A stretch of 64,000 nt of DNA, taken from Vagococcus jeotgali (GTDB lineage Bacteria; Bacillota; Bacilli; Lactobacillales; Vagococcaceae). The stretch lies in NCBI RefSeq assembly GCF_035918315.1, contig NZ_CP142146.1, forward strand, positions 868,001 through 932,000. The letters are read 5' to 3'. The position numbers were made by a program, and so were the translations under genes. Positions 1-64,000 of the stretch are shown here, piece by piece; positions within the stretch are counted from its first letter, which is position 1, and every line of letters starts with the position of its first letter. A model generated the notes under the pieces. The model was not told the DNA's origin. It was given only the letters and a program-made list of their open reading frames with translations, and did not search any database.

Positions 1-1
1 C

Positions 2-703
2 ACTCTTTTACCAAACGAGCAAATTATCGGTGTATTTCCTTATACTGAAATGGATAAGAAAAAAGAATTTGTCTTCGTCACTAAAGAAGGTATGATTAAA
101 AAAACATTGATGAGCGAATTTGATGTTTGGCGCACATATAAGAGTAGACCGACTATGTGTATGAAACTTAAAACTAAGACAGATGAATTAATTGATGTCA
201 AACTAATTGATAGTGAAGCAAATTATGATGTAGCACTTTTCACTTATTTAGGTTTTGCTCTACGTTATTCCTTATCTGAGGTACCTGTTGTTGGAGCTAG
301 AGCATCAGGGGTTAAATCTATCAATTTAAAAGATGGTGATGAAATAGTAGCAGGACTTCTTACATTTTCTGATGATAGTTCTTATTACATTACAGTTGTT
401 ACTCAGCGTGGATCTCTTAAAAAGATGGATTTGATGGAAGTTAATTTATTAGGTAGAGCTAAGCGTGGTTTAATGATTTTAAGAGAATTAAAAGCTAACC
501 CTCATAGGGTGATGGCTATTATTCCTTCAAACTTAAATCAGCACATTCTATTAGAGACAAATCAAGGAGCTACTTATACAGTTGAAACAAATGATATCAA
601 TATAAATGATCGAACGTCAAATGGTTCCTCATTTATTGATGAAAAAAAAGATGGAGAATTAGTTGATGTGTCCTACATCACAATTGAAGAAGTGGTAGAT
701 TAA
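2..703 (+). CDS. parC: DNA topoisomerase IV subunit A, C-terminal part (cut by window edge)
   Basis: Subunit A of topoisomerase IV, which decatenates daughter chromosomes together with ParE. Only the last ~233 codons are present; the frame is open from base 2, so the gene starts outside the window and the ATG at 50 is internal. What is visible is the C-terminal beta-pinwheel that wraps DNA: repeated blades such as EFVFVTKEGMIKKT and SLKKMDLMEVNLLGRAKRG. The string GARASGVKSINLKDGD is typical of Gram-positive ParC and argues against GyrA, which normally carries a GyrA-box in this region. The gene ends in a strong hairpin terminator at its stop codon, separating it from pflB. Confidence 0.88.
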   Translation, partial: TLLPNEQIIGVFPYTEMDKKKEFVFVTKEGMIKKTLMSEFDVWRTYKSRPTMCMKLKTKTDELIDVKLIDSEANYDVALFTYLGFALRYSLSEVPVVGARASGVKSINLKDGDEIVAGLLTFSDDSSYYITVVTQRGSLKKMDLMEVNLLGRAKRGLMILRELKANPHRVMAIIPSNLNQHILLETNQGATYTVETNDININDRTSNGSSFIDEKKDGELVDVSYITIEEVVD

Positions 704-734
704 GAAAGAGGATAATTTTCTCTTTCTTTTTTTG
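702..734 (+). terminator. Rho-independent terminator of parC
   Basis: Stem AAGAAAGAG / CTCTTTCTT (702-710 with 720-728) with a 9-nt loop, followed by a T-run. It overlaps the parC stop codon. Confidence 0.8.
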
Positions 735-884
735 TGTCTTATAACAGGTAGCTTAGTGTTAGTCTGTATTAGTACAGTGATGACTAGATAGTGAAACAGT
801 TTTTAATGAAAAATGATAATTTTTATCTGTTTAAAACCGTTATATCAAGGGTTTTAATAATATGCATGTTATTTGACTCAAAAC

Positions 885-902
885 AAGTGATTTTTTTCAC
901 TA
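885..902. promoter_or_regulatory. Candidate Rex (NADH/NAD+ sensor) operator upstream of pflB
   Basis: The palindrome GTGA-N6-TCAC (887-900) has the half-sites and spacing of the Rex consensus TTGTGA-N6-TCACAA, but the outer TT/AA positions are not conserved. It lies just upstream of the pflB -35 box. Rex control of fermentation genes is established in Firmicutes; binding here is inference. Confidence 0.45.
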
Positions 903-908
903 TAACAC

Positions 909-936
909 TTGTCAACTTCTGTGTTTGTGTTATAAT
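909..936 (+). promoter_or_regulatory. Predicted sigma-A promoter of pflB
   Basis: -35 TTGTCA (909-914), 16-bp spacer, perfect -10 TATAAT (931-936). It is about 60 bp upstream of the pflB start, in a 294-bp gap with no other gene. Confidence 0.7.
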
Positions 937-997
937 GAGCATGTAAAGTAAAATATAAACATTAAAAAAACAAAATTCTTTTGGGAGGTTCTTTAGC

Positions 998-3244
998 ATG
1001 GAATGTTGGAACGGATTTAAAGGCGAAAAATGGCGCGAAAGTGTAGACGTAAGAGATTTTATTCAAGAAAATTATACTGAGTACACAGGTGATGACAGCT
1101 TTTTAGCAGATGCAGCTGATAGTACAGACAAATTATGGACAAAACTACAAGAATTATTTGAAGTTCAACATGAGAGAAATGGTGTTTATGACATGGATAA
1201 TGATATCCCTGCTACAATTACTTCTCATGAACCAGGTTATTTAATTAAAGAAGAAGAAACAATTGTTGGTTTACAAACTGATGTGCCGCTGAAACAAGCT
1301 TTCATGCCTTATGGTGGTATTAATATGGCAAACAATGCTTTAGTATCTAATAGTTATGAAACGGATGCTGAAATGACAAAAATTTTCTCTGACTGGAGAA
1401 AAACTCATAACCAAGGTGTATTTGATGCTTACACACCAGAGATGAGATCAGCTCGTAAAAATAAAATCATTACTGGTCTTCCAGATGCTTATGGTCGTGG
1501 CCGTATTATTGGTGATTACCGCCGTTTAGCTTTATACGGGATTGACTTTTTAATTGCTGAGAAAAAAATCGATTTATCAAATGTTGGTAATAAAGTGATG
1601 ACTGATGATGTTATCCGCTTACGTGAAGAAGTTTCTGAGCAAATTAGAGCTTTAGCAGATATCAAAGAAATGGCAGCTTCATACGGATTTGATATTTCAA
1701 AACCAGCTAAAAGTGCTCAAGAAGCTATTCAATGGTTATACTTTGGTTACCTTGCAGCCATTAAATCTCAAAATGGTGCGGCAATGTCAATTGGTCGTGT
1801 ATCAGCCTTCTTAGATATCTATATCCAACGTGACCTAGATAATGGTGTGATTACTGAAGAGCAAGCTCAAGAGATGATTGATCACTTAATCATGAAACTT
1901 AGAATGGTTAAATTTGCTCGTACACCTGAATACAACCAATTATTCTCAGGTTATCCAATTTGGGCAACTTTATCAATTGCTGGTATGGGACTTGACGGAC
2001 GTTCATTAGTTACTAAAAATGATTTCCGTATCTTACACACATTAACAAACATGGGGCCATCTCCAGAGCCAAACTTGACTGTTCTTTATTCTTCTCGTTT
2101 ACCAAAAGGATTTAGAACATATGCTTCTAAAATTGCTAAAGAAAGTTCATCAATTCAATTTGAAAATGATGATTTATTACGTGAAAACTGGGGTAGCGAT
2201 GACTGTGCAATTGCTTGTTGTGTATCTGCAACAGTAATGGGTGAGGATATGCAGTTCTTCGGAGCTCGTGCTAACTTAGCTAAAGCAGTTCTTTATGCAA
2301 TCAACGGTGGGGTTGATGAGATGACTAAAGCCCAAGTAGCTCCACGTTTCCGTCCAATTGAAGGAGATAAATTAGAATTTGATGAATTTATCACTCGTTA
2401 TACAGATATTCTAGATTGGTTAGCAGAATTATATGTTAACACACTAAACGTAATCCACTTCATGCATGACAAATATGCTTATGAAGCACCACAACTTGCT
2501 TTTATGAATACTGATTTAAAACGTACTTTTGCTACTGGTATTGCAGGTATCTCTCATGCAACAGATAGCTTAATGGCAATTAAATATGGTAATGTTGATA
2601 TTATTCGTGATGAAGATGGCTTAGCAGTAGATTATGTGCCAAACAACGAATTCCCAACATATGGTAATGACAATAAAGAAGCAGATGAAATGGCTAACTG
2701 GATTTTGGACTACTTCATGACTCAAATTAAACGTCAACACACATATAGAAATTCAACACCAACAACATCACTACTTACAATCACATCAAATGTGGTTTAT
2801 GGTAAAGCAACTGGTAATACACCAGACGGACGTCGTGCTGGTAAACCATTAGCTCCAGGAGCTAACCCAAGTTACCAAGATGGTCAATATTTAGGTGAGA
2901 AAAATGGTCTTTTAGCATCATTAAACTCAACTGCAAGACTTGAATACACTTCAGCTTTAGATGGTATCTCAAATACGCAAACAATTAATCCTAATGGTTT
3001 AGGAAAAGATGACACAATGCGTATTGATAACTTACGTAACGTGATGGATGGATACTTTGACAATGGTGGTTATCACTTGAATGTTAACGTCTTTACAACA
3101 GATCTTTTATTAGATGCTCAAGCTAACCCAGAAAAATATCCAAACCTTACAATCCGTGTGTCAGGATATGCTGTTAAATTCCGTGATTTAACACCGGAAC
3201 AACAAGCAGACGTTATTGCTCGTACAGCACATAACAAAATGTAG
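998..3244 (+). CDS. pflB: Formate C-acetyltransferase (pyruvate formate-lyase)
   Basis: Glycyl-radical enzyme that converts pyruvate and CoA to acetyl-CoA and formate during anaerobic mixed-acid fermentation; cytoplasmic. The 748 residues match the usual family length. The two active-site cysteines are adjacent at residues 407-408 ([20 protein letters not shown]), and the radical glycine is G723 in RVSGYAVKF near the C-terminus. The start is set by the GGGAGG ribosome site about 10 nt upstream. pflA, encoding its activase, follows after a hairpin terminator, so pflA may be partly transcribed by read-through. The candidate Rex site upstream suggests redox control. No lesions seen. Confidence 0.97.
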
Positions 3245-3262
3245 TATAATAAATAAAAAAAC

Positions 3263-3296
3263 AAAAGAGATGGCTAGAATCAGTCATCTCTTTTTT
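3263..3296 (+). terminator. Terminator between pflB and pflA
   Basis: Stem AAAAGAGATG / CATCTCTTTT (3263-3272 with 3285-3294), 12-nt loop, trailing T-run. It probably attenuates transcription into pflA. Confidence 0.8.
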
Positions 3297-3315
3297 AAAA
3301 TAGGACGTGACAATC

Positions 3316-4083
3316 ATGACAGAATCAGTTAAAGGAAGAATTCATTCAACAGAAAACTTTGGAACAGTAGATGGGCCTGGCGTGCGTTTTATTGTCTTTA
3401 CTCAAGGATGTAAAATGCGTTGTCAGTTTTGCCACAATCCTGATACTTGGAAAATTGGTGGCGGACGTGAGGTAACGACAGATGAATTACTGGAAGAAGC
3501 TCTAAGATATCGTAGTTACTGGGGGGCAGATGGTGGTATTACCATTAGTGGAGGTGAGCCGCTGCTTCAATTGGAGTTTATTATTGACCTATTTAAAAAA
3601 GCTAAAGCTCATGGTATTCATACAACGATTGATACGTGTGGGAAACCTTTTACTTTTGAAGAGCCATTTTTTAGTCAGTTCAATGAAGCGCTAGAGTACA
3701 CTGATTTATTATTATTTGATTTGAAACATATTGATAATCAAGGTCATAAAGAGCTTACGATGCAATCAAATACAAATATCTTAGAGATGGCTCAGTACTT
3801 ATCTGATATCGGTCAACCTGTCTGGATTCGCCACGTCCTAGTACCTCAAAGAACAGATTATGATGAATATTTAATCCGTTTAGATACGTTTATTAAGGGC
3901 TTAAAAAATGTTGATAAAGTAGAAGTCTTACCGTACCATACTATGGGACTTTATAAATGGAGAGAGTTAGGGATTGGTTATCCTCTAGAAGGTATTGACC
4001 CGCCAACTCAGGAACGTGTGAAAAATGCTCAAGCATTACTTCATGTGGATGACTATCAAGGTTACTTAGCTAAACAAAATTAA
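3316..4083 (+). CDS. pflA: Pyruvate formate-lyase activating enzyme (radical SAM)
   Basis: Radical-SAM activase that abstracts hydrogen from the catalytic glycine of PflB, using S-adenosylmethionine and a [4Fe-4S] cluster. The cluster-binding CX3CX2C is C32-C36-C39 (GCKMRCQFCHNPDTW), and the SAM-associated GGE motif is in ISGGEPLLQ. I chose ATG 3316 (255 residues) over an in-frame GTG at 3307, because the AGGA site at 3302 is about 10 nt from 3316 but touches 3307, and family members begin close to TESVKGRIHSTENFGTVDGPG. It is downstream of and co-directional with pflB. It is followed immediately by an IS30-family element. Confidence 0.95.
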   Translation: MTESVKGRIHSTENFGTVDGPGVRFIVFTQGCKMRCQFCHNPDTWKIGGGREVTTDELLEEALRYRSYWGADGGITISGGEPLLQLEFIIDLFKKAKAHGIHTTIDTCGKPFTFEEPFFSQFNEALEYTDLLLFDLKHIDNQGHKELTMQSNTNILEMAQYLSDIGQPVWIRHVLVPQRTDYDEYLIRLDTFIKGLKNVDKVEVLPYHTMGLYKWRELGIGYPLEGIDPPTQERVKNAQALLHVDDYQGYLAKQN

Positions 4084-4108
4084 GTGAGTTTTAATATTTA
4101 CTTTTTTT

Positions 4109-5349
4109 TCTAAATTGCAACATTAAGTTAGCCACTCTGGTAAAAATATCTAAATATCAGTGTTATTTTATTGAATCCCTTACTTACCAACATGTTTTGA
4201 TCTTTAGATTTTGAATTTCTTCTAAAAATAATATTGCTGGTTGTCTATAGTCTAAAATTTTACGCGGCAAAAGATTAACTTTTTCAGTAGCCAGTTGTAT
4301 GAACTGCTTTGAGTAGTGACAGATAGGCGTTCCTTTCGGAACAAATTGCCGTAATAAACCATTATGTCTTTCGTTTGTTCCTCGTTCCCAAGATGAATAA
4401 GGGTGAGCAAAGTAGATATCAGTCATTTGTTGCAGAGTATCATCAAGTGAGCTAAATTCACTGCCATTATCAGCAGTAATCGATTGAAATATGCTACTAA
4501 ATCGGGCTCTTCCAAACTCATATTTTAACTGTTTAATAGCGTAACTAACAGACTCTTCAGTATGATCATCTAGAACAACAGTAATCATGTAGCGAGTTTT
4601 TCTTTCAACAAGTGTAAGTAGAGCATTATCATCTTTAGATTTTGAACCAATGACACTATCTATTTCCCAATGACCAAACTCTTTTCTAGAATCAATTCTG
4701 CTAGGGCGTTCATCAATTGACTTTCCAAGAGCTTTTTTATGCTTATGACTTCTTTTCTTTTTAGGTGATAACCTGACTTTCATCTTGAGGTGATGATTTC
4801 TGACCGGTAAAAATCCTTTATCAATATAATTATAAAGTGTCTTAGTAGAAACAAGAGGTTTATCCCAAGTCCCTAAAGACTTGATAAAACCAACAATTGC
4901 ATCTGGTGACCAATTAAAGTCTATCATTTGTTTACAGGCATAATTAATAAAATCAACAGCACTAACTAGCTTAGATTTCGAACCACAGCGTTTCCTGTTT
5001 TCTATGTATTTAGCTTGCCCCGTATCAGCAAAATAGAGTTGTTTAGGTTTCTTATTTTCTTTGATTTGCGTGGTCGTTCCTCGTTTAAGCTCATTACTTA
5101 TTGTTTGATGGTGTCGGCCTAATCGTCTACCAATTTCTCTATTAGAGTCTCCCATATTATGCCAAACTTCAATAAGCTGCCTTTCCTTTAAGGAAAGATG
5201 TTTATAACTAGATGTCTTTGTGTTATTCTTAATTTTCACCATGATAAAAATTCCTTTCGTTGTTGGGTAGTTACTTCAATGATACACGAATTTTTACCAT
5301 GGTGTTTTTTTATTATTTTAGAGTGGCTAACTTGATTTTACAACTAAGC
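4109..5349 (-). mobile_element. IS30-family insertion sequence, copy A1 (intact)
   Basis: About 1.24 kb with imperfect ~30-bp terminal inverted repeats sharing the core AAGTTAGCCACTCT. The outer part differs between ends: TTGCAACATT on the left, TTGTAAAATC on the right. Boundaries were placed by comparison with copy A2 (20862-22586), which shares the bases just outside the obvious repeat (CTAAA left, CTAAGC right). It carries one complete transposase gene on the minus strand. No clear target duplication was seen; the IS30 family makes only 2-3 bp. Confidence 0.85.
4184..5242 (-). CDS. IS30-family transposase (type A), full length
   Basis: DDE transposase of 352 residues. The N-terminal helix-turn-helix (residues ~15-55, LSLKERQLIEVWHNMGDSNREIGRRLGRHH) recognises the element ends. 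The DDE catalytic core has EFGHWEIDSVIG, ITADNGSEFSS and the glutamate in SWERGTNERHNGLLRQFVPKG, the classic IS30 signature. A full C-terminus is present, in contrast to copy A2. About five residues differ from A2 in the shared part (e.g. RSHKHKK against RSRQHKK), so the two copies did not arise by very recent duplication. Confidence 0.93.
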   Translation of the reverse strand: MVKIKNNTKTSSYKHLSLKERQLIEVWHNMGDSNREIGRRLGRHHQTISNELKRGTTTQIKENKKPKQLYFADTGQAKYIENRKRCGSKSKLVSAVDFINYACKQMIDFNWSPDAIVGFIKSLGTWDKPLVSTKTLYNYIDKGFLPVRNHHLKMKVRLSPKKKRSHKHKKALGKSIDERPSRIDSRKEFGHWEIDSVIGSKSKDDNALLTLVERKTRYMITVVLDDHTEESVSYAIKQLKYEFGRARFSSIFQSITADNGSEFSSLDDTLQQMTDIYFAHPYSSWERGTNERHNGLLRQFVPKGTPICHYSKQFIQLATEKVNLLPRKILDYRQPAILFLEEIQNLKIKTCW

Positions 5350-5366
5350 ATCAGTTTTATAATTAA

Positions 5367-5595
5367 CTATTTGATTTTTTTTGAAACATCAGTTGGTCTA
5401 CCTCCTAGAATTTGTTGGGTAATGGCACTGATATTTTGCTTTTTCTCCAACATAAGTAATACTGATAATATACTAATTATGATAATTAGAGAGGTGTAAT
5501 AAAACACATGCTGGTTTATTTTTTTACCTACTTGTTTTTTTATGATGGTCAGATATTTGTGATTTCTTTTTGACACGAATTTTTTTTCTAGACAT
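5367..5595 (-). pseudogene. Small membrane protein gene, probably frameshifted
   Basis: On the minus strand an AAAGGAG site precedes ATG 5595, which opens a 23-codon lysine-rich frame (MSRKKIRVKKKSQISDHHKK) ending at 5524. An overlapping frame, open from a GTG at 5576 to the stop at 5367, encodes a basic start, one transmembrane helix (YYTSLIIIISILSVLLMLE) and a short tail. The good ribosome site belongs to the first frame and the membrane helix to the second. A single slip in an A-run (5520-5545) would join them into a ~75-residue protein. The product is unrecognised. The 3' end lies only 17 bp from IS30-A1. Confidence 0.4.
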
Positions 5596-5625
5596 ATTTA
5601 ATACTCCTTTTTAGCTATTACTACT

Positions 5626-5666
5626 AAAAAAAAAACCACATATAAAAGTTAACTTTTATATGTGGT
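5626..5666 (-). terminator. Terminator of the minus-strand gene at 5679
   Basis: Perfect 32-nt palindrome (5635-5666, half-site ACCACATATAAAAGTT), followed on the minus strand by a U-run (the A-run at 5626-5634). Confidence 0.85.
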
Positions 5667-5678
5667 GCTAATTTAATA

Positions 5679-6455
5679 TTATTGAACATCAACCTGGTAA
5701 GTAACAGCTTCACCTGAATTAGTATCTGGTATAAATCTAATTTCTGTTTTACCTAAAGTATCTAGTTCAAAATAAGCAGACATGTCGTTGATATGCCCTG
5801 GACTAATAAATGAATTGGTATCCCCTAATGGATAATGTGTCATTTCAGTTCCTGCTGAATCGAATACTTGAATATCAAAGCCTGTCGGGATATCCTCATC
5901 TGACCCATTTTCAATAGTGTAATCAATTTTTAACACATGTTTAGGCTTTTTTGAAGTCAAATCATTTCGCTCATCTGTTAGTGTAGCTGAAGTTAGAGTA
6001 TATTGAACTTGCTCAATTTTACCTCTCTCACCAACTGTTAGGTTATTATTATTAGTCGCACTAATATTTTCACCTGAAGTACTAGTAGAGCTACTTTCTG
6101 GAGTGGTATTTTCCGAATTTTGGTTAGCAATGGTAGAACTAGATGATGCTAGAAGTGGAATACTTGAAGAAGTGGTAAGTGACTTATCCATTGTCATACT
6201 AGTTTCTTCTAGAGCAACATTTTCGTTTTGATCATCTATCATAATGCTTCTAATTAACAAAACACCAATCACTACAATCACAATGACAATAGCTATGACT
6301 AACCAAAACCACCATTCTTTATAAAAAGGCTTTTTCACTGCTTTTTTGTTCTGACTGTTTTTCTGCTTTTTACTTGTACTGGCTGATTTGCTACTTGAAG
6401 AAGATGTAGAGCTATGTTTCTTTTTCCTTTTTCGTTTTTCTTTTTCTTCTGACAT
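5679..6455 (-). CDS. Membrane-anchored protein with C-terminal DUF4352/DUF5067-like domain
   Basis: 258 residues of unknown function. Residues 1-45 are cytoplasmic and very rich in K and S (EEKEKRKRKKKHSS...). They are followed by KEWWFWLV and a transmembrane helix (~48-70, VIAIVIVIVVIGVLLI). A Ser/Thr/Asn-rich extracellular linker (~80-140) leads to a C-terminal beta-sandwich-like domain (LTVGERGKIEQVQYTLTSA ... IDYTIENGSDEDIPTGFDIQV). That pattern is typical of Firmicute DUF4352/DUF5067 surface domains; the family call is by pattern and not certain. AGGAGGGG lies 5 nt upstream of the ATG. The gene stands alone and has its own terminator. Confidence 0.7.
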   Translation of the reverse strand: MSEEKEKRKRKKKHSSTSSSSSKSASTSKKQKNSQNKKAVKKPFYKEWWFWLVIAIVIVIVVIGVLLIRSIMIDDQNENVALEETSMTMDKSLTTSSSIPLLASSSSTIANQNSENTTPESSSTSTSGENISATNNNNLTVGERGKIEQVQYTLTSATLTDERNDLTSKKPKHVLKIDYTIENGSDEDIPTGFDIQVFDSAGTEMTHYPLGDTNSFISPGHINDMSAYFELDTLGKTEIRFIPDTNSGEAVTYQVDVQ

Positions 6456-6593
6456 AATGCCCCTCCTATAAAAAATTACTGCACTGTTGATTCACTTATC
6501 TACAATGATAACACAGTTAATTCCATTATACCGTTGATTGAATATTTTATCTATTGTTTCCTTTACTAATTTAAGGAACGATTAAAATATTAT

Positions 6594-6762
6594 ATGAAAC
6601 AAACCGATATATTCGAGAAGTGGAAGTCAATTATCTGCTAAACTGTTTAATAAATGTAAGTTTATGAATATAGGTATAAAGGAATATTATTATGAAAGGA
6701 ATTTAGATGGGCAAGTTCGTTTACAAGCCGATATAAAAAGGTTTATAATATATGATAGATGA
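6594..6762 (+). pseudogene. Possible short gene remnant
   Basis: The 383-bp gap 6456-6838 has no intact gene. ATG 6594 opens MKQTDIFEKWKSIIC and then stops. Another frame is open for ~54 codons from 6598 to TGA 6760 and reads like coding sequence (SGSQLSAKLFNKCKFMNIGI...). Together they may be the decayed 5' part of a gene cut off by the IS30-B1 insertion 80 bp downstream. No family recognised. Confidence 0.25.
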
Positions 6763-6838
6763 TTCATTTATATAGTTTGTTTGGTAATTGTATAAATAGC
6801 TAAAATATAAGGAAGGGAAAATTTATATTATCATTTTT

Positions 6839-7912
6839 CGCCGATTGTAAAATTAAGCTAGACAAATAAAAAAATCATTTGTGATACACTCAAATTGTCC
6901 AAATTGTATTTCCGACGAAAGAAAACAAGGAGAGTGATCACAAATGACCTATATACATCTTACTACAGACGAGCTTGTTTTAATAGAATCTTATTATCAC
7001 CAAGCTAAAAAAGTTAAACATGTTGCTGATACTTTAAAAAGATCAAGACAAACTATTTATAATGTTTACAACGCTTTAAATGAGGGATTATCTATTCTAG
7101 ATTACTATCAAAGATACAAAAAAAATAAAAAGAAATGTGGAAGGCGTCCTATTTCTTTACCTGATAATGAAACAAAATATATTCAAAACAAAGTGGCTCA
7201 AGGATGGACTCCTGACGTGATTATCGGTCGTGCTGAGATTTCTATTTCTTGTTCTGTTCGGACACTTTATAGATTGTTCTCGCGTGAATCTTTTGATTCC
7301 ACAACTTTACCAATGAAAGGTAAAAGAAAACCTAATGGGCATAAAGAAAAACGAGGTAAACAAGCATTTAAACGAACCATTCATCAGAGAGACGCTGAGC
7401 ATAACGAGTTTCAAAGTGAATTTGGTCACCTAGAAGGTGACACTATTGTTGGGAAAAATCATAAAAGTGCTATTATTACATTAGTTGAAAGGTTATCAAA
7501 AGTTATTATTACCTTAAAGCCAACAGGGAGACACGCTATAGATATTGAGAATAGCTTAAATGAATGGTTAAAAAAATGCCCTAATCACTTGTTTAAATCT
7601 ATCACATTTGATTGTGGCAAAGAATTTTCTAACTGGAAATCTATCAGTAACTTAAATGATATTGATATCTACTTTGCTGACCCTGGTACACCTTCACAAC
7701 GAGGTTTAAATGAAAATTCTAATGGGCTATTGCGTAAGGATGGATTGCCTAAGAAAATGGATTTCAACGAAGTTGATGAATCTTTCATTCAATCTGTTGC
7801 ATCCAAAAGAAATAATATTCCTAGAAAATCATTAAACTATAAAACACCATTAGAAGTATTTTTGAGCTATGTAGACAATGACATTTTGTCTAGCTTAATT
7901 TGACAAATGAAA
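6839..7912 (+). mobile_element. IS30-family insertion sequence, copy B1 (intact)
   Basis: About 1.07 kb. Terminal repeats share AAATTAAGCTAGACAAA, with TTGTA outside on the left and TTGTC on the right. Bases just outside are also shared between copies (CGCCGA left in B1, B3 and the scar; ATGAAA right in B1, B2 and B3), so the true ends probably include them. It carries one transposase. The right end faces the symporter gene and contains an outward TTGACA. Confidence 0.87.
6944..7903 (+). CDS. IS30-family transposase (type B), copy 1
   Basis: 319-residue DDE transposase. The N-terminal helix-turn-helix (LTTDELVLIESYYHQAKKVK, then KRSRQTIYNVYNAL) is followed by a DDE core with EFGHLEGDTIVG, SITFDCGKEFSNW and the glutamate in SQRGLNENSNGLLRKDG. 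GGAGAG lies upstream of the ATG. It differs from B2 and B3 at one residue (SAIITL against SAVITL). It is only distantly related to the type A transposase although the inverted repeats resemble each other. Confidence 0.93.
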   Translation: MTYIHLTTDELVLIESYYHQAKKVKHVADTLKRSRQTIYNVYNALNEGLSILDYYQRYKKNKKKCGRRPISLPDNETKYIQNKVAQGWTPDVIIGRAEISISCSVRTLYRLFSRESFDSTTLPMKGKRKPNGHKEKRGKQAFKRTIHQRDAEHNEFQSEFGHLEGDTIVGKNHKSAIITLVERLSKVIITLKPTGRHAIDIENSLNEWLKKCPNHLFKSITFDCGKEFSNWKSISNLNDIDIYFADPGTPSQRGLNENSNGLLRKDGLPKKMDFNEVDESFIQSVASKRNNIPRKSLNYKTPLEVFLSYVDNDILSSLI

Positions 7913-7928
7913 TTTATAAAACCAAAAT
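7900..7928 (+). promoter_or_regulatory. Possible hybrid promoter at the right end of IS30-B1
   Basis: The IS end supplies a perfect -35 TTGACA (7900-7905). With a 17-bp spacer, flanking DNA offers a weak -10, CAAAAT (7923-7928). It points into the symporter gene, whose start is 35 bp further on, leaving little room for a native promoter. Confidence 0.35.
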
Positions 7929-7962
7929 AAAATGTTGCATAAAAACAAAGGAGAAGATGAAT

Positions 7963-9381
7963 ATGGTTAATATTCCTTTTTTAACAGAATTTATTAAAAT
8001 TAGTAATTTCTATACAGTTGGTGCTATTCTTTTATTAGTGATTGCGATTATCATATTAAAGAAATTAAAAGATAAAAAAGTAGCTTTTTCTAAGAGAATG
8101 ATTACTGCTTTAGTTATTGGTCTAATTATTGGTATTGGAATTGATTTTATTGGTAGCAATAACTCGGTCTATACTGACTATGCACAGCTAGAGATTTCTT
8201 CATGGTATTCACTTGTAGGGACTGGCTTTTTACGCTTAGTTCAATTATTAGCTGTACCTGTCGTTTTTCTATCCATTATCAAAGTAGTTGTGGATGCTAA
8301 AGGAGATAGATTAAAAGCATTGACTGGAAAAACATTCGCTACTTTACTAGGTACAACAGCAATTTCTGCTATGGTTGGTATTTTAGTTGTTAAGTTGTAT
8401 AATCTACAAGGTTCAAGTTTTGCTGCTGATTTAACACCAGAGAAAATTGAAAGAATGGACACTATTGCGTCTCAAAGTTTCCCTGATTTCTTTTTAAATC
8501 TAGTACCAAGTAATATTTTTCATGTGATGTCAGATAATGGTCAGATTGTGTCAGTAGTTATTGTAGCAGCTCTATTTGCTAGTGCAATTCGTTTTTTACA
8601 AAACAAAAAACCAAAAGAAGTAGAACCTTTTGTGACATTTTTAAACTCACTTAAAGTAACCGTTAATTCTGTATTGACAAATGTTATCAAAGTGATGCCT
8701 TACGGAGTTGTTGCCTTAGTAAGTAATGCTATCATCGCTAATGGATTAACTTCTATTATGGGAATGATTAGCTTTATTGCAGCTATCTACACAGGCGTTA
8801 TTATTATGCTACTAGTTTATATCATTTTATTAATATTGATAGGTGTTAATCCAATGATTTTCTTTAAAAAATCATTTTCAACTTTAGTATTTGCTTTTTC
8901 TTCACGTTCAAGTGTAGGAACACTTCCTTATACACTAAAAACATTGGAAGATGATTTAGGCGTATCAAATGAAACATCAAACTTCGTTGCAACTTTAGGT
9001 ACTACAATTGGTATGAACGGATGTGCTGGTGTATTCCCAGCTATGCTTGGTGTGATTATGGCATCAGCTGTTGGAACAGACATGACATTTTCATTTTACT
9101 TACTAGTTGTTGTTGTTGTAACAGTCGGTTCAATCGGTATTGCAGGTGTCCCTGGAACAGCAACTGTGGCAGCAACTGTCACCCTTAATGGATTAGGCTA
9201 TGGTGGTACCATTTCAAGTATCGGTGCTATTTTTGGTATTGATCCTATTATTGATATGGGGCGTACGATGTTAAACGTAGCAGGTTCAATGGTATCATCT
9301 ATTATTGTTGATAGATGGGAAGGTACGTTTGATAAAGAAGCTTACAACGCACCGCAGGTCAAACAGGATGATGCTGAATAA
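7963..9381 (+). CDS. tcyP: Sodium:dicarboxylate/cystine symporter (DAACS family, TcyP-like)
   Basis: Secondary transporter of the dicarboxylate/amino acid:cation symporter family, probably importing L-cystine; 472 residues and 8-10 hydrophobic segments. Family marks are LRLVQLLAVPVVFLSIIKV in the first half, the serine-rich re-entrant loop FAFSSRSSVGTLPYTL, and the substrate/Na+ site region GTTIGMNGCAGVFPAML. The FSSRSSVGTLPYT version resembles B. subtilis TcyP more than glutamate carriers, so the substrate is inference. I chose ATG 7963 because AAAGGAG (7947-7953) is 9 nt upstream. An upstream in-frame TTG at 7900 lies inside IS30-B1. Expression probably depends on the IS end or on read-through. 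Confidence 0.82.
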   Translation: MVNIPFLTEFIKISNFYTVGAILLLVIAIIILKKLKDKKVAFSKRMITALVIGLIIGIGIDFIGSNNSVYTDYAQLEISSWYSLVGTGFLRLVQLLAVPVVFLSIIKVVVDAKGDRLKALTGKTFATLLGTTAISAMVGILVVKLYNLQGSSFAADLTPEKIERMDTIASQSFPDFFLNLVPSNIFHVMSDNGQIVSVVIVAALFASAIRFLQNKKPKEVEPFVTFLNSLKVTVNSVLTNVIKVMPYGVVALVSNAIIANGLTSIMGMISFIAAIYTGVIIMLLVYIILLILIGVNPMIFFKKSFSTLVFAFSSRSSVGTLPYTLKTLEDDLGVSNETSNFVATLGTTIGMNGCAGVFPAMLGVIMASAVGTDMTFSFYLLVVVVVTVGSIGIAGVPGTATVAATVTLNGLGYGGTISSIGAIFGIDPIIDMGRTMLNVAGSMVSSIIVDRWEGTFDKEAYNAPQVKQDDAE

Positions 9382-9414
9382 AAAAACAGATAGCTTAGGC
9401 TATCTGTTTTTTTT
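9382..9414 (+). terminator. Terminator of the symporter gene
   Basis: Stem AACAGATAGC / GCTATCTGTT with a 4-nt loop and an 8-T tail. Confidence 0.88.
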
Positions 9415-9685
9415 ATTCTAAAATTGACGATAGCCCGTATCAATTAAGACATAGGCTATCTGATTAAAATTTTATTTATAGTTAAAGTTCGATTAAGACT
9501 ATTACTTATATTACTGATAATTTCTCGTTTAAACGGTGAAATCCCAACCTCTAGATCACCCTTATAGCTCTAAAACTACGCCAGTGAGAATAAACTTCTT
9601 AAAAATGTTTCCTTAATAAAGTGTATAAATATGTTTAACTTAATTATAATATTAACATGATTTACGTGTCATAGATAGTTATTAG
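9415..9685. other. Non-coding gap
   Basis: AT-rich. It contains a second partial copy of the terminator arms (GATAGCCC ... GGCTATCTG, 9431-9462) but no convincing gene. Its last 8 bases (GTTATTAG) are the target duplication of IS256-1. Confidence 0.5.
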
Positions 9686-11013
9686 GGTTGCGTCAAGAAT
9701 TATGTGTAAATGGAAAATCCATTCCATTTTTTTAAGTTAAAACATTGATTCTAATGTATCTTGTATTTCCTTAAATCCTTTATGTACTCTGCCTAAAAAT
9801 TTTTGGTTATATTCATTGAACTGAGAAACAAGGAATCTCTCCAGAGATTCTTCATTAGGAAATTGTTCTTTTCTCTTTGTATATTTTTTTAACTGTTTAT
9901 TAAATCCCTCAATCAAGTTAGTTGAGTAGATAGTTCTTCTGATTGATGGTGGGAAGTTATAGAAAGTTAATATAGCAGGATTCAAGAGTAATTTAACTAC
10001 TCGTGGATACTGCTTTTTCCATTTATCTATCATAAAACTTATTTGATTCATAGCTTCTTCTTTTGAAGCTGCTTGATAAACCAATTTGAAATCATTACAG
10101 ACTTCTTGTCGATCACTAACACGAACCTTATGAGCAATATTTCTAGAGATATGGACACAACATTGTTGAAATTGAGCATTTGGATAGACACTATGGATAC
10201 TATCGTGAATACCACTTAAACCATCAGTTACAACTAATAAAACCTCTTCTAAACCACGATCTTTTAAATCTTGAAGTATCTCTTTCCAAACATAAGCAGA
10301 TTCGGTTGGAGCAATAGTAAATCCTAGAACCTCTTTGGTTCCATCCAATCGAATGCCTATCACAATATAAACGGCTTCTTTTGATACGGTTTGTCTCTTT
10401 AAAGGAATATGAGTAGCATCCATAAAAATGACTGAGTATTTAGCTTCTAAAGTTCTTTCTTTAAAAGCCAAAACATCTTCAGATACGATTTTACTCATGT
10501 TTGAAATAGTTTGTGGTGTGTAATAATGACCATACATTTTTTCAATTAGATCAGAGATTTCAGACATAGTGATCCCTTTTTTAAATAGCTGAATAATAGT
10601 AGTTTCTAAGGAATCATTGGTTCTTTTATAGGCTGGTAATGTTTGTTGGGAAAATTCTCCATTTCTATCTCTAGGAATCACCAAATTTAATTCTCCATAT
10701 TCTGTTTTAAATGAACGTGAGTAATTCCCATTGCGGGAATTACCTGAATTAAATCCAGCTCTATCATACTTTTCGTAGTCAAGAAACGCTGTTAATTCAG
10801 CCTGTAATAATGAGTTGATAGCGAGTTCTAAATGACGACGAAATAAATCATCTAAATCACCTTTATTAATTAGTGTTTCCATTATTTCTGTAGTAAAATG
10901 AGTCATGAGAAAGTCCTCCTATAAAATTTCTGTGTCGTAACTTTAATTTTACAGAATGGACTTTCTCTTTTTCTACCCTAAATTTCTATTTACACAAAAT
11001 ATTTTACCCTATC
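9686..11013 (-). mobile_element. IS256-family insertion sequence, copy 1
   Basis: 1328 bp, from GGTTGCGTCAAG to the closing TTTACCCTATC. The imperfect ~26-bp inverted repeats share TGTGTAAAT at their inner ends. It is flanked by a perfect 8-bp target duplication, GTTATTAG (9678-9685 and 11014-11021). This matches the 8-9 bp known for IS256 and fixes both ends exactly. Confidence 0.95.
9737..10906 (-). CDS. IS256-family (Mutator) transposase, copy 1
   Basis: 389-residue DDE transposase of the Mutator superfamily. Visible marks are the N-terminal FLDYEKYDRAGFNSGNSRNG, the first catalytic Asp in VIFMDATHIPL, the second in LLVVTDGLSGI, the family signature QFQQCCVHISRNI, and the glutamate near STNLIEGFNKQLKK. 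A good AGGAGG site precedes the ATG. The protein is identical in all three copies in this window (also at 18040 and 38087), which indicates recent spread and probable activity. Confidence 0.95.
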   Translation of the reverse strand: MTHFTTEIMETLINKGDLDDLFRRHLELAINSLLQAELTAFLDYEKYDRAGFNSGNSRNGNYSRSFKTEYGELNLVIPRDRNGEFSQQTLPAYKRTNDSLETTIIQLFKKGITMSEISDLIEKMYGHYYTPQTISNMSKIVSEDVLAFKERTLEAKYSVIFMDATHIPLKRQTVSKEAVYIVIGIRLDGTKEVLGFTIAPTESAYVWKEILQDLKDRGLEEVLLVVTDGLSGIHDSIHSVYPNAQFQQCCVHISRNIAHKVRVSDRQEVCNDFKLVYQAASKEEAMNQISFMIDKWKKQYPRVVKLLLNPAILTFYNFPPSIRRTIYSTNLIEGFNKQLKKYTKRKEQFPNEESLERFLVSQFNEYNQKFLGRVHKGFKEIQDTLESMF

Positions 11014-11105
11014 GTTATTAGCTTAATTAATCATTTTTCTTAATACAAACTTTACCTTTAAACCTACCATAATTCTAGAAAGATTCCATGAGACAGTGTA
11101 ATATA

Positions 11106-11114
11106 TGGTATAAT
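11106..11114 (+). promoter_or_regulatory. Extended -10 promoter of murE
   Basis: TGGTATAAT: TG plus a perfect TATAAT, 38 bp upstream of the murE start. No good -35 box, as is common for extended -10 promoters. IS256-1 ends 92 bp upstream and leaves it intact. Confidence 0.5.
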
Positions 11115-11152
11115 GAACCAAATTTATTAGTAAAGCGTGGGACTACTTAACA

Positions 11153-12661
11153 ATGAACTTAATGACAATTGAAAAACTTTTAAAACAACATAATCTATTA
11201 AAAGAATTTATTCATCAAGATAAATGGACGTATAAATTACCTGTGGAAGATCAAAGGATAACTGATCTTTCCTATGATTCAAGATATGTTTCAACAAACA
11301 CTTTATTTTTCTGTAAAGGCTTAGAGTTTAAAGAAAAATATTTAGATAATGCTATTCAAGAAGGGTTAGAAATCTATATTTCCGAAAATCCTTATGACGT
11401 AGAGGCTAAATTAGGTATTATTGTAACAGATATCAGAAAAGCCATGGCTATCTTAAGTATGGCATTCTATGATTATCCTCAAAACAAACTAACCTTAATT
11501 GGCTATACTGGAACTAAGGGGAAAACTACTGCAGCTTATTTTTTAAAACATATGTTAGATGCCAATAATCATAAAAAAATTGCTATGCTATCAACCATGA
11601 ATTCTACCTTAGATGGGAAAACATTTTTTAAATCAAATCTAACCACTCCGGAATCATTAGATTTATATCGAATGATGGCTGAAGCTGTGTCTTACAACAT
11701 GACACATTTTATTATGGAAGTATCTTCACAAGCTTATAAGTTAGATAGAGTCTACCAATTAATGTTTGATATCGGTATTTTTATGAATATTTCTCCAGAT
11801 CACATTAGTCCAATTGAACACCCGACTTTTGATGATTATTATTACTGTAAGCGTCAATTATTAGATCATTCAAAACGTTTCATTTTAAATTTAGATACAG
11901 TAAATGTCGACTTATTACTAGAAGAAGCTCAAGAAAGACATATCCCAACTCTGACTTATAGTCGCCATTCACATGAGGCTGATTATTGGTGGGAAGTTGT
12001 TGAGGGGAAATCTAATAAGTTTGTTGTAGACAGCCAAAATGATTTATTAGATATTTGTGGAGAATATGAATTAAAGTTAATGGGAGATTTTAATAAAGAT
12101 AATGCTTTAGCAAGCTTGATGGCCTCAGCTCTAGCAGGAAACAAGAAGACTGTTGCTTTTGAAGGTTTATCAAACGCAACAGTCCCTGGTAGAATGGAGC
12201 AATTGATTCAAAAAAATGGCTCTGTTGTCTATGTTGATTATGCTCATAACTTGTTGAGCTTAACTAGCTTATTAGAATTTGCTAGGCAAGAAAGACCTGA
12301 TGGAAAGTTAATTACAGTTATCGGTAGTCCAGGAGACAAGTCTATTTCAAGACGAGAAGATTTTGGTGGTGTACTAAGCCAATTGACTGATTGCGTTATT
12401 TTAACTGCTGATGACCCAGGTCATGAAAAACCAGAAGATATTGCTCAAGACATCAGTCGCTATATTACTAATACTCACGTCACTCAATTATTTGAAATGG
12501 ACCGTGAAAAAGCTATTTGTTTAGCTCTTGAAATGGCTAATCCTGAAGATACGGTGATTTTAGCAGGTAAGGGTAGGGACTTATATCAAAAGGTCAATGG
12601 TGTGGATACGCCTTACATCGGTGATGTCACAATTGCAGAAAAATATATTAATAATATGTAA
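11153..12661 (+). CDS. murE: UDP-N-acetylmuramoyl-tripeptide synthetase (lysine-adding MurE)
   Basis: Cytoplasmic Mur ligase that adds the third stem-peptide residue, L-lysine in this group, to UDP-MurNAc-L-Ala-D-Glu during peptidoglycan synthesis. 502 residues. The N-terminal UDP-binding domain has DLSYDSRYV; the ATP loop TGTKGKT is at 119-125; the central domain has TTPESLDLY and MEVSSQA; the C-terminal domain carries ADDPGHEKPEDIAQ where the third amino acid is selected. That motif is not the DNPR of meso-diaminopimelate enzymes, consistent with lysine. ATG 11162 is an alternative start; the ribosome site is weak for both. Single gene with a bidirectional terminator behind it. Confidence 0.92.
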   Translation: MNLMTIEKLLKQHNLLKEFIHQDKWTYKLPVEDQRITDLSYDSRYVSTNTLFFCKGLEFKEKYLDNAIQEGLEIYISENPYDVEAKLGIIVTDIRKAMAILSMAFYDYPQNKLTLIGYTGTKGKTTAAYFLKHMLDANNHKKIAMLSTMNSTLDGKTFFKSNLTTPESLDLYRMMAEAVSYNMTHFIMEVSSQAYKLDRVYQLMFDIGIFMNISPDHISPIEHPTFDDYYYCKRQLLDHSKRFILNLDTVNVDLLLEEAQERHIPTLTYSRHSHEADYWWEVVEGKSNKFVVDSQNDLLDICGEYELKLMGDFNKDNALASLMASALAGNKKTVAFEGLSNATVPGRMEQLIQKNGSVVYVDYAHNLLSLTSLLEFARQERPDGKLITVIGSPGDKSISRREDFGGVLSQLTDCVILTADDPGHEKPEDIAQDISRYITNTHVTQLFEMDREKAICLALEMANPEDTVILAGKGRDLYQKVNGVDTPYIGDVTIAEKYINNM

Positions 12662-12678
12662 ACCAAGATCATATCATA

Positions 12679-12726
12679 AAAAAACCTATCAATGTTTAAA
12701 CAGTTTAAACACGATAGGCTTTTTTG
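12679..12726. terminator. Bidirectional terminator between murE and the DUF998 gene
   Basis: Outer stem CCTATC/GATAGG with inner arms TGTTTAAAC/GTTTAAACA, A-run on the left and T-run on the right. It serves convergent genes and overlaps the 3' end of the minus-strand gene. Confidence 0.85.
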
Positions 12727-13910
12727 TGACTCTTTATTTCTGTATATTCTTCTAAAGGAATAGTCACATATTGATGATCTAGAGTCGTTAAACGATTAAT
12801 TTGTTGCAGTAGTAATAGAATCCAACAAAAAGCTAACCCAAAGGCTATCAATTCAAAAACTGTTAGTGAAAAATAGCCGACATTTTCAAATAAAATATTT
12901 GATAGAACTAAACAAACAGCAATAGTGTATGATACAACTAAAAATTGTTTGGTTACTTGTGGCAATAGCCATCTAATACCGATTATTAAAATAATGACTA
13001 ACGTTACCAATACTCCTGCGACTTTATCATGTAATTCATGTAACATCCCAGCGTTATTAGGGAAGAAACCGACACCTCCAAGTGCTAAAGCAAGTAAGGT
13101 TAATAAGATACGTAGAACAATCAAGCCTTTTTGTGTATAGCCTTGATTCTTTAACGTTACAAACAAATAATCAATCAAAGCTATCATTAACAAAGCTGAA
13201 ATCATTAACGTTATGTTAAAAGGCCAACTGCTAACAGCTTCATTTGTTCCTAAGAAACTAAAATTAATTTGCCACCACTGACTCTCGCTATTTGTAATCA
13301 TTGAGAAAAAGATACCACCTACGATGACAATAATCAATACATTAATAATCATCTCAGATGTGAAAAGTGATGCTGAATAAATCATAAAATAATTAATGGC
13401 ACAAATGAACAATAAAAAAATAGCAGTTGCTGTGTATTTATCAAAGCTCGCTCCTTCAAAAACAGTACCAATCACCCAAAAGAAGGCCATTAAAACTAAA
13501 AATAAAATGACTGCTGATGAAAATATGATAGTCGGGACATTTCGCCAGTATATATCTCTAGTTGATCTATTTTTTGGATCACGCTTTCCACGAATAAAAA
13601 AAATAGAAAAGGAGATAACTCCACTAAATACGCCTAGATAAATTAAGAAACTAGATATAGATTCATGACCTGTCATTGGTATTTGTGTCATATGTAAACT
13701 AGATACAATGGCATAAAAAGAAATCGTCATCAAAATGGATGGTATCAAAAACCACTTTAGAGGAACCTCTTCTGATGTATCATGGTTCATTGGTTTTTCT
13801 ATAATTAACCTTTTCCCTTCTTTTTTTAATTGAATCTCACCAGTATTATCTAAACCTAATTCCGAAATGAACTCACTAGGAATTTCTAAATTATATTTCT
13901 TTTCCTCCAA
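12705..13910 (-). CDS. Multi-pass DUF998-like membrane protein with N-terminal AbrB/MazE-like domain
   Basis: 401 residues of unknown function. Residues 1-40 (EIPSEFISELGLDNTGEIQL, then KRLIIEKP) look like a swapped-hairpin AbrB/MazE DNA-binding module. About ten hydrophobic segments follow from residue ~52 (WFLIPSILMTISFYAIVSSL ... ILLLLQQI), resembling the DUF998 family. The ATG is preceded by AAGGAGG (13919-13925, minus strand). A soluble DNA-binding-type module fused to a membrane domain is unusual; it may instead be a dimerisation domain. The family call is by pattern only. The gene lies between murE and xerS, transcribed in the xerS direction, 71 bp downstream of it. Confidence 0.65.
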   Translation of the reverse strand: MEEKKYNLEIPSEFISELGLDNTGEIQLKKEGKRLIIEKPMNHDTSEEVPLKWFLIPSILMTISFYAIVSSLHMTQIPMTGHESISSFLIYLGVFSGVISFSIFFIRGKRDPKNRSTRDIYWRNVPTIIFSSAVILFLVLMAFFWVIGTVFEGASFDKYTATAIFLLFICAINYFMIYSASLFTSEMIINVLIIVIVGGIFFSMITNSESQWWQINFSFLGTNEAVSSWPFNITLMISALLMIALIDYLFVTLKNQGYTQKGLIVLRILLTLLALALGGVGFFPNNAGMLHELHDKVAGVLVTLVIILIIGIRWLLPQVTKQFLVVSYTIAVCLVLSNILFENVGYFSLTVFELIAFGLAFCWILLLLQQINRLTTLDHQYVTIPLEEYTEIKSHKKAYRV

Positions 13911-13981
13911 ACAAATAATCCTCCTTATATATAGCTAGTTATCAGTATAAACAAATACTTACCAGATTGCCATAGTTAGGA

Positions 13982-15061
13982 CTAATTTTGCCATAAATCA
14001 TTTATCGCATCACGTTTTTCTTTATCTACTATATGAGTGTATAAAGAAGTCGCACTAGTTCCAGTTTGTCCAAGTTGATGGGAAACTGTGAGTAGACTAT
14101 TAGTATTCTTATATAGCTGAGTACCGACTGTGTGTCTTAATTTATGTGGTGTCATTTTAGTTTTAAATGAAGCACTGTATTTACTTACTAATTTTTCAAC
14201 TGTTGATTGATCAATTCTTTTAGCTTCTTGTTTGTAGGTTGTTAAAAACAAAGATTTTTCTCTTTGATCAGGTTGATAGAGCTTTTCTCTGGCGTGATAG
14301 TAAGTGGTGATATGGTCCATAAACATAGAGGAGATCATAGTAGTATCTCTAAAACCACCTTTTCTAATTACAGTAGCTTCCATATTATGAATATCTAAGT
14401 CACTGATTTTCATGTTTACTAACTCAGACAATCTAATACCCGTTCCTAAAAACAAAGCAATAATCGCTAGGTCTCTTTCTTTATTACGTCTAAAAGCATG
14501 TACAGCTTGATGGCTAGTTAATGTTGCTTCATAATCATGATTGATATATTCTAAAAATGCCACTGATTCTGAGCCGATCAAAATCTTCTTTTCAATAGCC
14601 CGTGATCTATCTTGAAGTGTTCGTCCTGTCTTCACGTTATCAATTTTCAACATGACATTTTGAGATAAGTAAGGTTTTCCCTTGTTATCCTCAGTTTGAT
14701 TTGCTAAGTAGTGAAATAAGGAGCGTAGAGCGGTAATCGCTCTTTGAATTGTGACATGACTTCGTAAGCCTCCATCTTGTGTGGTTCCTTGCCTTGGTGA
14801 TGACATCAAATAAGATTTATATAAATCCATATCTTCTTTTTTTAGTTTTTCCAAGTCACTGATTGAAATATAAGATATCTCAACTTGGACCACAGACTCT
14901 GCCACTAACCATTCAAAGAATCGTCTGAATTCTTTGGCGTACTCATATAAAGTCACAAGGGAGTAGGGGACAATACTTTTAGCTTGAACATATTCATGAA
15001 CAAGAGGTGGTAATGTTTCTAACTCCTGATTTAATCGATTTAAATTTTTTTCATTTGACAT
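13982..15061 (-). CDS. xerS: Tyrosine recombinase XerS-like
   Basis: Site-specific tyrosine recombinase of 359 residues, the length of the single-enzyme XerS that resolves chromosome dimers in streptococci and lactococci. The catalytic set is complete: R210 (LGTGIRLSELV), K234 (RKGGFRD), H306/R309 (TPHKLRH), H328 (SHQLGQTG) and the nucleophile Y341 (TSLYTH). The N-terminal SAM-like core-binding domain spans ~20-130 (SLVTLYEYAKEFRRFFEWL). An AGGAGG site precedes the ATG. I saw no convincing dif site in the 140 bp upstream, where streptococci keep it. An integrase from a mobile element is the alternative, but the family length and N-terminus favour XerS. Confidence 0.82.
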   Translation of the reverse strand: MSNEKNLNRLNQELETLPPLVHEYVQAKSIVPYSLVTLYEYAKEFRRFFEWLVAESVVQVEISYISISDLEKLKKEDMDLYKSYLMSSPRQGTTQDGGLRSHVTIQRAITALRSLFHYLANQTEDNKGKPYLSQNVMLKIDNVKTGRTLQDRSRAIEKKILIGSESVAFLEYINHDYEATLTSHQAVHAFRRNKERDLAIIALFLGTGIRLSELVNMKISDLDIHNMEATVIRKGGFRDTTMISSMFMDHITTYYHAREKLYQPDQREKSLFLTTYKQEAKRIDQSTVEKLVSKYSASFKTKMTPHKLRHTVGTQLYKNTNSLLTVSHQLGQTGTSATSLYTHIVDKEKRDAINDLWQN

Positions 15062-15204
15062 CTTAGTAGCCTCCTAGCGAACTTATGTTCTGAATATATA
15101 GTATAGCTTACTTATCCAATTGTCAATCACGCTTAGTCTATATATTGTTTCTTCTTATTTTTTATCATATAATACGGGAAATGTGAAGATTCAGGGAGAT
15201 AGTC

Positions 15205-15381
15205 ATGACAAATTATAAGATAAGAAAACATATGGATGATTTAATGGTATTTGCTAAGACACTACCAGGATCTAATGTGTATTACCGTGAAGATTGGGAT
15301 ACTATTTATTTTGATTTAAAAGGAAAAAAATTTGGACAATTTGAGTGTATCACAAATGATTTTTTTATTTGTCTAGCTTAA
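15205..15381 (+). pseudogene. MmcQ/YjbR-type protein, N-terminal remnant fused to an IS scar
   Basis: ATG 15205 with a GGGAG site opens MTNYKIRKHMDDLMVFAKTL..., ending in YFDLKGKKFG. This matches the first ~45 residues of MmcQ/YjbR-like proteins (usually ~115 residues). The remaining 13 codons are read from the end of an IS30-B element and stop inside its inverted repeat. The C-terminal half is gone, so the gene is non-functional. Confidence 0.75.
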
Positions 15382-15396
15382 TTTTACAATCGGCGC
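15329..15396. mobile_element. 68-bp scar of an IS30-B left end
   Basis: Bases 15329-15396 repeat, in reverse complement, the left end of IS30-B (compare 6839-6903): promoter region, inverted repeat TTTGTCTAGCTTAATTTTAC and the outer TCGGCG. No transposase remains. It sits exactly between two gene halves that do not belong together. Confidence 0.85.
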
Positions 15397-15855
15397 TTGT
15401 TTAGATTTAGAAAAAAAATTCATGCTATTATTATGCCTACAGGTAGTTTTTGCTTGTTACCGAGTCAGATTGTAGCAGATGTTTTGGCATCTTTTCATGC
15501 TCACTTAGAAAAAGATGGTGTTTTAATATTAGATACAGAGTTACCTTCTTGGTTTGTTAAAGGTGAGATAGATATTCAAGATATTCCACTTGGTGAGATG
15601 ACAGGGATTTTATTTACAGGAATTGCACAAGATATTGATTGGTATGACCAGAAAGTCAGTTATAGTCACCGATATGAACTGGTTGAAAATGGTAAGGTTA
15701 TAGAAACTGAATTATCTAATTTTGAGCTGAATTGGTATGGTATTCAAGAATTTACACAACTTTTAAAAGGAGCTGGTTTTAGTGATATGCGACACGAAGT
15801 AGGGTATGGTGATCTAAAAAATGATTCTTTAATTACTTTTATTGCTAAAAAATAG
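15397..15855 (+). pseudogene. SAM-dependent methyltransferase, C-terminal remnant
   Basis: 152 codons without a proper start. The beginning (IIMPTGSFCLLPSQIVADVL, then HLEKDGVLILDTELP) corresponds to motifs after the SAM-binding loop of class I methyltransferases. The rest (SHRYELVENGKVIETELSNF, then FTQLLKGAGFSDMRHEVGYG) is the usual C-terminal part ending in FIAKK. About the first 90-100 residues, including the glycine-rich SAM loop, are missing. The frame begins at the edge of the IS30-B scar. Confidence 0.75.
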
Positions 15856-16014
15856 TCTCACAATTATATTTAAAATATAAGAGGGTAGAAGTAGTGTTGA
15901 CTACAAAGTTTGAGTAGATTATATCAGAATTCTCATAGGCAAGGTGTGATAATAAAAAGTGAGGAATTTAATATATTATTATTAGTAGCAAAAACTTCAA
16001 TATATTGTTAAATC

Positions 16015-17504
16015 GGTTGTATAATTTTTGATGTGGATGAAGAAATTCATTCGCATCTATTTTTTTTCAAAATAATAGAAACATACGAACTTTCCCGTTA
16101 AAATTAAAGTGACCAAACCAAATTTTAGAAAGGAAGATTCGTATGTCCCATAACCATTGTATTCGACTATCGCTAGATTTAAAAGATAAAAATATTTATT
16201 TCGATTCTATTTTTTGTGAGGAACAGCTTATTAAAGGGATAAGATCCAAGATTTATAAAGGTATTCTTACTTACACTCCTTCGGCTTGTCCTTGTTGTGG
16301 CATTAAAAATGAACAATTTTCTATTGTGAAAAATGGGTTTATTTCTTCTCGAATAAAGTGGTTAAGTGTGGCTCACTACCCAACCTATCTTTTATTAAAG
16401 AAACAGAGATTCCTTTGTCGTCATTGTGACTCCTCTTTTCTAGCTGAATCTTCAGAAATTGAGAAACATTGTTTTATCGCTAAAAGAGTGAAGCAATCAA
16501 TTCTTATTGAGTTAAGTGATGCTATCTCGTTTAAAGATTTAGCTAAAAGACATTTTGTTTCATCAACAACGATTAATAGAATTTTAGTATCTGGTGGTAA
16601 AGACTTATCTAATCAATTTTTATATTTACCTCAAAACCTTTGTTTTGATGAATTTACTTCGGTTAAAAACAATAGTGGCAAGTACAGTTTTATTTACTCT
16701 GATTCCTCTACACACCAAATTATCGATATTCTCATTGATAATAAAAAGCTAACACTAGAGAAACACTTTCTTAAGTACTCTCTAAAGGTTCGTCGCCAAG
16801 TAAAAACAATTGTCGTTGATATGAATGCAGCCTATTTTAAATTAGCCAAAAGGCTATTTCCTAATGCTGAGGTGATTATTGATCGCTTTCACTTAGTTCA
16901 ACTTATCAGTCGCTCTTTAAACATAACTAGAATTAAGACGATGAATCGTTATCGCACATCGAATGTAACTGACATGAAAAATTATCGAAAACTAAAAAAA
17001 TATTGGAAACTCTTTTTAAAAGATTCTAATGAATTGAATTATACAGATTATCGTTATCAGCGTTTATTTAAGAGTATTTTACCTGAAACAGATGTCATGG
17101 ATTATTTACTTAGCTTAAACAAAGAGTTATCAGAAACTTATAAACTTTATCAAGAACTATTATACTGTAGTAAAAACAATGATTTTGACACTTTTTCTGA
17201 TCTATTATTATTAGCTAACGAAGATATCTCTATTCCAATGAAAACCTCGATTCGAACACTAAAGAAGCATTTACCAAGAATTGAAAACACCTTTAAATAC
17301 GCTTATTCAAATGGTTGTTTAGAAGGTTCCATAAACAAAATTAAATTAATCAAACGAATAGCTTACGGCTATAGAAATTTTCAGAACTATAAATACAGAA
17401 TTTTACTTAGTTTTAAAGACAAACAAAAAAGCAGCAAAAACCATTCGGTTTCTGCTGCCTAAATTCACTTAATTTTACTCATCCACATCATTTGACGAAG
17501 AGCC
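16015..17504 (+). mobile_element. ISL3-family insertion sequence
   Basis: 1490 bp. The right end in reverse complement is GGCTCTTCGTCAAATGATGT; the left end GGTTGTATAATTTTTGATGT is more diverged. Both share GATGTGGATGA. Flanked by a perfect 8-bp target duplication GTTAAATC (16007-16014 and 17505-17512), the size expected for ISL3. It is the only ISL3 element in the window. Confidence 0.92.
16143..17462 (+). CDS. ISL3-family transposase
   Basis: 439-residue DDE transposase. An N-terminal zinc-binding pair of CxxC motifs (SACPCCGIKN and FLCRHCDSS) is followed by a helix-turn-helix (SFKDLAKRHFVSSTTINRIL). The catalytic acidic residues lie in LCFDEFTSVK, VDMNAAYFKLAKRLFPNAEV with IDRFHLVQ, and the C-terminal NGCLEGSINKIKLIKRIAYG. 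AGAAAGGAAG precedes the ATG. Complete, presumably active. Confidence 0.94.
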   Translation: MSHNHCIRLSLDLKDKNIYFDSIFCEEQLIKGIRSKIYKGILTYTPSACPCCGIKNEQFSIVKNGFISSRIKWLSVAHYPTYLLLKKQRFLCRHCDSSFLAESSEIEKHCFIAKRVKQSILIELSDAISFKDLAKRHFVSSTTINRILVSGGKDLSNQFLYLPQNLCFDEFTSVKNNSGKYSFIYSDSSTHQIIDILIDNKKLTLEKHFLKYSLKVRRQVKTIVVDMNAAYFKLAKRLFPNAEVIIDRFHLVQLISRSLNITRIKTMNRYRTSNVTDMKNYRKLKKYWKLFLKDSNELNYTDYRYQRLFKSILPETDVMDYLLSLNKELSETYKLYQELLYCSKNNDFDTFSDLLLLANEDISIPMKTSIRTLKKHLPRIENTFKYAYSNGCLEGSINKIKLIKRIAYGYRNFQNYKYRILLSFKDKQKSSKNHSVSAA

Positions 17505-17988
17505 GTTAAATCAGATAACTAATTATCAAAAAAATAATCTTCACAGATGTTTCTACCTTTACGGAAAGATAACACTTTCAAGAAAGGTAGAAACATACAA
17601 TGTAACTTGAAGAGAAAGAGCACATGATGAAAAAACAATAAACATGATTCCTTAATGAAAGAAAATTTAAGTCAGAGCTAAATTAGTAATACTATTACTT
17701 TTGTTTACTAATCAATCTACACACAAAACATATGCTTAAAAATACTATAGTACCAGTTGATAATACTATCATGGTTAATCATTGTAGTATCATATTTAAA
17801 TACAATAAATTTCAACGCTTGATTAATCATACATTGGTATATTTAAGGCTGTAACACGAATTTTTAGGACTATTATATGACATTTATAATGACTATCATC
17901 TAGTGATTTTCTATATCATTAAATTATATTCAAAATAATATTAATCATTCAGTACATCAAACACTTTATAATCTATCAATTTTAATTT
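17505..17988. other. Non-coding gap between ISL3 and IS256-2
   Basis: 484 bp, very AT-rich, no gene recognised. It contains the long hairpin at 17547-17596 and the 8-bp duplications of the flanking elements (GTTAAATC at 17505, TTTAATTT at 17981). Confidence 0.5.
17547..17596. repeat. Long compound hairpin of unknown role
   Basis: A perfect 14-bp inverted repeat, ATGTTTCTACCTTT (17547-17560) with AAAGGTAGAAACAT (17583-17596). It encloses a smaller hairpin, GAAAG-ATAACA-CTTTC. There is no T-run after it, so it is not an ordinary terminator. It could be a structured RNA, an operator, or the end of a lost element. Confidence 0.55.
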
Positions 17989-19316
17989 GGTTGCGTCAAG
18001 AATTATGTGTAAATGGAAAATCCATTCCATTTTTTTAAGTTAAAACATTGATTCTAATGTATCTTGTATTTCCTTAAATCCTTTATGTACTCTGCCTAAA
18101 AATTTTTGGTTATATTCATTGAACTGAGAAACAAGGAATCTCTCCAGAGATTCTTCATTAGGAAATTGTTCTTTTCTCTTTGTATATTTTTTTAACTGTT
18201 TATTAAATCCCTCAATCAAGTTAGTTGAGTAGATAGTTCTTCTGATTGATGGTGGGAAGTTATAGAAAGTTAATATAGCAGGATTCAAGAGTAATTTAAC
18301 TACTCGTGGATACTGCTTTTTCCATTTATCTATCATAAAACTTATTTGATTCATAGCTTCTTCTTTTGAAGCTGCTTGATAAACCAATTTGAAATCATTA
18401 CAGACTTCTTGTCGATCACTAACACGAACCTTATGAGCAATATTTCTAGAGATATGGACACAACATTGTTGAAATTGAGCATTTGGATAGACACTATGGA
18501 TACTATCGTGAATACCACTTAAACCATCAGTTACAACTAATAAAACCTCTTCTAAACCACGATCTTTTAAATCTTGAAGTATCTCTTTCCAAACATAAGC
18601 AGATTCGGTTGGAGCAATAGTAAATCCTAGAACCTCTTTGGTTCCATCCAATCGAATGCCTATCACAATATAAACGGCTTCTTTTGATACGGTTTGTCTC
18701 TTTAAAGGAATATGAGTAGCATCCATAAAAATGACTGAGTATTTAGCTTCTAAAGTTCTTTCTTTAAAAGCCAAAACATCTTCAGATACGATTTTACTCA
18801 TGTTTGAAATAGTTTGTGGTGTGTAATAATGACCATACATTTTTTCAATTAGATCAGAGATTTCAGACATAGTGATCCCTTTTTTAAATAGCTGAATAAT
18901 AGTAGTTTCTAAGGAATCATTGGTTCTTTTATAGGCTGGTAATGTTTGTTGGGAAAATTCTCCATTTCTATCTCTAGGAATCACCAAATTTAATTCTCCA
19001 TATTCTGTTTTAAATGAACGTGAGTAATTCCCATTGCGGGAATTACCTGAATTAAATCCAGCTCTATCATACTTTTCGTAGTCAAGAAACGCTGTTAATT
19101 CAGCCTGTAATAATGAGTTGATAGCGAGTTCTAAATGACGACGAAATAAATCATCTAAATCACCTTTATTAATTAGTGTTTCCATTATTTCTGTAGTAAA
19201 ATGAGTCATGAGAAAGTCCTCCTATAAAATTTCTGTGTCGTAACTTTAATTTTACAGAATGGACTTTCTCTTTTTCTACCCTAAATTTCTATTTACACAA
19301 AATATTTTACCCTATC
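17989..19316 (-). mobile_element. IS256-family insertion sequence, copy 2
   Basis: 1328 bp, same ends as copy 1, flanked by the perfect 8-bp duplication TTTAATTT (17981-17988 and 19317-19324). Same orientation as copies 1 and 3. Confidence 0.95.
18040..19209 (-). CDS. IS256-family transposase, copy 2
   Basis: Identical in protein sequence to the transposase at 9737-10906, with the same AGGAGG ribosome site and the same distances to the element ends (51 and 107 bp). Complete. Confidence 0.95.
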   Translation of the reverse strand: MTHFTTEIMETLINKGDLDDLFRRHLELAINSLLQAELTAFLDYEKYDRAGFNSGNSRNGNYSRSFKTEYGELNLVIPRDRNGEFSQQTLPAYKRTNDSLETTIIQLFKKGITMSEISDLIEKMYGHYYTPQTISNMSKIVSEDVLAFKERTLEAKYSVIFMDATHIPLKRQTVSKEAVYIVIGIRLDGTKEVLGFTIAPTESAYVWKEILQDLKDRGLEEVLLVVTDGLSGIHDSIHSVYPNAQFQQCCVHISRNIAHKVRVSDRQEVCNDFKLVYQAASKEEAMNQISFMIDKWKKQYPRVVKLLLNPAILTFYNFPPSIRRTIYSTNLIEGFNKQLKKYTKRKEQFPNEESLERFLVSQFNEYNQKFLGRVHKGFKEIQDTLESMF

Positions 19317-19560
19317 TTTAATTTCTTAATTATATGGTTTTATAAATTTTTTATTATATTAATAAACGTTAGTTAACACTTATTATTTGGCTCTCTTTTA
19401 TTACTTCGTTTAATATATATTATGTAAACCAAAAATAGAAATTTTAAATTAACATGCTGGTTATACTTATTCCTATCTGAAAGTTCATATCTTTTGCTTT
19501 AATCTCGCCTACAGTTTAAACTGAACGTAAACAATTATATTAAATACTAGGAGTGATAAT

Positions 19561-19806
19561 ATGGGTTTAATTTGGTCATTAATCATTGGTGGCATTATTG
19601 GTGCAATTGCCGGTGCAATTACAAGTCAAGGACAATCTATGGGATGGATTGCTAATATTGCTGCTGGTTTAATTGGATCAGCTATTGGACAAAGTTTACT
19701 TGGTTACTGGGGACCTACTCTAGCAGGTATGGCAATTGTTCCTTCAGTTATTGGAGCAGTTATTTTAGTAGCTGTTGTCTCCTTCTTTATGGGACGTAGC
19801 AAATAA
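19561..19806 (+). CDS. GlsB/YeaQ/YmgE-family stress membrane protein
   Basis: 81-residue glycine-rich protein with three transmembrane helices (LIWSLIIGGIIGAIAGAITS, IAAGLIGSAIGQSLLG, VPSVIGAVILVAVVSFF). This is the transglycosylase-associated/GlsB family, often induced by stress in enterococci and found near Gls24 genes; the molecular role is not established. AGGAGTG precedes the ATG. A paralogue lies at 45799-46038. The gene sits between IS256-2 (245 bp upstream) and IS30-B2, which begins 9 bp after the stop, so its native terminator may have been displaced. Confidence 0.88.
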   Translation: MGLIWSLIIGGIIGAIAGAITSQGQSMGWIANIAAGLIGSAIGQSLLGYWGPTLAGMAIVPSVIGAVILVAVVSFFMGRSK

Positions 19807-19815
19807 TTTATATCA

Positions 19816-20861
19816 TTTCATTTGTCAAATTAAGCTAGACAAAATGTCATTGTCTACATAGCTCAAAAATACTTCTAATGGTGTTTTATAGTTTAATGAT
19901 TTTCTAGGAATATTATTTCTTTTGGATGCAACAGATTGAATGAAAGATTCATCAACTTCGTTGAAATCCATTTTCTTAAGCAATCCATCCTTACGCAATA
20001 GCCCATTAGAATTTTCATTTAAACCTCGTTGTGAAGGTGTACCAGGGTCAGCAAAGTAGATATCAATATCATTTAAGTTACTGATAGATTTCCAGTTAGA
20101 AAATTCTTTGCCACAATCAAATGTGATAGATTTAAACAAGTGATTAGGGCATTTTTTTAACCATTCATTTAAGCTATTCTCAATATCTATAGCGTGTCTC
20201 CCTGTTGGCTTTAAGGTAATAATAACTTTTGATAACCTTTCAACTAATGTAATAACAGCACTTTTATGATTTTTCCCAACAATAGTGTCACCTTCTAGGT
20301 GACCAAATTCACTTTGAAACTCGTTATGCTCAGCGTCTCTCTGATGAATGGTTCGTTTAAATGCTTGTTTACCTCGTTTTTCTTTATGCCCATTAGGTTT
20401 TCTTTTACCTTTCATTGGTAAAGTTGTGGAATCAAAAGATTCACGCGAGAACAATCTATAAAGTGTCCGAACAGAACAAGAAATAGAAATCTCAGCACGA
20501 CCGATAATCACGTCAGGAGTCCATCCTTGAGCCACTTTGTTTTGAATATATTTTGTTTCATTATCAGGTAAAGAAATAGGACGCCTTCCACATTTCTTTT
20601 TATTTTTTTTGTATCTTTGATAGTAATCTAGAATAGATAATCCCTCATTTAAAGCGTTGTAAACATTATAAATAGTTTGTCTTGATCTTTTTAAAGTATC
20701 AGCAACATGTTTAACTTTTTTAGCTTGGTGATAATAAGATTCTATTAAAACAAGCTCGTCTGTAGTAAGATGTATATAGGTCATTTGTGATCACTCTCCT
20801 TGTTTTCTTTCGTCGGAAATACAATTTGGACAATTTGAGTGTATCACAAATGATTTTTTTA
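19816..20861 (-). mobile_element. IS30-family insertion sequence, copy B2 (one end lost)
   Basis: Matches B1 in inverse orientation. The right end (TTTCATTTGTCAAATTAAGC, from 19816) is complete. At the other end the sequence stops after ATGATTTTTTTA, so the last ~28 bp, the whole inverted repeat, are missing and IS30-A2 begins at once. The transposase is intact but the element has only one end and should be immobile on its own. Confidence 0.85.
19825..20784 (-). CDS. IS30-family transposase (type B), copy 2
   Basis: 319 residues, same domain order and catalytic motifs as copy B1. Two differences: SAVITL for SAIITL, and GLLKKMD for GLPKKMD. It could act in trans on the other B copies although its own left inverted repeat is gone. 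Confidence 0.92.
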   Translation of the reverse strand: MTYIHLTTDELVLIESYYHQAKKVKHVADTLKRSRQTIYNVYNALNEGLSILDYYQRYKKNKKKCGRRPISLPDNETKYIQNKVAQGWTPDVIIGRAEISISCSVRTLYRLFSRESFDSTTLPMKGKRKPNGHKEKRGKQAFKRTIHQRDAEHNEFQSEFGHLEGDTIVGKNHKSAVITLVERLSKVIITLKPTGRHAIDIENSLNEWLKKCPNHLFKSITFDCGKEFSNWKSISNLNDIDIYFADPGTPSQRGLNENSNGLLRKDGLLKKMDFNEVDESFIQSVASKRNNIPRKSLNYKTPLEVFLSYVDNDILSSLI

Positions 20862-20968
20862 GCTTAGTTGTAAAATCAAGTTAGCCACTCTAAAATAATA
20901 AAAAAACACCATGGTAAAAATTCGTGTATCATTGAAGTAACTACCCAACAACGAAAGGAATTTTTATC

Positions 20969-22066
20969 ATGGTGAAAATTAAGAATAACACAAAGACATC
21001 TAGTTATAAACATCTTTCCTTAAAGGAAAGGCAGCTTATTGAAGTTTGGCATAATATGGGAGACTCTAATAGAGAAATTGGTAGACGATTAGGCCGACAC
21101 CATCAAACAATAAGTAATGAGCTTAAACGAGGAACGACCACGCAAATCAAAGAAAATAAGAAACCTAAACAACTCTATTTTGCTGATACGGGGCAAGCTA
21201 AATACATAGAAAACAGGAAACGCTGTGGTTCGAAATCTAAGCTAGTTAGTGCTGTTGATTTTATTAATTATGCTTGTAAACAAATGATAGACTTTAATTG
21301 GTCACCAGATGCAATTGTTGGCTTTATCAAGTCTTTAGGGACTTGGGATAAACCTATTGTTTCTACTAAGACACTTTATAACTATATTGATAAAGGTTTT
21401 TTACCAGTCAGAAATCATCATCTCAAGATGAAAGTTAGACTATCACCTAAAAAGAAAAGAAGTCGTCAGCATAAAAAAGCTCTTGGAAAATCAATTGATG
21501 AACGACCTAGCAAAATTGATTCTAGACAAGAGTTTGGTCATTGGGAAATAGACAGTGTCATTGGTTCAAAATCTAAAGATGATAATGCTCTACTTACACT
21601 TGTTGAAAGAAAAACTCGCTACATGATTACTGTTGTTCTAGATGATCATACTGAAGAGTCTGTTAGTTACGCTATTAAACAGTTAAAATATGAGTTTGGA
21701 AGAGCCCGATTTAGTAGCATATTTCAATCGATTACTGCTGATAATGGCAGTGAATTTAGCTCACTTGATGATACTCTGCAACAAATGACTGATATCTACT
21801 TTGCTCACCCTTATTCATCTTGGGAACGAGGAACAAACGAAAGACATAATGGTTTATTACGGCAATTTGTTCCGAAAGGAACGCCTATCTGTCAGCTAGA
21901 CAAAATTTCATTTCATTGCAATGGCTGGCTTTTTACTGAAAAAGTTCTACTAAATAAACCTCGTTGTGAAGGTGTACCAGGGTTTAGCAAGTTACTGATA
22001 GAAGCCTATTATAGATTTAAACTTAGTATCCAAAAGTCTCCCTGTTCAAAATTTGATAGACTATGA
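20969..22066 (+). pseudogene. IS30-family transposase (type A), copy 2, interrupted
   Basis: The frame is homologous to the A1 transposase for 308 residues, through the last catalytic region and up to PKGTPIC at ~21892. It then runs into inserted sequence (QLDKISFHCNGWLF...) and stops at 22066. The missing 3' part of the gene resumes at ~22374 (TGTCACTACTC...) and continues to 22512. The C-terminal ~44 residues are therefore separated from the rest. The DDE residues are present, but the product is abnormal. Confidence 0.85.
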
Positions 22067-22378
22067 TTTTTCCCAACAATTACCTTCTGATGCTCACAAC
22101 CAGCTAAAGATTATCAAAAGCTCTATTAACTATAAAGTGTCCGAACAGAAATAGAAGAACACGTCAGGAGATTCAAATTTTTTTTGTATCTAAAGAGTCA
22201 ACCTATTAAACAGTTTAAAATTTGAGTTTGTCTTGATCTTTTTAAAAGCACCGACTTTGCTATTTGGTAATGGTACTTTTAGGGGTTACAAATGAATATT
22301 GGTAAAAAATTCTAAAGAATATGGTGAAAATTAAGAATTACACATCTAGTTATAAACATCTTTCCTTAAAGGATGTCA
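21895..22378 (+). other. Interleaved mosaic of IS30-A and IS30-B fragments
   Basis: The insertion in A2, flanked by the 5-bp repeat TGTCA (21890-21894 and 22374-22378). It holds short exact pieces of IS30-B in collinear order (AGCTAGACAAAAT, CCTCGTTGTGAAGGTGTACC, AGTTACTGATAG, GTCTCCCTGTT, TGATTTTTCCCAACAAT, AAAGTGTCCGAACAG, CACGTCAGGAG, TTTGTCTTGATCTTTTTAAA). Between them are pieces of IS30-A, including a shortened copy of the transposase start (ATGGTGAAAATTAAGAAT, 22321). No coding function is left. Either serial microhomology deletion or a consensus artefact. Confidence 0.75.
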
Positions 22379-22845
22379 CTACTCAAAGCAGTTCATACAA
22401 CTGGCTACTGAAAAAGTTAATCTTTTGCCGCGTAAAATTTTAGACTATAGACAACCAGCAACATTATTTTTAGAAGAAATTCAAAATCTAAAGATCAAAA
22501 CATGTTGGTAAGTAAGGGGTTCAATAAAATAACACTGATATTTAGATATTTTTACCAGAGTGGCTAACTTAATGTTGCAATTTAGAAATAAATATATTTT
22601 TTTAAATATCTAAAAAATTAATAGATGAAGCCTAGTAGATACTGTCTAACAATCATACAGTTTTTTCTCTGTTTATCAAAAATTAATTGTCATAAATTTT
22701 ATACTACGATTAACACTTCTTTTCGTTCAGTAGTAATTTACATTTGCCTATCCATATAATCCCCTGATTGAAAAAATATTAAAATGTGATCGTAAATATA
22801 TGCTGATAATGATTTACATAATATTATTATATATAAATATTCAGT

Positions 22846-22880
22846 ATAAAAAAAGTGTGGATCACATCCACACTTTTAGT
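22846..22880 (-). terminator. Terminator of the surface-protein gene
   Basis: Stem GTGTGGAT / ATCCACAC (22855-22862 with 22866-22873), 3-nt loop, A-run on the left giving a U-tail on the minus strand. The stem abuts the stop codon. Confidence 0.85.
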
Positions 22881-25322
22881 GATATATATCTCCAGAAACT
22901 TCTAATCTCTTACGTGACATATAGAAGTATCCAGCCATACCTAATGCAAGTAGTCCAGCTGACATAAGTGAATGAGTTACTTCACCTGTTTTTGGTAGTG
23001 AACTTGCGGCTGCTTTTGGTGCTGACGCACTTGCTGATGGAGCAGAGGCACTAGCTGCAGCAGGTTTTGAAGCTGGTTTAGTTGGTGTATGTGGTTTGAT
23101 TGGATTAATAATACCACCAATTCCATCCACACGTTTCATACTCAACATTGCAAGATTTAATTTTCTTGTCATATCATTTACTTCTTTTTCAGTAAATGCA
23201 TCAACATTACCATCAAGCTTAGCCAACATTGCTTCAGCCTCACCTAAGACAGTTTGCATATCTGCCCATGATTCTTTAGTATAATCTTTTTCTTTTTTAC
23301 TATGTGCTACGCGAATTGCATCTTGTAGATGATCAATAGCTTTTGTAGAAGCAACTCTTTCAAGTTTTAATTCTGCTAATAATAAGTGGTCAAAAGCATC
23401 ATTTATCTCAATTTGAGTTGCTGGTTTCGCTGAATGCTCTGTTTCAGAAACTTCTTCTGCATGTCTTAACGCAATTTCAAAAGAAGTCCATGAATTTGGC
23501 ATATAGTTATGTTGATCTTTCAATTTAGCTTTTTCTATCGCATCATTTAATGCTTTAAAGTCTCTATGAACACTAATTTTAGCCATAACTGCAGCAACTT
23601 CACTTGGTTTTGTTGCTGCTTTTACTTCTTCACGGTAAGCTTCTGCTTGCTCAGGAGTAATTGCCCCAACTAATTCCAATGCATCAATTTCAAGATTTGC
23701 TTTAGCTTTAGCTGCTTCTAAATGAATAAGCATTTCAGCATCTAAAATGTCAGTTTCAATAGAGCTTTTTAGTTTTTCAACTAATGCTTCTAACTCCTCT
23801 TCCGCTATGATTCCCATGTCTCTTAGATGTTCTAACTCTTTAATGATCTCATTTCTAGCGTCTTCCAAGCCTTCTGCAGCTTCAACGATACCTCTAATAA
23901 CATCTGCTTCGATTTCACCTTTTATTTTTTCAAGATACGCTGCTGCTTCTTCTTCAGTTAACTTACCTGCATCTACTAATTCTTGAATATCTTTCTCTGC
24001 TTGTTTCTTAATACCCTGAATCTCATTTGCTGCTTTTGTAATTCCAGCAATAACATCTGCCTAAACTTCTTGTTTTACTTTAGCAATAAATTGCTCCGCA
24101 TCTTCCTCAGCAATCTTGCCATTTTCTAATAATTGGTTAATCTCATCGATAGCATCTTGACGTAATTTATCAATTTCACCAGCAGTTTTGACAAGTTCAG
24201 AAATTACGTTTGCTTCAATAGTTTGTTCAATCTTAGTAATATATGCTTTAGCATCTTGTCTTACCTTTTGAAGTTCACTAGCTGCTGCTGTAATCTCATC
24301 AATAGCTTTTTGTTCAGTTTCTTGCATAATTTTATCAATAAACTGTTTTGCATCAGTTTCTGCAAGTTTACCTAATTTTTCTAAACGAAGAATATCATTA
24401 ATTGCATCAGTTCTTAATTTGCTAAGTGCAGCTGCACCTGCCGTCACAGCTTCAATTAAGTCTTTTTCAACATTATTCATAATGTCTTGTTCAAATTGCT
24501 TAATTTCACTGTCAGCTAAATTTTCTAATTTATGTAACTTAGCAAGTTCAGCTGTTCTCCAGTTAGATAAATCATTAGCTGCTGTAGTTATTACTTTAAT
24601 AGCTTCTTGATCTACTGCTGTTTCAATATCATTAATCAAACCTTCAACTTCTTTTTCACCTAAGTTTTCAAGTTTTTTAATTTCAGCAATGGCATCAGCT
24701 TTTGCTGTAGCTAAATCTTTTTCAACATCATTTTTAGCGTCAGTAATAGCTGTTTGAACGTCTTTTTCGATTGTTAAAAGTTCGTCTATAGCTACTCCGG
24801 CATCTTTAGCTAGTGATGCTTCAATTTTTTCCTGGAATTGTTTAATATCAGACTCCACAATCCCAGGAACTGATGCTAATTCTGCAAGAGCAGTATCTAT
24901 TCGATTTTTTAAGGCTGTTAAAGCAACTTGCTCTGCATCACTTGCAATTTTTTCAATATCTGCAACTGCTGTTTCAGCACCACTTTTAGCTGCAGCTTCA
25001 ATTCCTTGAATTAACTCTTCAGCATTATCAATTAATTCAGCTTTTGCTAATTTTTCAATACGTTGAATCGCATCATCTTTAGCTTGCTGAATGTCTTTTT
25101 CAATGTCACCCACAATACCCTCACGTGGTGCAGAACTTACCGTAGTATGTTTACCTTCTTCTTCTTTTTCTTCTTCTTTATCTTCAGCTACAACTTCTGA
25201 GGATGTAATAGCATTTTCAGTTGTTGAGCTTGTTGTCATTTCTTGAGCTGCTGTAATAGTAGGCAGCATCGTTGAACTTAGTAAAACTGTTAACATTGCT
25301 GATGAAATAGTCTTCTTTTCAT
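22876..25322 (-). pseudogene. LPXTG cell-wall-anchored helical repeat protein, broken by TAG and probable frameshift
   Basis: Large surface protein gene. Order: signal peptide (TISSAMLTVLLSSTMLPTIT, then AAQE), acidic linker, long alpha-helical repeats of ~35-40 residues (AIAEIKKLENLGEKEVEGLI, AINDILRLEKLGKLAETDAK ...), two FIVAR-like modules (NSWTSFEIALRHAEEV; ESWADMQTVLGEAEAML), an Ala/Ser/Pro-rich wall-spanning stretch, and a sorting signal LPKTGE with hydrophobic tail and RKR. Lesion 1: TAG at 24061-24063 lies in frame between the two open parts (25377-24061 and 23868-22876 share one frame). Lesion 2: the only ATG behind the GGAG site, 25322, is one base out of frame; one more A in AAAA would give MKKKTISSAML. 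A GTG at 25377 is in frame but has no ribosome site. Any product of the first part would be secreted without an anchor. Confidence 0.8.
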
Positions 25323-25473
25323 GTAATAACGTCTCCTTTTTGATAATTTTTAATATAACATAACTATTATAATGCACACTATCATTATATCTGAAATAGT
25401 TTTATATTTTTAGCAAGAAATTTCGTTTAGATATGAGTAAAAAAATGGTTATTCTTTTGTTTTTCCAAAAGCC

Positions 25474-25977
25474 TTACAAATTTATTATATAATGATTGAT
25501 TATCTGCCTATTTAGTATGATTGTGTTCTTTAATTGGCCACCATAATATAAAATAATCGCTTTTGATCCTTCGTTATCTTGATGACAGGTTAATAAAACT
25601 TCTGAAAGTCCTAACCTTTTTGCCTCAGCTAATAGTAAATTTAAACTTGTCTTCCCATAACCTTGTTTTTGGTACTTAGGTCTAGTTGAATAGCTAATGT
25701 GTCCTCCGTCCTTCTCTAATTGTTTGTTAAGCTTTGGCTTAATATCTGCTATGCCCAGTACCTCTTTATTTTCATCTACTAAAAAATATTGAAAAGATTG
25801 AACGCGTTGTTGATAATTGGCTTTTTCAAGATGTGACAGCATTTTTTTCCATGTTGAGATATCAGAATAGGACGCTAGATTATTACTACCATGAATAATC
25901 ATATGATGGGCTAAGCATTCTTTTTTAAAAGATAAGATATCCTCATTTGAGATAGACCTATAAGAAACTAGTTTCAT
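25474..25977 (-). CDS. GNAT-family N-acetyltransferase
   Basis: 167-residue acetyltransferase. The acetyl-CoA-binding segment is RPKYQKQGYGKTSLNLLLAE (Q/RxxGxG/A-type loop), followed by LGLSEVLLTCHQDNEGSKAI, the usual B-motif with the Asn of the GNAT fold. It resembles the general predicted-acetyltransferase group; the substrate is unknown. It begins 17 bp after the tryptophan-type ABC ATPase gene on the same strand and is probably the last gene of that operon. Confidence 0.82.
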   Translation of the reverse strand: MKLVSYRSISNEDILSFKKECLAHHMIIHGSNNLASYSDISTWKKMLSHLEKANYQQRVQSFQYFLVDENKEVLGIADIKPKLNKQLEKDGGHISYSTRPKYQKQGYGKTSLNLLLAEAKRLGLSEVLLTCHQDNEGSKAIILYYGGQLKNTIILNRQIINHYIINL

Positions 25978-25994
25978 AGTTTTACCTTCGCTTT

Positions 25995-26744
25995 CTACAA
26001 ATCAAAAAACTGTAGTAAACTTGTCATGTCAAGTTTGTGTTTTTCTTCCTGAGATAGATCAACACTAATCTGTCCTGAATCAAGAACAATCAAGCGATTG
26101 CCGTAAGTTAGAGCATCTTCCATACGATGAGTGATCATTAAACAAGTCAATTTATTATCACTAATGGTACTTGCCGTCAACTCCATTAATTGCTTGCTTG
26201 TTTTTGGATCAAGAGCAGCAGTGTGTTCATCTAATAATAATATATCAGGTTTTTGAATGGTTGCCATTAATAAGCTTAGAGCTTGTCTTTGCCCTCCAGA
26301 TAAATGTCCTGCTGGTGTGTCGATGTGTTGCTCCAGTCCATTACCTGTTTTTTGGCATAATTCAAAAAATAATTCCTTTTGTTGGTTTAATTCTCGCCTC
26401 TTAAGGCCACGCTTCTTTCCTCTTAGTTGAGCTAATAACAAGTTTTCAGCAACTGTCATTCTAGGTGCTGTTCCTTGCTTTGGATCTTGAAATACTCTAG
26501 CGATATATTTAGCTCTTTTTTCCTCTGAATCTTTCGTCACATTTTGTTGACTGATGAAAACATTACCACTGGTTAAATCAAGTTGACCTGAGATAGTATT
26601 AAATAAAGTTGACTTTCCAGCACCATTCCCACCTAATATCGTAATGAAATCACCTTCATTTACGGTAAGGTTCAAGTGATTCATAATCACACGTCCCTCA
26701 TCAACTTCTTTATACCCATTTTGAATACTTAAGACCGATTTCAT
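25995..26744 (-). CDS. trpZ: ABC transporter ATP-binding protein (tryptophan-type uptake system)
   Basis: 249-residue ATPase powering the importer encoded with the next two genes. Walker A GGNGAGKST is at ~38-46, the signature LSGGQRQALSL at ~148, Walker B ILLLDEHTAALD, and the switch His in CLMITHRMED. It overlaps the permease stop by four bases (ATGA), which implies translational coupling. The substrate is inferred from the Trp leader peptide upstream and from similarity of the set to streptococcal TrpXYZ. Confidence 0.88.
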   Translation of the reverse strand: MKSVLSIQNGYKEVDEGRVIMNHLNLTVNEGDFITILGGNGAGKSTLFNTISGQLDLTSGNVFISQQNVTKDSEEKRAKYIARVFQDPKQGTAPRMTVAENLLLAQLRGKKRGLKRRELNQQKELFFELCQKTGNGLEQHIDTPAGHLSGGQRQALSLLMATIQKPDILLLDEHTAALDPKTSKQLMELTASTISDNKLTCLMITHRMEDALTYGNRLIVLDSGQISVDLSQEEKHKLDMTSLLQFFDL

Positions 26745-27619
26745 ACACGATGCCCCCCTTGTTTTTGTTTTATTTTTCGACTGATTTCAGGGATAATTAA
26801 ACATACTCCTAAAATCACTGATGAATAAAATTTTAAATAAGTCGTATCAAGACTTAATTTGATAACGATTAAAATTAATAATTGGTAAATAACACTCCCA
26901 ACTACAATAGCAATAAAACGCTCTAACATCGTCAATTCACCAAATAATAACTCGCCTAAAATAATAGATGCTAGACCGATAATAATAACACCAATCCCCT
27001 TATTAACATCAGCATAGCCTTCATTTTGAGCAATCAATGCTCCTGATAAGCCTATTAACCCATTTGAGATAACCAAACCTAAGATTGTCATTCTGTCTGT
27101 GTAGATTCCTAATGATTTCGCCATCACTGGATTGTCTCCAGTTGCAATATAAGCTTGGCCTAAATCAGTATTTAAAAAAGTCATTAATAAAAAGATAACT
27201 AATATAACGATAAAAAGACCAATGACAATCACATTAAAATATGGTGGTAAGTGCCAGTCATCAAGAATATCAAATAATTTCGATTGATTTAAAAGAGATA
27301 GGTTAGGTGTTCTCATAATAAAGAGCATCACAGAATTTAAAGCACTCATGACTAAAATTCCCGACAAAATAACAGGAATTTTTCCTTTCGTATAAAGTAA
27401 TCCTGTTGTCAAACCAGCTAACATGCCAGCTAGCATACCTAATAAAGTAGCTATAATCGGGTGGATTCCGTGTGTAATAGCCGTGACACAAACTACTCCT
27501 CCTAGGGGAAAACTACCTTCTGTTGTTAGATCTGTAAAATTTAATATTCGGTAAGTTAGAAAAATCCCTAAGCCCAGAATAGACCATAATAATCCTTGTG
27601 CGATAGTTGATGTTATCAT
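26741..27619 (-). CDS. trpY: ABC transporter permease (tryptophan-type uptake system)
   Basis: 292-residue inner membrane permease of the branched-chain-amino-acid-like type, with 8-9 transmembrane segments. Start IAQGLLWSILGLGIFLTYRI, motif FTDLTTEGSFPLGG, and the conserved cytoplasmic GLVISNGLIGLSGALIAQNE typical of this permease group. It overlaps both neighbours by four bases (ATGA). It forms the membrane pore for the ATPase and binding protein encoded beside it. Confidence 0.88.
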   Translation of the reverse strand: MITSTIAQGLLWSILGLGIFLTYRILNFTDLTTEGSFPLGGVVCVTAITHGIHPIIATLLGMLAGMLAGLTTGLLYTKGKIPVILSGILVMSALNSVMLFIMRTPNLSLLNQSKLFDILDDWHLPPYFNVIVIGLFIVILVIFLLMTFLNTDLGQAYIATGDNPVMAKSLGIYTDRMTILGLVISNGLIGLSGALIAQNEGYADVNKGIGVIIIGLASIILGELLFGELTMLERFIAIVVGSVIYQLLILIVIKLSLDTTYLKFYSSVILGVCLIIPEISRKIKQKQGGHRV

Positions 27620-28608
27620 TTTGTCACCTCCTCTTGTAAATCTACTGGCACATGAATATCTAGTTGATTGACTTTCTCTTCATTTATGATTATATCTCCA
27701 GTCTCAAATATGTAAATAGGTGTGTCCTCTGTCTTGATTGTGCCATTTAGTAAATCAGAAACCATTCTGCCTGTCTCAACGCCTAAATCATATTGATTTA
27801 TCCCAACAGTAGCAACTCCTCCTTCATCTACCATCGTATCAACAGATGGAAAAATAGGGATATTAGCTACATCAGCAATGGAGACAACTGTTTGAAAGCC
27901 ATTAGCTATCGTATTATCTGTGGGAATATAAATCGCATCTACCTCTTTAGTCATGACTTGAGACATTTGTGCTATTTCATTTGTCGAAGGTACTGGATAA
28001 TGTTTAACTTGTAATCCTTCTTTTTTGGCAATGTCAGTAAATCTATTCACTTGTGATAAGGAATTATCTTCTGCTGATGAATATAAGACACCAACTGTTT
28101 TTAATTGAGGAACTAGCTGTTTCATTAATGCTACTTGTGCTTCCACTGGAGCTTGATCACTGACTCCTGTGATGTTTCCTCCAGGGTTTTCATTAGATGC
28201 TACTAACCCTGCCGCTTTTGGATCGCTAATTGCTCCTAAAACAATAGGGATATCAGTAGTTTGATTAGCCAATGACTGAGCAGCTGGCGTTGCAATACCT
28301 ACTAAGACATCAGGATGTTTGCTTATAAGCTGTTGACCCATATTCGTTAATTTACTTTGGTCTGCTTGAGCATTTTGCTTAGTTATGGAGATGGTTTCGC
28401 CATCTATAAACCCTTCTTTGGCTAACTCATCAATCATACCTTCATAAATTTTATCTAAAGCTGGGTGACTGACATATTGTAAGATGCCTACTTCAGGTAT
28501 ATCTTTATGTTTTACTTGAGGTTGATCTTTTTGACTAGTAAAGAAATTTACAATTAGAACAAACATTATTAAACCAACAGCTACTATCAATTTTTTATTT
28601 TTCATCAT
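27616..28608 (-). CDS. trpX: ABC transporter substrate-binding protein (TrpX-like, PF04392 type)
   Basis: 330 residues. An N-terminal hydrophobic segment (LIVAVGLIMFVLIVNFF) without a lipobox cysteine suggests a membrane-tethered rather than lipid-anchored protein. The ABC_sub_bind domain follows: VGILQYVSHPALDKIYEGMI, ISKHPDVLVGIATPAAQSLA, AISDPKAAGLVASNENPGGN, NQYDLGVETGRMV. GGAGG at 28614-28618 sets ATG 28608, or 28605 with 8-nt spacing; an upstream TTG overlaps the ribosome site. First structural gene of the operon, downstream of a tryptophan leader peptide and attenuator. Confidence 0.87.
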   Translation of the reverse strand: MMKNKKLIVAVGLIMFVLIVNFFTSQKDQPQVKHKDIPEVGILQYVSHPALDKIYEGMIDELAKEGFIDGETISITKQNAQADQSKLTNMGQQLISKHPDVLVGIATPAAQSLANQTTDIPIVLGAISDPKAAGLVASNENPGGNITGVSDQAPVEAQVALMKQLVPQLKTVGVLYSSAEDNSLSQVNRFTDIAKKEGLQVKHYPVPSTNEIAQMSQVMTKEVDAIYIPTDNTIANGFQTVVSIADVANIPIFPSVDTMVDEGGVATVGINQYDLGVETGRMVSDLLNGTIKTEDTPIYIFETGDIIINEEKVNQLDIHVPVDLQEEVTK

Positions 28609-28621
28609 ATTTTCCTCCAAA

Positions 28622-28662
28622 AATAAAAAAGACAGTCCCCCAATTATAATGGGTTACTGTCT
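28622..28662 (-). terminator. Attenuator terminator before the trpXYZ-like operon
   Basis: Minus-strand stem AGACAGT/ACTGTCT with inner CCCA/TGGG (28630-28662), followed by UUUUUUA. It lies between the leader peptide and the trpX start, only ~14 bp from the trpX SD, so transcripts must read through it. Confidence 0.85.
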
Positions 28663-28680
28663 AATTTTTATTAAACAAAA

Positions 28681-28767
28681 ACCACATAGATATCTCTTCT
28701 ATGCGGTCTGATCTGACTATTACCAACGCATAGATACAAATTTAGTCTCACTAAATGTTGTATCTAT
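28681..28767 (-). promoter_or_regulatory. Leader RNA hairpins of the tryptophan transporter operon
   Basis: Two further stems lie between leader peptide and attenuator: 28730-28767 (ATAGATACA / TGTATCTAT with inner ATTTAGT / ACTAAAT) and 28681-28707 (ACCGCATAG / CTATGTGGT). Part of the first arm (CATAGATAC-like sequence) recurs in both, which would let them pair alternatively. This is the layout expected for pause, antiterminator and terminator structures. Confidence 0.6.
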
Positions 28768-28790
28768 ACGTGTTTGTCGTATACATACAA

Positions 28791-28862
28791 CTATCTACGC
28801 CAAGGTTGCCATGCTTTAATGATTAATGGATTGTTATTGGAAATATTTTTTCTTGTTTGCAT
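28791..28862 (-). CDS. Tryptophan leader peptide
   Basis: A 23-codon frame starting at ATG 28862 after GGAGAA, ending KAWQPWRR and a TAG stop. Two Trp codons lie within four near the end; Trp is rare, so this is a strong sign of ribosome-mediated attenuation. It lies ~185 bp upstream of trpX, before alternative hairpins and a terminator. It supports tryptophan as the transported substrate. Confidence 0.8.
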   Translation of the reverse strand: MQTRKNISNNNPLIIKAWQPWRR

Positions 28863-28925
28863 GACTAGTTCTCCTTTTAGTTTCAAGTTTTTTTAATCAT
28901 ATAATTTGAACCGACTCTTGTCAAT

Positions 28926-29576
28926 CTATTCCTCAAAAAAGATTTCCTCTGTTTTTTGACGTTCACTAGAATTTTGTGTCAGTGAAGGGTCTACCTCTTC
29001 TTCAATAGCTTTTACTCTAATTGGTTTTTTCTGCTCTAATTTAGGATCAATGAGTGTAATAAGCGCTTCATCAATAGTTTTTAGTCCACCTTTTAACTCT
29101 GTGAAGGCATATCTACCTTTTTCTTTTCCATCTTCCATAACTATGAAGGTATTTTTCTTAGTTAGGTTATATTTTTTAGCAATATCTGGAAAGTCATATA
29201 CAGGTTGAACATAATAAATTGGCCAAGCACTCTCTTTTAACTCACCATTTTTCTTAATTAATTGATTAACCTCATCCAAACTTGGGTTATTACTAGCATC
29301 TACAATTAAAACCACTTGTTCCCCTTTTTGTTTTAATTGCTCTGGGATTTCAGATTCTAAAATTGTTGTAACTTGCTTGTTTTGTGATTTAATGACAGCA
29401 ACAGATTCAATTTGTTTGTGACGTATAGTAGGTTTCACAACTGAAGCTAAAATAAAGACTAAAACAATAGCAACAATACTTACTATGACAATACTTAATA
29501 ATTTTTTATCAGACTGTAGTTTTTTTAACAAATTTTTAAAGAATCCCTTGAAGTCAATGGATTTTATTTTACTCAT
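28926..29576 (-). CDS. Membrane-anchored protein with thioredoxin-like C-terminal region (unknown function)
   Basis: 216 residues. A cytoplasmic basic start (KSIDFKGFFKNLLKKLQSDK) is followed by one transmembrane helix (~28-48, LSIVIVSIVAIVLVFILAS) and an extracellular part. Its pattern (VVLIVDASNNPSLDEVNQLI, IYYVQPVYDFPDIAKKYNLT, NTFIVMEDGKEKGRY) suggests a thioredoxin-like fold. There is no CXXC, so it would not be a redox enzyme. The tail (residues ~190-216) is highly acidic. Fold is inferred from the pattern; no family name is offered. Divergently transcribed from the MapZ-like gene, separated by 177 bp. Confidence 0.6.
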   Translation of the reverse strand: MSKIKSIDFKGFFKNLLKKLQSDKKLLSIVIVSIVAIVLVFILASVVKPTIRHKQIESVAVIKSQNKQVTTILESEIPEQLKQKGEQVVLIVDASNNPSLDEVNQLIKKNGELKESAWPIYYVQPVYDFPDIAKKYNLTKKNTFIVMEDGKEKGRYAFTELKGGLKTIDEALITLIDPKLEQKKPIRVKAIEEEVDPSLTQNSSERQKTEEIFFEE

Positions 29577-29753
29577 ATATTCTCCACCTTATTTATTCTA
29601 AGCTTCATTATAGCTTATCATGTTCAAATTGAGAATACTTGATTGTAAATAAGCAAAAAATGCTCACTGGTATTGGCTATTATTTTCCCGTATAATAGTT
29701 TATAATGTGTAGGTTGAAGGATCTAGAATGAATATATAAGGGAGCGAATTCTT

Positions 29754-31355
29754 TTGAAAAATGAAGAAAAAAAATGTCCTAGTTGTGGGCACGTATTTAA
29801 GGATGGTCAAACGTACTGTCCAAACTGTGATCTATTTGTTCCAGTAGAAGACCAAGAAAAGATCACAGAAACAACGACAACATCAACAAATACAAATATA
29901 GATGAGTTTTCTGAAACAACAGAAACTCAAGATGAAGCAAACACCATACCTACCTTTAAACATCGAAATATGAAGGCTAGCGAGAGTGATCTAACTCATG
30001 ATGATTCAACCTATTCTAGAGAGGTTGAAGATTCTAAAGAAATTGTAGTTGATCAAGAAGTAGTCGAAACTAAGGAAACAATGATTGAGACACCAGAAAA
30101 AAATGAAGAAACACCACCAGTTGAAGAGGTTGTGATTGAAACAGTAATCCCAACACCTGATGTTGCAACTCAAAACGAGTCACAAGAGAATACCCAACAA
30201 GTCAGCCCTGCATCAAATGGGAATAATCCTACTAGAAAAGATAAGAAAAATAATAATAAAACGGTTAATATTTTAATAGCTATTATAGCCATACTTGTTA
30301 TTTTTGGTGGTGGTTATATTTTCTACTCTCATAATCAACAAACAAAATTAGAAGAGAGAATCACTTTAACCAATGAAGCTGATAAAGCCATACAAGACTT
30401 GTATTTAGCAAATAGTGGTGATATTTTCTTAAAAGCTGGTATTACAAGCGAGGATTTCAAGTCCGTTGAAACAAAAGTCAATGACTTAAAAGGAACTGAG
30501 CAATATGCTAGTTTAAATGAAAAATTAATGCATGCCCAGTCTCTATTTAATAAAGAGCAAGCGATTAATGATTCATTTAAAACGCCAGTTATGGTTGGTG
30601 ATCAATTAAATAAGGAAGCTTATGTTGTTAATGATTCAAAATTAACTCTAGATAAGATTGATCCTGAGGAAAACGGTTTTGATAAACTATATAATCAAGC
30701 TATCAACGAAGCAAATTCACAAAAAAAAGCCTTAAAAGATTTTGATGATACCCTTGAAAAATTATATCGTGATGACAAGGTTGTTAAAGAACCTAGTCAA
30801 CGTATTTATGACAAAGCAGTTGAACAGCTAAAAGCTATTAAAGATCCTGAAGTTAGAAAAGAATTTGAACCAATTCTAAACAAAGTAAAAAAAGAAATTG
30901 ACGAGCAAAACAAAGAACAAGAACTAGCTAGGGAACGTGAAGAAGAGCTGCAACGCCAAAGAGATGAAGAAGCTTACCAAAAGCAATTAGCTAGAGAAGA
31001 AGCTGAAAAAGAACAACAAAAAGCCAAACCAACAACCCCTAAAAAGGAAGCTAATACAAGCAACCAACGTATGGGTAATCGTGAAGATAGCAATATCGAC
31101 CTATCAAATGATGCTTGGGCATGGGCACCTGGTGTAGAGCAGGAATTTATTTCTGAGGTTATCTCTAGAGGGTACGTTGTAGAAGGTGGTTACACACTAG
31201 TTCCTAAGTATGTGGAAAATGGTGAAGGTTTCTACGATTTATACGCGACAACTAATTCAAAAATTTTCCCTAAGAGTAAGCCAGAAGAATTTCCACTATA
31301 CGTCGTAACAGTCAATGCAAAAACTGGTTGGTTTAAAGGAAATGGTCCAAACTAA
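29754..31355 (+). CDS. mapZ: MapZ-family cell-division site protein, zinc-ribbon form
   Basis: 533 residues. N-terminal zinc ribbon (CPSCGH ... CPNCD, residues 8-25), acidic Thr/Glu-rich cytoplasmic region (to ~160), transmembrane helix (~174-192, ILIAIIAILVIFGGGYIFY), extracellular helical domain (~200-380), charged E/K/Q/R linker (~385-430), and a compact C-terminal domain (NDAWAWAPGVEQEFISEVIS ... ENGEGFYDLYATTN ... TVNAKTGWFKGN). The inside-TM-EC1-linker-C2 order matches MapZ, which marks mid-cell and positions FtsZ in streptococci and enterococci. The zinc ribbon is absent from streptococcal MapZ, so the name is moderately sure. The start is TTG 29754 behind GGGAG. Confidence 0.6.
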   Translation: MKNEEKKCPSCGHVFKDGQTYCPNCDLFVPVEDQEKITETTTTSTNTNIDEFSETTETQDEANTIPTFKHRNMKASESDLTHDDSTYSREVEDSKEIVVDQEVVETKETMIETPEKNEETPPVEEVVIETVIPTPDVATQNESQENTQQVSPASNGNNPTRKDKKNNNKTVNILIAIIAILVIFGGGYIFYSHNQQTKLEERITLTNEADKAIQDLYLANSGDIFLKAGITSEDFKSVETKVNDLKGTEQYASLNEKLMHAQSLFNKEQAINDSFKTPVMVGDQLNKEAYVVNDSKLTLDKIDPEENGFDKLYNQAINEANSQKKALKDFDDTLEKLYRDDKVVKEPSQRIYDKAVEQLKAIKDPEVRKEFEPILNKVKKEIDEQNKEQELAREREEELQRQRDEEAYQKQLAREEAEKEQQKAKPTTPKKEANTSNQRMGNREDSNIDLSNDAWAWAPGVEQEFISEVISRGYVVEGGYTLVPKYVENGEGFYDLYATTNSKIFPKSKPEEFPLYVVTVNAKTGWFKGNGPN

Positions 31356-31442
31356 ATAAGTTATAAAAATGCTCAATTTAAAGAAGTTGACTCGCTACTG
31401 TCAACCTCTTTTCTTAAGTAAAAAATAATGGAGGTTCAAACT

Positions 31443-33143
31443 ATGTCTTTTGATGGTATATTTACACATCTAATGGTGGCAGAATTAGAAAAAGAATTAA
31501 AGGCTGGCCGCCTATCTAAAGTTCATCAGCCTTATGAAAATGAATTGATGTTAGTCTTTAGAAGTAATCGCCAAAATCATACCCTACTGCTTTCTGCTCA
31601 TCCAAGTTATTCTAGAGTCCAACTTACAAAAATGACTTACAAAAATCCGGCAAGTCCACCTAACTTTTGTATGACGGTCAGAAAACATTTAGAAGGTAGT
31701 TTGTTAAAAGAGATTAAACAAGTACAAAACGATCGAATTATTAATTTTTATTTCGAGAGCCGAAATGATTTAGGTGATTTAGAAGATATTGTCTTGACGG
31801 TCGAATTAATGGGAAGACATAGTAATATTATGTTAGTCAACCAAGAGACAAATCGAATCATTGACGCGATTAAACATGTTGGCATTAGTGTGAATAGTTT
31901 TAGAACGATTTTACCAGGTTCAGAATATCTCACTCCTCCCCTACAAGATAAATTAAATCCTTGGCATTTATCAGGTGAGGAATTATTTAAAGAATTAAAT
32001 AGTATTCAAGAGATGTCACCACAGCTCATTCAAGAAACATTTGAAGGGTTTGGTAAGGACACTGCTGAAGAGTTGATTTATCGTTTTAAAAAACAACAAG
32101 ATAACAAAATTACTATCTGGAATCAGTTTTTCAAAGACCTTTCACAACCTGTTCCAACAATTGGTTTAGTTAAACACAAAGAACTATTCGCCCCTATTGC
32201 TTTTGAGTATTATGATAGCATCATAAATCAGTTTGATAGCTTAAGTGAGTTGCTTGACGGTTACTACGGAGGAAAAGCTGAGAAGGATCGTGTGAAGCAG
32301 CAAGCTGGGGAATTAATTAGAAAAGTCAAAAATGATTTAGCTAAACTTAAAAAGAAAACAAAGAAATTAGAACAATCATTGATTGATGCTGATCAAGCAG
32401 AGATTTACCGAATCAAAGGTGAATTACTGACGACATTTTTACATGATGTACCACGTGGTGTGACTGAGGTTTCTTTACTAAACTACTATGATGGAGATAC
32501 ACCTATCACTATTGCTTTAAATGAAACCCTAACGCCTAATCAAAATGCTCAAAAATATTTTCAGCGCTATCAAAAACTTAAAAACGGGGTTTCTAGTGTT
32601 AAAGAGCAATTAGAAAAAACAAAATATGAGCAAATCTATTTAGAATCTGTTTTAGCTCAATTAGATATGGCAACGCCACAAGATGTGGAATTGATTAAAG
32701 AAGAGCTTGTTGCTCAAAGGTATATTAGATTAAAATCTAAACAGAAAACCAAAAAGAAAACTGCTCTATCTAAGCCTAATCAATATGAATCAAGTGATGG
32801 TGACATGATAATGGTCGGTAAAAACAATTTACAAAATGATCAATTAACACTAAAATCATCAAGTAAAACAGATATTTGGTTACATGCTAAAGATATCCCT
32901 GGTTCACACGTTGTCATTAAAAATAGCCAACCTAGTGAGCAAACACTTTACGAAGCAGCTCTTCTTGCTGCCTATCATTCGAAATACCGATTATCAGCTT
33001 CGGTACCAGTTGATTATGTTGCTATTAAACATCTTAAAAAACCAAATGGTGCCAAACCTGGTTATGTCATTTATGAAAATCAAAGAACATTGTTTGTAAC
33101 ACCTAGTGAAGAAGAAGTTAATCAGATAAAAAAAATTAAGTAG
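31443..33143 (+). CDS. rqcH: Rqc2/NEMF-type ribosome quality control protein RqcH
   Basis: NFACT protein that binds the 50S subunit with stalled peptidyl-tRNA and directs alanine tailing; formerly annotated as fibronectin-binding protein FbpA/YloA. 566 residues. NFACT-N (SFDGIFTHLMVAELEKELKA, GRLSKVHQPYENELMLVFRS), middle helix-hairpin-helix and coiled coil (~280-330, KVKNDLAKLKKKTKKLEQSL), and C-terminal NFACT-R (DIWLHAKDIPGSHVVIK; YHSKYRLSASVPVDY). ATG 31443 is preferred over 31428, because GGAGG (31431-31435) is its ribosome site. Followed after 11 bp by the beta-propeller gene, probably co-transcribed. Confidence 0.93.
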   Translation: MSFDGIFTHLMVAELEKELKAGRLSKVHQPYENELMLVFRSNRQNHTLLLSAHPSYSRVQLTKMTYKNPASPPNFCMTVRKHLEGSLLKEIKQVQNDRIINFYFESRNDLGDLEDIVLTVELMGRHSNIMLVNQETNRIIDAIKHVGISVNSFRTILPGSEYLTPPLQDKLNPWHLSGEELFKELNSIQEMSPQLIQETFEGFGKDTAEELIYRFKKQQDNKITIWNQFFKDLSQPVPTIGLVKHKELFAPIAFEYYDSIINQFDSLSELLDGYYGGKAEKDRVKQQAGELIRKVKNDLAKLKKKTKKLEQSLIDADQAEIYRIKGELLTTFLHDVPRGVTEVSLLNYYDGDTPITIALNETLTPNQNAQKYFQRYQKLKNGVSSVKEQLEKTKYEQIYLESVLAQLDMATPQDVELIKEELVAQRYIRLKSKQKTKKKTALSKPNQYESSDGDMIMVGKNNLQNDQLTLKSSSKTDIWLHAKDIPGSHVVIKNSQPSEQTLYEAALLAAYHSKYRLSASVPVDYVAIKHLKKPNGAKPGYVIYENQRTLFVTPSEEEVNQIKKIK

Positions 33144-33154
33144 GAGTAAATATT

Positions 33155-34360
33155 ATGAGATATCGTATTGTTTTAATTGGAGTTATTGGTATAGCCTTAA
33201 TGGTTTTTGCCTTTAGCTATGTTGTTTATGGTTTATTATTTAAAAAGAAATTAAAAAATAAAACTTGGAATGTGATAATGGTTATTGTCTTTATCTTAGG
33301 TGGGGCTTTACTTTATTCACCAGCTAGACAATACATTGATTCAAAAGAAAATAGGCAAACAACTACCAGTCATGTTGTTGAATATAATGGTAAAAAAATC
33401 AAAACAGAGGCCAATGCTAAAGAACGCCTCACACTCCCATCTGTCTATGGAAGTATTGATGCAACTCACCCTTCTGTTATTTCTTTTGAAGAGCCTTGGC
33501 ATGGGTATCGCTACTGGATGGCAGTGACGCCTTATCCAGAAGGAAAAGCACTTTACGAAAACCCTCATGTGTTTAAATCAAATGACTTAATTTCATGGGT
33601 ACCTGATGAGAGTAATCCACTAGACGAGCCTGTTAGTGAGAAATTCAATAAGAATGGGACACCTATGCAATATGATTCAGATACGCATATTATCTATAAT
33701 AAAGAAGATAAACGCTTAGAAGTTTTTTGGCGCTATGTGGATGATGTGAGTCATGAATTTATCATCTATAGAAGAACGTCATCAAATGGAGAAGATTGGA
33801 CGAAAAAAGAAGAGATTTACCGAGCTGATAGACGTAAGGAAGACATGCTTTCTCCTGCATTCATTAAAGATGAAGATGGTTATAAATTATGGTATGTTGC
33901 TGATGGTTATCGCATTTGGTATCGTGAAAGTAAAGATGGTTTTAACTGGAGTAAACCAACTGAAGTAGAAGTACCTTATGAGGTAGAAGGTATGAAGCAT
34001 TGGCATTTGGATGTTCAACCAACAGACCTAGGTTATGAAATGGTTGTAGTTGGTTTCAAATCAACAGCTGAAAACAACTTGTCTGATCGTCATGTCATGA
34101 ATTTATATTATTCAAAATCTAAAGACAATAAAAATTGGGATACCTTACAACCCATTATTTTCCCAACTCAAAATAAAGAAGGTTTTGATGGTAAAGGTCT
34201 CTATCGTAGTGCCCTGCTAAAAGAAGATGGAAATTATTATGTTTTTTACAGTGGTATTGGCTATGATGAAACTAGAGGTGTCTCAATTGCAACAGGTAAA
34301 GACATTATGAATTTAAAAGGAATGGACTTTACTAACTATAAGAATCTAATCAAAGACTAA
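33155..34360 (+). CDS. Membrane-anchored beta-propeller protein, glycosidase-like (unknown function)
   Basis: 401 residues. Two transmembrane helices near the N-terminus (RIVLIGVIGIALMVFAFSYV; VIMVIVFILGGALLYSP). The extracellular domain then has repeats typical of five-bladed propellers of the GH43/GH32/GH68 type: PSVISFEEPWHGYRYWMAVT, HVFKSNDLISWVPDESNP, FIIYRRTSSNGEDWTKKEEI, GLYRSALLKEDGNYYVFYSG. The SxDGxxW-like strings mark blade edges. Whether it is an active glycosidase is not clear. It is 11 bp after rqcH and shares its transcript; a bidirectional terminator follows. Confidence 0.7.
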   Translation: MRYRIVLIGVIGIALMVFAFSYVVYGLLFKKKLKNKTWNVIMVIVFILGGALLYSPARQYIDSKENRQTTTSHVVEYNGKKIKTEANAKERLTLPSVYGSIDATHPSVISFEEPWHGYRYWMAVTPYPEGKALYENPHVFKSNDLISWVPDESNPLDEPVSEKFNKNGTPMQYDSDTHIIYNKEDKRLEVFWRYVDDVSHEFIIYRRTSSNGEDWTKKEEIYRADRRKEDMLSPAFIKDEDGYKLWYVADGYRIWYRESKDGFNWSKPTEVEVPYEVEGMKHWHLDVQPTDLGYEMVVVGFKSTAENNLSDRHVMNLYYSKSKDNKNWDTLQPIIFPTQNKEGFDGKGLYRSALLKEDGNYYVFYSGIGYDETRGVSIATGKDIMNLKGMDFTNYKNLIKD

Positions 34361-34368
34361 AAAAAGCG

Positions 34369-34410
34369 AAAAAGCCTCAATGACTAAGCAAAAGTCATTG
34401 AGGCTTTTTT
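34369..34410. terminator. Bidirectional terminator between the propeller gene and folA
   Basis: 17-bp perfect stem AAAAAGCCTCAATGACT / AGTCATTGAGGCTTTTT with a 7-nt loop. Serves both convergent genes; the folA stop is at 34412. Confidence 0.92.
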
Positions 34411-34411
34411 A

Positions 34412-34903
34412 TTATGTATTTCTTTGGTACGTTTCATAGTCATGAGCATATTTATTATCTTCATTAACTGTTCCTTCGCTCACACTAACTAAATTCCACT
34501 CATCCCAGTCTAAATAAGGAAAATATGTATTCCCTTCAAATCTTTCTTTAATGAACGTCCGATAAAGAACATCTGTATGAGGAAGAAAAGCTTTATAGAT
34601 ATCTCCTCCACCCGCGATAAATGTAATGCCTTCAAACTCTTCAGAAAAAGCTAAAACTTCTTCAACAGAGTGCATTACAGTTGCACCATTGCCATCATAA
34701 TCCTTATCAGAGGTTAGTACAATGGTTTGTCGATTTGGAAGTAAACCCTTTCCCATTCCTTCAAAGGTTTTTCTTCCCATCACAATCACATTGTCTTCTG
34801 TCATTTGTTTGAAGAATTGTAAATCATTTGGTAAATACCACGGTAAGACATCCCCCTTACCTATCAAACCATCCTCATCTTGTGCCCAAATTGCTGCTAT
34901 CAT
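34412..34903 (-). CDS. folA: Dihydrofolate reductase
   Basis: NADPH-dependent reduction of dihydrofolate to tetrahydrofolate, regenerating the cofactor oxidised by ThyA; target of trimethoprim. 163 residues, normal length. Start IAAIWAQDEDGLIGKGDVLP with W22 and the catalytic acid D27 (LPWYLPNDLQFF), cofactor motif VIVMGRKTFEGMG, and FIAGGGDIYKAFL. Lies 24 bp after thyA on the same strand, last gene of the ABC-F-thyA-folA operon. Confidence 0.95.
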   Translation of the reverse strand: MIAAIWAQDEDGLIGKGDVLPWYLPNDLQFFKQMTEDNVIVMGRKTFEGMGKGLLPNRQTIVLTSDKDYDGNGATVMHSVEEVLAFSEEFEGITFIAGGGDIYKAFLPHTDVLYRTFIKERFEGNTYFPYLDWDEWNLVSVSEGTVNEDNKYAHDYETYQRNT

Positions 34904-34927
34904 AGTTCTGTATCCTCCGTCATCCCA

Positions 34928-35875
34928 CTACACCGCAATCGGTGCTTTTATACTCGGGTGTGGGTTGTATCCTTCTAAAGTTATATCATCCATATCAAAA
35001 TCAAAAATAGAGAGTTTTTCTTGATTTAAACATAGAGTTGGTAAATCTTTTGTATCACGATTCAATTGTTCATTCATTTGGTCAACATGATTACTATACA
35101 AGTGAGCGTCTCCGATTGTATGAACAAAATCCCCTACTTCTAGATTAGTTTCATGTGCAATCAGATGTGTCAATAAGGCATAACTTGCAATATTGAAAGG
35201 GACACCTAGAAATACGTCGCCACTTCGTTGGTACAACTGACAACTTAATTTACCATCTGCCACATAAAATTGGAATAAAGAATGACACGGCGGCAATGCC
35301 ATATTAGGTACATCCTCAGGGTTCCATGCAGAGACAATCAAACGTCTAGAATCAGGAGTTTTTTTAATCATATCAATGACATTTTTCAATTGGTCAATCG
35401 TTTCACCTGTTGACGTTCTCCATTTTCGCCACTGAGAGCCGTAAATGTTCCCTAACTCACCATGCGTGGCGGCAAATTCTTCATCTGTCAAAATACGTTG
35501 TCTAAAGTTTGCTAATTCTTTTTGATATTCTTCATTAAACGCGCTATCTACCAGAGACTTGCGACCAAAGTCAGTCATATCTATCCCTGTGTAATCTTGG
35601 CTGTTAACAAAGCGTTCAAATGCCCACTCATCCCAAATATGATTGTTATTTTCTAATAGGTATTTGATATTTGTGTCCCCTTTAATAAACCAGAGTAATT
35701 CACTTTTTATTAGTGAGAAGGGAACGCGTTTTGTCGTTAGCAAAGGAAAACCTTTTGATAAATCAAAGCGCATTTGGTAACCAAAAATACTTTTCGTTCC
35801 TGTTCCTGTTCTATCACTCTTATCAAATCCATCCTTTAAGATAGTTCTACCTAATTCTAGATATGATTCTTCCAT
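34928..35875 (-). CDS. thyA: Thymidylate synthase
   Basis: Methylates dUMP to dTMP using methylene-tetrahydrofolate, producing the dihydrofolate that FolA recycles. 315 residues. [19 protein letters not shown] near the start, the active-site cysteine C197 in [13 protein letters not shown], and the dUMP-binding [21 protein letters not shown] took ATG 35875, matching family N-termini (MEESYLELG). An in-frame ATG at 35902 overlaps the ABC-F stop codon and is a possible coupled start. Confidence 0.95.
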
Positions 35876-35894
35876 TTTATGTTCATTCCCATCT

Positions 35895-37790
35895 CTAATC
35901 ATCTGCTAAGTTACTTAAGTACTCCCAACGTTCCATCTTGTCTTCTAGTGCTGCTTCAGTAAGCGACACTTCTTTTTGTAAATCTTGTAACGTTGTAGCA
36001 TCACTACTATTTTCAAGCATTTGACTATTCAAGTCATCTACCTGATTCTCAAGTGCGGCAATCTCATCTTCAATGGTTGCCCATTCCTTTTTCTCATGAT
36101 ACGACAATTTATTTTTCTTCACTTCTTTTGTTTTTGTCTCAACCTTATTTTCAGTTAGAACTTTAGCTGTCTTATTTACTTGTAGTGTTTGTGCTTCTTG
36201 ATAAGCCACATAATCACTCATTGAGCCAACATAAGACTCTATAATAGCATCTCCTTTAAACACTAATAATTTATTCATTGTTTTATCTAGGAAATAACGA
36301 TCATGACTAACTGCAATTACAGCACCAGGAAAGGTTTGTAAATAGTCTTCTAAAATAGTTAAGGTTTCAATATCTAAATCATTTGTCGGCTCATCTAAAA
36401 GTAGTACATTTGGTTGCTGGATCAAGATACTTAGTAAATACAGGCGACGTTTTTCTCCACCAGAGAGCTTACTAATAATGGTGCCATGAGAGTGTCTTGA
36501 AAATAAAAAGCGCTCTAACATTTCTGTGACACCTATTACAGAACCATCTTGTTGTTTTACTTCCTCAGCTTTTTCTTGTAAAAATTGAATCATTCGTTTC
36601 GATTCATCTAATTGCTCATTTTCTTGTGTATAGTAGCCAATTTTCACTGTTTCTCCAAGTTCCATCACCCCTGAATCTAGGGGGATTCTACCTGCAATAA
36701 TATTAAGTAAAGTTGACTTACCAGAACCATTTTCACCAGTGATTCCTAAACGTTCTTGCGTTTGAATCAGTAGCTCAAAATCCTTTAAAATAACTTTGTT
36801 TTCAATGGTATAATCAGCATGCTCCATCTGTAAAACCTTTTTACCTAAGCGTTGTGTTGCAATTGATATTTCCATGTCATTTTCTTGAGAAAATTGTGAT
36901 ACTTTATCCTTCAAGTCATGGAATCTATTAATTCTTGCCTGCTGTTTTGTTCCACGAGCTTTAACACCAGCACGCATCCAAGCTAATTCTTGCTTAAATA
37001 ATTGTTTATTTTTATGTAGACTCTTTTGTTCTACTTCTTCCCTTTCAGCTCTTTGAATCAAATACGATTCATAATTCCCTGTGTATTCAAAGATAGAGCC
37101 TTCTGATAATTCAATGATTCTATTAGTCACACGATCTAAGAAATAGCGGTCATGGGTAATAACAATTAATGCTCCTTGGTAACTTGTTAGAAAATCTTCT
37201 AGCCATCTAATACTCTCATAGTCTAAATGGTTAGTTGGCTCATCTAACAATAATAAATCTGGTGATTGAATCAACACTTGAGCCAAACCAAGACGCTTTT
37301 TTTGACCACCAGAGAGCTCTGATACTTTTTTATTTAAAAACAAAATGCCTAATTTACTCAAAATTGTTTTAGCTTTTGTTTCAGCAACCCAAGCATCTTC
37401 TTTATTCATGTTAGCTTCGGCCTTTTCATAGTTCATCTGAACGACTGAGTCTTCCCCATTTTTTGCTAGTTCTTCTAATGCTAATTCATAAGCTTTAATG
37501 GCTTGAATCATGGGTGTACTTTCATCAAATACAGCATCAATCACCGTTACGTCATCTGGAAATTTTGTTTCTTGTGATAAGTAACCAATAGTATAGTCAT
37601 TAGGGTAGTCTAGGGTTCCATTTTCTGTGTGGTCCACACCAGATAATACCTTCATCAAGGTTGATTTACCAGTACCATTAATACCAATTAAACCAATTCT
37701 ATCTTTTTCTTTAACCATAAAAGAAACGTCAGCTAGCAATTGTTTTGTTCCATAAGATTTTTCTAAATTATCAGCTCTTAATATCTTCAA
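35895..37790 (-). CDS. ABC-F family ATPase (YfmR/Uup type)
   Basis: Soluble twin-ATPase protein without membrane domain; ABC-F proteins act on the ribosome, and YfmR/Uup relatives help resolve stalled translation. Two cassettes, each with Walker A ([18 protein letters not shown]), signature ([26 protein letters not shown]) and Walker B ([24 protein letters not shown]). Between them lies the P-site tRNA interaction linker ([20 protein letters not shown]). A C-terminal coiled coil (~565-630) supports YfmR/Uup. The start is probably TTG 37790 behind AAGGGTG; longer in-frame extensions read non-homologous residues. 631 residues. Confidence 0.88.
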
Positions 37791-37850
37791 ACCTTCACCC
37801 TTTTCTAGCTTAATCTCTACTATTCTAACAGATATCAAAAATTGAAACAA

Positions 37851-38035
37851 GATGAGTTAGACGAAGATTAAACCGCGACATACTTAATTTGAACTCGATT
37901 TGTTCATTAACAATTAACTTTATAAAACCAATAAAACAATGAGGTTGATTTTTATCTATTTAATTAATTTATCACTCTACAATTGCCACTTGTTTATTAC
38001 CTAGTTATAATTTATAAAGAATACTATTAAGGAGG
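37851..38035. other. Non-coding gap upstream of the ABC-F gene
   Basis: AT-rich, no gene seen. Its last 8 bases (TAAGGAGG) are the target duplication of IS256-3 and are the original ribosome site of the marR gene. Confidence 0.5.
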
Positions 38036-39363
38036 GGTTGCGTCAAGAATTATGTGTAAATGGAAAATCCATTCCATTTTTTTAAGTTAAAACATTGATT
38101 CTAATGTATCTTGTATTTCCTTAAATCCTTTATGTACTCTGCCTAAAAATTTTTGGTTATATTCATTGAACTGAGAAACAAGGAATCTCTCCAGAGATTC
38201 TTCATTAGGAAATTGTTCTTTTCTCTTTGTATATTTTTTTAACTGTTTATTAAATCCCTCAATCAAGTTAGTTGAGTAGATAGTTCTTCTGATTGATGGT
38301 GGGAAGTTATAGAAAGTTAATATAGCAGGATTCAAGAGTAATTTAACTACTCGTGGATACTGCTTTTTCCATTTATCTATCATAAAACTTATTTGATTCA
38401 TAGCTTCTTCTTTTGAAGCTGCTTGATAAACCAATTTGAAATCATTACAGACTTCTTGTCGATCACTAACACGAACCTTATGAGCAATATTTCTAGAGAT
38501 ATGGACACAACATTGTTGAAATTGAGCATTTGGATAGACACTATGGATACTATCGTGAATACCACTTAAACCATCAGTTACAACTAATAAAACCTCTTCT
38601 AAACCACGATCTTTTAAATCTTGAAGTATCTCTTTCCAAACATAAGCAGATTCGGTTGGAGCAATAGTAAATCCTAGAACCTCTTTGGTTCCATCCAATC
38701 GAATGCCTATCACAATATAAACGGCTTCTTTTGATACGGTTTGTCTCTTTAAAGGAATATGAGTAGCATCCATAAAAATGACTGAGTATTTAGCTTCTAA
38801 AGTTCTTTCTTTAAAAGCCAAAACATCTTCAGATACGATTTTACTCATGTTTGAAATAGTTTGTGGTGTGTAATAATGACCATACATTTTTTCAATTAGA
38901 TCAGAGATTTCAGACATAGTGATCCCTTTTTTAAATAGCTGAATAATAGTAGTTTCTAAGGAATCATTGGTTCTTTTATAGGCTGGTAATGTTTGTTGGG
39001 AAAATTCTCCATTTCTATCTCTAGGAATCACCAAATTTAATTCTCCATATTCTGTTTTAAATGAACGTGAGTAATTCCCATTGCGGGAATTACCTGAATT
39101 AAATCCAGCTCTATCATACTTTTCGTAGTCAAGAAACGCTGTTAATTCAGCCTGTAATAATGAGTTGATAGCGAGTTCTAAATGACGACGAAATAAATCA
39201 TCTAAATCACCTTTATTAATTAGTGTTTCCATTATTTCTGTAGTAAAATGAGTCATGAGAAAGTCCTCCTATAAAATTTCTGTGTCGTAACTTTAATTTT
39301 ACAGAATGGACTTTCTCTTTTTCTACCCTAAATTTCTATTTACACAAAATATTTTACCCTATC
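38036..39363 (-). mobile_element. IS256-family insertion sequence, copy 3
   Basis: 1328 bp, same ends as copies 1 and 2. Flanked by the perfect 8-bp duplication TAAGGAGG (38028-38035 and 39364-39371). The target was the ribosome binding site of the marR remnant, and the duplication leaves a complete copy in place. Confidence 0.95.
38087..39256 (-). CDS. IS256-family transposase, copy 3
   Basis: Identical in protein sequence to the transposases at 9737 and 18040 and placed identically within the element. Complete. Confidence 0.95.
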   Translation of the reverse strand: MTHFTTEIMETLINKGDLDDLFRRHLELAINSLLQAELTAFLDYEKYDRAGFNSGNSRNGNYSRSFKTEYGELNLVIPRDRNGEFSQQTLPAYKRTNDSLETTIIQLFKKGITMSEISDLIEKMYGHYYTPQTISNMSKIVSEDVLAFKERTLEAKYSVIFMDATHIPLKRQTVSKEAVYIVIGIRLDGTKEVLGFTIAPTESAYVWKEILQDLKDRGLEEVLLVVTDGLSGIHDSIHSVYPNAQFQQCCVHISRNIAHKVRVSDRQEVCNDFKLVYQAASKEEAMNQISFMIDKWKKQYPRVVKLLLNPAILTFYNFPPSIRRTIYSTNLIEGFNKQLKKYTKRKEQFPNEESLERFLVSQFNEYNQKFLGRVHKGFKEIQDTLESMF

Positions 39364-39376
39364 TAAGGAGGACTTT

Positions 39377-39790
39377 ATGACACTAAATAATGATATAGAC
39401 AACATGTTTAATGATATTAGGTTATTTTGCCTCTGAAGTACACTGTATCGAATTTATTGGAAAAAGCAAAGAAATTAATGTTAAAAAATTGTCAGAACAT
39501 TTTTTTATGACTCGTGGCGCAATGAGTAAAATCACAAAAAAATAAATTGATAAACAAGCCATTACAAGTTATCAAAAAGATGACAATAAAAAAGAGAGCT
39601 TTTACTTACTCAAGAAGGACAGCGTATTTTTGATACCCATGAATCACTTCACCAAACCTTTAGAATGCGTGATCAAGACATATTAGATGAACTGACAGAT
39701 GAAACAATTAAAGAAATTAACTATTTTTTAAGACGTTATAATGACCATTTATCTAATGAAATTGATAAAGAATCCCTAAAAAAATCATAA
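39377..39790 (+). pseudogene. MarR-family regulator, decayed
   Basis: ATG 39377 follows AAGGAGG by 5 nt but the frame stops after 19 codons. The homologous reading continues in other frames. It passes through the winged-helix part (FASEVHCIEFIGK; NVKKLSEHFFMTRGAMSKIT), a TAA where an amino acid is expected (~39542), and after a further shift near 39610 TQEGQRIFDTHESLHQTFRM ... LKKS with stop at 39790. At least two frameshifts and one nonsense codon. A typical neighbour arrangement of MarR repressor and efflux pump with the MFS remnant that follows. Confidence 0.75.
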
Positions 39791-39802
39791 TAACCATCTC
39801 TT

Positions 39803-40299
39803 GAGACTGATATTAAACTGCTTTCTTTTTTAGTAGCGCCCTACGTCAGTCAAGCAAATCATCAAACGATTATTGTAACAATGCTTATTTCAATCTATGC
39901 ATTATTTGTCTTTTTTTCTTCTCCATTATGGGTAGCCTAAGTGATAAATATGATAAACGTCCTATTTTACTCATTAATCTTTTAGGCTCTTCCTTGGGAT
40001 TTTTTATTTTTGGTGTTGGTGGTGCCTTATGGGTTTTATTTGTAGGAAGAATCATCGAAGGGATAACTGGTGGTATTATTGGGACTCTTTTTGCTTACTT
40101 TTCTGATTTAGTTCCAAAAAAAGAACGTACCAAATATTTTGGCTGGATTAGTGCAGTTGCTGGGGTTGGTTCTATGGCTGGTCCTATTTTAGGAGGAGCT
40201 TTAACTATCTTTGGCCTTAAAACACTCTTTTTTCCTACACTACTTGGTGTTATCTTTTGTTTTACAGCTCTTTTATACACAAAAAAACTATCAGAGTGA
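39803..40299 (+). pseudogene. MFS drug-efflux-type transporter, truncated and frameshifted
   Basis: First half of a 12-helix major facilitator. The opening helix region (KLLSFLVAPYVSQANHQTII, then VTMLISIYALFVFFSSPL) is separated by a frameshift near 39930 from SLSDKYDKRPILLINLLGSS. That contains the MFS signature loop (GxLaDrxgrkp-type), followed by FVGRIIEGITGGIIGTLFAY and GWISAVAGVGSMAGPILGG (antiporter motif). The frame ends at 40299 after about the sixth helix, straight into a terminator. The C-terminal half is missing. Probably once controlled by the adjacent MarR. Confidence 0.75.
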
Positions 40300-40327
40300 C
40301 AATCTGTACTCTGATAGTTTTGTTTTT
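40285..40327 (+). terminator. Terminator at the end of the MFS remnant
   Basis: Stem AAACTATCAGAGT / ACTCTGATAGTTT with a 10-nt loop and T-rich tail. It overlaps the stop codon and, read on the other strand, also follows the gene at 40338. Confidence 0.8.
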
Positions 40328-40337
40328 TAGTTTTTAT

Positions 40338-40796
40338 TTAAAATTCAGTACTATATAAATCTTTTACTGTTTTATCAGCATCAATGACAATGTATAAACG
40401 GCCATTTTTACCAATTTTTGTTGTTTGATAAACATTATCTAGACCTTCTTGTCCAGGCGTTTCTTTGTCTTTATACGGGAAGTATATTAAATCACTAGAA
40501 CCATCATTAAACATGATATCCATTTTTTCAATATCTTGATATTTTAAAGCTCTCTCGAACATACCTGACTCTAATCCACCCTGGTTGATATCATCAGTTT
40601 GTACATGATCTGCTTCACTAAGTACTTCAATTCTAAAGCCCTCACAAGGGTTAATTTTTTGGAAGTCACTTCCTTTAATTCTACCGTAACTAGTTGATAC
40701 TTTACTTATCCATAAATCGCCAATACAGTCTCGGTCGATAGTCCAAGTTTCATCGTTTCTAAAATAAAATTTAAATCCTACCATTGTTTTTGTCAT
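40338..40796 (-). CDS. Hypothetical protein
   Basis: 152 residues; no family recognised. No signal peptide or membrane helix; mixed alpha/beta with many aromatic and charged residues (GFKFYFRNDETWTIDRDCIG; DIMFNDGSSDLIYFPYKDKE; KIGKNGRLYIVIDADKTVKD), so a small cytoplasmic globular protein. AGGAGA lies 9 nt upstream of the ATG. Single gene sharing a bidirectional terminator with the MFS remnant; the 113 bp upstream probably hold its promoter. Confidence 0.65.
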   Translation of the reverse strand: MTKTMVGFKFYFRNDETWTIDRDCIGDLWISKVSTSYGRIKGSDFQKINPCEGFRIEVLSEADHVQTDDINQGGLESGMFERALKYQDIEKMDIMFNDGSSDLIYFPYKDKETPGQEGLDNVYQTTKIGKNGRLYIVIDADKTVKDLYSTEF

Positions 40797-40909
40797 AGAT
40801 AGTCTCCTCTTTCTATATTACAGTCTTAGAATATTTACTACACTTAAAGTATAACATGTTTACTCGTGAAAATGAATAACTTTATTAAACTTTTCACAAA
40901 TTAAATTCA

Positions 40910-41272
40910 TTATTGCAATTGACTCATAAATTTTTCTGAGTCCACCTTAACTCGCTTGTGAGCACCACTAGCAACAAGCATATCCTGCTCGTAAACATCA
41001 TAAACAAACTCAAACAACTTGCCATCTGTTTGGACTAACTCACAACTTACTTTCACACGAGCACCTATTCTAGTTGGTCTTAAGTGCTTAATATCAATAA
41101 ATGCCCCAACTGTTGTCTCACCATTTTCCAACTCTTCATCAAGACTTAACATACAAGTGTGCTCCGCCATTGCAACCACTCTAGGAGTAGCTAAAACTGG
41201 TAGACTACCTGAACCTATTTCTTTTGCAGTATCTTCTTTTGTTACTGTAAAATTCATATTATAAACTGTCAT
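40910..41272 (-). CDS. Thioesterase-family (hot-dog fold) protein
   Basis: 120 residues with the single hot-dog domain of the FlK-like acyl-CoA thioesterase group: GSGSLPVLATPRVVAMAEHT, then GETTVGAFIDIKHLRPTRIG, then ARVKVSCELVQTDGKLFEFV. The T..E/H pattern around the helix (AMAEHTCML) fits the FlK catalytic triad. The ATG is preceded by AGAGGGG and lies inside the last codons of cca (14-bp overlap), so it is translated from the same operon. The natural substrate is unknown. Confidence 0.8.
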   Translation of the reverse strand: MTVYNMNFTVTKEDTAKEIGSGSLPVLATPRVVAMAEHTCMLSLDEELENGETTVGAFIDIKHLRPTRIGARVKVSCELVQTDGKLFEFVYDVYEQDMLVASGAHKRVKVDSEKFMSQLQ

Positions 41273-42476
41273 CTCTATTCCCCTCTTTTTTAGCTGTGTT
41301 GACTAACTCAACATAAGTATTTTCAATATCTTCATGTAAAACATTAGCTTCTAATTTTTTTAATAATTTACCCAACCAAGGCCCAGGTGTCTTACCCAAC
41401 TCCTTAGCCAGCTCAGAGCCTGTAATATTTAAATCTTTTAATTGCTTAATAGGCAGTGATTGGTACAACTCTAAACTTGCTTCAACATTATAAGCTAATC
41501 CAAAAAATGCTCTAGCTTGCTCTACAAGACTAATAACATCTACTCCTGAGTGATAAAGCATATCTGCTGTCCAATCACTATCTAGGCGCTTAGAATACAT
41601 AACTAGAGCATCTTGAGTCACCTGACTTAATTTCTTTGAGACTTTCCAAGGTGATAAAAATGTTTTAGCTGATGTCACATCTAAAGCAATAAACAAGCAT
41701 AACCAAGCTATCTCTTCTGAATCTAACTTCATTAAGGGGTTTATTTTAGAAAATGCCATTAACTCAAATTCTTTCATCTCTAAATTAGGGCACTGAGTAT
41801 GGCATTTTGTCTCAACAAAAGCCCTTAATCCTTTTTCACGACTATCTCCCATTAGTAATTTAACCCATTCTACATAAATACGCTCAATAGCAATTTTTGA
41901 TAGTAACTCATGATTATTTAAAATAGCCATCTTTGTATGACTTTCAATCTCAAAATCTAATTGGCTAGAAAATCTAAGTGCTCTCATCATACGTAGAGCA
42001 TCTTCATTAAACCTCTCAAAAGCATCACCAACTGCTACAATCACTCTATCTTCAATCGCCTTAATCCCATTAAATAAATCAATAATATCTCCATTAGTCG
42101 TCATCGCTAAAGCATTCATAGTAAAATCACGACGTTTTAAATCTTCCTCTAGAGAACGAACAAATACGACTTCATCTGGTCGTCTGTAATCCTGATAGGT
42201 TGATTCGGTTCTAAACGTTGTGACTTCGTATTGATGTTCTTTATCTAAAACAAGCACTGTACCGTGTTCTATTCCTACATCTATCGTGCGTGGGAATATT
42301 TGCTTCACCTCTTCTGGAAAAGCACTTGTAGCAACATCAACATCATGAATCTTATGACCTAAAATTAAATCTCTAACACTCCCACCTACAAAGTAGGCTT
42401 CATGACCTGCCTCAATAATTCTTTCTAAAATTGGTAATGCTTCTTTAAACTCAATCGGTAAATTTATTTCTGTCAT
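41259..42476 (-). CDS. cca: CCA tRNA nucleotidyltransferase
   Basis: Adds or repairs the 3' CCA end of tRNAs. 405 residues. Class II nucleotidyltransferase head: GGSVRD at 31-36, catalytic D45 and D47 (HDVDVATSA), then the template motif RRDFTMNALA and RMMRALRFSSQLDFEIE. ATG 42476 is chosen because GAGGAAGG is 5 nt upstream; 42494 would lie inside mazG. It starts 1 bp after the mazG stop and overlaps the thioesterase gene, a tight three-gene operon. Confidence 0.94.
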   Translation of the reverse strand: MTEINLPIEFKEALPILERIIEAGHEAYFVGGSVRDLILGHKIHDVDVATSAFPEEVKQIFPRTIDVGIEHGTVLVLDKEHQYEVTTFRTESTYQDYRRPDEVVFVRSLEEDLKRRDFTMNALAMTTNGDIIDLFNGIKAIEDRVIVAVGDAFERFNEDALRMMRALRFSSQLDFEIESHTKMAILNNHELLSKIAIERIYVEWVKLLMGDSREKGLRAFVETKCHTQCPNLEMKEFELMAFSKINPLMKLDSEEIAWLCLFIALDVTSAKTFLSPWKVSKKLSQVTQDALVMYSKRLDSDWTADMLYHSGVDVISLVEQARAFFGLAYNVEASLELYQSLPIKQLKDLNITGSELAKELGKTPGPWLGKLLKKLEANVLHEDIENTYVELVNTAKKEGNRDDSL

Positions 42477-42477
42477 A

Positions 42478-42846
42478 CTAGCCTTCCTCTTCAATCATCT
42501 CTTCTAAATGATTATCATCATCATATCTTTCAAAACGATGGCTATCTCGGTTATGAAATTTTTGCATGTTTTCATTAAATACCTCTGTTAAGTCAATATC
42601 TAAAGAATTTGCCATAATAATCGCCACAATCAACACATCTCCTAATTCTTCGGAAATTGTTTTAGGCAGCTCATCACTTTTCTTAAGTTTCTCCCCGTAA
42701 TGATGGTTAACCTCTCGTGCTAACTCACCAACTTCTTCTGTTAAACGAGCTAGTTGTGCTAGTGGAGAAAAATAACCCGTTTTAAATTGACTGATGTAAT
42801 CATCGATTTCTTGTTGCATCTCTTTCATTGTTTTAGCTTCTCTCAT
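42478..42846 (-). CDS. MazG-type nucleotide pyrophosphohydrolase
   Basis: 122 residues of the all-alpha MazG/YpjD group, which hydrolyse (d)NTPs to monophosphates. The metal-binding EExxE...ExxD pattern is seen in LARLTEEVGELAREVNHHYG and SEELGDVLIVAIIMANSLDI. AAAGGAG is 7 nt upstream of ATG 42846. First gene of the mazG-cca-thioesterase operon. In B. subtilis ypjD lies in a similar region close to cca. Confidence 0.88.
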   Translation of the reverse strand: MREAKTMKEMQQEIDDYISQFKTGYFSPLAQLARLTEEVGELAREVNHHYGEKLKKSDELPKTISEELGDVLIVAIIMANSLDIDLTEVFNENMQKFHNRDSHRFERYDDDNHLEEMIEEEG

Positions 42847-42936
42847 TGGTATGCTCCTTTAATGATAGTTCTTGTTGAGTTTGTCTGCAAGTGGTAATAT
42901 GATACTGTTGTTATTGATTATTGGAGGGATTTTTAA

Positions 42937-43818
42937 ATGCGTATAAGTAAACAGCTCATTATTAATTGTATCATGATTTTTATTGGTGCGAGTATTTTTA
43001 GTTTTGGTTTGGTTAATTTTAATATGGCAAATAAACTAGCTGAAGGTGGGATGACAGGGATTGCCTTAATTATTTATAACTTATTTAATGTCTCTCCTGC
43101 CATTACCACCTTAGTATTAAATATACCATTAATTATCATTGGTTTAAAATTTCTTGGGTTGGAAGCTTTGTTTTTAACTCTAGTAGGAACCTTTTCTTTG
43201 TCGGCTAATATTTGGATTTGGCAACAATTTCCACTTTATATTTCAGTTGACCATGACCTTTTAATTGCCGCTTTACTGGCTGGTATTTGTGGTGGTTTTG
43301 GTAGTGGTATCGTCTATAAATTTGGTGGTACAACCGGGGGTACTGACATTGTCGCTAGAATTATTGAAAAGAAATTTAATTTAACTATTGGTAGATCTCT
43401 ATTATTATTAGATTTATGTGTGCTACTTTTGTCTTTAACCTATTTATCATTAAAAGAGATGATGTATACTCTAATTGCAGTCTTTGTTTTTAGTCAAGTT
43501 GTTGATTTTGTACAAGATGCCTCTTATGGTGCTAAAGCTATCTTAATTGTTTCAAACAAAGATAAAGAGATTGGTGAAAAAATCATGGCAGAAATGGGTA
43601 GAGGAGTAACTTATATTAAAACTCAAGGGGGCTATTCTAAAAAAGAGCGTGATATGGTTTATTGTGTTTGTAGCATGAGCGAGATGAATAAGGTGAAAGA
43701 AATTAGTCATGAGATTGATGACACTGCTTTTATGACTATTTTTACTATTAATGAAGTTTTAGGCGAAGGATTTTCATATGAAGAGATGATGGAAAAAATC
43801 GAAGGTGATCTTCAATAA
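42937..43818 (+). CDS. YitT-family membrane protein
   Basis: 293 residues. Five or six transmembrane segments (LIINCIMIFIGASIFSFGLV ... GICGGFGSGIVYKFGGTTGG) form the YitT/DUF161 core; the GGTTGGTDI string is a hallmark. A cytoplasmic C-terminal DUF2179 domain follows (~205-290, GRGVTYIKTQGGYSKKERDM). Function unknown; members occur in most Firmicutes. GGAGGG precedes the ATG. Transcribed alone, divergent from mazG. Confidence 0.9.
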   Translation: MRISKQLIINCIMIFIGASIFSFGLVNFNMANKLAEGGMTGIALIIYNLFNVSPAITTLVLNIPLIIIGLKFLGLEALFLTLVGTFSLSANIWIWQQFPLYISVDHDLLIAALLAGICGGFGSGIVYKFGGTTGGTDIVARIIEKKFNLTIGRSLLLLDLCVLLLSLTYLSLKEMMYTLIAVFVFSQVVDFVQDASYGAKAILIVSNKDKEIGEKIMAEMGRGVTYIKTQGGYSKKERDMVYCVCSMSEMNKVKEISHEIDDTAFMTIFTINEVLGEGFSYEEMMEKIEGDLQ

Positions 43819-43826
43819 CTATAAAT

Positions 43827-43876
43827 AAAGCATCAAACAAGATACACTACAACGTCTTGTTTGATGCTTTTTTTAG
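43827..43876. terminator. Bidirectional terminator between yitT-family gene and reoY
   Basis: 16-bp stem AAAGCATCAAACAAGA / TCTTGTTTGATGCTTT with a 12-nt loop and T-run; serves both convergent genes. Confidence 0.9.
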
Positions 43877-43877
43877 T

Positions 43878-44420
43878 TTATTTCATTCGTTCTTTTAATT
43901 CTTTTGATAAAGATAAAAATTGTTCTTCATCACCTTTGTCCACAGCAATATCAATGGCTTTCCTCAATGATTCGATTACATAATTTTCTTCTTTTTGAAT
44001 AAAAAAATCATTTAATTCATTATAAATAGTTTCATCAATTTGCTCTTTTTCTTCTTTCTTTAAGAAAGGATTATCTTCTAAAACAGATTGATAAAGGGCA
44101 TTATGATAATGATTTTCAAATAATATATCCACATACAAAGGTTCACGCCAATTCATACGAATGTCATGAAATATCTGTTCAGTATCAGTGAATTGCATGC
44201 CCTCTTTTGTTAAAAATAAATGTGGACCAACACCTAAAGACTGATCTTTTATCGTCAGTCCTCGTTTAGTTTTATCTGCCTGCTCAACAAAAACAACACG
44301 ATTAAGAATAACATCATGATTAATCAAGTAATTAAGAATCCAATACGATTCTCTGTTATAAAATTTGACTGACTCAATTAACCAATTAATAAATTTCTTT
44401 TTTTCTTCTAATGTTGTCAT
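43878..44420 (-). CDS. reoY: ReoY/YpiB-family protein (UPF0302)
   Basis: 180 residues of the YpiB/UPF0302 family. The Listeria and enterococcal homologue ReoY is needed for ClpCP-dependent degradation of MurA, the first enzyme of peptidoglycan synthesis. Marks: KKFINWLIESVKFYNRESYW, ILNYLINHDVILNRVVFVEQ, NWREPLYVDILFENHYHNAL, and a C-terminal helical region (RKAIDIAVDKGDEEQFLSLS). It starts 4 bp after the TPR gene, in the same order as ypiA-ypiB of B. subtilis. Confidence 0.88.
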   Translation of the reverse strand: MTTLEEKKKFINWLIESVKFYNRESYWILNYLINHDVILNRVVFVEQADKTKRGLTIKDQSLGVGPHLFLTKEGMQFTDTEQIFHDIRMNWREPLYVDILFENHYHNALYQSVLEDNPFLKKEEKEQIDETIYNELNDFFIQKEENYVIESLRKAIDIAVDKGDEEQFLSLSKELKERMK

Positions 44421-44424
44421 ATGC

Positions 44425-45678
44425 TCACCACCGATCGTTTTCTAGTAAAGATACTATCATTAAATCATCTGGAACCTCCGCCAAATATTTTTGTAGGAGT
44501 TCTTTAGCTTCCTCAAGTTTGCCTTCTTCACGTAAAAACAAACCATAATCTTTTAAGAAATCTGCTTCAATATCCATATATGGATAGGCTAGTTCATAAT
44601 AGTCATTTGCTTTTTCAAACTCTTCTAATCCATTATGAGCTTGAGCTAGGTACCAATGAGCCATCCCTTGTTCTTTGTTATCTAGTGTTGAGATAATCTG
44701 GATAATATCTTCAAATTCTTCTTCTTTCACTAAAAATTCAGCTAGTTTTAATTTTGATAAATCACTATCTAACTCTAGTGAAATTACCTCTTCTAAATAC
44801 TGACGAGCCTCATCTTTTTGGTTTAACTGGTATGCAGATTCTGAAGCTAAATGATACAGAACTGTCTCGTATGGGTTTTTCATAATACCTGCTTCAGCAA
44901 TCTGTAATGCCTCTTCATGACGACCCTCATCATAAAGAATTTGCGCTAGAGGATAGTATACTTGATGGAATTCCTCATCCATCGACATGACTCTTTCTAA
45001 CATCGAAATACTTCGTTCATTTTCTTTCACTTGATAGTAACATAGAGCTAATTGGAATAACTTTTCAATGGTTTCTTTTTCTTCGATGGATTTTTCTAAA
45101 AACTCGATAGCTTCTTCATACTCACCAATACGAGATAAAGATACACCTATACGCTCGTCAATATCAATAGGGGAATCAAAACTAGGATAATGTTTTAAAA
45201 GATCCATATAGGCTTCAATAGCTTGTGAATACCCTTCACTAGCAAAATAAAGTTCACAAAGAGCCAAATCAATTAAAGGCTCTGTAGGTAATAAGACCTT
45301 AGCTTCTTTTAATTTTGACTCACTGACTTCTGGTATACCTAACATTTGATAAATATCGGCTGTCGTTAATAAGCTTTGAGCATAAACATCACTTTCTGGA
45401 GATACTTGCTCTAACCAAGTAAACGCCTCTTCAATTTTATCTTCCTCAATGGCAATTTCTGCTAAAGAGATTTTTAAAGCATCTTCTTCAGGATTTTCTT
45501 CTAATAAATTTTTAAATAATTCGTTTGCTTCTTCTAAAAAACCAATTTGGAATAAGTTATCTGCTAATTGTAATTTTTCTTCTGGTAAATCTTGACTCAA
45601 AGCTTCATTGAAATGAACACTGGCTTGAGCTAGGTCACCTTCTGAAATAGATTCAAGCATTTTTTTACTATATGACAT
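44425..45678 (-). CDS. Tetratricopeptide-repeat protein (YpiA-like)
   Basis: 417 residues made of about twelve TPR units of ~34 residues, e.g. LADNLFQIGFLEEANELFKN, EAFTWLEQVSPESDVYAQSL, YPLAQILYDEGRHEEALQIA, LKDYGLFLREEGKLEEAKEL. A soluble protein-interaction scaffold. The B. subtilis counterpart ypiA is also directly upstream of ypiB; relatives work with ReoY in control of MurA turnover, so a shared role is likely but inferred. Confidence 0.88.
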   Translation of the reverse strand: MSYSKKMLESISEGDLAQASVHFNEALSQDLPEEKLQLADNLFQIGFLEEANELFKNLLEENPEEDALKISLAEIAIEEDKIEEAFTWLEQVSPESDVYAQSLLTTADIYQMLGIPEVSESKLKEAKVLLPTEPLIDLALCELYFASEGYSQAIEAYMDLLKHYPSFDSPIDIDERIGVSLSRIGEYEEAIEFLEKSIEEKETIEKLFQLALCYYQVKENERSISMLERVMSMDEEFHQVYYPLAQILYDEGRHEEALQIAEAGIMKNPYETVLYHLASESAYQLNQKDEARQYLEEVISLELDSDLSKLKLAEFLVKEEEFEDIIQIISTLDNKEQGMAHWYLAQAHNGLEEFEKANDYYELAYPYMDIEADFLKDYGLFLREEGKLEEAKELLQKYLAEVPDDLMIVSLLENDRW

Positions 45679-45769
45679 TTATAATCTCCTCATTTTCTTA
45701 CAGCTTTGTTCTATTACAAAAATAGAGCTATTTAATAACTTAAGTATATCAAAAATTACTCTAAAAATA

Positions 45770-45793
45770 AAAAAATAGCCATAATTGGCTATA
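45770..45793 (-). terminator. Terminator of the second GlsB-like gene
   Basis: Stem ATAGCC/GGCTAT (45775-45780 with 45787-45792) with the A-run at 45766-45774 giving a U-tail on the minus strand. Confidence 0.75.
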
Positions 45794-45798
45794 GAATG

Positions 45799-46038
45799 TT
45801 ATTTTCTTTGGAAAAAAGATGAAATAGCGACAATAATCAGAGCACCTAATATCGATGGAACAAGAGCCATACCTGCTAATTGTCCACCCCAATCACTACC
45901 AAATAACCGTTGACCAATCGCTGCACCAAGTAAACCAGCTACGATGTTAAAAAAGCAGCCCTTTGAATCATTTCCAACAATCATACTAGCTATTGACCCA
46001 ATTAAAGAGCCAACAATTAAAATCCAAATCCAATACAT
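45799..46038 (-). CDS. GlsB/YeaQ/YmgE-family stress membrane protein (second paralogue)
   Basis: 79 residues, three glycine-rich transmembrane helices (IWILIVGSLIGSIASMIVG, IVAGLLGAAIGQRLFG, VPSILGALIIVAISSFF). Clearly paralogous to the protein at 19561 (shared AGLxGxAIGQxL and GQLAGMALVPSxxGA-like strings). AAAGGATA precedes the ATG. Single gene with its own terminator, directly downstream of hup. Confidence 0.88.
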   Translation of the reverse strand: MYWIWILIVGSLIGSIASMIVGNDSKGCFFNIVAGLLGAAIGQRLFGSDWGGQLAGMALVPSILGALIIVAISSFFQRK

Positions 46039-46063
46039 ATTATCACTATCCTTTATTTCTATT

Positions 46064-46097
46064 AAAAAAGAACAAGTATTGATGACAATACTTGTTC
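46064..46097 (-). terminator. Terminator of hup
   Basis: 12-bp stem GAACAAGTATTG / CAATACTTGTTC with a 4-nt loop (46070-46097); the A-run at 46064-46069 gives the U-tail on the minus strand. Confidence 0.88.
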
Positions 46098-46108
46098 AAC
46101 TTATTTCA

Positions 46109-46384
46109 TTATTTTACTGCATCTTTTAAAGCTTTACCTGGTTTAAATGCAGGTACTTTGCTTGCAGCGATTTGAATTTCTTCACCTGTTTGAGGGTTGC
46201 GACCTTTACGTGAAGCTCTTTCACGAACTTCGAAGTTTCCGAAACCGATTAATTGAACTTTTTCACCTTCAGCTAAGAATTCTTGAATTGATGTAAATAC
46301 AGCGTCAACTGAAGCTGTAGCATCTTTTTTAGTTAAGCCAGTTGCTTCTGCAACTTTTTCGATTAATTCTGCTTTGTTTGCCAT
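46109..46384 (-). CDS. hup: HU-family DNA-binding protein
   Basis: 91-residue nucleoid protein that bends DNA as a dimer. [20 protein letters not shown], the beta-arm signature [20 protein letters not shown], and the end [19 protein letters not shown] 46384 sits 8 nt behind GGGAGGTG; an upstream in-frame ATG at 46396 overlaps the ribosome site. Monocistronic with a strong promoter (46506-46534) and terminator. The hup-der-rpsA-cmk order is conserved in Firmicutes. Confidence 0.96.
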
Positions 46385-46505
46385 TTTTTGTTTCACCTCC
46401 CTGAAAAAGAATCGATGTATAAATTGACATCATATTCTAGGCAACTATTTTTGAGTGGTCCAAAAATAGTCGATAGAAATATTTCGAATCAATATTTCCT
46501 TAACA

Positions 46506-46534
46506 AAGATACCATAAGAAGCGTGAGTTATCAA
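46506..46534 (-). promoter_or_regulatory. Predicted promoter of hup
   Basis: On the minus strand: -35 TTGATA (46529-46534), 17-bp spacer, -10 TATCTT (46506-46511). It leaves a ~110-nt leader before the start codon. Confidence 0.5.
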
Positions 46535-46613
46535 GGTTTTTAAAGCTTTTCACACGTCTTTTTCTACTTTTTAAAACTTGTTTGCCAAAATAAACAAATT
46601 ATGATAAAATGCA

Positions 46614-47924
46614 CTATTTTCTTCTTCTAGCAATGATTCGAATAGGTGTTCCTTCAAATTCAAAGGCACGTCTGATTTGATTTTCTAAAAATCTAAGATA
46701 TGAAAAATGCATTAGTTCTTCTTCATTTACAAACACGACAAATGTTGGTGGTTTAATAGCAACTTGTGTCGCATAAAAGATTTTTAATCGTTTACCTTTA
46801 TCTGTTGGTGTCGGATTAATAGCAACAGCATCCATAATCACATCATTTAAAATAGATGATGGAATTCTTAGACGTTGATTTTGACTCACTGTTTCAATAA
46901 TATCAGGTAATGTATGCAAACGTTGTTTTGTTTTAGCTGATACATAGACGATTGGAGCATAATCTAGGTAACGGAATTCTTTACGAATATCCTCTTCAAA
47001 TTCTTTCATAGTATGGTTATCTTTATCAAGTGTATCCCACTTATTCACAACAAGAATAATACCTTTACCAGCATCATGAGCAAATCCTGCAATACGTTTA
47101 TCATACTCACGAATACCCTCTTCAGCATTTAAAACAACAAGAACCACATCTGAGCGGTCAATGGCTCTCATAGAACGCATAGCACTATATTTTTCAGTAT
47201 TTTCGTAAACTTTTCCTTTTTTACGCATACCAGCTGTATCAATCATAACAAATTCTTGACCTGTATCTGATACAAATGATGTATCAATTGCGTCTCGGGT
47301 TGTTCCTGCAATGTTAGAGACAATTACTCGCTCTTCACCTAACATAGCATTAATCAATGAAGATTTTCCAACATTAGGGCGTCCAATTAAACTAAAACGA
47401 ATAATGTCATCCTCTTCTTCAACTGTTACTGGAGCAAAATGTTTCACCACTTCATCCAATACATCCCCAATACCAATACCATGACTTCCTGAAACTGGAA
47501 TTGGATCACCTAATCCTAAAGCATAAAACTCATAACTATCATTTCTCATCTCAGGATTATCTACTTTATTAACAGCTAAAATAACTGGCTTGTCACTTTT
47601 ATATAAAATTTTAGCAACATATTCATCAGCATCTGTAATACCCTCACGACCACTTGTCACAAGTAAGATAACATCTGCCTCTTCAATAGCAATCTCTGCT
47701 TGATGTTTAATTTGATCCATAAATGGTTCATCACTCATTTCAATACCACCTGTATCAATGATACTAAATTCTCTGCCTAACCACTCAGAGTGAGCATATA
47801 TTCTGTCGCGTGTAACCCCTGGTGTATCTTCTACAATTGAAATTCTCTCACCAGCTAAACGGTTAAATAGTGTTGACTTTCCAACGTTAGGACGACCAAC
47901 GATGGCTAATGTAGGGATTGACAT
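46614..47924 (-). CDS. der: Ribosome biogenesis GTPase Der (EngA)
   Basis: Double-domain GTPase needed for 50S assembly; 436 residues, the normal length. First G domain: GRPNVGKST (10-18), [17 protein letters not shown]. Second: GRPNVGKSS (~182), [23 protein letters not shown]-terminal KH-like domain ends in [18 protein letters not shown] 47924 is 7 nt from AAAGGAGG; the ATG at 47930 is too close to it. Confidence 0.97.
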
Positions 47925-48017
47925 AGTCATTCCTCCTTTATTCTTTTCTATTCCTCATGTAGTGTACCGTGTCATAAGGTTTGGTGCAAGTAAAAGGTTG
48001 ATTTAAAAGAAATAAAT

Positions 48018-48055
48018 AAAAGCTATATTAACGAATATTTCGCCAATATAGCTTT
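48018..48055 (-). terminator. Terminator of the S1 gene
   Basis: Stem AAAAGCTATATT / AATATAGCTTTT around a 15-nt loop; the AT-rich tail on the minus strand (TTTATTTATTTC) follows the stem. Confidence 0.75.
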
Positions 48056-48071
48056 TTGAATAAAGATAAGT

Positions 48072-49250
48072 TTACTCGTTATCTAAAAGGTCATCACCAA
48101 TCATGTCGCCAATTGTAAAGCCTGATGATTCTTCCATCTCGACGTACTCTTCTTCAACAACCTCTTCCTCAGCTTTTTCTTCTAAAGCTTTAATACTCAA
48201 GCCAATTCGTCTTGTATCTCCATCAACATCAAGAACTTTAACTTGAACACTCTCACCTTCAGTTAATACTTCGTGAGGTGTTGCAATATGGTTGTGTGAG
48301 ATTTGAGAGATATGAACTAAACCTTCAACTCCTGGGAACACTTCTACAAAAGCTCCAAAAGTTGTTAGACGTTTTACAGTTCCTTCAAGTACTGTATCAA
48401 CGCTTGCTTTTGTTTCGATATCATCCCAAGGTCCAGCTTGAGTTTCTTTAATTGATAAAGAAATACGTTCTTTTTCAGGATCAATGCTTAATACTTTTAC
48501 TTGTACTTTATCTCCTACACTTAGTACGTCTTCTGGTTTTACCACATGAGCATGAGAAATTTCAGATACATGAACTAAACCATCTACACCACCTAAGTCA
48601 ACAAAAGCTCCAAAGTTTGTCAGTCTAGCTACATCGCCTTCAATAACATCACCTGCTAAGATTTTAGAGAAGATTTCAGCTTTTGCTTCTGCTTTTTCTG
48701 CTTCTAGAACTGCTCTGTGTGATAAGATTAAGCGATTTTCACTTGGTTCAATTTCAATAATTTTATATGTTAATGTTTTACCTTTATAATCTGAAAAATC
48801 TGAAATAAAACGATCTGAGACCATTGAAGCTGGAACAAATCCACGTACACCAGCATCTACGATTAAGCCACCTTTAATAACGTCAGTCACAGGCGCTTCA
48901 ATCAACTCACCATTTTTAAATTTCTCTTCGATTTCTACCCAAACTTTTTTAGCATCTAAACGACGTTTTGAAAGTAAGTAGCTTCCATTTTCTTTGTCTT
49001 TTCCAATTTCAGAGATAACAACTAAATCAATCACATCTCCAATTGCAACAACATCTGTAGCTTGTTCAACAGGGAGAGTTGATAATTCTTTTAATGGTAC
49101 GACACCTTCAACACCAGCGCCAATAATTCCAATAATAACTTGTTTGCTATCATCAATCGTTAAGACTTCACCTTTTACTATGTCGCCCACTTTTACTTCT
49201 TGTACACTATCCATTGCGTCTAACATTGTTTCATTGAATTGCTCTGTCAT
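48072..49250 (-). CDS. rpsA: 30S ribosomal protein S1 (short Gram-positive form)
   Basis: 392 residues with four S1 RNA-binding repeats: VGDIVKGEVLTIDDSKQVII, NGELIEAPVTDVIKGGLIVD, AGDVIEGDVARLTNFGAFVD, VDTVLEGTVKRLTTFGAFVE, each ~70 residues. The last two carry the VDGLVHVSEISH and VEGLVHISQISH strings. An acidic tail (EEKAEEEVVEEEYVEMEE) ends the protein. E. coli S1 has six repeats; four is usual in this group. ATG 49250 follows AGGAGG with 9-nt spacing; 49286 is an in-frame upstream ATG without a ribosome site. Downstream of cmk. Confidence 0.94.
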   Translation of the reverse strand: MTEQFNETMLDAMDSVQEVKVGDIVKGEVLTIDDSKQVIIGIIGAGVEGVVPLKELSTLPVEQATDVVAIGDVIDLVVISEIGKDKENGSYLLSKRRLDAKKVWVEIEEKFKNGELIEAPVTDVIKGGLIVDAGVRGFVPASMVSDRFISDFSDYKGKTLTYKIIEIEPSENRLILSHRAVLEAEKAEAKAEIFSKILAGDVIEGDVARLTNFGAFVDLGGVDGLVHVSEISHAHVVKPEDVLSVGDKVQVKVLSIDPEKERISLSIKETQAGPWDDIETKASVDTVLEGTVKRLTTFGAFVEVFPGVEGLVHISQISHNHIATPHEVLTEGESVQVKVLDVDGDTRRIGLSIKALEEKAEEEVVEEEYVEMEESSGFTIGDMIGDDLLDNE

Positions 49251-49366
49251 AATCCTTTTCCTCCTAAAATAACAACAAATGTTCAAAAATTATTGCCCTA
49301 TCTTTATTTTACCTAAAAAAGAAATGATTTACCAGTAATATAGATATATTAGCCTAAAATCATTGA

Positions 49367-50038
49367 TTATGTATATTTAAGTAAGTGAGATTCAATCGCA
49401 CTTACCACATCATCAATCCCCATACCTGTTGTATCCAAACGAATGGCATCACTGGCCTGAACTAAGGGAGACTCTTTTCTTGTTGAGTCATATAGATCTC
49501 TTTTTTCAATATCTTGCTTAATTGTTTCTAAAGGCACATCAATCCCTTTAGCTTGATTTTCCTTAAAACGTCTTTGAGCTCTTTCATCCACGCTAGCCAC
49601 TAAAAATATTTTTAACGCTGCATTAGGTAAGACCACTGTCCCTATATCTCTACCATCCATCACAATATTATTCTCACTAGCAATGAGTTTTTGCCTGTTT
49701 ACTAACTCTTGTCTGACAGCTTTATAAGCTGATACTTTTGATACGTTATTTGTAACGTCAATTGTTCTAATATCTTCTGTCACATCTACTCCATTAACAT
49801 AAACATGTTGCATGCCATCAACATAATCAAAAGTAATCAACATATCATCTAAGACAGATAAAATAGCTGCCTCATCATCTAGGTTAGTCTGCTGTGACAT
49901 TGATTGAAAAGTCACAGCACGATACATCGCACCTGTATCACAATATATATACCCATTTCTTTTAGCTAAAATTTTGGCAACGGTACTCTTTCCAGCTGAA
50001 GCTGGTCCGTCAATGGCTATTTGAATATTTTTTGTCAT
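49367..50038 (-). CDS. cmk: Cytidylate kinase
   Basis: Phosphorylates CMP and dCMP; 223 residues. P-loop GPASAGKSTVAKIL from residue 11, then YCDTGAMYRAVTFQS, the CMP-binding insert with DGRDIGTVVLPNAALKIFLV, and RAQRRFKENQAKG. A 57-bp gap after the LysM gene contains that gene's terminator, so cmk probably has its own promoter. rpsA follows after 116 bp. Confidence 0.96.
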   Translation of the reverse strand: MTKNIQIAIDGPASAGKSTVAKILAKRNGYIYCDTGAMYRAVTFQSMSQQTNLDDEAAILSVLDDMLITFDYVDGMQHVYVNGVDVTEDIRTIDVTNNVSKVSAYKAVRQELVNRQKLIASENNIVMDGRDIGTVVLPNAALKIFLVASVDERAQRRFKENQAKGIDVPLETIKQDIEKRDLYDSTRKESPLVQASDAIRLDTTGMGIDDVVSAIESHLLKYT

Positions 50039-50063
50039 GATAAATTTCGTCCCTCTTCCTCAT

Positions 50064-50093
50064 AATTAAAAAGTCGTCATAAAGACGACTTTT
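50064..50093 (-). terminator. Terminator of the LysM gene
   Basis: Stem AAAAGTCGTC / GACGACTTTT with a 5-nt loop; A-run on the left gives the U-tail. It abuts the LysM stop at 50096. Confidence 0.85.
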
Positions 50094-50095
50094 CA

Positions 50096-50719
50096 TTATC
50101 TAATTCTAATAGATTGACCATCTTGTAAATTGTTAGGATCAATACCTGGGTTTAATTGATAAATTTCGTCAACTGATATCCCACTATTTTGAGCGATTCG
50201 CCAAACACTAATATTATCTCCTTGACCAAAGATGACAACATCTCCACCACTTGCTTGATTTTGATCTGCTGCATTATTGTCTACTTGATTATCTTCTGGA
50301 GCTTCACTCTTAGGTGCTTCTACATCCTCAAATGTGCTTGATGATGAACTTGAACTACTTGAGTTGCTTGATGATGAATCTGTTGTACTTTCTTTTGTTG
50401 TTGATTCTGTTGTACTTTCTTTTGTAGACTCTGATGATTTTGTTTCAGAATCTTTTGTTGTACTACTTTCAACAATAGAACTACTAATTTCAACTTTATT
50501 ACCTGCATTCTTATTATCATCCATCTTAGAATAAAGAATAGCTACAGTTGGTACTAACACAATTAAAAATAGTAAAATAATTAAGATCACGATAAACCAG
50601 TTACGGCCACCTGAGCCACCTCGTCTACTTTTTCTTGAGCCCTCTTCGTACTCTTCATCATATATTGGCTGATCCCATGGTTCTTGTTCGTTTACATTAT
50701 TATCTTTGTCTTTACTCAA
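50096..50719 (-). CDS. LysM-domain surface protein (SAG1386/EF1546 family)
   Basis: 207 residues. Acidic/basic cytoplasmic start (EPWDQPIYDEEYEEGSRKSR), one transmembrane helix (~41-63, WFIVILIILLFLIVLVPTVA), an extracellular Ser/Thr/Glu-rich stretch (SSIVESSTTKDSETKSSEST...) that spans the wall, and a C-terminal LysM (~165-207, GDNISVWRIAQNSGISVDEI) ending in QSIRIR. LysM binds peptidoglycan. The position between recQ and cmk is that of the enterococcal and streptococcal family members. Confidence 0.88.
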   Translation of the reverse strand: MSKDKDNNVNEQEPWDQPIYDEEYEEGSRKSRRGGSGGRNWFIVILIILLFLIVLVPTVAILYSKMDDNKNAGNKVEISSSIVESSTTKDSETKSSESTKESTTESTTKESTTDSSSSNSSSSSSSSSTFEDVEAPKSEAPEDNQVDNNAADQNQASGGDVVIFGQGDNISVWRIAQNSGISVDEIYQLNPGIDPNNLQDGQSIRIR

Positions 50720-50777
50720 CGCAATACCTCCTCAAAACTTCTGAAACTATTCTATCATATAACTAGCTATCTGTCGC

Positions 50778-52217
50778 TTAAAATTTCTTTAAAAATAGGT
50801 TTTCTAATTTAGTGAATGGGCTACCTAGAGTATTAAAGGGTTGGTTTAACACTTCTTGTGTCGTCATTTCTGGCAGTTCACTCTGGCAAATATCACAACA
50901 ATTATCTTGAATAATTTGACTGTTATTTTGAAAATAATCTAAAATAAACTGCCGACGACATGTCTCTAGTTGGCAAAAAGTTATCATATCATTAATTTTT
51001 TTTATTTGCTGAAATTTTTTTTCTGTAGTTTTCTCTTCAAATTTCTGTCTTTTTAGATCACTTTTTTTTATTTGACTGTACCATTTTTTTTGAGTGTCAC
51101 TCATATATTGTTCTTGATCTCCCTCAATTAGTAGATCATTTTTTAAAAGAGTTAATAGCTCTTGTTTTTCTTGAAAGGTTTGATCTTTTAAAAAATAATG
51201 AATATGCTCATCACCTTCCTTATAAAGAACAATAGATAAACTTTGTAAGCCATCACGGCCAGCTCGGCCCGACTCCTGTACATAATCTTCTATACTGCTA
51301 GGTAAATGGTAATGGATAACAAATCGAATATTTTGTTTATTGATTCCCATACCAAAAGCACTAGTCGCACATAATATTTGGAGATGGCCACTTATAAATT
51401 GTTCTTGGATAACTAAGCGCTCACTAGCCGATACACCCCCGTGATAAACACCTATGCCAAGATCTAAATGTTGCTGAAGAAAGTCAGCGATTCTTTCTGC
51501 TTCTTTTTTACTTGAAAAGTAAATAATACCTGGGACTTTCTTATCTTTTAAAAAATCTAATAAAAAAGAGTGCTTGTCTTCAACATGGGCTATTTTATAA
51601 AAAATGTTGTCTCGGTTAACAGAGCAACTAATTTCTTCAAAAGAATCAGGTAAAAAGAGTTGCTCAATAATGTCTTCTTTAACAGCTGGGGTTGCTGTTG
51701 CAGTTAAAGCAAGTGTTAGCGGATGATTGAGTGCTGCTTTAACACTACTCAACTCTAGATAACTTGGTCTAAAATCATGGCCCCATTGAGAGATGCAATG
51801 GGCTTCATCAATGACAAATAGTGAAATAGTCAATTCTTTAAATGCTTGTAATACCTTAGGCTGACTTAGAGTTTCTGGACTAATGAAAATAAAACGATAT
51901 TGATTTAACCGTTTAAACACAAAACGCCTTGCTTCTTTAGACATGAGGCTATTAATAGCTATAACCCTCTTCTCTCCGGTTTTTCTAATTAGTGAAACTT
52001 GATCTTCCATTAAAGAAATTAAAGGAGATACAATGACTGTCTGTCCATTATTTTGATAATAACTAGGGAATTGATAACACAAAGATTTCCCGGCCCCTGT
52101 TGGTAAAATAGTTAATGTATCGGATTGATTCAAAATAGATTGGATAGTCTCTTTTTGCCCTTCTTTAAAATCCTCAAAAGAAAAACGTGTATTTAAAAAT
52201 GCTTTTAATTCATTCAT
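50778..52217 (-). CDS. recQ: RecQ-family ATP-dependent DNA helicase (short form)
   Basis: 479 residues. Superfamily 2 helicase: motif I TGAGKS (40-45), motif [22 protein letters not shown], motif [13 protein letters not shown], motif [19 protein letters not shown], motif [13 protein letters not shown] zinc-binding RecQ-C region holds cysteines in [13 protein letters not shown] and CCDICQ. It lacks the HRDC domain, like the short YpbC/RecS type of B. subtilis. It overlaps the ypbB-like gene by four bases. Confidence 0.92.
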
Positions 52218-53263
52218 CCTATCACCTCTTGTTCAACAAAATAAAATTGGCACCATCTAAATACATAAAATTCTAGTCCTTTAACACTCCTTACAACATC
52301 AGAATATTTCCAATTTTTAAAATCTGAGTTAACAGTTTGTTTATAAGCACTTATATTAAGCAGTATGTCTTTTGGAATAACGTTCCTAAGTTCTGTGATG
52401 GAGCTGGTGATAAATAATTCAATTAAATGATCACTAATAGTGCTTAATTTTAAGCGGCGCTGATTGGCAATTTCTTGGGGAGAGGCACCGTTTAAAAAAA
52501 GGCGTCTAGTCACATCTATTGACCCTGGTGGTAATTCCTCAAGAATAGAGCCAAAGAGTGAGAAAAAAATAGGGAATGCCTCTTTATTTTGATTCAAGTC
52601 ATCTAATACTTTATGCAGTGCTGTCTTGTAAATCAAATACCCAGCAATTGGTGAGTAGTCCAGTAAGTTTGATATTTGGTTAATTGTTAGACCAACCTCA
52701 TTAAAACCTGATAGTTGCTCAACTAATATAGATTGTTCAGTCTTGTTCAGACTAGTGATTACTTGTTTCCACTCTTCAAAAAATATAATAGGTAAATCAG
52801 CTTCTTTGTGGTGATCTAGCCAAACTTTCATTCGCATCTGGTGAAAAGCATCATTATCAATAGGTTCATATTGAGTAAATTCATGGACTTTATTTGATAC
52901 TATCTGAGTAGCAAAACTTAGTCGTTGAAAAAATAATTGATCCACCCTATCATATTTCCTCTGTTTTAAATTCACCAACCTAAATGATTCCCACTGGACC
53001 TCTGCTTCACCTTCCTTACTTATTTGGACCTTATTATCATCGACTACAGTTAAATACCCCTTATCTACTAGCTGATAAATTATACGCGTAAAGTCTTGTT
53101 GTGACAACTTAGGAAATAAATTAAAAAAATCTAATAACCCATAAAATTTACCAAAGACAAGAATCGAACTAGTTTTCTTACCCTTTAGAAGGTGGTACAA
53201 TGTGGTGTAGCGCATTGTTTCACCTGATTTAAAACAGTATAATATAACGTCTTCCATAGACAT
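52214..53263 (-). CDS. YpbB-like helix-turn-helix protein
   Basis: 349 residues. In B. subtilis ypbB lies immediately before recS, the same position as here, and is thought to act with the helicase. The C-terminal part has an HTH_40-like module ([20 protein letters not shown], then HLIELFI). The N-terminal ~120 residues ([20 protein letters not shown]) resemble a winged-helix. It overlaps recQ by 4 bp. Exact function unknown; divergent from ferredoxin. Confidence 0.8.
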
Positions 53264-53291
53264 TAACCATCACCTCAAAGGAGTTTTTATT

Positions 53292-53513
53292 ATGTTATGT
53301 CAAATTATACCAGAAAAATGTATCGCTTGTGGTCTTTGTCAAATCAAAGCACCAGATATATTTGACTACTATGACAATGGTATTGTTAAATTCGTTGACT
53401 CTAAGGATTTAGAAAAAGAAGTTTTGGAGCCTATACCAAATGATTTAATGAATGCTTATCAAGCTTGTCCTACTAGAGCTATTGTTTTAAAAAAAGCTAA
53501 CCCAGACTATTAA
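53292..53513 (+). CDS. fer: Ferredoxin, single [4Fe-4S]
   Basis: 73-residue electron carrier. Cluster ligands C10, C13 and C16 (KCIACGLCQIKAPDIFDYYD) and the distant C59 (ACPTRAI). The intermediate second cluster motif of 2[4Fe-4S] ferredoxins is absent, as in B. subtilis Fer. AAAGGAG precedes the ATG. Its last 17 bases overlap the end of the convergent acyltransferase gene, and a terminator lies within the overlap. Confidence 0.93.
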   Translation: MLCQIIPEKCIACGLCQIKAPDIFDYYDNGIVKFVDSKDLEKEVLEPIPNDLMNAYQACPTRAIVLKKANPDY

Positions 53514-53526
53514 GGGTTAGCTTTTT
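53491..53526. terminator. Bidirectional terminator inside overlapping 3' ends
   Basis: 13-bp stem AAAAAGCTAACCC / GGGTTAGCTTTTT with a 10-nt loop. It contains both stop codons of the convergent fer and acyltransferase genes, so each gene's last codons encode an arm of the other's terminator. Confidence 0.9.
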
Positions 53527-55344
53527 TTCATCTAATGTCATTAAAATTTGTTGTGCAACATATTCACTAAAGATTTTACTACCTTCTGGAACCATATGTA
53601 CTCCGTCTTCTTCAAACCAACTATCTTGCCCTTGAGCATAATCATGCCAGTTAATTAAGTGAGCATTTTCATAACGATACTCTGTATTAATTAACTCATC
53701 ATTGACTCCTTTTTGCCAAGGTCTATCAACTAATGTGTTCACGAAAAATACGGGTTTGTTACCGATTGGTGCCATAATTTTATCAATGTCATTGTCTGTA
53801 AAACTTCCATTAGTTCCTAACACGACTAGGACAACATCACCCATTTTTTCTTCTTTTTCAACTTCTTTAAAAACAGGCTCACTGTCCATTAATTGTCGAC
53901 CAACATCGGCCTCAATATAACTTTTTGGAAATATCTCTTTGAAGCTAGGTGCTGCACTTAATAAGACTGAATCCCCAATAGCTGTCATATTCATCTCAGC
54001 TGCTTGCCTTTGCTGGCCTTTAGTTAACATACTACCTTCCACCAGCTCATCATCATCTTTTTGACTCTTTGACACCTTAGTTTCAGAAGACGCCTCATTC
54101 TTGGCATCCTCTTGACTTTGTTTTTCTAATAGCTCTTTGTTTTTTTCTAGCTGTGCCTGAAGTTTTGCAGCATCTTCTGTCTTCCCAGTTGGAGCTACTA
54201 CAAAGCCATATGAAAATGGTACAAGTAATATGATAGCTACCACAAGTATATTCTTTTTAATCTTTTTAGTTTGACTTACTTTTTTATTTTTTCTTTTTGT
54301 TTTTAGCCCTCTAACAATTCTATAAGTTATCTCTGACAATACTAAGATGATAATCAGTTGAACTAAAACATGGTAAAAAGTATTTTCACCATTCCACTTA
54401 ACTTGATCGTTATAGACGACTATCACAGGGAGTTGCCATAAATAAATTTCATAACTTCTAGAACCAATCCACTTAATAAAAGGATTACTTAATGAAGCAC
54501 TAAATTTGGGAACATTCACAATCATACCTAAACAAATAGCAGCAATCAGACTATATGTAAACATACCACCTCGGTATATAAAACCATTAGAATCTCTAAA
54601 TATAGCTAAGCAGACAATCACTAAGATTAAACTACTTAGAAAAATCACTAATTTTTTTGTTTGTTTCATATTTTTAAGTTTTTGTTCATAGATTCGTAGC
54701 ATAAAGGCTAGTGAAACACCCATCATAATAGAAAATAGTCTCGTATCAGTTCCGTAATATACTCGGTTAATTTCTTCAGGACTATACATCACAGCCATTA
54801 AAATTCCTGATAAAATTGTTACACCTATCACACCATAGTTAATTTTTTTATAATCTTTTACTTTATATAACAAAATAGGCAAAATAATTGGCCATAAAAT
54901 ATAAAATTGGGCTTCAATTGATAATGACCACAAATGGGTAAAAGGAGATTCATTACTAAATTGTTCAAAATAGGAAAGACCGTTTTTTATCTGCCACCAG
55001 TTGTTAAAGTTCAATAATGATGATCCTACAATTTGTCTAAAATTTAACAAATATTTTTGTTTAATAAAAGGAAAGACACTACCTGTTATTAATAATAATG
55101 TTATTAAAGATGGGTAAACACGAGCCATTCTTTTTTTATAAAAATTTTTAATATCAATTTTTTTTCTGCTTTCCCACTCGTTAAGTAGGATATCAGTCAT
55201 TAAATAACCTGATATAACAAAAAATAATGGTACACCTAGATAACCACCTGGTACCCATTTAGGAGCTAAATGGTAGAGTATAACACCAATTACAGCTATA
55301 GCTCGTAATCCATCAATTCCCAATATATATCTTCTTTTTCTCAT
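53497..55344 (-). CDS. OatA-like acyltransferase (acyltransferase-3 plus SGNH domain)
   Basis: 615 residues. N-terminal acyltransferase-3 membrane domain with ~11 helices (RYILGIDGLRAIAVIGVILY H; VPLFFVISGYLMTDILL; FTHLWSLSIEAQFYILWPI). A charged linker (~395-440) leads to an extracellular SGNH esterase-like domain with the catalytic Ser in MTAIGDSVLL, GTNGS, and Asp/His in EDGVHMVPEGS. This is the architecture of OatA, which O-acetylates MurNAc and gives lysozyme resistance; enterococci have several such proteins, so the exact acceptor is inferred. Confidence 0.86.
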   Translation of the reverse strand: MRKRRYILGIDGLRAIAVIGVILYHLAPKWVPGGYLGVPLFFVISGYLMTDILLNEWESRKKIDIKNFYKKRMARVYPSLITLLLITGSVFPFIKQKYLLNFRQIVGSSLLNFNNWWQIKNGLSYFEQFSNESPFTHLWSLSIEAQFYILWPIILPILLYKVKDYKKINYGVIGVTILSGILMAVMYSPEEINRVYYGTDTRLFSIMMGVSLAFMLRIYEQKLKNMKQTKKLVIFLSSLILVIVCLAIFRDSNGFIYRGGMFTYSLIAAICLGMIVNVPKFSASLSNPFIKWIGSRSYEIYLWQLPVIVVYNDQVKWNGENTFYHVLVQLIIILVLSEITYRIVRGLKTKRKNKKVSQTKKIKKNILVVAIILLVPFSYGFVVAPTGKTEDAAKLQAQLEKNKELLEKQSQEDAKNEASSETKVSKSQKDDDELVEGSMLTKGQQRQAAEMNMTAIGDSVLLSAAPSFKEIFPKSYIEADVGRQLMDSEPVFKEVEKEEKMGDVVLVVLGTNGSFTDNDIDKIMAPIGNKPVFFVNTLVDRPWQKGVNDELINTEYRYENAHLINWHDYAQGQDSWFEEDGVHMVPEGSKIFSEYVAQQILMTLDEKKLTLNSLG

Positions 55345-55420
55345 CCGGTATACCCCTCTAACCTATATCATAATATATATTTTAAAACAATTTAGTAGAC
55401 ATTTCAAATAAAGACATCAT

Positions 55421-55442
55421 AATAGTTAACCTTTTAACTATT
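55421..55442. repeat. Perfect inverted repeat upstream of the OatA-like gene
   Basis: AATAGTTAA-CCTT-TTAACTATT, 9-bp arms, 4-nt loop, ~77 bp upstream of the acyltransferase start. No T-run, so it may be an operator. The remaining 55345-55630 gap has no gene. Confidence 0.4.
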
Positions 55443-55630
55443 TGAAGTACTTTTAAAATCAGTATTTCTAATATCTAAAAAAATAAATTAACATACCAAA
55501 CTCGTAGCTTAATCAATACACAAAATTTTTTCAATAAAAAACTATCGAAAAGAGTCATTTTCACAGAAGCTTTTTTACGAAAGAATTCATGATACGCTCA
55601 CAGTCTTATTCATGATATAATTAATATAAG

Positions 55631-56703
55631 CGCCGATTGTAAAATTAAGCTAGACAAATAAAAAATCATTTGTGATACACTCAAATTGTCCAAATTGTAC
55701 TTCCGACGAAAGAAAACAAGGAGAGTGATCACAAATGACCTATATACATCTTACTACAGACGAGCTTGTTTTAATAGAATCTTATTATCACCAAGCTAAA
55801 AAAGTTAAACATGTTGCTGATACTTTAAAAAGATCAAGACAAACTATTTATAATGTTTACAACGCTTTAAATGAGGGATTATCTATTCTAGATTACTATC
55901 AAAGATACAAAAAAAATAAAAAGAAATGTGGAAGGCGTCCTATTTCTTTACCTGATAATGAAACAAAATATATTCAAAACAAAGTGGCTCAAGGATGGAC
56001 TCCTGACGTGATTATCGGTCGTGCTGAGATTTCTATTTCTTGCTCTGTTCGGACACTTTATAGATTGTTCTCGCGTGAATCTTTTGATTCCACAACTTTA
56101 CCAATGAAAGGTAAAAGAAAACCTAATGGGCATAAAGAAAAACGAGGTAAACAAGCATTTAAACGAACCATTCATCAGAGAGACGCTGAGCATAACGAGT
56201 TTCAAAGTGAATTTGGTCACCTAGAAGGTGACACTATTGTTGGGAAAAATCATAAAAGTGCTGTTATTACATTAGTTGAAAGGTTATCAAAAGTTATTAT
56301 TACCTTGAAGCCAACAGGAAGACACGCTATAGATATTGAGAATAGCTTAAATGAATGGTTAAAAAAATGCCCTAATCACTTGTTTAAATCTATCACATTT
56401 GATTGTGGCAAAGAATTTTCTAACTGGAAATCTATCAGTAACTTAAATGATATTGATATCTACTTTGCTGACCCTGGTACACCTTCACAACGAGGTTTAA
56501 ATGAAAATTCTAATGGGCTATTGCGTAAGGATGGATTGCCTAAGAAAATGGATTTCAACGAAGTTGATGAATCTTTCATTCAATCTGTTGCATCCAAAAG
56601 AAATAATATTCCTAGAAAATCATTAAACTATAAAACACCATTAGAAGTATTTTTGAGCTATGTAGACAATGACATTTTGTCTAGCTTAATTTGACAAATG
56701 AAA
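55631..56703 (+). mobile_element. IS30-family insertion sequence, copy B3 (intact)
   Basis: 1073 bp, nearly identical to B1 (one A fewer at ~55665). Left outer bases GCGCCGATTG match the scar at 15396; right end TTGACAAATGAAA. Both inverted repeats are complete. Confidence 0.88.
55735..56694 (+). CDS. IS30-family transposase (type B), copy 3
   Basis: 319 residues, differing from B1 only at SAVITL and from B2 only at GLPKKMD. Complete DDE transposase with the motifs described for B1. Confidence 0.93.
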   Translation: MTYIHLTTDELVLIESYYHQAKKVKHVADTLKRSRQTIYNVYNALNEGLSILDYYQRYKKNKKKCGRRPISLPDNETKYIQNKVAQGWTPDVIIGRAEISISCSVRTLYRLFSRESFDSTTLPMKGKRKPNGHKEKRGKQAFKRTIHQRDAEHNEFQSEFGHLEGDTIVGKNHKSAVITLVERLSKVIITLKPTGRHAIDIENSLNEWLKKCPNHLFKSITFDCGKEFSNWKSISNLNDIDIYFADPGTPSQRGLNENSNGLLRKDGLPKKMDFNEVDESFIQSVASKRNNIPRKSLNYKTPLEVFLSYVDNDILSSLI

Positions 56704-56734
56704 AAGAATAAACATTGAAGAAAGGAGCAAAAAT

Positions 56735-57388
56735 ATGTTAAAAAATACAATAGATACTATCTTTCATAGTTTCTTGTATCTGTCATTTATGATTCTTATT
56801 ACGTTTTATAATAATGAAGAGTTTCAAATCTCAACGATTGCAATTGGTTTGATTATGTTATTTACACCCATTGTGACACACATATTGAAGATTAAACCTA
56901 AAATAAGTGCTTTAATCGGATTTCCAATTTTGTGGATTTTATTTAGCTTAGATAAATCAGGTATGGTTAATTGGACAAGCTATCTACTCACTGGTCTAAT
57001 TGCTTTATTTTTTAGTTTTCTTTTACATGTTATTAGTCTTAACTATGACAAACAACCAAGAAAATCACTTTATCCCCCTTTATCAGTTATCCTCTTAAAA
57101 AAATATCCAACAAAACACTATGTTTGGCTAGGGACTTTAGCTAGCATCCTCTCTTGTTCTATAGCAATGGTTCTGCTATACATATTAAGTTTATTAATAT
57201 CTCAAGCATTTATGTCAGTAGTTATTATCAGTTATCTTTTACTGTTTATTATTTATGATAATATTTCCAATGCTTACTTTTACACACAAAAAAAGGCTAA
57301 TGTCCTATGGATATTAGCCTTTTTTGATTTAGATGTTATCTGCTTGTTTTTTGCGTTTTGCAGCTTTTTCACGTTCAGATTTGTTTAA
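56735..57388 (+). CDS. Hypothetical multi-pass membrane protein
   Basis: 217 residues, no family recognised. About six or seven hydrophobic helices (FHSFLYLSFMILITFY; IAIGLIMLFTPIVTHIL; LLTGLIALFFSFLLHVISL; LGTLASILSCSIAMVLLYIL, then SLLISQAFMSVVIISYLLLF). AAAGGAG is 8 nt upstream of the ATG. The start is only 32 bp from IS30-B3, so the original promoter was probably displaced. The last ~30 codons run through the typA terminator and 60 bp antisense into typA. The natural C-terminus may have been nearer 57290. Confidence 0.6.
   Translation: MLKNTIDTIFHSFLYLSFMILITFYNNEEFQISTIAIGLIMLFTPIVTHILKIKPKISALIGFPILWILFSLDKSGMVNWTSYLLTGLIALFFSFLLHVISLNYDKQPRKSLYPPLSVILLKKYPTKHYVWLGTLASILSCSIAMVLLYILSLLISQAFMSVVIISYLLLFIIYDNISNAYFYTQKKANVLWILAFFDLDVICLFFAFCSFFTFRFV
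57289..57325 (-). terminator. Terminator of typA
   Basis: Stem AAAAAAGGCTAATgTCC with GGAtATTAGCCTTTTTT around TAT; A- and T-runs on both sides allow bidirectional use. It lies inside the coding end of the convergent membrane-protein gene. Confidence 0.88.
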
Positions 57389-59173
57389 AATTTGTTTTCT
57401 TAAACGAATACTTTCTGGAGTTACCTCACAGTATTCATCATCGTTTAAGAATTCTAATGATTCTTCTAATGTTAGAATTTTTGGTTTTTTGATAACAGAA
57501 GTCTGATCTTTATTAGCTGAACGAACGTTTGTCATTTGTTTTGCTTTAGTGATATTAACACCTAAGTCATTTTCACGACTATTTTGTCCAACAATCATTC
57601 CCTCATAAACTTCAGTACCTGGTTCAACATAAACTGTTCCACGCTCTTCAATACTCATGATACTATAAGTGGTTGCTTTACCTTGATCGATTGATACAAG
57701 AGCACCATTACGACGTCCACTTACTAATCCAGAAATAACTGGTAAATAAGAGTCAAACGTGTGATTCATAATACCATATCCACGAGTAATTGACATAAAT
57801 TCAGTTGAATACCCAATTAATCCTCTAGCTGGTGCTAAGAAAATTAAGCGTACTTGACCGTTACCAGAGTTGATCATATCTTGCATTTCTGCTTTGCGTT
57901 GGCCAAGTGACTCGATAACTCCACCCATGTATTCTTCAGGCGTATCAATTTGAACACGTTCGAATGGTTCACAAAGTACTCCATCAACGTTACGGTAGAT
58001 TACACTTGGACGAGATACTTGTAATTCGTATCCTTCACGACGCATATTTTCAATCAAAATAGATAAATGTAGTTCTCCACGTCCAGAAACAATCCATTTA
58101 TCAGGAGATTCTGTTTCTTCAACTTTAAGAGAAACATCTGTTTGTAATTGACTATGTAAACGTTCTTCAATTTTACGAGACGTTACATATTTACCTTCAC
58201 GTCCTGCAAATGGTGAATTATTAACTAAAAATGTCATTTGTAAAGTAGGCTCATCGATATGTAGAATTGGTAAGGCATCTTGATGATCTACAGGTGTTAC
58301 TGTTTCTCCAACAAAGATATCTTCCATACCAGATAAAGCAATTAAGTCACCGGCTTTAGCTTCTTGGATTTCAACACGATTTAATCCTAAGAATCCTAGT
58401 AATTTAGTGACACGGAATTTTTTAACTTCACCATCAAGTTTCATTAATGCCACTTGATCTCCAACTTTAATCGTTCCACGGAATACACGACCAATACCAA
58501 TACGTCCTACATAATCGTTATAGTCAAGTAATGATACTTGGAATTGTAATGGTTCATCACTATTATCAATTGGAGCTGGAATGTGATCGATAATTGCATC
58601 TAAAATATGATCCATTGTTTCTTCTTGATCAGCTGGATCATCAGATAAACTTGATGTACCATTTACAGCTGCAGCATAAACAACAGGGAATTCTAATTGT
58701 TCATCATCTGCACCTAATTCGATGAATAATTCTAAAACTTCATCAACTACTTCTTCAGGACGGGCAGTTGGCTTATCAATTTTATTAACAACGACAATTG
58801 GTGTTAATTTTTGTTCTAAAGCTTTCTTCAGTACGAAACGTGTTTGAGGCATTGTTCCCTCATAAGCATCCACTACTAAAACAACACCATCAACCATTTT
58901 CATGATACGTTCAACTTCTCCACCAAAATCGGCATGTCCAGGTGTATCTAAAATATTGATATGTTTACCTTCGTAGTTGATAGCAGTATTTTTTGCTAAA
59001 ATTGTAATACCACGTTCTTTTTCAATATCACCAGAATCCATTGCACGCTCTTGTAATTCTAAATGACTGTCTAATGTATTAGACTGTTTTAATAACTCAT
59101 CAACCAATGTTGTTTTACCATGATCGACATGGGCAATAATTGCCACGTTACGAATATCTTCTCTTAATTTCAC
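57329..59173 (-). CDS. typA: Translational GTPase TypA/BipA
   Basis: 614-residue ribosome-associated GTPase involved in 50S assembly and stress growth. G1 [10 protein letters not shown] (14-23), effector region [12 protein letters not shown]3 [13 protein letters not shown]4 NKIDKP; then domains II, III and V. The C-terminal BipA-specific domain has [23 protein letters not shown] start at 59173 behind GAGGAGAG. Monocistronic. Confidence 0.96.
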
Positions 59174-59298
59174 TATTATTTACTCTCCTCACTGTTTAAA
59201 AAAATGAAGGGATAATCTATCTCCTTCACGAACCGACTATTCAGTATAACAAAAAAAACTCATGAAAAAAAGTGAAAGTTTTTTCATTTTTCACTTTT

Positions 59299-60072
59299 TT
59301 ATTTGAAATCACTTACAATCTCGTGATAAGTTTTCTCTGTTGCCACCACAAAAAATTGTCTATCACCTAGAATATCATAATCTAAATCAGGAATTTGTTT
59401 ACAAATTAACCCAAGAGGTTCAGCTAAAGCAACGCCAGCAGCAAAGTCCCACGGGGCTAATTTAGATAAATAACCATTTTGTCTACCCGTGATAACATTT
59501 AAAAAATCAATCCCAGCACAACCTAGCACTCTAACCCCTACAGCTTGTTTACAAATATCTGTTGCATGATATAAGTTTTCTGTATACATCTGAGCATTAC
59601 AGCCAATCAAACCATCACGAATCCCAATATTATCAATATTTTTAATCTCTTTCTCATTGATAAATATACCAGTGTGTCTCCCACCATAAGCAAATTCATC
59701 TTTCATCACATTATAAATAAACCCATAACTTGCTTTTCCACCTTCAAAAATTCCTATCATAATACAAAAATTTTCTTGTTGTTTAACAAAATTTAGCGTG
59801 CCATCAATGGGATCAATAATCCAAAGTCTACCATCTTTACTTGTAACAGACTTACCAGTTCCTTCTTCCCCAATAATCGTGTCATTTGGGTAATGTTTTT
59901 TAATTTTATTAACTAAAAATTGTTCTGTGGCTTTATCAACATTTGTCACTAAATCATGACGATTACTTTTTTCTTCCACTGTAATCACATGTCTTAATTC
60001 TTCTTTAACAAAATCTCCAGCCTCATAAACCCAACCCTTAACTTCTTCCATAAAAGCTACTTGCCGACTCAT
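59299..60072 (-). CDS. Inositol monophosphatase family protein
   Basis: 257 residues of the SuhB/IMPase group, Mg2+-dependent phosphatases. Metal-binding GEEGTG (68-73), DPIDGTLNFV (87-96), and the C-terminal LAPWDFAAGVALAEPLG. The physiological substrate in Firmicutes is uncertain. The start codon overlaps the stop of the UPF0223 gene (ATGA), so the two are translated together, as in related genera. Confidence 0.9.
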   Translation of the reverse strand: MSRQVAFMEEVKGWVYEAGDFVKEELRHVITVEEKSNRHDLVTNVDKATEQFLVNKIKKHYPNDTIIGEEGTGKSVTSKDGRLWIIDPIDGTLNFVKQQENFCIMIGIFEGGKASYGFIYNVMKDEFAYGGRHTGIFINEKEIKNIDNIGIRDGLIGCNAQMYTENLYHATDICKQAVGVRVLGCAGIDFLNVITGRQNGYLSKLAPWDFAAGVALAEPLGLICKQIPDLDYDILGDRQFFVVATEKTYHEIVSDFK

Positions 60073-60356
60073 TTTGAAAACTCCTTTTTATTTAATAATC
60101 CTTCTTTTTGATGTTTGGCTACCTTCACAACATGATACATAGAATACCCTGTCACCTCTTCAAATTCTCTACCTAAAACACGTTCCTCACCAATACTTTT
60201 GACTACCGATTTAAATGCTTTATATGTCGTAAGGACTTCTTGTGCTGTTGCTTTTTTTTCATAGGCCTTCTCCACCATATCCCACATATTCATCACAGCA
60301 ATTAGTTCCTCAGTTGACCATTCAGGGTTAAGTGGATAAGTATAATTTTCTTTCAT
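60069..60356 (-). CDS. UPF0223 family protein (YktA-like)
   Basis: 95 residues; start KENYTYPLNPEWSTEELIAV, then MNMWDMVEKAYEKKATAQEV, then EFEEVTGYSMYHVVKVAKHQ, typical of UPF0223. All-alpha, cytoplasmic, function unknown. ATG 60356 is 7 nt from AAGGAG; longer in-frame starts would run into the upstream hairpin. In operon with the IMPase gene. Confidence 0.88.
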   Translation of the reverse strand: MKENYTYPLNPEWSTEELIAVMNMWDMVEKAYEKKATAQEVLTTYKAFKSVVKSIGEERVLGREFEEVTGYSMYHVVKVAKHQKEGLLNKKEFSK

Positions 60357-60381
60357 ATTCATTCTCCTTTTTATTTGCATG

Positions 60382-60428
60382 AAAAGACAAACAAAGTGGG
60401 AAATCACCCCATTTGTTTGTCTTTTTTT
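60382..60428 (-). terminator. Hairpin after the histidine kinase gene
   Basis: Stem AAAAGACAAACAAA / TTTGTTTGTCTTTT extended by TGGG/CCCA with one bulged G. It includes the last codons of the kinase. The U-tail on the minus strand is short, so read-through into UPF0223 is possible. Confidence 0.65.
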
Positions 60429-61867
60429 ATTTCCTGTTCTTTGCTAGGTGTACTAGGAAATGAGACTTTAAATGTGGTTCCCACGCCTAGCTTACTATCA
60501 ACTTCTATATGTCCACCATGTAGTTTCACTAACTGATCTACAATAGATAAACCTAAACCAGACTCACCGTATTCAGTGTTCTTTCTTGAAGGATCTGCTT
60601 TGTAGTAACGATCCCATATATTTTTAAGCTGTTCCTCATTCATACCAATACCTGTGTCTTTAATATGAATGCTTGTTTCTTTGTCTTTTTCTATTAGCTC
60701 AACTGATATTGTACCATTCTCCGTAAATTGTATGGCATTTGTGATAATGTTGACCATCACTTGGACAAAACGATCATAATCAGCATATAGATAAACAGGC
60801 TGTTCTGTTAATAGTACTAACTTATTATCTTTATCAATAGCTTTAGCAGACAATTGCTCTATCACTAAATCTAAAACCTCTGTAGCATTAAAACGTTGAA
60901 CAACCATTTTAATTTGGTTATTTAAAATTTTCTCATAATCCAAGTTTTCATTTACTAAACGAATTAAGCGTTTTGTTTCATTTTGCATAAGAGTTAAGCA
61001 CTTTTCTTCTTGATCTTTTGGTATCGCACCATAAGCTAGACCTTCTAATAACCCATTAATCGTTGTCAGTGGGGTTCGCATTTCGTGAGCCACATCAGCC
61101 ATAAAGTTTCGACGTCTTTCTTCTTGTCGTTTGATTTCCTCATCAGAATTTTTCAAAGTAATAGCCAATTGATTGAAGTCATGTGCTAACTCATCTAATT
61201 CATCATTATTTTTAGCTTCAAGGTGAACATCATAATTACCAAGAGCTAATTGATCAGTTGCTTGTTTTAATCTATCTATTCGATTTACTTGTAATTTAGC
61301 CAATAGATAGCTAATCAATAATGCTATCACCGTTGATAAGATAAAACCTTTAAACAAGTCATTAGTTAAAGAATTAACACTCTCATCTATACTACTATTT
61401 GGTTTTGAAACAAGGAGTAGTCCCATGAGTTCTAAATTTGGCGAAGAAAACAATGGTTGTACATATAAAGATGTTGAATGTTTGCTTTTTGAAATTGATT
61501 TATTAATAATTGTTTTTTCTACCGGGCGACCTTGCTTTAATATCTCAAGCTCACTTTCAGAAATAATATTAGCTCCGCTTTGGCCTTCAAATTTAGCTGG
61601 ATAACTAACAGTTAAGTCGGGATTTAATACATTAAATGCTACCTGTTGATTTTGTAAAATAGCCAAGGAAGTATCAAGTGATTGTTGCAGCGTCCATCCT
61701 TGTTTGGCCACATTATTAATAATGGTATTGGAATATCCCTCAAGTTGTTCGTAGGTGGAGTCGGTGATTGTTCTTCTTGTATATGACGTAAAAGAAATAC
61801 CAAAAATAATAAGAACCGTTAAAATAATGACAAAAAATGCTGCCATTTGTTGAACCAGATAACGCAT
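60404..61867 (-). CDS. Two-component sensor histidine kinase
   Basis: 487 residues. Transmembrane helix 1 (FFVIILTVLIIFGISF), an extracellular sensor of ~140 residues, helix 2 (~172-190), HAMP (VNRIDRLKQATDQLALGNYD), phosphoacceptor H261 in ADVAHEMRTPLTTINGLLEG, and the ATPase domain with N (MVNIITNAIQF), G1 (DTGIGM) and G2 (GESGLGLSIV) boxes. HPK1-type kinase. The start overlaps the regulator stop by one base. The signal is unknown; the SdpI-like protein encoded first in this operon may be linked to it. Confidence 0.93.
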   Translation of the reverse strand: MRYLVQQMAAFFVIILTVLIIFGISFTSYTRRTITDSTYEQLEGYSNTIINNVAKQGWTLQQSLDTSLAILQNQQVAFNVLNPDLTVSYPAKFEGQSGANIISESELEILKQGRPVEKTIINKSISKSKHSTSLYVQPLFSSPNLELMGLLLVSKPNSSIDESVNSLTNDLFKGFILSTVIALLISYLLAKLQVNRIDRLKQATDQLALGNYDVHLEAKNNDELDELAHDFNQLAITLKNSDEEIKRQEERRRNFMADVAHEMRTPLTTINGLLEGLAYGAIPKDQEEKCLTLMQNETKRLIRLVNENLDYEKILNNQIKMVVQRFNATEVLDLVIEQLSAKAIDKDNKLVLLTEQPVYLYADYDRFVQVMVNIITNAIQFTENGTISVELIEKDKETSIHIKDTGIGMNEEQLKNIWDRYYKADPSRKNTEYGESGLGLSIVDQLVKLHGGHIEVDSKLGVGTTFKVSFPSTPSKEQEIKKDKQMG

Positions 61868-62592
61868 TACTCCTTAACTCCAGAGTCATCAAATTTATAC
61901 CCCACACCCCAAACAGTTTGGATAACTTGAGGACCGACTTTTTCAATTTTTTGACGTAATTTTTTAATATGCGCATCCACTGTTCGTTCATCACCAAAAT
62001 ACTGGTAATCCCAAACAAGTTCAAGTAGCTTTTCTCTAGAGAAAACTTGTCTTGGTTTTTTAGCTAAGGTCATTAATAAATCAAACTCTTTTGGTGTTAA
62101 ACCTTCTATCAATTCTTCTTGGTAGTAAGCTTCACGAGTTTTATGATTGATTTTAAAGTAATCTGTTACAATATCAAACTCTTCATCAACACTATTTTCA
62201 GATCTACCATCCCCTTCTTCTGATAACAATGATCGGCGATATAGTGCTTTAATTCTTGCAATTAAAGTAATTGGACTAAATGGTTTTGTAACGTAATCAT
62301 CTGCTCCCATTTCTAGACCAATAATTTGATCACTTTCAGAATCTCTTGCTGTTAGCATAATGATTGGAACAACAGATGATACTTTTCTAATTTCACGACA
62401 CACAGTGACTCCGTCCATAGTTGGTAAATTTAAATCTAGAGTAATCATATCCCAAACACTCGGCTCTTCTAAAAAAGCATCTAGACCTTCTTTACCATCA
62501 TATTTAAATGTAACATCCCATTCTTCATTTAAAAAAAACATCTTCATCATTTCTGAAACAGATTCATTATCTTCTATCATTAATAACTTCAT
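61867..62592 (-). CDS. OmpR/PhoB-type response regulator
   Basis: 241 residues. Receiver domain with acidic pocket E7/D8, phosphoacceptor D53 (ITLDLNLPTMDG), T81 and K103 (VTKPFSP). A C-terminal winged helix (EGLTPKEFDLLMTLAKKPRQ, WDYQYFGDERTVDAHIKKLR, QTVWGVGYKF) binds DNA. Overlaps the SdpI-like gene by 4 bp upstream and the kinase gene downstream, so all three are co-translated. Confidence 0.94.
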   Translation of the reverse strand: MKLLMIEDNESVSEMMKMFFLNEEWDVTFKYDGKEGLDAFLEEPSVWDMITLDLNLPTMDGVTVCREIRKVSSVVPIIMLTARDSESDQIIGLEMGADDYVTKPFSPITLIARIKALYRRSLLSEEGDGRSENSVDEEFDIVTDYFKINHKTREAYYQEELIEGLTPKEFDLLMTLAKKPRQVFSREKLLELVWDYQYFGDERTVDAHIKKLRQKIEKVGPQVIQTVWGVGYKFDDSGVKE

Positions 62593-62963
62593 TTGTCTTC
62601 CTCCTCTTTTGACTGCTCATTTAACTTAGTTTGGTTAATTAGAGCATCATTAAATCCTTCTAATCGACGTTCCACAAGATAAAAAAACATAATAATTGGA
62701 ATACCAATTAAAAATAACTCTAATATAAAATATTGAAGATTATTAGTTTTTTTCAGTAATACTCCTACTAAAAATGTTATACCACCAATCAATAACAACA
62801 AACTTGATGCTTTTTTTTGTGCATAGTCATAGGTGGATTCAGAATATTTCGCCCTCGGTGTTCTGTAACCATACCGACTATCTCTTTTTTTCGAAGGGAA
62901 AACTAAATATATCAACCCTATAACTATCATAATTAGTCCAACTACATAAAAAATCAAATTCAA
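62589..62963 (-). CDS. SdpI-family-like membrane protein
   Basis: 124 residues. Three transmembrane helices (LIFYVVGLIMIVIGLIYLVF; LLLLIGGITFLVGVLL; YFILELFLIGIPIIMFFYLV). Between helix 1 and 2 lies RYGYRTPRAKYSESTYDYAQ, the GYRTPxA...S...W/Y..AQ signature of the SdpI family. In B. subtilis SdpI gives immunity to the SdpC toxin and sequesters the repressor SdpR. Here it is the first gene of an operon with a two-component system. TTG start at 62963 behind AGGTG. Confidence 0.75.
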   Translation of the reverse strand: MNLIFYVVGLIMIVIGLIYLVFPSKKRDSRYGYRTPRAKYSESTYDYAQKKASSLLLLIGGITFLVGVLLKKTNNLQYFILELFLIGIPIIMFFYLVERRLEGFNDALINQTKLNEQSKEEEDK

Positions 62964-63188
62964 ACACCTACCCTATATATTACATTCATTATACTATGTT
63001 TTCATACTAAATTAAAACCTTATTAAACTTCTTTCTAAAAATTAACTTTTTCAAAAAAAATAATATTAAGAAAATGTAAATTACTTGCATCCCAAAAAAT
63101 GATGTGGTAAATTGCTTGTTGTTGTTATATATCATCATGGTTCATGCTTGATAATATACACAATAAATCAAACAAGGAGGTTATTCAT

Positions 63189-63344
63189 ATGTTATTTACA
63201 CAACAAGCTATTGAGTATAGAATTACTCTAAACACTGATAAAAACATTTTTATTGTATTTGATGCAAGAAATGAAGCTGTATCTGCACAAGGACACACTA
63301 TTGAAGAAGCTAAAAACAACCTAAAAAAATTGATTAAGGAGTAA
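63189..63344 (+). CDS. Small HicB-like protein
   Basis: 51 residues, start FTQQAIEYRITLNTDKNIFI, then VFDARNEAVSAQGHTIEEAK, then NNLKKLIKE. This is the beta-beta-beta-alpha pattern of the HicB antitoxin N-terminal domain (compare the common GxTxEEAxxNxxxxI ending). It lacks the DNA-binding C-terminus and has no HicA toxin gene beside it. AAGGAGG sits 8 nt upstream of ATG 63189; an upstream in-frame ATG at 63144 has no ribosome site. Function unknown. Confidence 0.65.
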   Translation: MLFTQQAIEYRITLNTDKNIFIVFDARNEAVSAQGHTIEEAKNNLKKLIKE

Positions 63345-63371
63345 TCCAATTGGACGAAGATAGTTCTTAGT

Positions 63372-63412
63372 AAGGTATTCACCCAAACGTATATGGATGA
63401 ATGCCTTTTTAT
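63372..63412 (+). terminator. Terminator of the HicB-like gene
   Basis: Stem AAGGTATTCACCC with GGATGAATGCCTT (allowing G-U pairs), then TTTTTATT. Confidence 0.7.
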
Positions 63413-63424
63413 TATGCTTTTTTA

Positions 63425-63982
63425 TTACCTATCTTCTCTTACAAAACAATCCACCATATGATCATTCACAATACCTACTGCTTGTAGGAAAGAATAAATA
63501 GTTGTACTCCCTATAAATTTAAAGCCTTTTTTCTTCAAATCTTGGCTAATATCATCTGACAAGTCTGTCTTAGATGGGACATCTTCTATCTTTTCCCATT
63601 TATTATCAATTGGTCTTCCATCAACAAATCCCCATATGTAATGACTAAATGATCCGTATGCTTCTTGAATCTTTAAAAAAGCTATAGCATTAGATTGTGT
63701 TGATTGTATTTTCAGTTTATGCCGAATAATCCCTGGGTTTTGTAGTAACTCAGAAAAATTATTTTCAGTATAGCTAGCTATTTTTCTGTAATCAAACTGA
63801 TCATATGCTTCTTTAAATCCTTCTCGTTTACTTAATATAGTAGCCCAACTTAATCCAGCTTGCATGGTCTCTAATAATAATATTTCAAATAAATAATCAT
63901 CATCATATGACGGTCTTCCCCACTCTGTATCATGATAGTGTATCTCCGTACTTGATTTTTCAGCCCATGAGCATCTTTTCAT
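63425..63982 (-). CDS. tag: DNA-3-methyladenine glycosylase I
   Basis: 185-residue base-excision enzyme removing 3-methyladenine. Start KRCSWAEKSSTEIHYHDTEW; the zinc ligands C4, H17, H175 and C179 fall at the same numbers as in E. coli Tag. Core ILLLETMQAGLSWATILSKR and the tail VGIVNDHMVDCFVR are family signatures. AAGGGGG precedes the ATG. Single gene, end of window. Confidence 0.95.
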   Translation of the reverse strand: MKRCSWAEKSSTEIHYHDTEWGRPSYDDDYLFEILLLETMQAGLSWATILSKREGFKEAYDQFDYRKIASYTENNFSELLQNPGIIRHKLKIQSTQSNAIAFLKIQEAYGSFSHYIWGFVDGRPIDNKWEKIEDVPSKTDLSDDISQDLKKKGFKFIGSTTIYSFLQAVGIVNDHMVDCFVREDR

Positions 63983-64000
63983 GTTATATCCCCCTTGGTA

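What the first reader, a model, noticed from the sequence alone, without database searches (positions are those of the whole stretch)
22876..25322. LPXTG surface protein gene broken twice: in-frame TAG and a one-base slip at the start codon
The two open parts (25377-24061 and 23868-22876) share one frame and are separated by a single TAG, where repeats elsewhere have Glu (GAG to TAG is one change). The only ATG with a ribosome site (25322) is one base out of frame; one more A in its A-run gives MKKKTISSAML, a classic signal start. This could be decay, a reversible off-state, or read-through producing a mix of secreted and anchored forms.
Basis: seen in the sequence. Interest (0 to 1): 0.65.

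Follow-up and report, generated by a model that had tools for sequence, protein, structure and literature searches.

The report
Decayed cell-wall surface protein gene
A gene for a long protein once fastened to the bacterium's outer wall has been broken in two places, one of several surface genes lost in a genome crowded with jumping DNA; this looks like ordinary gene decay, not a new switch.

Summary
On the minus strand one frame runs from 25320 to 22876 with a single in-frame TAG (24063-24061). The ATG with a good ribosome site (25322) is out of register with it and gives a 10-residue peptide. Codon usage stays gene-like across the TAG, the repeats continue across it, and the one intact homologue covering the site aligns through it.

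Best reading: a recently inactivated LPXTG surface-protein pseudogene. Of 7 sorting signals in this genome, 4 lie in broken or headless genes. Among the 60 congener genes checked, 51 could be compared and 2 lack an intact frame. All 5 sortase matches are open.

Read-through is unlikely: no UAG-reading tRNA at 52 tRNA places. Slippage back at the start is unlikely: the A-run there has 4 bases. But a related gene in congener G002 has the same start offset, so start-proximal A-runs may be a recurrent weak spot. A sequencing error cannot be excluded without reads.

The parts
25366..25395 (-). promoter-like match (10 of 12) before the gene
   Evidence: 7 matches in the region against a shuffle mean of 11.4, so suggestive only
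25333..25338 (-). ribosome-binding-site-like AAGGAG, 10 bases before ATG 25322
   Evidence: read directly from sequence
25290..25322 (-). 10-codon ORF from the ATG with the ribosome site; out of register with the long frame
25294..25296 (-). first ATG in the long frame after the ribosome site; overlaps the stop of the 10-codon ORF (ATGTTAA)
24064..25320 (-). first open part (419 codons): signal-peptide relic, then helical repeats of about 50 residues; one stretch resembles a GA module
   Evidence: GA 22.6 bits, cut-off 24; low-confidence fold
24061..24063 (-). in-frame TAG inside a repeat unit (24162-24010)
22876..24060 (-). second open part (394 codons plus stop): remaining repeats, FIVAR domain, sorting signal
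23560..24705 (-). eight related helical repeat units, in register across the TAG
   Evidence: unit borders chosen by eye
23149..23331 (-). FIVAR domain (32.1 bits, cut-off 29.2)
22906..23019 (-). LPXTG sorting signal (LPKTG at 22998-22984, hydrophobic stretch, basic residues; 26.2 bits, cut-off 20)
22851..22877 (-). terminator-like hairpin with T run right after the gene
   Evidence: 1 found, shuffle mean 1.5
20862..22592 (+). IS30-like element about 280 bases downstream of the gene; its end matches at least 30 other places in the genome
   Evidence: the IS30 label is mine, from HTH_38 and a sub-cut-off rve match

Best explanation
This is a recently inactivated gene (pseudogene) for a sortase-anchored surface protein of about 810 residues: signal peptide, a rod of GA-like helical repeats, a FIVAR domain, and an LPXTG sorting signal. 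Two separate lesions stop it. A frame error beside the short A-run at the start codon puts the ribosome-linked ATG out of register, and a nonsense codon in the repeats cuts the frame about halfway. Shown: both lesions in the assembly, intact coding character on both sides, one intact homologue that crosses the nonsense site, and an unusual share of broken or headless surface-protein genes in this genome. Inferred: that no functional product is made, that the loss is recent (no further stop or frame break in 813 codons), and that the cause is relaxed selection on surface proteins in an IS-rich genome, not regulation.
For: Single TAG in an otherwise open frame, and ATG 25322 out of register. Uniform codon signal across the TAG, including 24060-23868, which has no start codon of its own. 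Repeat register continues across the TAG, sense codons in 7 of 7 sister units. The 865-aa LPXTG protein of congener G008 aligns over 24207-23521 in one frame with a residue opposite the TAG (30% identity, E 4e-11; a 3-residue gap follows two residues later), and an 831-aa open protein of G013 with an LPKTN-type end aligns over the FIVAR and anchor part. Genome-wide, 7 sorting signals pass the Pfam cut-off. Three lie in ORFs with a signal-like start, judged by eye (L079, L081, L082). Four do not: this gene; L078, matching only residues 793-864 of the G008 protein and joined to IS30 sequence; L083, matching only residues 545-864; L080, a headless fragment. Control: of the first 60 congener rows (60 of 196 congener matches), 49 have an open frame from a signal-like start to the anchor (38 by script, 11 by eye), 5 are tiny ORFs of 48-56 codons, 4 could not be judged (3 contig ends, 1 run of N), and 2 lack an intact start (L166, L186). 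4 of 7 against 2 of 51 gives Fisher p 0.001, rows not independent. Five of 5 sortase matches are open. IS load: at least 30 other places match the IS30 end, 27 over at least 187 bases (only 40 of 163 candidates were scored), and nine IS copies of four families are in the window. Precedent: PMC3017865 (passages) reports nearly 400 pseudogenes among secretome genes of lactic acid bacteria.
Against: No orthologue was found, so the ancestral protein is inferred from repeats and domain homologues. One genome of the species is held, so it is unknown whether all strains carry the lesions. One restart route (ATG 25296 overlapping the short ORF's stop) could still give some N-terminal product. The 10 of 10 window genes comparable with congener stretches are intact, so decay is not everywhere. 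A related gene in congener G002 has the same start offset; two such cases at the same spot are more than random lesions would lead one to expect and could hint at a hot spot or a switch.
Confidence: 0.82

Rival explanations
1. One or both lesions are sequencing or assembly errors and the gene is intact in the organism.
For: A one-base error next to an A-run is a common sequencing error (general knowledge), and no reads were available. Only one assembly is held.
Against: The 10 of 10 non-IS window genes with a match of at least 45% identity among ORFs of 12 congener stretches read in one frame at near full length. None of the six 6-base A-runs inside the gene carries a frame error. A TAG is a substitution and not a homopolymer error. 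Other surface genes in the same genome are cut by obvious large events.
Confidence: 0.1
2. The locus is partly expressed: ribosomes finish the 10-codon ORF, restart at the overlapping in-frame ATG 25296, and make an unanchored N-terminal product that ends at the TAG.
For: The ATGTTAA overlap is a usual geometry for translational coupling (general knowledge); a ribosome site and a promoter-like site remain. Truncated, secreted internalin A from nonsense alleles is known: title of Nightingale 2005 as cited in PMC5131979 (reference list passage).
Against: A product starting at 25296 (MLTVLLSS...) has lost the charged start of the signal peptide, so export should be poor (inference). Nothing shows that the product is used, and the sorting signal is lost.
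Confidence: 0.04
3. A reversible off-state (phase variation) through slippage in the A-run at the start codon.
For: Listeria monocytogenes inlA, also an LPXTG gene, has a 5' poly(A) tract whose frameshift stops translation after 8 residues; A6 to A7 reversion was about 5.5e-7 (PMC2831843, section 9 read in full). A related gene in congener G002 has the same start offset beside a 5-base A-run. Of 34 intact congener ATG starts looked at, 17 have an A-run of 6 or more in the first codons. I raised this from 0.01 to 0.03 because of the G002 gene.
Against: The run here is 4 A's. In the inlA study the A2GA4 allele gave no deletion revertants in three replicates (below about 3e-10); only deletions were measured there, so the yardstick is indirect. 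A second lesion of another kind lies downstream here, and the G002 gene carries a further frame change and a TAG, so both look dead and not merely off. Only 1 of the 60 congener rows checked showed such an offset.
Confidence: 0.03
4. Programmed read-through of the TAG giving a mix of secreted and anchored forms.
For: The frame stays open and gene-like after the TAG.
Against: ARAGORN on loci that by coordinates cover the 52 tRNA places found shows no anticodon for UAG. The one homologue that covers the site continues. The start lesion is unexplained by read-through.
Confidence: 0.01

Closest known systems
LPXTG and mucus-binding surface-protein pseudogenes of lactic acid bacteria (LAB-Secretome, PMC3017865; passages read)
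   Same: Large anchored surface proteins broken by frameshifts or truncation, with the parts still recognisable; several families hold many pseudogenes.
   Different: Other domain (MUB) and other species; there mostly frameshifts, here a frame error at the start plus a nonsense codon. That paper leaves open whether some still work through strand slipping.
Surface-protein pseudogenes of bovine Staphylococcus aureus ET3-1 (PMC2040198; passages read)
   Same: spa, clfA, sdrC, ebh and other surface genes carry premature stops in one lineage.
   Different: There intact alleles exist in other strains and spa, ebh, fmhA and sdrC were checked by PCR and sequencing; here only one genome is held. IS elements explain under 4% of pseudogenes there.
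Listeria monocytogenes inlA nonsense and 5' frameshift alleles (PMC5131979 passages; PMC2831843 passages and section 9)
   Same: LPXTG gene lost either by internal premature stops or by a frame error just after the start that leaves a very short peptide.
   Different: In the passages I read these are alleles of different isolates, and a 6-7 base poly(A) tract makes one of them revertible; here both lesions are in one copy and the run is 4 bases.
Staphylococcus aureus subsp. anaerobius (PMC8171923; passages read)
   Same: IS expansion, rearrangement and many pseudogenes in one genome.
865-aa repeat LPXTG protein of congener G008 (locus L076, 8967-6370, minus strand)
   Same: Same plan: short signal, about 50-residue helical repeats, anchor; 30% identity across the TAG site.
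   Different: Open throughout; other repeat sequence. At the anchor end it matches the fragments L083 and L078, not this gene.
Broken LPXTG/FIVAR gene of congener G002 (loci L028, L166)
   Same: Matches the C part of this gene at 26% (E 5e-10); its ATG with a ribosome site is out of register in the same way and reads 10 residues; it also has an in-frame TAG.
   Different: Shorter, has one more frame change, and lies close to a contig end of a draft assembly.

Membership tests
LPXTG sortase-anchored surface protein (ancestral state) | C-terminal sorting signal: LPXTG, hydrophobic stretch, basic residues | tested here: met
   Pfam Gram_pos_anchor 26.2 bits against cut-off 20; TIGR01167 23.9 against 15.9
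LPXTG sortase-anchored surface protein (ancestral state) | N-terminal signal peptide in frame with a translatable start | tested here: not met
   signal-like residues are present in the long frame but the ATG with the ribosome site is out of register
LPXTG sortase-anchored surface protein (ancestral state) | one uninterrupted frame from signal to anchor | tested here: not met
   TAG at 24063-24061
LPXTG sortase-anchored surface protein (ancestral state) | sortase in the genome | tested here: met
   5 PF04203 matches over cut-off, open frames of 233-348 codons, no stops
GA-module (albumin-binding type) proteins | GA module over the curated cut-off | tested here: inconclusive
   22.6 bits against 24 in the N part, 15.3 in the C part; single-sequence fold nearly all helical after the first 65 residues but pLDDT 50.5; albumin binding not testable
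FIVAR-domain surface proteins | FIVAR domain over the curated cut-off | tested here: met
   32.1 bits against 29.2
Pseudogene | frame interrupted where intact homologues continue | tested here: met
   one domain-level homologue aligned through the TAG; no true orthologue to compare
Pseudogene | no functional product | not testable with these tools
   needs proteomics or ribosome profiling
Phase-variable contingency locus | hypermutable tract at the switch point | tested here: not met
   4-base A-run; longest A-runs in the gene are 6 bases, elsewhere and in frame; the G002 relative has a 5-base run
Phase-variable contingency locus | both states found in a population | not testable with these tools
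   one genome, no reads
Programmed stop-codon read-through | UAG-decoding tRNA or a stop shared with homologues | tested here: not met
   no such anticodon at 52 tRNA places; the one homologue covering the site continues

The most novel reading that the evidence does not exclude
Slippage in the A-run just behind the start codon is a recurrent off-mutation of this group of surface genes: it happened here and in a related gene of congener G002 with the same offset, each time leaving a 10-residue peptide. The gene may have been a switchable adhesin first turned off at its start and only later locked by a nonsense codon; here the short leader's stop also overlaps an in-frame ATG, so a little truncated, unanchored protein might still be made.
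Probability: 0.06. Interest if true: 0.4.

Novelty: new member of a known kind. Interest (0 to 1): 0.14.

Why it matters
Modestly. The gene itself is one more surface-protein pseudogene. The pattern is more useful: 4 of 7 sorting-signal genes in this genome are broken or headless, by more than one kind of event, against 2 of 51 comparable genes sampled from congeners, while the sortases stay open. That points to relaxed selection on surface proteins in an IS-rich lineage. It also warns against annotating the two halves as two proteins or as a read-through pair. The shared start offset with the G002 gene makes start-proximal A-runs worth checking as a weak spot of such genes.

Tried and rejected
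Orthologue search: DNA of the gene against 40 other related genomes gave only short matches of 23-55 bases in 10 of them, best E 1.1e-7. The N part had no match in 13 of 13 congeners at E 0.001 or in 28 of 28 other family genomes, congeners included, at E 1e-6. The C part has weak repeat, FIVAR or anchor matches in 11 of 13 congeners at E 0.001 and in 7 of 394 other genomes of the order at E 1e-8, with 4 candidates scored per listed genome. A scan of genome contigs with the C part found none, and megablast of the gene against plasmids found none; both tools say that records very near the window may be left out.

Naming the species: a scan of genome contigs with the neighbouring ABC substrate-binding protein gave 8 relatives at 31-54% identity, best Enterococcus dispar; the IS cluster matched mostly Enterococcus plasmids, 404 of 471 records. 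Vagococcus was a guess that guided two paper searches and one paper look-up and was not shown.

Structure: one single-sequence prediction of the N part was mostly helical but of low confidence (pLDDT 50.5), so no fold search was run and no weight is put on it.

Suppressor tRNA: looked for and not found. Programmed frameshifting at the start: the bases after the ATG do not form a classic slippery heptamer (my reading; no tool). Weak NCBIfam matches to very large enzymes (for example ZmpB, 35.4 bits against a cut-off of 3000) were not taken as membership. A weak Pfam Ntox28 match (19.1 bits, cut-off 25, E 0.0015) lies in the repeat region and was dismissed.

Odds changed: reversible off-state 0.01 to 0.03, coupled restart 0.05 to 0.04, best explanation 0.83 to 0.82.

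Full report
What is there. On the minus strand, one reading frame runs from 25320 to the stop at 22878-22876, 813 sense codons, with a single stop inside, TAG at 24063-24061. The only ATG with a good ribosome site that I see, 25322, is not in that frame; it reads ten codons and stops at 25290. The first in-frame ATG after it, 25296, overlaps that stop. The GTG at 25377, where a mechanical ORF list starts the frame, lies inside the best promoter-like match (25395-25366), though such matches are no more frequent here than in shuffled sequence. A terminator-like hairpin follows the gene at 22877-22851.

What the gene was. The frame starts with a signal-peptide-like stretch, then helical repeats of about 50 residues. 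One stretch resembles a GA module but stays below the Pfam cut-off (22.6 against 24 bits). A FIVAR domain (32.1 against 29.2) and a sorting signal (26.2 against 20; LPKTG at 22998-22984) follow. This is the plan of a sortase-anchored surface protein. Congener G008 has an open 865-residue protein of the same plan that aligns with the window from 24207 to 23521 in one frame, with a residue opposite the TAG and a small gap just after, at 30% identity (E 4e-11). An 831-residue open protein of G013 (its anchor-like end reads LPKTN) aligns with the FIVAR and anchor part only. So the one homologue that covers the site does not end there.

Why it is a recently dead gene. Codon usage, scored with 12 long window ORFs taken as reference, favours the long frame in 16 of 16 successive 150-base segments, with no drop after the TAG, including 24060-23868 where the list shows no start codon. 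The repeat units keep their register across the TAG, and all 7 other units aligned have a sense codon there. So the second half was made as protein until recently (inference). Two lesions of different kinds, one at the start and one in the middle, are more than a single switch would need.

Setting. The genome is one contig of 2,016,295 bases. The end of the IS30-like element about 280 bases downstream matches at least 30 other places, 27 of them over at least 187 bases; only 40 of 163 candidates were scored, so this is a lower bound. The window holds nine IS copies: three IS256, three IS3-like, two IS30-like and one ISL3 (the IS3 and IS30 labels are mine). The sorting-signal family has 7 matches over cut-off, against 5 to 29 matches in the 13 congeners. 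Of the 7, three are in ORFs with a signal-like start by eye (L079, L081, L082). Four are not: the present gene; L078, which keeps only the part matching residues 793-864 of the G008 protein and is joined to IS30 sequence; L083, which keeps only the part matching residues 545-864; and L080, a headless fragment just behind another gene. For L080 no intact relative was found, so its status rests on the lack of a start and signal alone. All 5 sortase matches are open. Elsewhere in the window, a short MFS fragment (39928-40299; profile positions 52-171 of 347) and a regulator-like frame broken by a stop and a frame change lie beyond an IS256 copy (the regulator reading is mine, no search was made). 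By contrast, 10 of 10 non-IS window genes with a match of at least 45% identity among ORFs of 12 congener stretches are intact, so the assembly is not generally full of frame errors.

Control in congeners. I took the first 60 congener rows (of 196 congener matches), fetched them and asked whether the anchor frame opens at a signal-like start. Result: 49 yes (38 by script, 11 by eye because the script's ribosome-site or hydrophobicity rule missed them), 5 tiny ORFs of 48-56 codons, 4 not judged (L144, L151, L173 at contig ends; L157 with a run of N), 2 no (L166 of G002, L186 of G008). Against the own genome, 4 of 7 versus 2 of 51 (Fisher p 0.001). The rows include orthologues of one another, so the p-value is only a guide, and the own genes were judged with more care than the congener genes.

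A parallel that I had first passed over. The G002 gene (L166; also L028) is related to the C part of this gene (26% identity, E 5e-10). Its ATG with a ribosome site is out of register with its signal-peptide frame in the same way, beside a 5-base A-run, and reads ten residues. It also has a later frame change and an in-frame TAG, at another place in the gene. It lies close to a contig end in a draft genome. Of 34 intact congener ATG starts looked at, 17 have an A-run of 6 or more in the first codons. So the start is a plausible weak spot for slippage in such genes. This favours a mutational hot spot, and leaves a small place for a former switch.

Rivals. A sequencing error at one lesion cannot be excluded without reads; I give it 0.1. 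Phase variation: the A-run at this start is four bases. In Listeria inlA, a 5' A6 tract reverted at about 5.5e-7, whereas the A2GA4 allele gave no deletion revertants (below about 3e-10); only deletions were measured (PMC2831843, section 9 read in full). Read-through: ARAGORN on loci that by coordinates cover the 52 tRNA places found showed no anticodon for UAG. Coupled restart at 25296 is possible on paper; its product would lack the charged start of the signal peptide and the anchor.

What is known. Broken surface-protein genes are a familiar kind. PMC3017865 (passages) reports nearly 400 pseudogenes among secretome genes of lactic acid bacteria, mostly frameshifts, and leaves open whether some might still work through strand slipping. 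PMC2040198 (passages) reports premature stops in spa, clfA, sdrC, ebh and others in a bovine S. aureus strain. PMC5131979 (passages) summarises premature stops in inlA, and its reference list cites work titled as showing truncated, secreted internalin A. PMC8171923 (passages) describes IS expansion with 205 pseudogenes in S. aureus subsp. anaerobius.

Limits. No orthologue of this gene was found: short DNA matches only in 40 related genomes, none for the N part in 28 other family genomes, none by a genome-contig scan with the C part. Only one genome of the species was available, so whether the loss is strain-wide or species-wide is open.

Noticed in passing
L166 (G002:C8:118540-119949, minus strand): Related LPXTG/FIVAR gene of a congener with an out-of-register start of the same offset, a second frame change and an in-frame TAG.
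   Followed up: partly
window 39364-40299: Beyond the IS256 copy at 38036-39364, a regulator-like frame broken by a stop and a frame change, followed by a 123-codon MFS transporter fragment.
   Followed up: partly
window 20862-22592 compared with 4103-5349: This IS30-like copy has about 470 bases (its positions 1044-1512) that the four other copies examined (window 4103-5349, L078, L079, L080) lack, apart from an inverted piece of about 55 bases of the element itself; it may hold an insert.
   Followed up: no
window 11153-12661 and 25995-26744: These two genes lie close together on the same strand in congener stretches L065, L071, L072 and L074 but on opposite strands here with IS copies between: an IS-associated rearrangement with the surface gene in the gap.
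   Followed up: partly
L083 5008-5811 and L078 4098-4337: Two C-terminal LPXTG fragments with nearly the same anchor end, both resembling the open 865-aa protein of congener G008: probably remnants of one surface-protein family.
   Followed up: partly
L168, L172, L175, L177, L184: Five congeners share a tiny ORF (48-56 codons) that begins MLPQTGEVIMNWLPYIG and is little more than a sorting signal behind a ribosome site; odd and conserved.
   Followed up: no
G000:C1:29056-30421 (loci L097, L098): The tRNA cluster holds a block (Ser-Met-Asp-(Phe)-Gly-Ile-Ser-Glu) present twice in tandem with nearly the same spacing, probably a recent duplication of tRNA genes.
   Followed up: no
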